Below, piece by piece: positions 1 through 33,905 of a stretch of DNA of 33,905 nucleotides. Source of the stretch: a virus. Below the pieces are notes generated by a model, which ran no database searches, was not told where the DNA came from, and saw only the letters and a list, made by a program, of their open reading frames with translations. A program made the translations under genes and the position numbers. Position 1 is the first letter of the stretch, and every line of letters starts with the position of its first letter. The stretch is from positions 2,413 to 36,317 of IMG/VR virus record IMGVR_UViG_3300030419_003402. One strand, written 5' to 3'.

Positions 1-28
1 GAGGACATGAAAAAATGAGGATTATCTA

Positions 29-244
29 ATGACAGAACATAAAGATCCATACCCAGCTATAGGGACTAACTATAGACCAAACATACAACCCTCTACAACT
101 AATAGAGGGTTAACACTATCCAAAGAACAAGTAGAGGATTTAAGAGACTTATTAGAACAAGTAGCATCAGGAGAACCTGTTAATACTAGATTTAATCAGT
201 CATTACCTTTATTACATCTATTAGAAAGAGTCAGATTACTGTAA
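29..244 (+). CDS. small protein of unknown function (71 aa)
   Basis: I do not recognise this protein. The ATG at 29 overlaps a TAA in another frame (TAATG), and a purine-rich GAGGAT sits about 7 bases upstream as a plausible ribosome binding site. The N-terminal 30 residues are polar and Pro/Asn/Thr-rich. Residues 31-48 (SKEQVEDLRDLLEQVASG) look like an amphipathic helix, and the C-terminus is Leu-rich (LPLLHLLERVRLL). There is no signal peptide or membrane segment. The next small gene begins 3 bases after its stop, so the two are probably co-transcribed and both end at the terminator near 427-463. The close packing supports a real gene. Confidence 0.7.
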   Translation: MTEHKDPYPAIGTNYRPNIQPSTTNRGLTLSKEQVEDLRDLLEQVASGEPVNTRFNQSLPLLHLLERVRLL

Positions 245-247
245 ATT

Positions 248-394
248 ATGGCAAAAATTAAGAAATCATTACTCGGTACAGAATTTGTGGAGGCAGTCCC
301 TAAGAAAACCCGCCAGGGTCATGGGAAACACTCCAAATACTCTGCCACTAGTAGGAATCATGCAAGGAAAAGATCTCGAGGCCAAGGAAAATAG
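248..394 (+). CDS. very basic 48-aa peptide, possibly nucleic-acid binding
   Basis: This short gene reads from ATG at 248 to TAG at 392-394. The product starts MAKIKKSLLGTEFVEAVPKK and ends in a cluster of Arg/Lys (RNHARKRSRGQGK). Fourteen of 48 residues are Lys or Arg and three are His, so it is strongly cationic. I believe similar peptides with the 'GTEFVE.VPKKTRQG' and 'RGQGK' signatures recur in T4-like cyanophages, but cannot confirm this here. Its charge suggests binding to DNA, RNA or an acidic protein; this is inference. It starts 3 bases after the 71-aa gene and is the last gene before an intrinsic terminator. An overlapping frame at 285-494 is a shadow that runs through the terminator. 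Confidence 0.75.
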   Translation: MAKIKKSLLGTEFVEAVPKKTRQGHGKHSKYSATSRNHARKRSRGQGK

Positions 395-426
395 TGATTT
401 TTATGGAAATCTAGTGAGATTTTATG

Positions 427-463
427 AAAAATACCCGCCTCTCTGGTTCGGAGGGGTTTTTTT
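427..463 (+). terminator. intrinsic terminator
   Basis: A GC-rich stem is followed by seven T residues. CCC at 434-436 and CTC at 439-441 pair with GAGGGG at 451-456, with a 2-base bulge (GC, 437-438) and a 9-base loop. The A-run at 427-431 can pair with the T-run at 457-463, so it could also act from the other side. It separates the two small upstream genes from the baseplate cluster. Confidence 0.75.
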
Positions 464-473
464 ATGCATTCCA

Positions 474-603
474 CCGGAAATCTCTAGTAAATAGAGTGTA
501 GAATTGGATAAAAATGATGGAAAATTGTGTTCCCGGAGACGTTCAAGAGGAATTACTCCGCGAAATAAGTAACGATAAGTTAACTCCGTCCCGGAAATCT
601 CTA
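474..603 (+). repeat. 13-bp direct repeat CCGGAAATCTCTA (474-486 and 591-603)
   Basis: The same 13 bases occur just before the 61-aa gene (474-486) and inside it (591-603), 117 bp apart. The first copy runs into a small perfect hairpin (CTCTA 482-486, loop GTAAA, TAGAG 492-496). The second sits in the loop between CTCCGT (584-589) and ACGGAG (608-613). Function unknown; it could be a short duplication or an RNA-level element. Confidence 0.45.
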
Positions 604-699
604 AAAAACGGAGAATTATTCGAATCGGATGATGATTTACCTTCCGTTGAGGATTTCACTGAGAACAACAAGGAAGCTCAACCATTATTTGAGTTTTAA
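514..699 (+). CDS. 61-aa acidic protein with LPSVEDF peptide
   Basis: I do not recognise this as a family of known function. The start is ATG at 514 or the adjacent ATG at 517; GGAT precedes them but no strong Shine-Dalgarno is present. The second half is acidic (FESDDDLPSVEDF) and the protein ends PLFEF. Residues 42-48, LPSVEDF, match the repeated LPS[IVL][ED]x[FYV] peptide at the N-terminus of the coiled-coil protein encoded at 30928-32691. It is the first gene after the terminator, and a late-promoter-like element follows its stop, ahead of gp25. A short tail or baseplate docking protein is conceivable, but that is inference. Confidence 0.65.
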   Translation: MMENCVPGDVQEELLREISNDKLTPSRKSLKNGELFESDDDLPSVEDFTENNKEAQPLFEF

Positions 700-702
700 G
701 GT

Positions 703-710
703 CATAAATA
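703..710 (+). promoter_or_regulatory. T4-type late promoter element before gp25
   Basis: CATAAATA matches the T4 late -10 consensus TATAAATA at seven of eight positions. It lies 23 bp before the GTG start of gp25 in a short AT-rich gap. Three other ATAAATA elements in this window have nearly the same spacing to a start codon. T4-type late promoters need no -35 box and are read with the gp55/gp33 system; that this phage uses it is inferred. Confidence 0.65.
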
Positions 711-733
711 AAGCCAGTATAAATTGTAATTAA

Positions 734-1135
734 GTGCCGGTTCAACAAGTTAGTCCAGGATTTAAGGACATAAGTGCCACTTTTCAAATTAATCCTATTA
801 ATTCAGACTTAATTGCATTGAAAAATGAGAATGCTATTGCGCGTTCAGTTAGAAATTTGATATTAACCATCCCTGGTGAGCGACCTTTCGCTCCTGTTTT
901 AGGTTCGAATGTCAATAATTTACTTTTTGAGAACTTTGATGAACTAACTGCATCAGCAATTAGAAGTGAAATTGAAACAACCTTGAATAATTATGAACCT
1001 AGGGTAGAAATTAACACTGTTACAGTGAAACCCAACTTTGAACTACATGAATTCCATGTAACCATTCAATATTTTATTGTTGGAATGGATGTACCGGAAC
1101 AAGAACTCACCTTTGCGTTACTGCCCACTAGGTAA
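734..1135 (+). CDS. gp25: baseplate wedge protein gp25 (lysozyme-like fold)
   Basis: This is the T4 gp25 homologue, a small wedge protein at the inner baseplate that contacts gp6 and the tail-sheath end and helps start sheath assembly. At 133 aa it is almost the same length as T4 gp25 (132 aa). The central stretch NAIARSVRNLILTIPGERPF followed by GSNVNNLLFENFDELT is the family core. The C-terminal 'VTIQYFIVGMDVPEQELTF' is the last beta hairpin of the gp25-like fold. The start must be GTG: an in-frame TAA lies directly upstream (731-733) and the next in-frame ATG is near residue 119. gp6 begins on the base after its stop, so the two are translationally linked. Confidence 0.95.
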   Translation: MPVQQVSPGFKDISATFQINPINSDLIALKNENAIARSVRNLILTIPGERPFAPVLGSNVNNLLFENFDELTASAIRSEIETTLNNYEPRVEINTVTVKPNFELHEFHVTIQYFIVGMDVPEQELTFALLPTR

Positions 1136-3040
1136 ATGCCTTTAGTAAATTTTAGCAACGTCGATTTTGACCAAATAAAGACTTCGATTACAGATTATCT
1201 GAGATCGAATTCTAATTTTACTGATTATGACTTTGAAGGGTCAAACTTATCGACTATTATAGACACATTAGCTTATAATACTTACATAGCCTCATATAAT
1301 GCCAACATGGCTACTAATGAGGTGTTCATTGATTCGGCCACTCTCAGAGAGAACGTGGTGTCTCTGGCAAGGAATATAGGGTATCTACCTAGATCCAGGA
1401 AATCAGCCAAAGCGAACATATCTTTTAGTGTAGATGTATCTGGTGGGTCTGCAGTATCACTAACATTGAAAGCTGGGGTTGTTGCTGTTTCTAGTAAGAC
1501 TTTTGGAAAAGAAACTTTTACATTCTCTGTACCTAATGATATTACTGTTCCTGTAAGAAGTGATGGAACAGCTTTATTTGAAAATATTGATATTTTTGAA
1601 GGAACTTATGTTAATCAGACCTTTAGTATTAACTCAAGGAACCCTTATCAGAGATTTATTCTTCCCAATTCAGGAATTGACACCTCTTTAATCACTTGTT
1701 TAGTCAGAAATGACTCTTCTTCTACTGTTACTCGTAAATTTAACCAATTTAACAGCTTTGTAGGGGTTGATAAGGACTCTAAAATCTTCTTTATTCAAGA
1801 AACTGACAATGAAAGGTATGAATTGTTGTTTGGTGATGGTGTTTTTGGTGTCGCATTGAAGGAACCAGAACAAATTGAAGTGGGTTACATCATCTCTAGT
1901 GGTGAATCTGGTAATGGAGTGGGTAAATTTAGCTACGCAGGTAGGTTAATTGATAATAGTGGGACTTCAATCACTACAGGAATCTCTATTTTAACTGCTA
2001 ACCAGAGTTCTTATGGTGGAAAGGCCATTGAAAGTATAGATTCTATCAAGAAATACGCTCCTAGAATCTATTCTTCTCAAAACAGAGCAGTAACATCAGC
2101 TGATTTTGAGGCATTAGTACCTACAATCTACCCTGAGTCTGAATCAGTCTCTGCATATGGAGGTGAAGAACTAAGTCCTCCGTCATTTGGAAGAGTTTTT
2201 ATTAGTGTTAAACCTTACAATGGAGTTTATCTAGCTGATTCTATTAAGGAAAACATTATAAATGAACTCAAAAAGTATTCTGTAGCAGGAATCATCACTG
2301 AAATTGTTGATTTGAAGTATTTGTACCTGGAACCAACTACTACTGTTTATTATAATACTAACTTATCCTCAAATCCAGAAGCTCTGAAAACTATTGTTTC
2401 AGATAACATCGTAAAATATGGTGATTCTAGTGAGTTAAATAAGTTTGGAGCAAGGTTTAAATACAGTAAATTCCTTAATGTTATTGATAACAGTAATGCA
2501 TCAATAACTTCTAATATTACTACAGTATTGATGAGAAGGGATCTGAGAGTTGAATTAAACCAATTTGCGGAATATGAACTTTGTTATGGTAATCGTTTTT
2601 ATGTTGGTAGTGAAGATGGATACAATATCAGGTCTTCAGGATTTAAAGTAAGTGGTATTACTGATACTGTTTACCTTGGGGACATTCCAAATTCAGATCT
2701 TGAGAAAGGTACTGTATTCTTGTTTAAATTAAGCTCTCCAACACAACCAGTAATAGTGAAAAAGAGTGTTGGAACCATTGATTATGTAAAAGGTGAGATT
2801 ATGTTAAATCCACTTAAGATTATCTCAACTAATGTTGTTCGTAATGAAATGAACCTTATTGAAATCTCAATGGCTCCTTATTCCAATGACGTGATTGGAC
2901 TTCAGGATCTGTATTTACAGTTAGATTCTAATAATTCAACCATCACTATGGTATCTGATGAAATTTCTTCTGGAAATGATGTTTCTGGAAGTAATTATAC
3001 AGTAACCTCTAGTTATTCATCCACATCACTAACAAGATAA
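1136..3040 (+). CDS. gp6: baseplate wedge protein gp6
   Basis: This is the T4 gp6 homologue, the wedge protein that links neighbouring wedges into the ring around the baseplate hub and belongs to the J-like baseplate family. It is 634 aa against 660 in T4. The conserved N-terminal block is clear: DYDFEGSNLSTIIDTLAYNT, then ANMATNEVFIDSATLRENV and ARNIGYLPRSRKSAKA (about residues 32-92). A middle segment (ERYELLFGDGVFG, near residue 225) and 'IYSSQNRAVTSADFEALV' followed by 'GRVFISVKP' (about residues 310-360) are also typical of gp6/J-like proteins. It starts directly after gp25 with no gap, and the gp7-slot gene begins 10 bases after its stop. Confidence 0.95.
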   Translation: MPLVNFSNVDFDQIKTSITDYLRSNSNFTDYDFEGSNLSTIIDTLAYNTYIASYNANMATNEVFIDSATLRENVVSLARNIGYLPRSRKSAKANISFSVDVSGGSAVSLTLKAGVVAVSSKTFGKETFTFSVPNDITVPVRSDGTALFENIDIFEGTYVNQTFSINSRNPYQRFILPNSGIDTSLITCLVRNDSSSTVTRKFNQFNSFVGVDKDSKIFFIQETDNERYELLFGDGVFGVALKEPEQIEVGYIISSGESGNGVGKFSYAGRLIDNSGTSITTGISILTANQSSYGGKAIESIDSIKKYAPRIYSSQNRAVTSADFEALVPTIYPESESVSAYGGEELSPPSFGRVFISVKPYNGVYLADSIKENIINELKKYSVAGIITEIVDLKYLYLEPTTTVYYNTNLSSNPEALKTIVSDNIVKYGDSSELNKFGARFKYSKFLNVIDNSNASITSNITTVLMRRDLRVELNQFAEYELCYGNRFYVGSEDGYNIRSSGFKVSGITDTVYLGDIPNSDLEKGTVFLFKLSSPTQPVIVKKSVGTIDYVKGEIMLNPLKIISTNVVRNEMNLIEISMAPYSNDVIGLQDLYLQLDSNNSTITMVSDEISSGNDVSGSNYTVTSSYSSTSLTR

Positions 3041-3050
3041 TACTAAAATA

Positions 3051-6000
3051 ATGGCAGTCGATAGAGTTCAATTTCAGGATGTTGTTGCTAGCCAACTTCC
3101 TAGATTTGTTAGAGAGGATTTTCCTCTTCTTCCTGACTTTTTGGAGCAATACTATTCTTCCCAAGAATATCAAGGGGGATCATTTGATTTACTTCAAAAT
3201 ATTGACCAATATGTAAAAGTTGATCAATTGTGTAATTTAACAAATTCCACAATTCTTCATACTGCTCTTGATTATAATGAGAGGACTGTACAGACATCAT
3301 CGCCTGGACAGACAGGTATTACAACAACTGTTGCAGCTAATAATACAGTAGAAGTTAATGAGACATTATATGTTGTTAATGATGGAAACTATACTGATGG
3401 ATTTCCTGAGACTAATGGTTTAATTAAAATTAATGATGAGATCATTAAGTATGAAACTAAGGATTCTGAGAAGTTTTATAATTGTACGAGGGGATTTAGT
3501 GGAATTACTTCTTACATAAGTCCAAATACAAATGATGAATTGGTATTTGATGTCACCGTACCCAATGAGCATCCTGCTGGATCTGTAATATACAATTTAA
3601 ATATTATTTTCTTACAGGAATTCTTTAAAAATTTAAAGTCTCAAGTTGCTCCTGGATTTACTGACAGAACTTTATATACTGGATTAGATAAAAAGAACTT
3701 TATTTTTAATTCTAACAGTTTTTATAATTCAAAAGGAACTGACTCTTCCTTTAAGATTCTATTCAATAGTTTATATGGAAAGGATGTTGATATTATCCGT
3801 CCTAGTGAATTATTACTTAGACCTTCTGATGCTGACTATAAAGTAACTAAAGATTTTGTAGTAGAAACAGTTAGTGGAGATCCAGGGAAGTTAAAGAATC
3901 TAACTCTCTTCCAAAGAGCTACTGGAGCTAAAGGTGCTGTTTCCAATATAAGAAAAATTGATTCTATTCCTGCTACAGGAGCTGGTAGTACTACTGTTGC
4001 TTATAAACAAGAGGTAGTTCCAGGAACATATTATCAAATCAGTCTAGATGATCATAAGTATAATGATGCAACTAGTTCAACTAAAGATTTTAAGCCTAAT
4101 CCTAAAACAAAACTTTTAACTAAAGTTTCTTTGGGTTCTACTATTATAGATGTTGATTCTACTGTAGGATTTCCCACAACAGGATTCTTGGCTGTAAGGG
4201 ATGTCAATAATGATTTAATTTCAATTGCTTATACTGGTAAAAGTATCAACCAGTTTTTTAATATTAGTGGAATAACCTCTTTAACAGAACTGTCTGCTAA
4301 AGAAGATATTAGTTTAGATAGTTATTCTTATGCTTATGTTGGAATTAATACTTCAGAAGAAATTAGAGTTAGAGTTAATGCTACTTTAAAAGATTTTGAG
4401 TTAGATAAAGAAGCTTATTATTATAATTCTGGTGATACTATTAATATTAAATCATTAGGTGTTGAATCTAGTGTTGAACCTTCTAGACATTGGACTTTTA
4501 ATACTCAAACAGAATGGAATGTTTTAAGTATTGAAGAAGTTGATTTAAGTGAGAATGTTTATAAGGTTAATGTATTTGATAACCAATTCTTAGATAAGGG
4601 ATATCAGGTTAATATTTCTATTAATGATGTCATCAAAGGAAAGGGTAGAGTTGTTGGTATTAACTCTCTCAGAAGTTTTGATGTTAAATTAGAAACTAAT
4701 ATTGATACTAGTGCAGATGGTTATATCGTAGAAAATCAATTATTGAAAGGAAAGTCTAATCTTTATACTAAAGTTAATAGTTATGTTGCTAATGTACAAA
4801 ATTCATATGCAACATTTGATGGAGATGTTTTAGTAGCTTCTAATTCACTTCCACATTATAATAATTTACCTACTGATCCTTATAATAAGACTGCTTATTT
4901 TAATGGTACTCCTGGTGGTTCTTCTAGTGAGACTATTACTTTAACTCATTATTCTGAAAGGGGATCTGCTAGTCCTAGTTTAGATCATGGATTCTTTACT
5001 GGAGATGCTGTTTATTATGAAGCAGAAGGTGAATGGACTGTTCCTTTTGGATCAGTTGACCCAGTACGTAGTATAAAGAGTCAACTTAACACTAGTATTG
5101 GAAAATTAACTGAGAGTGTTTACTATATCTACAGAGTTAATTCAACACAAGTTAAACTAGCTAGAAGTAGAGCAGATATTTTTGCTGCTAAGTTTATTCT
5201 TCTTTCTGGAGATGTTACTGATAGTAAGTTTACTTATTATGATTACTATCAGAAAACTTTTGAACCCCAGTCAATTTATAGACATGTAACTTCTCCATCT
5301 AAGAAAGGAGGGAATTTTGTTACTGAACCTGGTTATACAGCTATATTGAATAATGGTGTAGAACTACTTAACTACAAATCTTCTGATGTCATTTATTATG
5401 GTGATTTAAAATCAGCTGAGGTTACTAAGGGTGGTATTAATTATGATGTTATAAATCCTCCTAATTTCCATCTCTTTGACTCGGTAGGGTCAGGAGCTAC
5501 TGGTATTACCGCAGTTAAGGGTCAATTAGAAAGAATTGATATTCTTGATCAAGGTTTTGATTATGTTGGAACACCTACTATTGAAATTAAAGGTGGTAAT
5601 GGAAGTGGTGCTGTAGCTGAAGCTAATATGTCACTGGTTATTCATGAACCAGCCTTTAATGCAGAAGGAACTATAGGAGTTGGTGCTACTAATCCTGATA
5701 TAATTTTAGGTAAAGAAACTATAGGTTTTGGTACTTATCATAAATTCAAAAATGCAGAATCTGTAATTTATGATTCACAAGGAGAAACTGGTGTAGGTGG
5801 CCTTTCTACTTTTTCTACTTATTATGTTGAAGTAGTAGATAATTATACTATTAAATTGCATACTAGTGTTGCTAATGCAAGAGTAGGAATTGATACAGTT
5901 AATTTAACATCATATGGAACTGGAACTCAAAGATTTAGATCATCAGAAAGAAAGAGAATTGTTTCTGGAATTGTTGTAAAGAGTTCTGGATCTGGTTATC

Positions 6001-9000
6001 AGAATAAGCAAAAAACTATTCCTACTTCTGGAATTAATACTGCTACTAATGTTATTTCTATTACTAATCATGGATATGAAAGTGGAGAAATAGTCCAGTA
6101 TACTTCTGGTGGAAGTGCTGTTGGGGGATTGTCTGAAAGTTCTAATTATTATGTTAGAAAGGTTGATGATAATTCATTCTCTTTAAGTCTTGTAGGAGGA
6201 ACTAATCAAGAGAAATATTATTATGATAATAATGTTGTTGTAAATTTAACTACTACTGGAGATGGTTCCTTTAATTATGAACCAATTACAGTTTCAGTTA
6301 AAGGTACAGTTGGAATTGCTACTACTGTAGGAACTGCTCAAGATTTTAATTGTAAAGTTCAACCCATCTTTAGAGGTGAAATTGATTCTGTTGATATTAC
6401 TACAGGTGGTGTTGGTTATGGTGCTTCTGAGATTCTTAATTTCAATAGACAACCAGATATTACTTTTAAGAGTGGAGAGAATGCTCAATTAGAGCCTATT
6501 ATCAGTAATGGTAAAATAGTCAGTATTAATATTAGATCTGGTGGTAGTTCATATAATTCCCCTCCTGATTTAACTATAAAAGGACCTACTGGAAAGTATG
6601 CAAGACTTACACCACAAATTGAAAATGGTGTAATTGTTGATGTTAAAATTATTAGTGGTGGAGTAGGGTTTACTACAGATAAAACCACCATTGAAGTTAA
6701 GGCAGCTGGTGAAAATGCTATTGTAGAAGTTACTCCTAAAGAGTGGAATATTAATAACTTTGAAAAGTATTATAATGCAGGTGCTTCTGCTGGTTTGATT
6801 AAAGAGGATGATGGATTCTTAACTAGAAACATTGGAAATACTTCTCTAGAATATGGAGCCCTTTATGCCCCTAGAGCATTAAGGAAAGCTTCTTATATGG
6901 TCTCTGCTAACTGGGATGAATTGATCTTCCCTAAGGTTCATTATGGAGTTCCTGATTTAAACATACAAAGTGGAAGAGAAGTCTTTAGTGGATCACAGTA
7001 TCACTCACCAATTCTAGGATGGGCTTATGATGGCCATCCAATTTATGGTACTTATGGGTATAAGGGAATTGAGGGTGGAGTTGTTGAACAAATGACTTCT
7101 GGATATAGTCTGGTTTCTGCAGGATCTACTTTTGCTCAAGAAAGACCACCTCTATCTACTTTCCCTAATGGATTCTTTGTTGAAGATTATCTTTATACTG
7201 GTAATGGTACTCTAGATGAACATAATGGTAGATTCTGTGTTACTCCAGAATATCCCAATGGAACCTATGCTTACTTTATAACTCTAAGTGAAAATAATGA
7301 AAGTAGTGGTCCATTTGATGGAGTTAAGAGACCAACTTTCCCATATGTAATTGGTAATAGTTTTGCCTCCCAACCCAATGACTTTAACTTTAAGTCTATT
7401 TCTAATCAGACAGATTATGATATAGAAGGTAAAGGTTGGTTTAGAAATACTGCCAATTATAATATTGGAGACGCTAAGAGTGGATATAAGTTTATCTTCA
7501 ATTCTAATGAGATTCAAAAACAGTCTCTTGATATTACAGCGTCTTCAGTAGGTAATGTACAATCTGTTGGTATATTTACTGGAGGAACTGATTATCGTTA
7601 TAAGGATACAGTAGACTTTAATAATGAGGGGACTAGTGGTACTGATGCTGGTGCTAGAGTTGAAAGACTGGCTGGAAAAGAAATTAGTGTTGTAAGTTCT
7701 TCTACTACTTCTTTTGAATTTGTTGAATATGCCTCAGGTAGAAGTGTAAATGAATTTATTGGATTTACTTCCTCTCCTCATAATTTCTTAAATAATCAAA
7801 TCTTTAATATTAGTGGTTTCTCATCTTATTTTGATGGATTTGATGGAAATTATAAGGTAGGTGTAAGGTCAGATAGTTTTGCTCTTAATAGTGGAATTGG
7901 AAGTGTTGGAACAACTGGTATTGTAACTTATTTTGGTGTTAGTGGTATTTTAGAATATCCTTCCCTCAGAACTAATGATATTTTAGGAATTGGAACTGAA
8001 AAACTTAAAGTTCTTAATATTGATAAGAAGCAACAAAGAATTCGTGTTCTTAGAGAACAAGAAGGAACAGTAGGTTCTGGTTGGTCTGCAACTGCTTATG
8101 TTACTGGAACTCCTTTATTTGAAGATCCTAAGAAATTTACTGTAAATGTTGGTACTGTTAAAACTACCAAGACTTTAAGGATTAATTCGGAACATTATTT
8201 CTATCCTGCTGAATCTGTTGGTGTAGGAACTACTAACAGTTATAATGGGGTTGGTCTTGGAAATACTTTAGTATTCTCAAATCCAGGAACTGGTGCTACA
8301 AATATATTTGTTAAACCACAACATGTTTATATACCTGATCATGGATTAAAATTAAATGATAAACTTTATTACTTCCCCAATGGTGGTGGAACTGCTCCTT
8401 TAGTTTGGAATGGCAAAACTCCTGTAGGTACAGGAACTACTAGTCTCAATCTTCTTGCAGATTACTTCTATGCTGCACCATTAGGAAAAGACTTTATTGG
8501 TATTTCTAGTAATAAAGTTGGTATAGGAACTACTAATGTTGAAGGAACATCTAATCCTACTGGAGCCCCTGGTTATGTGGGGGTAGGAACCACTGCAGGA
8601 CTGTTATACTTCATCGATAGTGGTTTAGGGTCCTATCACAGTTTTAAGACCTCTCTGGAGGACGTAGTAACCTCTCAGGTGGATCGAACTTTGGTTACAG
8701 TATCTACTGCATCCACTCATGGATTAGCCGCTAAGGATAAAGTTTGGGTGAGTGTTCTGCCTACTACTGCAGTTAGTGTAGATGTAAGATATAATGATCA
8801 CAATAGGAGAATGATATTTAATCCTGTCTCCTTCACAGCATCTGATGTAGATACTCAATATAATACTATTACCTTTACTGGACATGATTTCAGAAAGGGT
8901 GAAAAGGTTATTCATACAGCGGCCACTTCTTCTGGTGGATTGTCTGATGAATCCATGTATTATGTGGTTCCTTATAGTAAAGATAAGGTTAGGTTAGTAT

Positions 9001-12000
9001 CTGATAAATTCCAAGTAACTGATGCTAATCCTGCATTTATTAATATTACTAGTGCATCAGCTGGAACTTTATCCAAGATCAATCCTTTATTAGAAGTTAA
9101 TAATAACAATGTTGTAACTTTTGATCTTTCTGATTCTTCTTTATCATTCTTTAGTAGTGGAGATCAGTATTCTGCCTTTAGTTTAGGTTTATATCGTGAT
9201 AATGAATTCTCTACTCCTTTCTATACTACAGCTAAGCCATGGATTTCTGGTACTCCAGTAGGATTTGCAGTTACTTTCTCTGGTGAAGTAGGATTTGTTG
9301 GAGCTGCTTTAACCGTTCAAGTAAGTAATGAAACTCCTGTTAATTTGTGGTACAAATTTGATGTAGATACTGTTGATAAAATTACTGCAATTAAGAAACA
9401 ATTAATAATTGATAAGGATCAAGATTCCTGGAACCAAATCAATTTAGTCAAAACCGCTTATGATGGAGAATATGAAATTAGTGGGGTGGGAGCTACAACC
9501 TTCCAGTATACTGTTAATCAGATTCCTGACACTTCTAGTTTTAATTCTGATACTTCTAAATCCACTTATGAAACCAATTCAGCTACTGCTTATGGTTCTA
9601 TAGCTCAGATTAAGATGTTAGATGGTGGCTTTGGATATAAGAGTCTACCAGGAATAACTTCAGTAGTTAGTGGACTAGGAACAGGTGCTATCTTATTTGC
9701 TGAAAGTAAGAATATTGGTCAGATCATAGATCAAAGATTTAATGCTAATGGAATAGGTTGGGATTATCCTACAGATGAAACTTTAAGACCAATTGCTAAC
9801 CTTCCTGAAATTCTTAAAATACAATCATTAATGCGTTTTGAGAGTATTGGAATTTCTTCTGTTGGTATAGGCTATTTTACAGCTCCTGACTTGGTGGTAA
9901 TTGATGGATATAGTAAGAAGCAGGTAACTGATGTTGATTTAGAATATACTTTGGGTGATGAGGATGTCACTATTCTGAAGAATAGTACATCCATGTATAA
10001 TAGCAGACCTACTATTCTTCCTGTTAATAACAGCAATGGAGTTGGAATTTCTTCTGTTGAATGGGATTCTGCTAACTTAGTAGTTAAACTTTATCTAGAT
10101 GCTACCTTCAGTGAAGCTGCTGATTTCCATTATGCTGTTGGTGAAACCGTTTTGGTTGAAAATATTAGTTCTGGTGTAGGAAGTACTGGTTTAGGATATA
10201 ATTCTGAAAACTATAATTGGACATTATTCCCACTCACCGCTGTTGATGGTAAGATTGGAGGAAGTGGAGCTTATGTTTCATATAGTCTAGATGGTTATGT
10301 TTCAGTTGGTTCTACACCTGGTGTAGTAGATTTGGCTAATTCTTATGGAAGAGTAGTTCCATCAAAAGATTTCCCTATATTTGATCCTGTTCTTAAGACT
10401 ACTGATTTCTTAATAGGAGAAGATGTAGTTACAAATAATGAAACTCCTTATCTTATTAGATCTCAACTCTATGGGGCAGCTGGTCCTGGTAAAGGAGTAG
10501 TTGAAAGTTGGAATCCAAATACTAATAGACTTAAGGCTTCTATTGATAGAGATCTAAGTATAGGTGATAAGATCAGGGGTGTTCTTTCTAATACTCAGGG
10601 TATAGTTGAAAGTAAGATAGATTTCAACGCAGACATTAAAACAGGAGCTGGTGCTACTGTTATAGGGGGATGGCAGAGAACTACTGGATTCCTCAATAAT
10701 GATCAACAGCGACTTCCTAATAATGAGTACTATCAAAACTTCTCTTATTCTTTGAAATCAGAAGTTTCTAAAGATGTTTGGGATGATCCTGTAAGTATAC
10801 TTAATCATACTGCTGGATTTGATAAGTATTCTGATTTACAAATTATTAGTGTTCCTACTAATTCAGCTGAAGTGGGAATTGGAACTACTAATAGTGTAGA
10901 GATTGTTACTGATATTGTTGGAAAAGGGAGCCTTCAGTGTTTCTATGATTTTGATTATGTAACTGAAGGAGTAATTGAAATTAATAAAGCATTCCTTTCT
11001 AATGAGATTTCTTTTGAGAATAAGATTCTCACAGATTATTATCAATCTATTGGAAACCGTGTATTAAGTATTGATGACTTTAGTGGCACCTTCAATAGTA
11101 ATGAGGGTAGTTCTCAGTCTAGTTCTTTTGCTAGTTTCAATAGCAATGATATTTTCAATAAGTCAGTAGTTTTAGTTAAAGACATAACTTATACAGATGA
11201 AAGACAATTTGGAATTGTTTCTGTTCTTCAACATAATGGAATAGGTTATGTGAACCAATATGGTGGTCAATGTACTGTAGATGTTACTGGCCCTCATTCT
11301 GATGTGGTCTATGATGAATTAGGTACTTTTGATTATCTGAAAACTGGTACTGGTTGGGATTTAACCTTTAACCCAATCAAGTTTGAATACAATGAGTATG
11401 AATTATCAGCACTGACTATTAGTGTTGTTAATGATAGTACTACAACTGGTATTCAAACTTTAGGTGATGTATCTCAAGTAAGTAACGTTACTGTTGATAT
11501 TGGTGCTGGTACTACAACCACTATAGCCACTATTTCTACAGCTTGGAGAGCTCATAGTTTTATTATTAATCTGGAAGATACTAGTCAGAACTTCCATGGC
11601 TCTCAGTTAAATCTTATTCATGATGGTACTAGTGTTTATGCATCTGAGTATGGATCTTTGACTAATAGTACTGGTGCTATGAGTACTGGATTTGGTACTT
11701 TCTCTGCTTCTATTAGTGGAAGTAATGTTGTATTACAATTCATTCCAAGTGTATCTGTTGCTTTAACTTGTAAGTATTCACTTGTTTCTGTTGCTAATAC
11801 AGCTTCCACCTCAACTGGTTCTACTGTATTGAGTTGTGGAAGAGTTTCATCAGCATATACTTCTATTTCCAGTTCTGGATCTCCTTCAGCAGTTGGGATA
11901 ACTTCTTACACCGCTGTTGGAACAGCAGCTACTTCTGGAGGATATTACTTACTCTCTATTGAAGACACAACTAATAACAATTATTCATTGGCTGAAGTTT

Positions 12001-15000
12001 GTGTACTGAATAGCGCTTTAAATGAATCTTGGATTGAGTTTGGTAATGTAGATACTGGTGCTGGTATTGGTACTGTAGGTATTCAGTCTACTGGCAATTA
12101 TATTGAACTTATGTACACTCCCATAGCGAGTGCTGATGTTCAAGTTAGAATGTTTAAGATGGAGGCTCGTCCATTTAATGGAAATAGTGACTCTACAGAA
12201 ATAGATTTGAATCTCAGTGATATTACTAGTAAGAATGGTTACTACAATGGAACTAAAGTTAGTGTAAAATCTGACTTCCCATTACAACATCAAGCTTTAG
12301 ATATCTTTAGAAGAGTATTTGATGGATCTAATGCAGCTGTTGCTAATACAGCTACTAATTTAGTGGAGATGGGTGATCACTTCTTTGTTACTGGTGAAAA
12401 AGTAAAATATAGTTATTTGAATAGTGATTCTGACGCAGCTGGTTCAACAACTAATGCAATTAGTATAGCATCCACCAATGTTAGTGGTATTGGTGTAACA
12501 GATAAACTTCCTACTACACTTTATTGTGTGAAAGTTGGAGCAGGTTCATTAAGGTTTACTGATACAGCTACCAAAGCTTTACAGAAGACTCCTAACACCT
12601 TTGAAATTAGTTCTGTAGGTATTGGAACTTCTCATGTTATTGCTAGCATCAATCCTAATGGAAGGGCATTGATGGCTATTGATAATATGATTCAGGCTCC
12701 TATCTCTGGTACTGCAATTACCACTGGATTAAGTACTGGTATTGTTTATCAACAGAAAATACCTGTTACTGGATTTACTTCTATCTTCTCATCAGATATT
12801 GTTCAGGTTGATGATGAATTGATGAAGGTTATCCATGTTGGATATGCTGGTAGTAGTCAGATTACAGTTCTAAGAGGACAATTAGGGACTACAATGGGTG
12901 TCCACACTGTGGGTGCTGCTGTCACTAAGATGAGTGGTAATTATAATATTGTAGATAATAGAGTTTACTTTGCTTCTGCTCCTTATGGTCAAGTTCCTTT
13001 AAGTACAACTACTGGTGATCCAGATTCAAGAGATTGGGCTGGTATCACTACTCATTCTTCCTTCCAGGGAAGAGTCTTTATGAGAAGAGCTGAAACTGAC
13101 ACCACAGATCCAGCTTACGCTAGTAACTACATCTTTGATGATCTTTCTAATCAGTTTACAGGAATTACTAGTGATTTTATTCTTAAATCTGATAAACAGA
13201 ATGTTACTGGATTCTCTACTTTCAATGGTATTGTTTTAATCAACAATATTTTCCAACAACCTCTTGGAGTTCAGGCTGAGGCTTCAGCTTATACAATGGA
13301 AGAAGATGTTGGCATTACTACTATTAATTTCAATGTAGGAACAGGTAATACCATAGCTGAGGGATATGATCCTAATAAGAGTAGTTATCCTATGGGTGGG
13401 GTAATTATTTCCGTTGGTTCTAGTGAAGGATTTGGATATCAACCATTAATAAGTGCTGGAGGAACTGCTCAAGTATCTACAGCTGGTACTATTTCTTCTG
13501 TTTCTATTGGAAATACTGGAGCTGGATATAGAAAGGGTGTTCAAGTACCTAATGTTGGTATTCAAACTTATAGTTCTGGAATAGCCACTATTACTAATAT
13601 TGGAACAGCTACTGTTCAAGATGGTAGAGTGGTGAGTGTTAACATCACCAATCCCAAGGTCTTCTATAAGCCAAGAGATATTCAAAATGTTGGTTATAGT
13701 TCTATATCCGGATTGACCACTGTTTCTACATTATTACCTCATGGTTTAACTAATGGGGATAGAGTTCTTCTATCAGGAATAGCTTGGACTTGTAGTTATT
13801 CTCCTCCATTGAGTATTAGTACTGTTGGTTATACTTCTACAACAGGTATAATGACTGTTACTACCTCAGGAACTCATGGTTTGGCTGTAGGTAAAGAAGT
13901 TATTCTTACTGGACTTGGAATGACTTGTGATATTGACTCAGGAGTCGGTTTACATTTCTATCCAAGAGGAAAAGATTTTGCATATGATAACGCAGTTGGT
14001 ATAGCATCTACTACTAGTACTACTATAGTTTTAGATGTTGGACATGCTGGAAAAGCTGATCAATATACACATACATTTGTAAGTGCAGCCACTAGTGCTA
14101 TTATTTCTGGTGGTGACTATACTCACCAATTCGTAGATGCATTAAGTGGAGCAGTTATTAGTGGTGGTGATTATAATCATCAGTTTGTAAGTGCTGGTGT
14201 TGGAAGTATTAGTGTAGGTGGATGGGGTGCATCTGGTGTTGGTACTACTACTGCTACTTACGCTACTTATGATGGATCAACAGGTCATTTAGTTCTAACA
14301 GTCGCAGGACATGGTTTAGATGTTGGAACTGAAGTTGGTATAGACACAGGTTCTATAGGATTTACTTGTGAAATGGATGATTATGGTTCTACCAAGTATT
14401 ATCCTCGTGCTACTGATCCTATTTCAGGATATGGTACAACTACTATTATAGGAACTACTGAAAATACCTTCACAGTTAATGTGGGTCTGAGTACCATTGT
14501 CAATTATGATGTTACTAACGCCACTTATGATGGATCTACTGGACTCTTAGTACTTACCATCGGCGCTCATAATTTCTTCATGACTAAAGATAGTGTGAAG
14601 TTAAAGAATGATAGTTTGAACTTTAGATGTTCAATGGATAACTATAATTCATTACACAGTTATCCTAGATCTACTGATCCATATTACAACACCGCTGTTG
14701 GTATTGCTTCTACATCTTCTACTACTATTACTTTAAATGTTGGTATATCTACTTTAGTTTATTATACTCCTACTGGAGCTGATTATAATCCAGTAGTTGG
14801 TATTATGACAGTTACCATTGGTTCTCATAATCTCTTTACTGGAAGAAACATTAAGATAGCTGAAAGTGGTTTAACCTTTACTTGTAGTAAAGATAGTAAC
14901 GCTACTCAGCATTCTTATCCTAGAAAACCTGATCCTTATTATGGTGGAGTAGCTATTAGTAGTATTCCTGCTACTAATCAACTGGTGGTTAATGTTGGTG

Positions 15001-17084
15001 TTTCTACTGTAGGTACTTACTATAGTACTGGTGGAACAGTCCAGGGAGCTATCATTGCTCCTAGAGCAACTGACCCAGCTTCACAAGGTACAGAAGTTCT
15101 TAGAATTATTGATAATAAGACTTTTGAAGTTAATACAGGTACTACAACTTGTGATCACTTCTACGCAAGAGGGGGACTTCTTGGAAAACCAACAAAGGTT
15201 GTTATTGATGAACCATTAAGTTATGAAAATATTCCTTTGGTGTATAGTTCTGATTCTGCTACCGGAGTTGGACAAAGTGCTACTGTAGACATAGTAGTTG
15301 GCCAAGGTTCCAGTGTTATTAGCTTTAGTCTTGATCAGACTGGGGTTGGTTATGGTGTTTCTGAAATTCTTACTGTTCCTGTTGGTGGTGAAACAGGAAT
15401 TCCAACTAACACTAGTTTAACTTTCCAAGAATTCCAGCTTAACATTGATGAAATTCATGATGACAATTTCAATGGTTGGTCAGTTGGTGAATTGGAAGTT
15501 CTGGATAGAATAGATTCTAAGTTTGATGGATATACTAAGGCATTTGGAATTACTCTTAGTGAAAATCCTGTTTCTATTCAGGCAGCTAAAGGATCTCAAA
15601 TTGATGTCCAAATGGTCTTGTTAGTCTTTATTAATGATATCTTACAAGAACCTGGCGCAGCTTATATCTTCAATGGTGGTAGTACTATTACATTTACTAC
15701 AGCACCTAAGGCTGGAGATTCCTCTAAGATTCTCTTCTATAAGGGATCAGGATCTATTGATGTTGTCTTTACTGATGTTTTAGAAACAGTGAAGGTTGGT
15801 GATACTTTAGATATTGATAATGTACCTGAACAAGGTCAAAACTGGAGTCTCAATGAAGATCCTAGGACTGTAACTGGTATCAACACTATGGATAGTGTAA
15901 ATACTAATATCTATCCTGGTCCTGGTGTTACTACAGACGGTACTCTGAAGAGGACTGTAGACTGGTGTAAGCAAGAGTATGACATCACAATCAATGGAGC
16001 TGATGTAGGAAAAGATAGGATTCATTATGAACCTGCTATCTACCCAGCAGCTTATATGATTAGTTCAGCTGGTGTTGGAACTACTGTCATTTATGTTAAT
16101 ACTTTAAGACCTCTCTTTAACGCTAATGATGAAGCTACAATAAGAACTTTCCAAGATTCTATTGTAATTGAATCTCAAGATGTTATTACAGCAGCTGCAG
16201 CTACAGCAACTGTTTCAGTGGCAGGTACAGTTTCTGCTATTACAGTGGGTACAGCTGGAGCTGGTTACACAGTGGCTCCAAATGTCACTATTGGTAATGC
16301 ATCTGGAGTTGGAACTAATTCACCAGTTGGTGTGGCAACAACAACTAGAGCTACTGCAACAGCTACCTTAAGTGCAGGTACTGTGAGTGCCATTACAGTT
16401 TCTTATGGTGGTACAACTACTGGAGTTGCTTATACTACCTCTAGTCCTCCACCAGTTCTTATAGATCCTCCTAAGATTACTAGGGAGACTCTAGATGTTA
16501 TTACTACTACGGGCTATAAAGGAGATTATGGTAGTGTTGTTGGATTTGGAACTACTGTAAGTGGAGGAGGTCAAAATAGACTTTATTTTGATCTTTGGAT
16601 TCCTTTGAATTCCTATATGAGAGATACTGAATATGTTGGATCAGCTGTTACTATATCTGGTATTAGTACAGGTGATTTCCTCACTGTTTTCAATTCTAAT
16701 GTTAATTCAGGATTGAGTACTTTCGCTACTCAGAATACCAGTGGTACTGGTGTGGGAATTGGTACTTCATGTGTAGATGGGGTTTACCAAGTCTTTAGCG
16801 CAGAAACAAGAGAACTTCCATCAACAGTTCTTGGATTCACTACTCATCTCAGAAGAATATTCTGTAATGTTGATAATGTTGGAACTGGAATAGCTTACAC
16901 AACTCAATACAATAACAATGACAAGTATCTTGCTGATCTTGGTGAATTTAGTTGGGGTAAGATTTTGATCAATGGCGTAACTCAAAAAGCCTTCAATTTC
17001 TATGGAGATAATGGAGTTACTGGCATTAGTACATCTGCTTTAGTGACCAGAGCTAAATCTCTCAAATATAAAGATTATACCTAA
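3051..17084 (+). CDS. giant modular baseplate wedge protein in the gp7 slot (4677 aa)
   Basis: This one gene fills about 40% of the window and lies exactly where T4 has gene 7, between gp6 and gp8. T4 gp7 has 1032 aa; this has 4677. The N-terminus (MAVDRVQFQDVVASQLPRFV, then FPLLPDFLEQYY, and IRPSELLLRPSDADY near residue 255) is typical of the marine T4-like gp7-position protein. The rest is mainly beta modules: GxGY repeats (for example nt 6381-6735), HG..GD.V.Y....GL....YYV units, a degenerate YHYH domain near residues 1304-1434, 'DE.M.V...RG..GT' modules (near nt 12795) and tandem 86-codon and 18-codon units (nt 14064-15035). The C-terminus (FGTTVSGGGQNRLYFDLWIP onward) is non-repetitive. 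It probably nucleates the wedge and projects outward as a host-contacting decoration; the second role is inference. No frameshift interrupts it. Confidence 0.88.
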   Translation: MAVDRVQFQDVVASQLPRFVREDFPLLPDFLEQYYSSQEYQGGSFDLLQNIDQYVKVDQLCNLTNSTILHTALDYNERTVQTSSPGQTGITTTVAANNTVEVNETLYVVNDGNYTDGFPETNGLIKINDEIIKYETKDSEKFYNCTRGFSGITSYISPNTNDELVFDVTVPNEHPAGSVIYNLNIIFLQEFFKNLKSQVAPGFTDRTLYTGLDKKNFIFNSNSFYNSKGTDSSFKILFNSLYGKDVDIIRPSELLLRPSDADYKVTKDFVVETVSGDPGKLKNLTLFQRATGAKGAVSNIRKIDSIPATGAGSTTVAYKQEVVPGTYYQISLDDHKYNDATSSTKDFKPNPKTKLLTKVSLGSTIIDVDSTVGFPTTGFLAVRDVNNDLISIAYTGKSINQFFNISGITSLTELSAKEDISLDSYSYAYVGINTSEEIRVRVNATLKDFELDKEAYYYNSGDTINIKSLGVESSVEPSRHWTFNTQTEWNVLSIEEVDLSENVYKVNVFDNQFLDKGYQVNISINDVIKGKGRVVGINSLRSFDVKLETNIDTSADGYIVENQLLKGKSNLYTKVNSYVANVQNSYATFDGDVLVASNSLPHYNNLPTDPYNKTAYFNGTPGGSSSETITLTHYSERGSASPSLDHGFFTGDAVYYEAEGEWTVPFGSVDPVRSIKSQLNTSIGKLTESVYYIYRVNSTQVKLARSRADIFAAKFILLSGDVTDSKFTYYDYYQKTFEPQSIYRHVTSPSKKGGNFVTEPGYTAILNNGVELLNYKSSDVIYYGDLKSAEVTKGGINYDVINPPNFHLFDSVGSGATGITAVKGQLERIDILDQGFDYVGTPTIEIKGGNGSGAVAEANMSLVIHEPAFNAEGTIGVGATNPDIILGKETIGFGTYHKFKNAESVIYDSQGETGVGGLSTFSTYYVEVVDNYTIKLHTSVANARVGIDTVNLTSYGTGTQRFRSSERKRIVSGIVVKSSGSGYQNKQKTIPTSGINTATNVISITNHGYESGEIVQYTSGGSAVGGLSESSNYYVRKVDDNSFSLSLVGGTNQEKYYYDNNVVVNLTTTGDGSFNYEPITVSVKGTVGIATTVGTAQDFNCKVQPIFRGEIDSVDITTGGVGYGASEILNFNRQPDITFKSGENAQLEPIISNGKIVSINIRSGGSSYNSPPDLTIKGPTGKYARLTPQIENGVIVDVKIISGGVGFTTDKTTIEVKAAGENAIVEVTPKEWNINNFEKYYNAGASAGLIKEDDGFLTRNIGNTSLEYGALYAPRALRKASYMVSANWDELIFPKVHYGVPDLNIQSGREVFSGSQYHSPILGWAYDGHPIYGTYGYKGIEGGVVEQMTSGYSLVSAGSTFAQERPPLSTFPNGFFVEDYLYTGNGTLDEHNGRFCVTPEYPNGTYAYFITLSENNESSGPFDGVKRPTFPYVIGNSFASQPNDFNFKSISNQTDYDIEGKGWFRNTANYNIGDAKSGYKFIFNSNEIQKQSLDITASSVGNVQSVGIFTGGTDYRYKDTVDFNNEGTSGTDAGARVERLAGKEISVVSSSTTSFEFVEYASGRSVNEFIGFTSSPHNFLNNQIFNISGFSSYFDGFDGNYKVGVRSDSFALNSGIGSVGTTGIVTYFGVSGILEYPSLRTNDILGIGTEKLKVLNIDKKQQRIRVLREQEGTVGSGWSATAYVTGTPLFEDPKKFTVNVGTVKTTKTLRINSEHYFYPAESVGVGTTNSYNGVGLGNTLVFSNPGTGATNIFVKPQHVYIPDHGLKLNDKLYYFPNGGGTAPLVWNGKTPVGTGTTSLNLLADYFYAAPLGKDFIGISSNKVGIGTTNVEGTSNPTGAPGYVGVGTTAGLLYFIDSGLGSYHSFKTSLEDVVTSQVDRTLVTVSTASTHGLAAKDKVWVSVLPTTAVSVDVRYNDHNRRMIFNPVSFTASDVDTQYNTITFTGHDFRKGEKVIHTAATSSGGLSDESMYYVVPYSKDKVRLVSDKFQVTDANPAFINITSASAGTLSKINPLLEVNNNNVVTFDLSDSSLSFFSSGDQYSAFSLGLYRDNEFSTPFYTTAKPWISGTPVGFAVTFSGEVGFVGAALTVQVSNETPVNLWYKFDVDTVDKITAIKKQLIIDKDQDSWNQINLVKTAYDGEYEISGVGATTFQYTVNQIPDTSSFNSDTSKSTYETNSATAYGSIAQIKMLDGGFGYKSLPGITSVVSGLGTGAILFAESKNIGQIIDQRFNANGIGWDYPTDETLRPIANLPEILKIQSLMRFESIGISSVGIGYFTAPDLVVIDGYSKKQVTDVDLEYTLGDEDVTILKNSTSMYNSRPTILPVNNSNGVGISSVEWDSANLVVKLYLDATFSEAADFHYAVGETVLVENISSGVGSTGLGYNSENYNWTLFPLTAVDGKIGGSGAYVSYSLDGYVSVGSTPGVVDLANSYGRVVPSKDFPIFDPVLKTTDFLIGEDVVTNNETPYLIRSQLYGAAGPGKGVVESWNPNTNRLKASIDRDLSIGDKIRGVLSNTQGIVESKIDFNADIKTGAGATVIGGWQRTTGFLNNDQQRLPNNEYYQNFSYSLKSEVSKDVWDDPVSILNHTAGFDKYSDLQIISVPTNSAEVGIGTTNSVEIVTDIVGKGSLQCFYDFDYVTEGVIEINKAFLSNEISFENKILTDYYQSIGNRVLSIDDFSGTFNSNEGSSQSSSFASFNSNDIFNKSVVLVKDITYTDERQFGIVSVLQHNGIGYVNQYGGQCTVDVTGPHSDVVYDELGTFDYLKTGTGWDLTFNPIKFEYNEYELSALTISVVNDSTTTGIQTLGDVSQVSNVTVDIGAGTTTTIATISTAWRAHSFIINLEDTSQNFHGSQLNLIHDGTSVYASEYGSLTNSTGAMSTGFGTFSASISGSNVVLQFIPSVSVALTCKYSLVSVANTASTSTGSTVLSCGRVSSAYTSISSSGSPSAVGITSYTAVGTAATSGGYYLLSIEDTTNNNYSLAEVCVLNSALNESWIEFGNVDTGAGIGTVGIQSTGNYIELMYTPIASADVQVRMFKMEARPFNGNSDSTEIDLNLSDITSKNGYYNGTKVSVKSDFPLQHQALDIFRRVFDGSNAAVANTATNLVEMGDHFFVTGEKVKYSYLNSDSDAAGSTTNAISIASTNVSGIGVTDKLPTTLYCVKVGAGSLRFTDTATKALQKTPNTFEISSVGIGTSHVIASINPNGRALMAIDNMIQAPISGTAITTGLSTGIVYQQKIPVTGFTSIFSSDIVQVDDELMKVIHVGYAGSSQITVLRGQLGTTMGVHTVGAAVTKMSGNYNIVDNRVYFASAPYGQVPLSTTTGDPDSRDWAGITTHSSFQGRVFMRRAETDTTDPAYASNYIFDDLSNQFTGITSDFILKSDKQNVTGFSTFNGIVLINNIFQQPLGVQAEASAYTMEEDVGITTINFNVGTGNTIAEGYDPNKSSYPMGGVIISVGSSEGFGYQPLISAGGTAQVSTAGTISSVSIGNTGAGYRKGVQVPNVGIQTYSSGIATITNIGTATVQDGRVVSVNITNPKVFYKPRDIQNVGYSSISGLTTVSTLLPHGLTNGDRVLLSGIAWTCSYSPPLSISTVGYTSTTGIMTVTTSGTHGLAVGKEVILTGLGMTCDIDSGVGLHFYPRGKDFAYDNAVGIASTTSTTIVLDVGHAGKADQYTHTFVSAATSAIISGGDYTHQFVDALSGAVISGGDYNHQFVSAGVGSISVGGWGASGVGTTTATYATYDGSTGHLVLTVAGHGLDVGTEVGIDTGSIGFTCEMDDYGSTKYYPRATDPISGYGTTTIIGTTENTFTVNVGLSTIVNYDVTNATYDGSTGLLVLTIGAHNFFMTKDSVKLKNDSLNFRCSMDNYNSLHSYPRSTDPYYNTAVGIASTSSTTITLNVGISTLVYYTPTGADYNPVVGIMTVTIGSHNLFTGRNIKIAESGLTFTCSKDSNATQHSYPRKPDPYYGGVAISSIPATNQLVVNVGVSTVGTYYSTGGTVQGAIIAPRATDPASQGTEVLRIIDNKTFEVNTGTTTCDHFYARGGLLGKPTKVVIDEPLSYENIPLVYSSDSATGVGQSATVDIVVGQGSSVISFSLDQTGVGYGVSEILTVPVGGETGIPTNTSLTFQEFQLNIDEIHDDNFNGWSVGELEVLDRIDSKFDGYTKAFGITLSENPVSIQAAKGSQIDVQMVLLVFINDILQEPGAAYIFNGGSTITFTTAPKAGDSSKILFYKGSGSIDVVFTDVLETVKVGDTLDIDNVPEQGQNWSLNEDPRTVTGINTMDSVNTNIYPGPGVTTDGTLKRTVDWCKQEYDITINGADVGKDRIHYEPAIYPAAYMISSAGVGTTVIYVNTLRPLFNANDEATIRTFQDSIVIESQDVITAAAATATVSVAGTVSAITVGTAGAGYTVAPNVTIGNASGVGTNSPVGVATTTRATATATLSAGTVSAITVSYGGTTTGVAYTTSSPPPVLIDPPKITRETLDVITTTGYKGDYGSVVGFGTTVSGGGQNRLYFDLWIPLNSYMRDTEYVGSAVTISGISTGDFLTVFNSNVNSGLSTFATQNTSGTGVGIGTSCVDGVYQVFSAETRELPSTVLGFTTHLRRIFCNVDNVGTGIAYTTQYNNNDKYLADLGEFSWGKILINGVTQKAFNFYGDNGVTGISTSALVTRAKSLKYKDYT
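6378..6735 (+). repeat. three GxGY-type beta modules in the gp7-slot protein
   Basis: Three related units of about 40 codons begin near 6381, 6516 and 6633. Each has an 'I.SV.I..GG.GY' strand-turn and then a Pro- or Asp-containing strand (DSVDITTGGVGYG; VSINIRSGGSSYNSPPDLTI; VDVKIISGGVGF). Single copies of the same pattern occur at about 5530, 5958, 7559, 9603, 9838, 13397, 13470, 15316 and 16231 in this gene. The same module is present in gp8, the 2606-aa protein and gp14. Confidence 0.7.
6960..7350 (+). other. embedded degenerate YHYH domain
   Basis: About 130 residues (roughly 1304-1434) of the gp7-slot protein match the YHYH domain family. GWAYDGHPIYGTYG (W at residue 1324) is followed by LDEHNGR (1388-1394) and PNGTYAYF (1402-1409), then a Phe-Pro-Tyr segment. 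In the family signature the last block reads YHYH; here both His positions are replaced (Tyr-Ala-Tyr-Phe). Beta-rich modules flank it on both sides, so it looks like an inserted domain. Confidence 0.75.
14064..14225 (+). repeat. three tandem 18-codon units (HxFV...ISGGDY)
   Basis: Three consecutive 54-bp units start at 14064, 14118 and 14172 inside the gp7-slot gene. They encode YTHTFVSAATSAIISGGD, YTHQFVDALSGAVISGGD and the more diverged YNHQFVSAGVGSISVGGW. Unit length is exact, while synonymous and non-synonymous changes have accumulated, so the duplication is old or under selection as protein. Confidence 0.85.
14262..15035 (+). repeat. three tandem 86-codon units (FTC..D...YPR.TDP)
   Basis: Units of exactly 258 bp start at 14262, 14520 and 14778. 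Each encodes A.Y....G...lTi..Hn, then (F)TC..D, YPR..DP and a closing NVG.ST strand. Units 1 and 2 share the 14-base string ACTTATGATGGATC at the same offset (14265 and 14523). Diverged relatives precede them (about 13690-13820 and 13823-14043) and a truncated one follows (about 15036-15180, with APRATDP). The module is, to my knowledge, common in marine phage structural proteins. Confidence 0.85.
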
Positions 17085-17090
17085 TAAATA
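17083..17090 (+). promoter_or_regulatory. T4-type late promoter element before gp8
   Basis: AATAAATA keeps the ATAAATA core of T4 late promoters and lies 19 bp before the gp8 start. It overlaps the stop codon (TAA, 17082-17084) of the giant gene. The A-rich stretch to the ATG holds no obvious Shine-Dalgarno. Confidence 0.55.
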
Positions 17091-17109
17091 AGAAAAAACC
17101 CTTTAAAAA

Positions 17110-18666
17110 ATGGCGGCCATAATTACTGACCAACTTCGTATATTGAATGCGAAGAATTTTGTAGCTGGAGTTCAGTCCACTTCTAATAACTATTATGCGT
17201 GGATTGGATTACCCAATGCTACTGATTATGATGCTAATTGGGATTCTGATCCTCCTTCTCCAAGAGATTGTTTAGGTCAGGCTAACGATTATTGGGATAC
17301 CATGTTGGCCTTGAAGAGAATTGGTACAAGTGATGTCAGTCAGGTAGTCAATAAGAATACTTGGCAATCGGGTATTACTTATGATATGTGGAGGAATGAT
17401 ATTACTAGAGATAATAGGTCTCAACCCTCTGGGGCATCTGATATCTATTTCGCCAATTACTATGTAATGAATGAGGATTATAGGGTTTATATTTGTCTTT
17501 ATAATAATGCAAAACCAGAAAACAACTTTGCTGGAGGTCCATCCTTAGATCAACCCACTTTTACTGATTTGGAACCTCGAGAAGCTGGAAACAGTGGTGA
17601 TGGCTATATTTGGAAATATCTTTATACTATTAAGCCAAGTCAAGCTATTAAATTTGATTCAACTAGTTATATTCCAGTTCCCGCTGATTGGAGTACTAAT
17701 GCTGATGATGCTGCTGTTTATGCTAACGCTTCCACTAGTGGTCAATTAAAAATTGTTACCATTAGGAATAGGGGTGTTGGTCTTGGTACTGCTAATTCCA
17801 TTTATACCAATGTTCCTATTGAGGGAGATGGTACTGGGGGTAAAGCCACTATTGTTATGAATAATGATTCTAAGGTTCAATCTATCACAGTTTCAAGTGG
17901 TGGATCTGGCTATACTTATGGTACTATAGGATTAGAAGCTGGTGGTGTTCCTACAGGTACTACAACTCCTACTTTTAATGTCATCATTCCTCCTCCTGGT
18001 GGACATGGATATGACATCTATAGGGAATTGGGAGCATTTAATGTTTTAACTTATGCAAGATTTGAGAATGATACATCCAATCCCGATTTTATTACAGGAA
18101 ATCAATTCTCAAGAGTGGGTCTTGTAGAGAATCCTCTTAAGAGTAATGGATCAGCATTAACTGATTCTAGTGTAAGTGCAGTATATGCTCTTAGATTAAC
18201 CGGTATTGGTTGGAGTTCAGCTACTTATACAGCTGATAGTAAAATTTTACAGACAGTTGGGTTGGGATCAACTGCTGTTGGAAAAGTAATTTCTTATGAT
18301 GCAACCACTGGTGTTTTAAAATATTGGCAAGATAGATCCAATAGTGGATTTACTACATCTACAGGACAACCTGGAGCTGCTACTTCCACAGGATATGAGT
18401 GTTTTAGATTTACTGCAGACCCTACAAGTGATGGTAGTTTAACGATTACTGGTGGAGACACTAGTTTGGGTATAGATACAGCCTTTACGGGTCTCTCGAC
18501 TGTAATAAATAATAAGACATATTATCTGGGCCAAGACTTCACACTCGGTATATCTAATCCTGAATCTAAAAAATATTCTGGAAATATCGTTTATGTGGAC
18601 AATAGACCTTCAGTAACAAGGTCATCATCCCAAAAAGAAGACGTTAAAATTATCTTGCAGTTCTAA
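17110..18666 (+). CDS. gp8: baseplate wedge protein gp8
   Basis: This is the T4 gp8 homologue, a wedge subunit that in T4 dimerises and joins the gp7 and gp10 parts. The first 200 residues carry the conserved signature: ITDQLRILNAKNFV, YYAWIGLPNATDYD, then DYWDTMLALKRIGTSDV and TWQSGITYDMWRNDIT, and GDGYIWKYLYTIKPSQAIKF (about 172-191). It has 518 aa against 334 in T4. Much of the excess is a beta insert around residues 213-305 with a GxGY module (VQSITVSSGGSGYTYGTIGL), the type seen in the gp7-slot protein and gp14. The C-terminus (NIVYVDNRPSVTRSSSQKED) is the usual gp8 end. It follows a late promoter element and ends 6 bases before the next gene. Confidence 0.94.
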   Translation: MAAIITDQLRILNAKNFVAGVQSTSNNYYAWIGLPNATDYDANWDSDPPSPRDCLGQANDYWDTMLALKRIGTSDVSQVVNKNTWQSGITYDMWRNDITRDNRSQPSGASDIYFANYYVMNEDYRVYICLYNNAKPENNFAGGPSLDQPTFTDLEPREAGNSGDGYIWKYLYTIKPSQAIKFDSTSYIPVPADWSTNADDAAVYANASTSGQLKIVTIRNRGVGLGTANSIYTNVPIEGDGTGGKATIVMNNDSKVQSITVSSGGSGYTYGTIGLEAGGVPTGTTTPTFNVIIPPPGGHGYDIYRELGAFNVLTYARFENDTSNPDFITGNQFSRVGLVENPLKSNGSALTDSSVSAVYALRLTGIGWSSATYTADSKILQTVGLGSTAVGKVISYDATTGVLKYWQDRSNSGFTTSTGQPGAATSTGYECFRFTADPTSDGSLTITGGDTSLGIDTAFTGLSTVINNKTYYLGQDFTLGISNPESKKYSGNIVYVDNRPSVTRSSSQKEDVKIILQF

Positions 18667-18672
18667 AAAATC

Positions 18673-21600
18673 ATGCCACAGGAAACCAATCTTAATATTG
18701 CTCCCTACTTTGATGATTTCGAAACGGACAGCAATTACTATAAAGTATTATTCAAACCAGCTTTTCCAGTACAGGCAAGAGAACTAAACAATCTTCAGTC
18801 TATCCTACAGGATCAGGTTGAAGATGTAGGATCTCATCTTTTTAAAGAAGGTTCTGTAGTTATTCCTGGTGGTCTGGATTATATTAGTAGTTATTATGCT
18901 ATCCAAATTGAAGAGGAATATCTAGGAATTCCTGTAAATTTATATTTGGATCAACTATTAAATCAAAAAGTTACTGGTGAAACATCTGGTGTAACAGGAA
19001 CTGTTGTTAATTATATTAGTGATTCTGAATCAGAGAAAGGTAATTATACTTTATATGTTGAATATATTGAATCTTCTACATCTGATAACGCAACTGCAAC
19101 CTTTGCTGATAATGAAGTTCTTCTATTAACTAATAGTATTAGTTATTCTAGTACTTTTATTGCTTCTGGCGAAGGATTTGCAAAAACTCTTAGTGTAGAT
19201 GCATCTCAGACTGGTTCTGCATTTGCAATGAGCGATGGAGTTTATTTCTTAAGAGGATATTTTGTAGATGTTGCTAAGCAATTAATAATTCTTGATCAGT
19301 ATAGTAATAAACCTAGTTATAGAATAGGTCTGAAAGTTCAAGAAACTTTAGTTTCCTCTGACACAGATCCTACTTTAAATGATAATTCTCAAGGATTCAA
19401 TAATCATACTGCACCTGGAGCTGATAGACTTCAGATTGTGGCTACTTTAGCTAAAAAGGAACCAGACGATTTTAATGACCAGAATTTCATTCAATTGGGT
19501 GAAGTTAAGGATGGTGTTTTAAGAAATCTTCAAGATACTACACGATATAATGAGTTAGGAAATGAATTAGCTAGAAGGACTTTTGATGAATCGGGTCATT
19601 ATTATGTTAATGAGTTTGTTATTTCATCTCATGAATCTTTAAATAATGGATTTGGTAATAGAGGACTTTGGAATGCTGATGACACCACAGATCAAGGAGG
19701 TACTCCTAGTGAGGATGTAGGTGTTTATAGAATTTCCCCAGGAAAGGCTTATGTTAGGGGATATGAAGTAGAAACTATTGCTCCTACATTATTAGATTTT
19801 ACTAAGCCTAGAACTACTAAGACTTTAAAGACCCAAGCTGTTAATTTTGGATTTGGTCCTACCTTTAAAGTTAATAATGCTTATGGTTCTGCTACTATAG
19901 GATTTAATAATACATATACTATTCAATTAAGAAGTGAAAGGGTTGGTGCAGATCATAAAGTAGCAGCTGGCAACCAAATTGGTGAAGCTAGAGTTTATGA
20001 TTGTGCTTTAGAAACTGGCACTATGGTTGGTTCTGGAGGAACTCTTCCTGCTACTAACGAATGGGATCTTTCTTTATATGATGTGAATCCTTTTGCAGAA
20101 TTTCTTCTTAATGAGCCAGTAAATTTAAATCTTCCTACTTATGTTAAAGGAGCAAATAGTGGAGCTAGTGGATATTTAAAATGGGCTGTAGCTGCTGGTA
20201 CTGGAATAACCATTACCGATGTAAAGGGTAGTTTTAATATTGGAGAAAAAATAGAATTTAATGGTATTGGTAATAGTCATAGAACTGCTATTGGTTATAC
20301 AGCTTTTAGTATCGCAGATGCTCAATCTGTTTATATGATCAATCCATCAAGTGGCACTGGAATAGGAACCTTTACTGCAGACTTAATTCCTAGTCCTGTT
20401 GCTAATATTGGAATTGTTTCTATTACTCGTTGTGATGGTTCGGGAACTGGATTCTCCACAGTAACAACTAGTGGAACTAATCTTTCATCCGCCTTTGGTC
20501 CTTCAGGAGCTTGGCCAGGAATTTGTACAGCTGGTGATTTAGTAAGATTCTCCCAACCTGGAGAAGACTTACCTACTTTAGCTAAAATCGAAACTGTTAA
20601 TACTAATAATATAATAATTTCAGGAGTAACTACTGTTCCTGGAGTAATAGAGGGTAAACTACCTCTGGGTGTAGGAATAACAGCTACTAATTTCGAAATA
20701 GTAGCACCTCAAAGAAAGCAATTTAGATCAGTAGGAAATGCTGCTCAAGGTGATAGTCTTTATAGTATTTTCCCTAAGAAAAATATTGAGTCTGTAGATT
20801 TAACAGATGCCACTCTTACTATTAGAGTTCAGTCACAAACAACAATTGGAGCTGCTTTATCTACTGGAACTATTTCTCCAGAAACAGATTGTGTATTTTT
20901 ACCTTTTGACGAAGAAAGATATACTGTAATTCGTTCTGATGGTCAATTAGAATCTCTAACTGAAGGTCAACTTATTTTTGAGAGTGATGGAAGTATTAGG
21001 TTTGGTGGATTAAGCTCAGCTGATACTTATACTGATCAAACCACAGTCATTACAACTCAACGTAAGAGTAAAGTTTCTGCTAAGACAAAATTAAACAAAC
21101 TTACTGCAAGTGTTATCATTGATAAGTCTAATGATATAGGATCAGGTATTGGTGGTACTACTTTAAATGATGGATTAACTTATGGTAACTTCCCATTTGG
21201 AACAAGAGTCCAAGACTCTCTGATTTGTATGAATGTTCCTGATGCTGTAATAGTTTATGGAATATTTGAAGCTGGTATTGCTTCAACTGCAACTTCAGGA
21301 CCTGTTGCTCCTTCAGCTCCTTCTTGTACTTTAGGTTCTATAAGTGGTTCTACAGCAACTACCAATGATCTTACCCCAGGTGAAGAGTTAATAGGACAAA
21401 CTAGTGATGCTAGAGCTTTATATGTTAATAGATTAAATGATACAGGGATTAATTTCATTTATGAAACTAATACAGTATTTGAGAGTGGGGAAACTGTTAA
21501 GTTCTCTCAATCAGGGGTTACAGCTGTTATTTCTGATATTGCAATAACCAGTAAAAATATAACTCAAAACTTTAGATTTATTAACGGTCAAAAATCAACA

Positions 21601-24600
21601 ATTTTAGATTATTCTAGAATTGAAAGAAAAGAAGGTGTTCCTGTTCCAGCTAGAGCATTAAAGATTTATTATGAAGGAGCAGTTTATGATAATAACGATA
21701 CAGGAGATATTACTTTAGTTAATTCATATGACAATTTCAATTATGCTACCCAAATTCCATCTGTCAATGGAAATAGGGTAACTGAACTGATTGATGGTAG
21801 ACCAAGAGTAAATCCTTATGTTGTTACCTCAGGTTCAAGGTCTCCCTTTGAATTTGCTGGAAGAGCTTTTAATGATAGTCAAAATAGCTCTAAATGGGTA
21901 TTGGCTTCAGATGAATCTATAACTGTTGATTATAGTTTCTATCTAGGAAGAATGGATAGAATCTTTATTGATACTGATGGTAACTTTATAGTTAATTATG
22001 GTCAACCAGATGAGATTCCTCAACTTCCACAAGAAGTACCAGGAGCTTTAAACATAGCTAATGTTGGTCTTCCTCCTTACTTATATCACGCCAGTCAAGC
22101 TAAGATATCTTTTATCAGTTATAAGAGATATCAGATGAGTGATATTTCTAAGTTGGAACAAAGAGTTAAGAACCTTGAATATTACACTTCTCTTAACAAT
22201 TTAGAAAATAGTACTATTAATCAATATGTGGCAGATGCCAATGGTTTGAATAGATTTAAATCTGGTGTTTTAGTAGATGATTTTTCATCCACTGGAATGC
22301 AGGATTCTCAAGTAGGTGTTAGAAATTCTATTGATTCTAAAAATAAGGTTTTAAGACCTTCTCACTATACAACCGCAGTGAGTATGGATGTAGGAAATAC
22401 CACTATGGCTGGTATTGGTACTACAACAGCAGCTAATGGAGATGCTAGATTTGCTGATATTGATGGAAATAATGTAAAGAGAGCCAATCAGGTTGTAATG
22501 TTGGATTACACTGAGGAATCTTGGTTAAGACAACCTTTTGCTACTAGAACTGAAAGTGTTACTCCATTCCTTGTTAGGTTCTGGGAAGGTTCTTTATCCT
22601 TCCTACCTACTACTGATGTGTGGATTGATGTGAACCAGATGCAGGTCAGAAACGTAATGGCTGAAGGTTCTTTCACTGGAGTAGCTCAAGCATTAGGAGC
22701 TGAAGTAAGAGATACTGCTGATGGTGGAAGAATGGGTGTAAGTCCTGTTCAATGGAGATCATGGGAAACTACTGGTGTAACTGCTAGTATGGATCTCAAT
22801 CTCTTTGAAACTCAAAGTTCTACTTTCGCACCTAGGCCAGGTACGATAGATGAATTTATTAATATGCACGAAATGGGACCAGTTAATGCTACTAACCATG
22901 TTAATGACGTACTTGGAGGAATTGCTCCTCCTAATTTTAGGGTAGAGGAAGAAACCAGAACTACCAGAATGAATGTAACTGGTAGAGTGGGAGTTGGTTT
23001 AGCCCAACAGAGAACAGGTGTTCAGAATACTGTTAATCAAGTAATTGATACCTCTACTATGGGTAGTAGGGTTGTTAATAGAAATATTATTCAATTCATG
23101 AGGCAGAGGAATATTCAATTCACTGGTAGAAGGTTGAAGCCATTTACTAGGGTATATCCTTTCTTTGATGGTGTTAGTGTAGATAGATTCTGTTGTAGTA
23201 AATTAGCAGAAATTACTATGGTTTCTGGAACATTCCAGGTTGGTGAAACTGTTGTAGGTGTTATGCCTTCTCGAGTTCAAGCACGAGAGACTGGAAGAGC
23301 CTTACAACAAAGTATTGCATTTAGGGTTGCTAATTCTAATCATAAGTATGGTCCTTATAATAATCCTACAGATACTTTTGATAGAAACCCTTATGATAGG
23401 GAAAACAGAATTCCTGCTAGCTATTCAGAGACAAGTACAATATTGAATATTGATACAGCTAGTTTAGCTGCTGAAGAAGAACCTGCTTGGTCTGGAAATT
23501 TAAGGTCAGGTATGAGATTGGTGGGAAGGACTAGTGGAGCTCAAGCTACTGTTAGTAACATTAGATTAATAACTGATAGATTAGGAACTTTAATTGGTAG
23601 TTTGGAAGTTCCAAATTCAGATAATCCTGCTAACCCAGTTTTCCAGACTGGTAGATCAAGATTAAAGCTTAGCAGTAGTTCTATTAATAGTACTGTTCCA
23701 GGTGTTGTTACCACTTCTGCAGAAGAAGTTTTCTTCTCTCAAGGTGATGTAGACAACGCTCAACAAGTTACTCTATCTCTAAGAAACGCTAGAGTAACTC
23801 GCAGAACACAAACTGAAACTAGAAATCTGAATGCTAGTTCTGATAGAGCTAGTGCCAGTATGGTTACTGATGTTCAAAGAAGATTAACTGGTGTATATAC
23901 TGACCCTCTTGCACAATCCTTTGCTGTAGATGATGACACTGGAATTTATGTTAGCAGTGTTGATATCTATTTCCAGACAAAGGATACTCAAGGACTTCCA
24001 GTTACAGTTCAAATTCGTGAAATGAAGCTGGGTATTCCTAGTGATGTTATTTTGGAATATTCTGAAGTAGAAAAAGATCCAGATGATATAACAGTTTCAG
24101 AAGATTGTAGCGCTGCTACTACATTTACTTTTGAATCACCTGTATATCTGGCTGGAGGAAGAGAATATGCTATTATTATTCTTTCTGGTTCTATAGAATA
24201 TAGAGTATGGATCTCCAGATTAGGTGAATCTGATGTTCAAACATTAGCAACAGAAGCTGGTCAAGTTCTTGTTTCTTCCCAGCAGTTATTGGGTTCACTC
24301 TTTAAGTCACAGAACGCTACTACTTGGACTCCTAGTCAGTATGAAGATTTAACTTTCGATCTTAAGAGAGCTGTTTTTGAATCCTCAGGTTCTGTACAAT
24401 TCTTTAATCCCAATCTTCCAGAAGATAAGCAATTACTTTCTGCTGATCCAGTTACTCCTTATACCAATCAAATAAGAGTTGGTTTGGGAACTACTTGTGT
24501 AGATATTGGAACATTCTCTATAAATTCTTCAGGAATTCAGACTGGACTGGTTGAAGGTAACACAGTTATCCAAGCTAACTCTAATGCTACTGGTACTCTA

Positions 24601-26493
24601 ATTGGTTATGGTGGTTCTGCTACAGGTACACTTGGTCTTATTAACCCTGGTGTAGGTTATACTCCTCAAGGGACTGCAGCTGGAGGAGCAAATGCATACT
24701 ACACCTTTACAGGTATAGCTCTTACCAGTGTTACTGGAAACGGAGTTAATGGTAAGGTTGATATTACCATTAGGAATGGTGTGGCTGTTGCTGCTACTAT
24801 TGTTGGTTATACTCCAGGTAGTAGTACACCTACAGGTCAAGATGGAGGACAAGGATATTCTATTGGTGATGTAGTGGGAGTTGCATCTCTTGGAAATCAA
24901 GGATTAGGTAATTTGGGATCTGGACTTAGATTCTCAATAGCTAACATTTATGGACCTAATGAAATTACCTTGAATAATGTTCAAGGAACATTTATTACAG
25001 GAGTTGCTAATACTTTATATTATGAGACGAATAATGTAGGAACCAGTAGAACAGAACTTAATTACTTTAGTGCTGGTGCTGGTGGTATTGGAGGTAAAGT
25101 AGCTCCTCAAAGTCCTATTGAGAGTGTTAATGATGGTCTTCACTTCAGCGTATTCCAGAGAAATCATGGAATGCACGCTACTGGAAATGTAGTTACTTTA
25201 AGTGACTTCTCTTCTAGTGTAGAACCTACAGATTTGACTGAGGCTTATATTAACACTGGTACAGGTGATATTTCACTGACAAGTACAGCTAATCTCCTTG
25301 AATTTGAAGGTGTTGGAGTTGCTGTAAGTAATCCTGGTTATATTAAGATTGGTAATGAAATCCTTTCTTATACAGGAACTTCAGCAAATACTTTGACTGG
25401 TGTTACTAGAGGGATTGATAATACTACAGCTGAAAGTCATGAAGTATCTGATTTGGTTTATAAGTATGAAATGAATGGTATTTCTTTAAGGAGAGTTAAT
25501 GCTACTCATAACTTGAATGAAGTTACTAAGTCTGATCCTATCACTTTAGATTCTTATACAATTAAAGTGGATATGTCTGATACTAATCAGGGTACTGATA
25601 GATCAGTAGCCACTCATTGGCCACCTTTAAGATTTACTTCTGGTACTAATTGTGGAGGATTTGCAGCTAAGTCTACTTATAATGTTCCTTTTGAAATGGT
25701 TATTCCTCGTTTCAATACTACTACTCCAACTGGAACTTCTATTGGTCCTTCAATAAGAACTGTTTCAGGAACTAGTATTGATGGATCAGAAGGATCTTTT
25801 GTAGATAAAGGATTCCAAGATCTGGCATTAAATCAAGAAAATTATTTTGATTCTCCTAGAATAGTTGCTTCCCGCATTAATGAGGAGACTTATCTAACTA
25901 CTTTACCAGGTAACAAGTCTCTTACTGTTAATTTGAATTTAACTAGTGGAGATAACAGACTTTCTCCAGCTATTGATTTGGATCAAACTTCATTAGTTTG
26001 TGTATCCAACAAAGTTAACTCTCCAATTACTAATTACGCAACTAGCTTCAAGGTTAAGCAAATTGAGAGTGATCCTAACAGGTTCTTCTATGTTACTAAG
26101 AATATAGAATTAGAAAATCCAGCTACATCTTTACAAGTCTTGATTGATGGTTATGTTGCTTCTACTGCTGATGTGAGAATCTTCTACGCTATAGATCAAG
26201 ATGGAACAGTTGATGAAGCTATATTTGTTCCATTCCCTGGTTGGAATAACTTAAATCCAACTAGACCTGGTGTTGTGGTTGATTCAACCAAGAGTGATGG
26301 AAGTTCTGATAGACAGATTCAGAAGGTGGATAACTATCAAGGAAATCCTCAACCTGGAGCTTTTACTGAAATGAAGTGGAGTAAGGATAATCTTCCTTCC
26401 TTTAGTTCTTTTAGAATAAAGATTATTGGATCTAGTACCAATCAAGCTTTCCCACCTCAATTTAAGAACCTTAGAGTGTTTGCATTAGCATAA
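18673..26493 (+). CDS. very large virion protein, DUF4815-like, in the gp9/gp10 slot (2606 aa)
   Basis: This is a large T4-like marine phage virion protein lying between gp8 and the neck genes, where T4 has genes 9-12. The N-terminus (NIAPYFDDFETDSNYYKVLF, VQARELNNLQSILQDQVE, LFKEGSVVIPGG) fits the phage family I know as DUF4815. Other family-like blocks are YRISPGKAYVRGYEVE (near residue 357), YKRYQMSDISKLEQRVKNLE (about 1152-1171), FMRQRNIQFTGRRLKPFTRV (about 1475) and DPLAQSFAVDDDTG (about 1743). The last third holds GxGY modules (nt 24630-24950) and an 'IGNEILSYTG...VTRG' module (nt 25330-25480). The C-terminus (TEMKWSKDNLPSFSSFRIKI) looks like a structural end domain. It is probably an outer baseplate/tail-fibre attachment protein, by position; exact equivalence to gp9, gp10 or a fibre is unresolved. 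Confidence 0.85.
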   Translation: MPQETNLNIAPYFDDFETDSNYYKVLFKPAFPVQARELNNLQSILQDQVEDVGSHLFKEGSVVIPGGLDYISSYYAIQIEEEYLGIPVNLYLDQLLNQKVTGETSGVTGTVVNYISDSESEKGNYTLYVEYIESSTSDNATATFADNEVLLLTNSISYSSTFIASGEGFAKTLSVDASQTGSAFAMSDGVYFLRGYFVDVAKQLIILDQYSNKPSYRIGLKVQETLVSSDTDPTLNDNSQGFNNHTAPGADRLQIVATLAKKEPDDFNDQNFIQLGEVKDGVLRNLQDTTRYNELGNELARRTFDESGHYYVNEFVISSHESLNNGFGNRGLWNADDTTDQGGTPSEDVGVYRISPGKAYVRGYEVETIAPTLLDFTKPRTTKTLKTQAVNFGFGPTFKVNNAYGSATIGFNNTYTIQLRSERVGADHKVAAGNQIGEARVYDCALETGTMVGSGGTLPATNEWDLSLYDVNPFAEFLLNEPVNLNLPTYVKGANSGASGYLKWAVAAGTGITITDVKGSFNIGEKIEFNGIGNSHRTAIGYTAFSIADAQSVYMINPSSGTGIGTFTADLIPSPVANIGIVSITRCDGSGTGFSTVTTSGTNLSSAFGPSGAWPGICTAGDLVRFSQPGEDLPTLAKIETVNTNNIIISGVTTVPGVIEGKLPLGVGITATNFEIVAPQRKQFRSVGNAAQGDSLYSIFPKKNIESVDLTDATLTIRVQSQTTIGAALSTGTISPETDCVFLPFDEERYTVIRSDGQLESLTEGQLIFESDGSIRFGGLSSADTYTDQTTVITTQRKSKVSAKTKLNKLTASVIIDKSNDIGSGIGGTTLNDGLTYGNFPFGTRVQDSLICMNVPDAVIVYGIFEAGIASTATSGPVAPSAPSCTLGSISGSTATTNDLTPGEELIGQTSDARALYVNRLNDTGINFIYETNTVFESGETVKFSQSGVTAVISDIAITSKNITQNFRFINGQKSTILDYSRIERKEGVPVPARALKIYYEGAVYDNNDTGDITLVNSYDNFNYATQIPSVNGNRVTELIDGRPRVNPYVVTSGSRSPFEFAGRAFNDSQNSSKWVLASDESITVDYSFYLGRMDRIFIDTDGNFIVNYGQPDEIPQLPQEVPGALNIANVGLPPYLYHASQAKISFISYKRYQMSDISKLEQRVKNLEYYTSLNNLENSTINQYVADANGLNRFKSGVLVDDFSSTGMQDSQVGVRNSIDSKNKVLRPSHYTTAVSMDVGNTTMAGIGTTTAANGDARFADIDGNNVKRANQVVMLDYTEESWLRQPFATRTESVTPFLVRFWEGSLSFLPTTDVWIDVNQMQVRNVMAEGSFTGVAQALGAEVRDTADGGRMGVSPVQWRSWETTGVTASMDLNLFETQSSTFAPRPGTIDEFINMHEMGPVNATNHVNDVLGGIAPPNFRVEEETRTTRMNVTGRVGVGLAQQRTGVQNTVNQVIDTSTMGSRVVNRNIIQFMRQRNIQFTGRRLKPFTRVYPFFDGVSVDRFCCSKLAEITMVSGTFQVGETVVGVMPSRVQARETGRALQQSIAFRVANSNHKYGPYNNPTDTFDRNPYDRENRIPASYSETSTILNIDTASLAAEEEPAWSGNLRSGMRLVGRTSGAQATVSNIRLITDRLGTLIGSLEVPNSDNPANPVFQTGRSRLKLSSSSINSTVPGVVTTSAEEVFFSQGDVDNAQQVTLSLRNARVTRRTQTETRNLNASSDRASASMVTDVQRRLTGVYTDPLAQSFAVDDDTGIYVSSVDIYFQTKDTQGLPVTVQIREMKLGIPSDVILEYSEVEKDPDDITVSEDCSAATTFTFESPVYLAGGREYAIIILSGSIEYRVWISRLGESDVQTLATEAGQVLVSSQQLLGSLFKSQNATTWTPSQYEDLTFDLKRAVFESSGSVQFFNPNLPEDKQLLSADPVTPYTNQIRVGLGTTCVDIGTFSINSSGIQTGLVEGNTVIQANSNATGTLIGYGGSATGTLGLINPGVGYTPQGTAAGGANAYYTFTGIALTSVTGNGVNGKVDITIRNGVAVAATIVGYTPGSSTPTGQDGGQGYSIGDVVGVASLGNQGLGNLGSGLRFSIANIYGPNEITLNNVQGTFITGVANTLYYETNNVGTSRTELNYFSAGAGGIGGKVAPQSPIESVNDGLHFSVFQRNHGMHATGNVVTLSDFSSSVEPTDLTEAYINTGTGDISLTSTANLLEFEGVGVAVSNPGYIKIGNEILSYTGTSANTLTGVTRGIDNTTAESHEVSDLVYKYEMNGISLRRVNATHNLNEVTKSDPITLDSYTIKVDMSDTNQGTDRSVATHWPPLRFTSGTNCGGFAAKSTYNVPFEMVIPRFNTTTPTGTSIGPSIRTVSGTSIDGSEGSFVDKGFQDLALNQENYFDSPRIVASRINEETYLTTLPGNKSLTVNLNLTSGDNRLSPAIDLDQTSLVCVSNKVNSPITNYATSFKVKQIESDPNRFFYVTKNIELENPATSLQVLIDGYVASTADVRIFYAIDQDGTVDEAIFVPFPGWNNLNPTRPGVVVDSTKSDGSSDRQIQKVDNYQGNPQPGAFTEMKWSKDNLPSFSSFRIKIIGSSTNQAFPPQFKNLRVFALA

Positions 26494-26693
26494 TGAGTTT
26501 AATTCCCGTAAAAGATCATCATGGTCTTTATAGAGATAGTGTGACAGGTGCCTTAGTTAACAAAAATAAAAATGATTATGAATCTTATATGAACACTAAG
26601 GAAACCCTTCAATCTGAAAAGCAGAGATTGGACCAAGTTGAAAATGAATTAGGTGAAATTAAGTCCTTACTTCAAGCCCTTCTAAACAAGTAA
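26493..26693 (+). CDS. small conserved virion-cluster protein with C-terminal coiled coil (66 aa)
   Basis: The ATG at 26493 overlaps the last base of the preceding TAA (TAATG), which suggests translational coupling. Residues 1-30 (MSLIPVKDHHGLYRDSVTGA, LVNKNKNDY) have the 'LyRD..tGAlvN' pattern found in small proteins of T4-like marine phages. Residues 32-66 form a likely coiled coil rich in Gln, Glu and Leu (LDQVENELGEIKSLLQALLN). It could be a small trimerising or bridging component next to the 2606-aa protein. No specific function can be assigned. Confidence 0.8.
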   Translation: MSLIPVKDHHGLYRDSVTGALVNKNKNDYESYMNTKETLQSEKQRLDQVENELGEIKSLLQALLNK

Positions 26694-26696
26694 ACA

Positions 26697-27119
26697 ATGG
26701 CCAATAACACTATTACTTTTGATCCAGAAGATGGAGTGGCATATCCTGCTAATCTGACTTTGAACACAGGAGCGGATTTTAATTCCAGTTTTCATATTTT
26801 AAAAAATGATAAGACTAATTTTGATTTTTCAGTAGATAATGCTGTAGGTATTGCTACAACTACTGGATGGACTGGTTCTTGTCAGATGACTAAATCTGTT
26901 TCTGTTGGATCTACTGCTTATCCAGCAGCTACTTTTACTGTAGGGTTTACTAGTGCAGCTGGTGGTAAATTTAGTATATCTCTAGGTTCTACACAGACTA
27001 GACTTTTGAGTGGTGGAAGATATTGGTATGACATTTTAGTGAGTTCTGGTGCTACCTTTTATAGAATTGTAGAGGGAAATATACTGGTGGTATCTGGAGT
27101 ATCTTCAGTTCCTTCTTGA
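26697..27119 (+). CDS. small beta-sandwich-like structural protein (140 aa)
   Basis: I do not recognise a named family with certainty. The protein starts 3 bases after the previous stop. It is strand-rich and resembles the N-terminal, Ig-like domains of small phage baseplate proteins: MANNTITFDPEDGVAYPANL, a central CQMTKS strand, and a late 'GRYWYDILVSSG...RIVEGNILVV' hairpin (about residues 107-132). That ending (RY.YD......RIVEG...V) is common in small tail-associated proteins of marine T4-like phages. There is no signal peptide or membrane segment. Co-linear position between the large virion gene and gp13 supports a structural role. Confidence 0.75.
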   Translation: MANNTITFDPEDGVAYPANLTLNTGADFNSSFHILKNDKTNFDFSVDNAVGIATTTGWTGSCQMTKSVSVGSTAYPAATFTVGFTSAAGGKFSISLGSTQTRLLSGGRYWYDILVSSGATFYRIVEGNILVVSGVSSVPS

Positions 27120-27120
27120 C

Positions 27121-27128
27121 CATAAATA
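27121..27128 (+). promoter_or_regulatory. T4-type late promoter element before gp13
   Basis: CATAAATA is identical to the element before gp25 and lies 21 bp before the gp13 ATG, in a 30-base gap. It would start a neck and packaging transcript. Confidence 0.65.
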
Positions 27129-27149
27129 TAAAAATAGTAGTAATATAAA

Positions 27150-27998
27150 ATGGCGAAGCCTACCTCACGATCAGAATTAAAACAATACTGCTTAAGACAG
27201 TTAGGTGCTCCTGTCTTAGAAATCAATGTCGCAGAAGAACAATGTGAGGATTTAATTGATGACGCTCTACAGGTATGGAATGAAAGACATTATGATGGTG
27301 TCACACAAGTTTATTACAAACACAAGATTACTCAAGCTGAGGTAGATAGGGGTAAAGCAAAACCTACTGATGGAGTAGGAATTAACACATATACTACTAC
27401 AGGAGTAGATACAGGAACTGGAGCTGTTACATCTATCTACTATGAAAATAGTAACTATCTCCAAATACCACCTAATATTATTGGAGTTAATAAAGTCTGG
27501 CAGTATGATGATGCTCAGTCATTGAATATGTCCAATATGTTTAGCTTTAAATATCAGCTATTCCTTAATGATGTGTATTATTGGGGTAATGCTGATGTTT
27601 TAGGTTATTCTATGGCTATGAGTTATATTGAGACTTTGAATTTCCTTCTCAATACACATAAAGCTATTCGTTATAATCAAAGAATGGATAGATTATATTT
27701 GGATGTAGATTGGGGTCAATTAACTGTAGGCAATTACTTGATTATTGATGCTTGGGCTGCAATGGAAGGTTCTACTTATGATGGGGTATGGAATGATCCC
27801 TTCTTGAAGAAATATACAACAGCATTAATTAAGAGACAGTGGGGACAGAATTTAATTAAATTCCAAGGAGTTAAATTACCTGGTGGGATTGAGTTCAATG
27901 GAAGACAGATTTATGATGATGCTCAAAAGGAACTTGATGATATCAGGAATGCAATGTCTTCTACTTATGAACTTCCCCCATTAGATCTTATAGGTTAA
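27150..27998 (+). CDS. gp13: neck protein gp13
   Basis: This is the T4 gp13 homologue, a head-completion (neck) protein that with gp14 closes the portal vertex after packaging and gives the tail its docking site. At 282 aa it is close to T4 gp13 (309). Conserved features are SELKQYCLRQLGAPVLEINV, the DLIDDALQVWNERHYDG helix, YLQIPPNIIGVNKVW, YNQRMDRLYLDVDWG and the C-terminal FLKKYTTALIKRQWGQNLIK followed by LPGGIEFNGRQIYDDA. A short Gly/Thr-rich loop (about residues 72-102) is a small insertion. The start follows a late promoter element; no strong Shine-Dalgarno is visible. gp14 begins 5 bases after its stop. Confidence 0.95.
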   Translation: MAKPTSRSELKQYCLRQLGAPVLEINVAEEQCEDLIDDALQVWNERHYDGVTQVYYKHKITQAEVDRGKAKPTDGVGINTYTTTGVDTGTGAVTSIYYENSNYLQIPPNIIGVNKVWQYDDAQSLNMSNMFSFKYQLFLNDVYYWGNADVLGYSMAMSYIETLNFLLNTHKAIRYNQRMDRLYLDVDWGQLTVGNYLIIDAWAAMEGSTYDGVWNDPFLKKYTTALIKRQWGQNLIKFQGVKLPGGIEFNGRQIYDDAQKELDDIRNAMSSTYELPPLDLIG

Positions 27999-28002
27999 GA
28001 AT

Positions 28003-29427
28003 ATGACTCTTAATTCTTATACCTTAAATGGAACTACAGGGGAACAAGAACTTCTTCAAAGTCTTGTTAATGAACAGTTAAAATTTTATGGCGTTGAGGT
28101 TTATTATATTCCTAGAAAGTATGTAAAAAAAGATACTGTCATTAAGGAAGTGATAGAATCTAAGTTTGATGATGCTTACCCTCTTGAAGCTTATGTTGAT
28201 AATTATGAGGGATATGGTGGACAAGGAACTCTTCTCTCAAAGTTTGGAATTGAGGAAAAGGATGATTTAACTTTAATAATTTCCAGAGAAAGGTTTGAAT
28301 TGTATATTAGTCCTTTGATGAAAGGATTAGCTAATATAGAATTATATACTCGTCCTAAGGAAGGAGATATCATTTATTTCCCATTGGGGGATAGACTGTT
28401 TGAAATTAAGTATGTAGAGCATGAGCAACCTTTCTATCAACTTAAAAAGAATTATGTTTATGAGTTGAGATGTGAACTCTTCCGTTATGAGGATGAGGTT
28501 ATTGATACTGGTGTTGAAGCTATTGATGATGAGATAGAACAAATTGGATACATTCAAACTCTGTCTCTCATTGGAGCTGCTACTCAAGCTACTGCAACTG
28601 CTTCTTATGTTGCATCTGGAGCAGTTAATGTCATTACTATGACTAATATGGGTAATGGATATGTTTATGATCCTATTATTGGAATAGGTTCTGCACCTGA
28701 TGGGGGAACTACTGCTGTTGGTATAGCTTCTGTTAATAAGACGTGGATTAATGCTGATGGATTGGTGGGTGGTAAGATTGCAGCTATTAATATTACTAAT
28801 GCTGGTGCTGGTTATACTGTAGCTCCTCTTGTTACTATTGGTAGTACGTGGGGATATGGTTCTGGAGCAGCTGCTACTGCAGGAATAACTACTTTAGGAT
28901 CTATTGGACAACTTACTATTGGTACTGCTGGTGCTGGGTATACTGTTGCACCTACTGTAACTATTGCAGCTCCTACTAGTGGAACTAATGCTCTTGGTAT
29001 TGCTACTATAAATGCTGCTGGTATTGTCACTGGACTGTACATTACTAATTCTGGTATTGGATATACAGCTGTACCTACTGTACTTCTAGGAGCTCCTTCT
29101 TCTGTGGGTAGTGGAGGATATATTTTCAATGAAATAGTAACTGGTTCTATTTCTGGAACTACTGCTAGAGTTAAGTCTTGGAATGCTAATACCTATGAAT
29201 TGGAAGTAGGAATTATTAGTGGAGGATTTGCTCCTGGTGAAAATGTTGTGGGACAAGATTCTGGAGCCACTTATGCTCTAAGAATTCAGGATAAGTGGAC
29301 TGCCTCTCCAAGAACTAATGATGATGGAACAGTATCTACAACTCCATTTGCGGATAATGAAACAATTGAACTCAAAGCTGACAATATCATAGACTTTACT
29401 GAGAGTAATCCCTTTGGGATGCCATAA
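28003..29427 (+). CDS. gp14: neck protein gp14 with beta-repeat insertion
   Basis: This is the T4 gp14 homologue, partner of gp13 in the neck. The core is unmistakable: GEQELLQSLVNEQLKFYGVE, YYIPRKYVKKDTV, KFDDAYPLEAYVDNYEGY, LIISRERFELYISP, and EHEQPFYQLKKNYVYELRCE (about residues 144-163). The C-terminal FADNETIELKADNIIDFTES followed by NPFGMP is also typical. The total of 474 aa is much longer than T4 gp14 (256). The difference is a block at about residues 190-420 with four GxGY modules and a linker domain. To my knowledge marine T4-like phages often carry such an insert, so this is lineage-typical; it would decorate the neck exterior (inference). Confidence 0.95.
   Translation: MTLNSYTLNGTTGEQELLQSLVNEQLKFYGVEVYYIPRKYVKKDTVIKEVIESKFDDAYPLEAYVDNYEGYGGQGTLLSKFGIEEKDDLTLIISRERFELYISPLMKGLANIELYTRPKEGDIIYFPLGDRLFEIKYVEHEQPFYQLKKNYVYELRCELFRYEDEVIDTGVEAIDDEIEQIGYIQTLSLIGAATQATATASYVASGAVNVITMTNMGNGYVYDPIIGIGSAPDGGTTAVGIASVNKTWINADGLVGGKIAAINITNAGAGYTVAPLVTIGSTWGYGSGAAATAGITTLGSIGQLTIGTAGAGYTVAPTVTIAAPTSGTNALGIATINAAGIVTGLYITNSGIGYTAVPTVLLGAPSSVGSGGYIFNEIVTGSISGTTARVKSWNANTYELEVGIISGGFAPGENVVGQDSGATYALRIQDKWTASPRTNDDGTVSTTPFADNETIELKADNIIDFTESNPFGMP
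28621..29095 (+). repeat. four GxGY modules inserted in gp14
   Basis: Four units of about 40-49 codons start near 28630, 28777, 28903 and 29023. Units 2 and 3 are the closest (NAGAGYTVAPLVTIG and TAGAGYTVAPTVTIA). Unit 3 is almost the same peptide as one in the gp7-slot protein near nt 16231 (TAGAGYTVAPNVTIG). Confidence 0.8.
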
Positions 29428-29460
29428 ACTGTTAAATAGTGTATACGAAGGTATAAGGTA

Positions 29461-30447
29461 ATGTTTGAGTATTTTTATCACGAGATCTTTAGATCCGTCA
29501 TTATTGCGTTTGGATCCATGTTCAATGGAATTGAAGTTCGCAAAACTGATAGTAATATTAGGGTTCCATTAGCTTATGGCCCCACTCAGAAGTTTCTTGC
29601 AAGGATGGAGCAAGATGCTGATTTGAATCGTCCTACTCAAATAACTTTACCTAGGATGTCATTTGAATTTTCTGGGATGCAATATGATCCTACTAGGAAA
29701 ATGACTCAGACCCAACAGTTTACTCTGCAGGATCCTGATGGGACTACAATTAAAAAAGCTTACCTTCCTGTACCTTATAACATGTCTTTTGAACTTAGTA
29801 TTTTAACTAAGTTGAATGATGACATGCTTCAGATTACAGAACAAATTTTACCTTATTTCCAACCTTCTTATACCATTCCTATTAAGTTTTTGGGGAATTT
29901 AAAAGAAACAATTAATGTTCCTATTCAATTAGATAATATTGAAATGGAAGATGATTATGAGGGTAATTTTGATACAAGGAGAGCATTAATTTACACCTTG
30001 AGATTTACTGCTAAGCCTTACGTTTATGGTCCTATCTCCACTGTTACTGATGACATCATCAGGAAGGTTCAGGTTGGATACATTGCTGGTAAGTATGATC
30101 CTAGTGTTGCTACTACTAGGGATATGACTTACTCAGTAGTTCCTAGAGCAACTAAGGATTATGATGGTAGTGTAGCTACTCTTCTAGCTGCTAATGTTAA
30201 TTTGACTGATCAAGTTATTGAAGTAGATGATGGAACTAAAGTTACAGCTGACACTTACATCTATATTGATCAGGAAGAAATGTATATTGAAGCTATAACT
30301 AGTAATAAGTTGAATGTGAGAAGAGCTCAAGATAATAGTACTTTGGCTAATCATGTACTAGGAGCTCAAGTTAAGACTATTACTGCAGCTGATGCAACTT
30401 ACATTGAAGTTGGAGATGACTTTGGATTTGATGGAACTGTTAGTTGA
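29461..30447 (+). CDS. gp15: tail sheath stabiliser / tail terminator gp15
   Basis: This is the T4 gp15 homologue, a hexameric protein that caps the finished tail tube and sheath and joins the tail to the neck. Conserved blocks are MFEYFYHEIFRSVIIAFGSM with FNGIEVRK, LPRMSFEFSGMQYDPTRKM, LPVPYNMSFELSILTKLNDD, ILPYFQPSYTIPI and RALIYTLRFTAKPYVYGPIS. The family-length core ends near residue 220, and T4 gp15 has 272 aa. The remaining part (about residues 235-328) holds an 'IYIDQEEMYIEAI..NKLNVRRA' module also seen in the giant baseplate proteins. The start ATG at 29461 is chosen because GAAGG/AAGG lies about 10-15 bases upstream and the N-terminus matches family members. Confidence 0.94.
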   Translation: MFEYFYHEIFRSVIIAFGSMFNGIEVRKTDSNIRVPLAYGPTQKFLARMEQDADLNRPTQITLPRMSFEFSGMQYDPTRKMTQTQQFTLQDPDGTTIKKAYLPVPYNMSFELSILTKLNDDMLQITEQILPYFQPSYTIPIKFLGNLKETINVPIQLDNIEMEDDYEGNFDTRRALIYTLRFTAKPYVYGPISTVTDDIIRKVQVGYIAGKYDPSVATTRDMTYSVVPRATKDYDGSVATLLAANVNLTDQVIEVDDGTKVTADTYIYIDQEEMYIEAITSNKLNVRRAQDNSTLANHVLGAQVKTITAADATYIEVGDDFGFDGTVS

Positions 30448-30454
30448 GGTTTAA

Positions 30455-30886
30455 ATGACTACTAAGTATGAAAAATTGGATGAAACTTTTAATATTACTC
30501 CTACTGAAGTAACAGTAGATGAAAGTGATGTGGAAGTTGGAGTGGAAAGAAAAAAACCAGATAGACTTACTAAAAGTGATATTGATAGAGACTATGAATA
30601 TACTCGGGGTCAACTATATTCAATAATAGAAAAAGGACAAGAGGCAATTAATGGTATTCTTGAGGTAGCTCAAGAAAGTGATATGCCTAGAGCATATGAA
30701 GTTGCAGGACAACTCATTAAGAGTGTTTCTGATGCAACTGATAAGTTAATGACTCTTCAACAAAAATTGAAAGATGTTAATAAAGAGGAAGAATCTAAAG
30801 GACCAACCACTGTTAACAATGCATTGTTTGTAGGTTCAACAGCTGATTTACAGAAATTGTTGAAAGAACAGACTAGGACTAAATAG
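30455..30886 (+). CDS. gp16: terminase small subunit gp16
   Basis: This is the T4 gp16 homologue, the small packaging subunit that recognises the DNA and stimulates the gp17 motor. It has 143 aa against 164 in T4. The conserved centre is DRDYEYTRGQLYSIIEKGQE followed by AINGILEVAQESDMPRAYEV and AGQLIKSVSDATDKLMTLQQ, a helical hairpin typical of the family. The C-terminus (TVNNALFVGSTADLQKLLKE) is also family-like. A good GAGG sits about 6 bases before the ATG and overlaps the gp15 stop. Unusually, gp17 is not the next gene: three genes and about 2.7 kb lie between the two terminase subunits. Confidence 0.93.
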   Translation: MTTKYEKLDETFNITPTEVTVDESDVEVGVERKKPDRLTKSDIDRDYEYTRGQLYSIIEKGQEAINGILEVAQESDMPRAYEVAGQLIKSVSDATDKLMTLQQKLKDVNKEEESKGPTTVNNALFVGSTADLQKLLKEQTRTK

Positions 30887-30927
30887 GAAAGGGAGAGAAA
30901 TCCCGAAGTACTTTTAGTATCCATAAA

Positions 30928-32691
30928 ATGTCATACGACAGCCTTGACAATCTGCCATCGATAGATGATTATAAAGTAGAGGAATTACCCTCCTTAGAGA
31001 GTGTATTGTCAGAACATCAATTACCTTCAGTTGAAGAGTTTAAAGAGAAGGAAGAGGAAGAACTCTTAACCGAAGAGGTAATAGAACCAGAACCAGAGAT
31101 AGAAGTAGAAAGTCAAGATTTGACTGAAGTTTTACATCTCATTAATGCTGTACGTAAAGATATACCTAAAATTCCAGAAATTAAATATTATGATGATCAA
31201 TTAGAAGAGTTAACTAATTCTATTGAATCACTAAAAGTATCTTTGAAGGAAGGTGTATCTCAAGTAAGAGAAGATATCCCTACAATCCCTGAAATTAGAT
31301 ATTATGATGAAGATGTAGAATATATTCAAAAAAGAATTGGTATCCTCAAAGAGGAAATATCTAATCTTCCTGAGGTAAAATATTACGAAAAAGATATTGA
31401 AGATTTAAAGGAAAATATTCAAGCTGTAAAGGATAGTATTCCTAAATTCCCCAAGTGGGTAAATGAAGTTAATGAGGTTCCTGATTTTTCATGGATTGGG
31501 AAGACTTTTAGCGTCATTGATGATGATTTTATAAAAGTTCAAGATCACTTAAATCTCATTAAAGAAAGGATTACTACTGAAGTTAAAGATATTACAGAAA
31601 CTATAGATGTTAAAGATTTTGAGACTAAGGTTGATGTCAAAAATTTAACTGAGAGTCTTTCAGAAACTAAGAGTAACATTTATAAGGAATTAAAGGAATA
31701 TGCTCTAAGAATATGGGCACATCATAAAGAATTTAAAGATGATGATAGAAAGTTAAAGAAACAGATTAAAGGAGAATATAATCTCTTAAAAGAGAATATT
31801 GAGAAAAGAGTTGAGGATTTTAATACCAAAAATATAGAATCCCAAAACACCATTACTTCCGCTCTTACTGAATATTTTAATGAGGTAAAAGAAGAGATTG
31901 CTAATCTTCCTCAAGTCAAATATTATGATGATGATATTAAGAAGGTAAAAGAAGAGATTGTTCCTTTTAAGGATCAATTGAAAGAATTGAGAGAAATGGT
32001 TATTGATATTAAAGTTAAACAATATCAAGTTGAAGATGAGTTAAAAGAGGGACTGTTAAATAGTCCTCCTGAGGAAAACAATAAAGATCCTCTTACACCA
32101 TTAGATCAAAATTTTGTAACTCTCCAAGAATTACAAAGTCATTACAAACTTTTTGTCAATAGAGTTACAGAACAGTTAGCTACTTTTGGTGGTGGTGGAG
32201 CTGTAGAACTTCAGTACTTAGATGATATAACTGGTATTGCTACTAATGTGAGTGCTTATGATGGGATGTTCCTTACTGTGGATACTTCCCAAGGAAATGG
32301 TAAGAAGTTTAAGTTTACAACTGTATCTTCTGGAAGTACTACCTGGGCTAAGAATTCCACTGGTATTCATACTTTATCTAATGTAGGTATTGGTACAACT
32401 AATGCGGCTACTGCATTATATGTTACTGGAGATGCTACTGTTACTGGAGATCTTAATGTTTCAGGAGATATTGTTTATGATGAGGTTACAGGTAGAAACC
32501 TAAATATTTCTGGTATTGCTACTTTAGGTAGTGGTTCTGGTGGAACTACATCTGGAGTAGTTATAGTTGGAGCCGGTGCAGGAGCAGGAGCTACTATGGG
32601 TGGTCAGGCTTCTGGAATTGTTACCTATTATGGTGATGGATCCAATTTAACAGGAAAAGCATCTATTGGTCTTGCAATAGCATTAGGATGA
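30928..32691 (+). CDS. coiled-coil virion protein with beta C-terminus (587 aa)
   Basis: Likely a fibrous virion protein; I do not recognise a T4 counterpart. The N-terminus has three LPS peptides: LPSIDDY (9-15), LPSLESV (20-26) and LPSVEEF (32-38), followed by an acidic stretch. Residues 70-390 are Lys/Glu-rich and probably long coiled coils, punctuated by a repeated [IL]PE[IV][KR]YY[DE] motif (79, 117, 144 and 324; a diverged copy at 171). A GGGG hinge near residue 419 leads to a beta region with SNVGIGTTNAATALYVTGD, ISGIATL and YYGDGSNLTG, typical of cyanophage fibre or hairpin proteins. It could be a whisker/fibritin-like or neck-associated fibre, given its position after the neck genes and gp16; this is inference. 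The last four bases overlap the next start (ATGA). Confidence 0.82.
   Translation: MSYDSLDNLPSIDDYKVEELPSLESVLSEHQLPSVEEFKEKEEEELLTEEVIEPEPEIEVESQDLTEVLHLINAVRKDIPKIPEIKYYDDQLEELTNSIESLKVSLKEGVSQVREDIPTIPEIRYYDEDVEYIQKRIGILKEEISNLPEVKYYEKDIEDLKENIQAVKDSIPKFPKWVNEVNEVPDFSWIGKTFSVIDDDFIKVQDHLNLIKERITTEVKDITETIDVKDFETKVDVKNLTESLSETKSNIYKELKEYALRIWAHHKEFKDDDRKLKKQIKGEYNLLKENIEKRVEDFNTKNIESQNTITSALTEYFNEVKEEIANLPQVKYYDDDIKKVKEEIVPFKDQLKELREMVIDIKVKQYQVEDELKEGLLNSPPEENNKDPLTPLDQNFVTLQELQSHYKLFVNRVTEQLATFGGGGAVELQYLDDITGIATNVSAYDGMFLTVDTSQGNGKKFKFTTVSSGSTTWAKNSTGIHTLSNVGIGTTNAATALYVTGDATVTGDLNVSGDIVYDEVTGRNLNISGIATLGSGSGGTTSGVVIVGAGAGAGATMGGQASGIVTYYGDGSNLTGKASIGLAIALG
31162..31929 (+). repeat. IPEIKYYD repeat motif in the coiled-coil protein
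   Basis: The motif occurs as IPKIPEIKYYD (31162), IPTIPEIRYYD (31276), ISNLPEVKYYE (31357), IPKFPKWVNE (31438, diverged) and IANLPQVKYYD (31897). Spacing is 38, 27 and 27 codons for the first four, then a long helical insertion before the last. Pro-containing turns should break the helix at these points. Confidence 0.8.
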
Positions 32692-33227
32692 TGTCAATTT
32701 TTAAAAAGTTTTTTAAAGAAGCTACACCTACCAATAATACCTCTGGGGTTGCTAATTGGAATCCACTTTTATTCCCCCAAGATGAAGATGATCTATCCCA
32801 GGATTATCAAACTCCATCAGAACCTGGTCAAGCTAAATGGAGATTTTCAACTATATGGCCAGTATTGAAATTAACTATGAAAGGTATAGATGACATGGTA
32901 GATGCTTCAAACGAATACACAAATAAAATGGATGAATCACGGCAGGCGGTTTTAAGAAAGAATTTTTCTAAATTTATAGAAGAAGCTGCAGGAGTACAAA
33001 AAACATGTCCACAAGGACAATATTGGTGTTTCACTGATAAAAAATGTAAACCCATTCCTCGAGGATGGCATATAGGTTATGGAGGACGTCTTGAGCAAGA
33101 TGATGATTCTAAAAATGGTAAAAATGGCAACGGTAATGGGTCCCATAACGGGAATGGAAGTTCTAATGGCAATGGTGGCGGTAATGGGGGTGGCAATGGC
33201 AACGGCGGCGGTGGTAATGGTGGTTGA
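32688..33227 (+). CDS. Cys-motif protein with Asn/Gly-rich tail (179 aa)
   Basis: Unknown function. The ATG at 32688 overlaps the preceding stop as ATGA; the adjacent ATG at 32691 is an equally good start. The N-terminal half is soluble and partly helical (WPVLKLTMKGIDDMVDASNE). Residues about 105-126 form a compact block with three Cys and aromatic residues (CPQGQYWCFTDKKCKPIPRG), a pattern I believe recurs in marine T4-like phage virion proteins. The last 39 residues (141-179) are almost only Gly and Asn, with 12 Asn-Gly dipeptides, and look disordered. Codons there shift to more GGC and AAC than in the neighbours. A metal site or disulfide cluster is possible but unproven. Confidence 0.78.
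   Translation: MMSIFKKFFKEATPTNNTSGVANWNPLLFPQDEDDLSQDYQTPSEPGQAKWRFSTIWPVLKLTMKGIDDMVDASNEYTNKMDESRQAVLRKNFSKFIEEAAGVQKTCPQGQYWCFTDKKCKPIPRGWHIGYGGRLEQDDDSKNGKNGNGNGSHNGNGSSNGNGGGNGGGNGNGGGGNGG
33108..33224 (+). repeat. low-complexity Asn-Gly repeat coding region
   Basis: About 117 bp of imperfect AATGGC/AACGGC/GGTGGC units encode the Gly/Asn tail of the Cys-motif protein. G content is far above that of the surrounding AT-rich genes. The reverse strand gives a spurious Pro/Leu-rich frame. Confidence 0.85.
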
Positions 33228-33233
33228 TAAATA
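33226..33233 (+). promoter_or_regulatory. T4-type late promoter element before the 118-aa gene and gp17
   Basis: GATAAATA has the ATAAATA core, overlaps the TGA stop (33225-33227) of the Cys-motif gene and lies 21 bp before the next ATG. It could drive the transcript carrying gp17. Confidence 0.6.
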
Positions 33234-33254
33234 GATAAAAATATTGTCCTAGAA

Positions 33255-33611
33255 ATGGATGCCTTAAGTAGATTTAGAAAGACCGTCAATCAGTATCAAC
33301 AAGATATGTTAACTGTTGAAGATTCTGATGGAAAAGTTGCGTATGAGATTGTTGATCTTATTAAACCAGACCCTTTGAAGGGGATGTCTGAAGCACATAG
33401 GGTTCCTGCTCAGTATGGTAATACTTGGAGGGTTATGTTGAGTTGGAGAGGAAAGTTGTTTATGATGAGAATTTTCTTCCCATTTACAACCAGACCTACT
33501 AGAAAACAAGTTAAAGATGCTATTGATAAAATATATCCAGAAGCAACTATAAGAGCATACTATATTGATAGGATGGATGGAAACGCATATGTGAATTCTG
33601 GGGGATCTTAA
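33255..33611 (+). CDS. conserved small protein before gp17 (118 aa)
   Basis: I do not know a function for this protein. It opens with a helical segment (MDALSRFRKTVNQYQQDML). The middle has a strong beta/aromatic block (TWRVMLSWRGKLFMMRIFFP, about residues 57-76) and then FTTRPTRKQVKDAIDKIYPE, a strand-helix arrangement I associate with small conserved proteins beside the terminase genes of marine T4-like phages. It is soluble, with no signal peptide. It follows a late promoter element and ends 6 bases before gp17, so it is likely co-expressed with the packaging motor. A packaging or head-assembly role is inference from position only. Confidence 0.8.
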   Translation: MDALSRFRKTVNQYQQDMLTVEDSDGKVAYEIVDLIKPDPLKGMSEAHRVPAQYGNTWRVMLSWRGKLFMMRIFFPFTTRPTRKQVKDAIDKIYPEATIRAYYIDRMDGNAYVNSGGS

Positions 33612-33617
33612 TTAATA

Positions 33618-33905
33618 ATGCCTGATGAAATTTATCTTGGTAATCCGAATCTAAAGAAAGCCAATGTTCCTGTAGAGTTTACTCAGGAACAAATTTTAGA
33701 GTATGTGAAATGTCAGAAAGATCCTGTTTATTTTGCCAAGAATTATATAAAGATTGTTACTCTTGATGAAGGTTTAATGCCTTTTGAACCTTATCATTTT
33801 CAAGAGGAATTAATAGATAATTTTCATAAGAAGAGATTTAATATATGTAAGATGCCACGACAGACTGGTAAGTCTACCACTGTTGTAGCATTTTTATTGC
33901 ATTAT
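33618..33905 (+). CDS. gp17: terminase large subunit gp17 (5' part, runs off the window)
   Basis: This is the T4 gp17 homologue, the ATPase and nuclease of the packaging motor that docks on the portal. Only the first 96 codons are present. The N-terminus (MPDEIYLGNPNLKKANVPVE) is followed by the family pattern WT-EQ..EY.KC..DP.YFA..Y.KI, here FTQEQILEYVKCQKDPVYFA with NYIKIVTLDEG. Then come FEPYHFQEELIDNFH and KMPRQTGKSTTVVAFLLHY. The Walker A-like motif RQTGKST is at residues 81-87 (T4 has RQLGKTT). The Walker B, coupling motif and nuclease domain lie beyond the right edge. The ATG at 33618 is chosen because it starts 6 bases after the previous stop and gives the usual N-terminal length. Confidence 0.96.
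   Translation, partial: MPDEIYLGNPNLKKANVPVEFTQEQILEYVKCQKDPVYFAKNYIKIVTLDEGLMPFEPYHFQEELIDNFHKKRFNICKMPRQTGKSTTVVAFLLHY

Follow-up and report, generated by a model that had tools for sequence, protein, structure and literature searches.

A short linear motif shared by the N-terminus of a segmented fibre and a small protein encoded before gp25 in a marine T4-like phage

Gene context and the two motif carriers

The window analysed here is a stretch of 33,905 nucleotides that covers positions 2413-36317 of a 36.3-kb viral contig; the motif copies, the genes that carry them, gp25, gp16 and the 140-residue protein considered further below lie on its plus strand. It contains structural genes (gp25, gp6, those of large baseplate proteins, gp13, gp14, gp15 and gp16) of a marine phage of the T4-like kind. 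Most of them are closest to their P-TIM68 counterparts, but the fibre belongs to the type of SynMITS9220M01. A 61-residue protein, P0001 (514-699), is encoded directly before a gp25-type baseplate wedge subunit (734-1135; phrog_261, E 1.7e-51) and carries LPSVEDF at residues 42-48 (637-657). After the small terminase gene gp16 (30455-30886; phrog_445, E 2.2e-53), which forms the upstream flank of the fibre slot, and some 30 kb from P0001 lies the gene for a 587-residue protein (30928-32691) with three related peptides at its N-terminus: LPSIDDY (residues 9-15; 30952-30972), LPSLESV (residues 20-26; 30985-31005), which is without the final aromatic residue, and LPSVEEF (residues 32-38; 31021-31041). 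The first-pass annotation had reported these four peptides and their acidic setting; translation confirmed the peptides, and the description of the setting was correct. Beyond its N-terminus, the 587-residue protein has a shaft (31105-32187), in which long helices are separated by proline-containing PE[IV][KR]YY[DE] repeats and which ends in a conserved DPLTPLDQ...HYKLFVNRV...GGGG stretch, and a distal region (32188-32688) whose repeats also occur widely in tail-fibre and baseplate proteins of marine phages (phrog_1469, phrog_13163).

Elsewhere in the window, 3051-17084 encodes a gp7-type baseplate protein of 4677 residues that is 38-44% identical to its relatives and longer than its SynMITS9220M01 homologue, which is encoded by a 12.2-kb gene. 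P-TIM68 has an annotated fibre connector between gp7 and gp8 (NC_028955, 75788-78232); the window, SynMITS9220M01, S-SM2 and Bellamy have none at this position.

Specificity and conservation of the motif

The number of strict motif matches expected in all other window proteins together is 3.5e-4 (2.6e-2 for a loose pattern), so that chance does not account for the motif; the refuting outcome named by the first-pass annotation, a frequency no higher than composition predicts, was not observed. A degenerate DNA pattern for LPS[VIM][DE][DE][FY] with TCN serine codons matched the window three times and none of 100 dinucleotide shuffles, and the strict motif appeared in 28 of 2,000,000 shuffles of P0001. 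When the 190-kb genome of SynMITS9220M01 was searched with a looser pattern, the motif was found in the fibre orthologue only, in three copies; neither this genome nor the fetched loci contained a further credible carrier. A DNA scan of viral contigs for ELPSVE[DE]F returned at least 120 stretches. Among the 120 matches listed, 110 belonged to the fibre family (109 by motif count plus the truncated L249), eight to P0001 orthologues, and two to one spurious reading frame present in two contigs, so that the two families account for 118 of the 120 matches listed. The scan was an exact DNA search restricted to TCN codons for serine and to valine as the fourth residue, and it sampled stretches as first encountered; these counts are therefore lower bounds. 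The unit common to both proteins is longer than seven residues and reads EELPSVE[DE]F[IV][DE]K. Judged from these sequence comparisons, the motif is a real, specific and conserved short linear motif.

Uncultured viral contigs yielded 66 loci with homologues of the 587-residue protein, the weaker of which matched in the distal repeats alone. The one cultured phage to match along most of the protein and to share its N-terminus was Synechococcus phage SynMITS9220M01, and no meaningful homologues were found in PDB sequences or Pfam. N-termini that could be read from the start codon contained three, rarely two, units of approximately 10-15 residues each. Nearly every homologue begins with two or three tandem LPS[IV]x[DE][FY] units, including those from metagenomes, SynMITS9220M01 and AG-345-E15, and the window fibre does so with a degenerate middle copy. 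In 67 units, L, P and S were invariant, with I or V at position 4 in 57, D or E at position 6 in 61, and F, Y or W at position 7 in 63. The PE[IV][KR]YY repeats and conserved junction of this family are both present in the window fibre. In loci that show both sides, the window included, the fibre gene lies between gp16 and gp17, in the conserved order gp13-gp14-gp15-gp16-fibre-(CPxG protein)-gp17. We conclude that the 587-residue protein is a segmented coiled-coil fibre of the gp16-gp17 slot of marine T4-like phages. That it is part of the virion is suggested by homology and by how the slot proteins of other phages are annotated.

Other short modules were observed in these proteins. Proteins of the gp16-gp17 region, such as that encoded at 32688-33227 of the window, contain a cysteine module, C-x2-G-x-[YFW]-x-C ... 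C-K-P-I-P-x-G, which directly follows the LPS units in three fibres (L003, L216 and L281); it is another short module moving between proteins of this gene island. A TIEDxNGxxFxEVxDI module follows the LPS units at about residues 45-75 in fibres such as L007 and L008 (87 LPS-fibre sequences counted) and is absent from the window fibre; by eye, a stretch resembling it is present in the protein encoded at 33255-33611 of the window and in the slot fibre of Bellamy.

P0001 belongs to a family of short proteins encoded before gp25 that have an LREIxNDxxTP core, often ELFE, and mostly a C-terminal L-x-E-F. P0001 itself has the core, directly upstream of gp25. Searches by tblastn and with a single-sequence scan yielded no relatives; these were reached through gp25 synteny and with an alignment. 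The small hypothetical proteins before gp25 in SynMITS9220M01 (SynMITS9220M01_080), S-SM2 (SSM2_094) and Bellamy (108) share the position, an LREIxNDxxTPKK core and E[LI]F[ED], but are without LPSVEDF. Within the family, LPSV[ED][ED]F is restricted to the clade of the window (L075-L081, L172 and the window), and the motif region varies in length and sequence in the remaining members. Conservation in orthologues, whose absence the first-pass annotation had named as refuting, therefore extends to fibre homologues and to this clade, but not to the rest of the P0001 family. Synonymous variation affects five of the seven motif codons within the clade, and the motif residues change only between D and E. 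Pairwise codon comparison gave 38 synonymous and 12 nonsynonymous differences in the motif and 30 and 68, respectively, in the next 12 residues, counts that are inflated by relatedness among the seven sequences but still contrast clearly. This pattern indicates that the P0001 copy is under purifying selection. Many C-termini in the family (e.g., L122, L128 and L131) read [TS]LNEF or similar, and some members have an internal SLNEF or TLNEF copy, which suggests a second short motif in these proteins.

An LPS fibre occurs together with a motif-less P0001 homologue in SynMITS9220M01 and in G013, G027, G033, G035, G037, G040 and G046. Since such homologues are common in LPS-fibre phages, the P0001 copy is an optional addition, and since most phages with the LPS fibre have P0001 homologues without the motif, it is not required for fibre function. 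Apart from the window, none of the motif-bearing P0001-clade contigs searched reaches the fibre gene, so that the pairing is directly seen in the window only. The idea that the P0001 copy compensates for the degenerate middle fibre copy was not supported, because the phage of L005 has a middle copy LPSVEEV, yet its P0001 homologue (L321) is without the motif.

A proposed docking function and its alternatives

We propose that the unit, an acidic residue followed by L-P-S-[IV]-[DEN]-[DE]-[FY]-hydrophobic-[DE], acts as a short linear docking motif, and that the two or three tandem units per fibre chain would form a flexible, multivalent N-terminal anchor through which the coiled-coil fibre is fixed to either the virion or an assembly intermediate. 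Ser-x-x-[DE] is a helix-capping pattern, and the motif serine probably caps a short helix in which L1, [IV]4 and [FY]7 share the face that would enter a pocket; in the motif peptide EELPSVEDFIEK, L1, I/V4 and F7 would be the pocket-contacting residues. AlphaFold2 predicted a helix beginning directly after the motif serine in P0001 (residues 45-50) and at the three fibre copies, although the single-chain fibre model was of low confidence (mean pLDDT 50). The first-pass annotation had called the setting of the motif probably disordered, which holds for the fibre N-terminus (pLDDT mostly 33-58); in P0001, the motif is predicted with moderate confidence to be the start of a short helix (pLDDT approximately 73-75). 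In the clade of the window, the single copy in P0001 probably engages this pocket as well, either as a ligand that is co-assembled or as one that fills the site for a time while assembly proceeds. Position, repetition and exchangeability of the units point to multivalent docking by the fibre, and sequence identity by itself suggests that the P0001 copy binds the same site. The docking tag first suggested for both proteins thus has support in the case of the fibre and is plausible in that of the small protein. The joint reading, in which the fibre units form a multivalent docking anchor and P0001 probably engages the same pocket, seems to us about as apt to be right as wrong. We regard as quite doubtful the more specific proposal that, in this clade, P0001 is a decoy or plug that temporarily holds the fibre docking site and so orders fibre attachment during assembly. 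As a candidate docking partner, we considered a 140-residue protein encoded before gp13 (26697-27119), homologues of which are annotated "L-shaped tail fiber protein assembly". In a comparison of co-variation among neck and baseplate proteins, it was the one protein besides the fibre whose resemblance to SynMITS9220M01 clearly exceeded that to P-TIM68; in other LPS phages, this closer match was not consistent.

The main competitor of the joint reading is that the P0001 peptide, whether of independent origin or a copy taken from the fibre gene, now serves a different purpose, with no common partner. LPSVE[DE]F would then be a well-capped, amphipathic helix start that suits acidic, flexible regions. 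Such an origin is consistent with the lack of the motif in P0001 orthologues elsewhere and with the movement of short modules between proteins of the gp16-gp17 region, exemplified by the cysteine module in three LPS fibres and their neighbours. However, EELPSVE[DE]F[IV][DE]K is practically exclusive to the two families among the viral-contig matches listed, and purifying selection on the P0001 motif also argues against this account, which we consider rather unlikely. At the other extreme, mere coincidence between two acidic proteins is scarcely credible: the low-complexity acidic setting and the selection of the similarity after the fact would favour it, but it is opposed by the very low expected number of matches, by conservation in orthologues and by the near-exclusivity of the motif to two families among the matches listed.

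Two further possibilities concern what the motif binds. It might be recognised by an assembly factor or chaperone instead of a structural virion site, with P0001 as a competitor that times the release or attachment of the fibre. Fibre assembly commonly needs chaperones, and a small single-copy protein facing a multivalent ligand would fit a displaceable occupant, but the analysis turned up no candidate chaperone linked to the motif, and we judge this possibility improbable. A role of the units as sites for cleavage or targeting by the T4-type prohead protease gp21, or as a capsid targeting sequence, is more improbable by far. The acidic context, the presence of gp21 in this T4-like phage and an N-terminal position resembling that of capsid targeting sequences are compatible with it; yet the conserved L, P, S and aromatic residue are not demanded by the protease consensus, and gp21 cleavage was rejected because [IL]-x-E fits only 13 of 171 units.

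If the unit is the anchor, it provides a sequence tag by which one class of fibres can be recognised across many uncultured T4-like phages of marine origin, and it shows how a fibre can be swapped when only a short peptide at its N-terminus is exchanged. Its copy in a second protein would offer a direct route to the docking partner.

Comparison with known fibres

The tail fibres annotated in the gp16-gp17 slot of Kyanoviridae (SSM2_107 of S-SM2, 121 of Bellamy and gp096 of P-TIM68) share with the LPS fibres both the slot and the GGGGEVRLEFLDD junction, but have another type of N-terminal peptide without LPS units, LGxFFSLIG-like in SSM2_107 and Bellamy 121 and LADFFNSIG-like in P-TIM68 gp096. 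Related shaft or junction proteins of S-CAM7, S-SKS1, S-B05 and two single-cell viruses have an N-terminal P[SG][DE][FY]F or TPSQFF peptide; the N-terminal form is [RK/N]P[SG][DE][FY]F in S-CAM7, S-SKS1 and AG-345-O18, and the proteins of S-CAM7, S-SKS1 and S-B05 are encoded in other genome regions. Because related fibres and shafts carry different N-terminal peptides, the LPS unit most likely functions as a multivalent anchor module, and such peptide exchange is what we would expect of an attachment segment. PHROG 28263, annotated "tail fiber protein", matches the window fibre (E 1.9e-37), with a best stretch that covers only fibre residues 93-182 and leaves the LPS N-terminus outside.

Attachment segments at the N-terminus are a known feature of phage fibres. 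In the literature searched, the string LPSVEDF occurred in no paper, and neither the tandem short motif nor its sharing with a second protein was found. The whisker protein fibritin (wac) of T4 is encoded before gene 13, whereas the window fibre occupies the 16-17 slot; neither fibritin nor its foldon matched the window fibre in Pfam or PDB sequences, and we know of no tandem LPS units in fibritin. The two are alike in that both genes lie among head-neck genes and in their architecture, in which a short attachment region at the N-terminus precedes a coiled-coil fibre built of segments.
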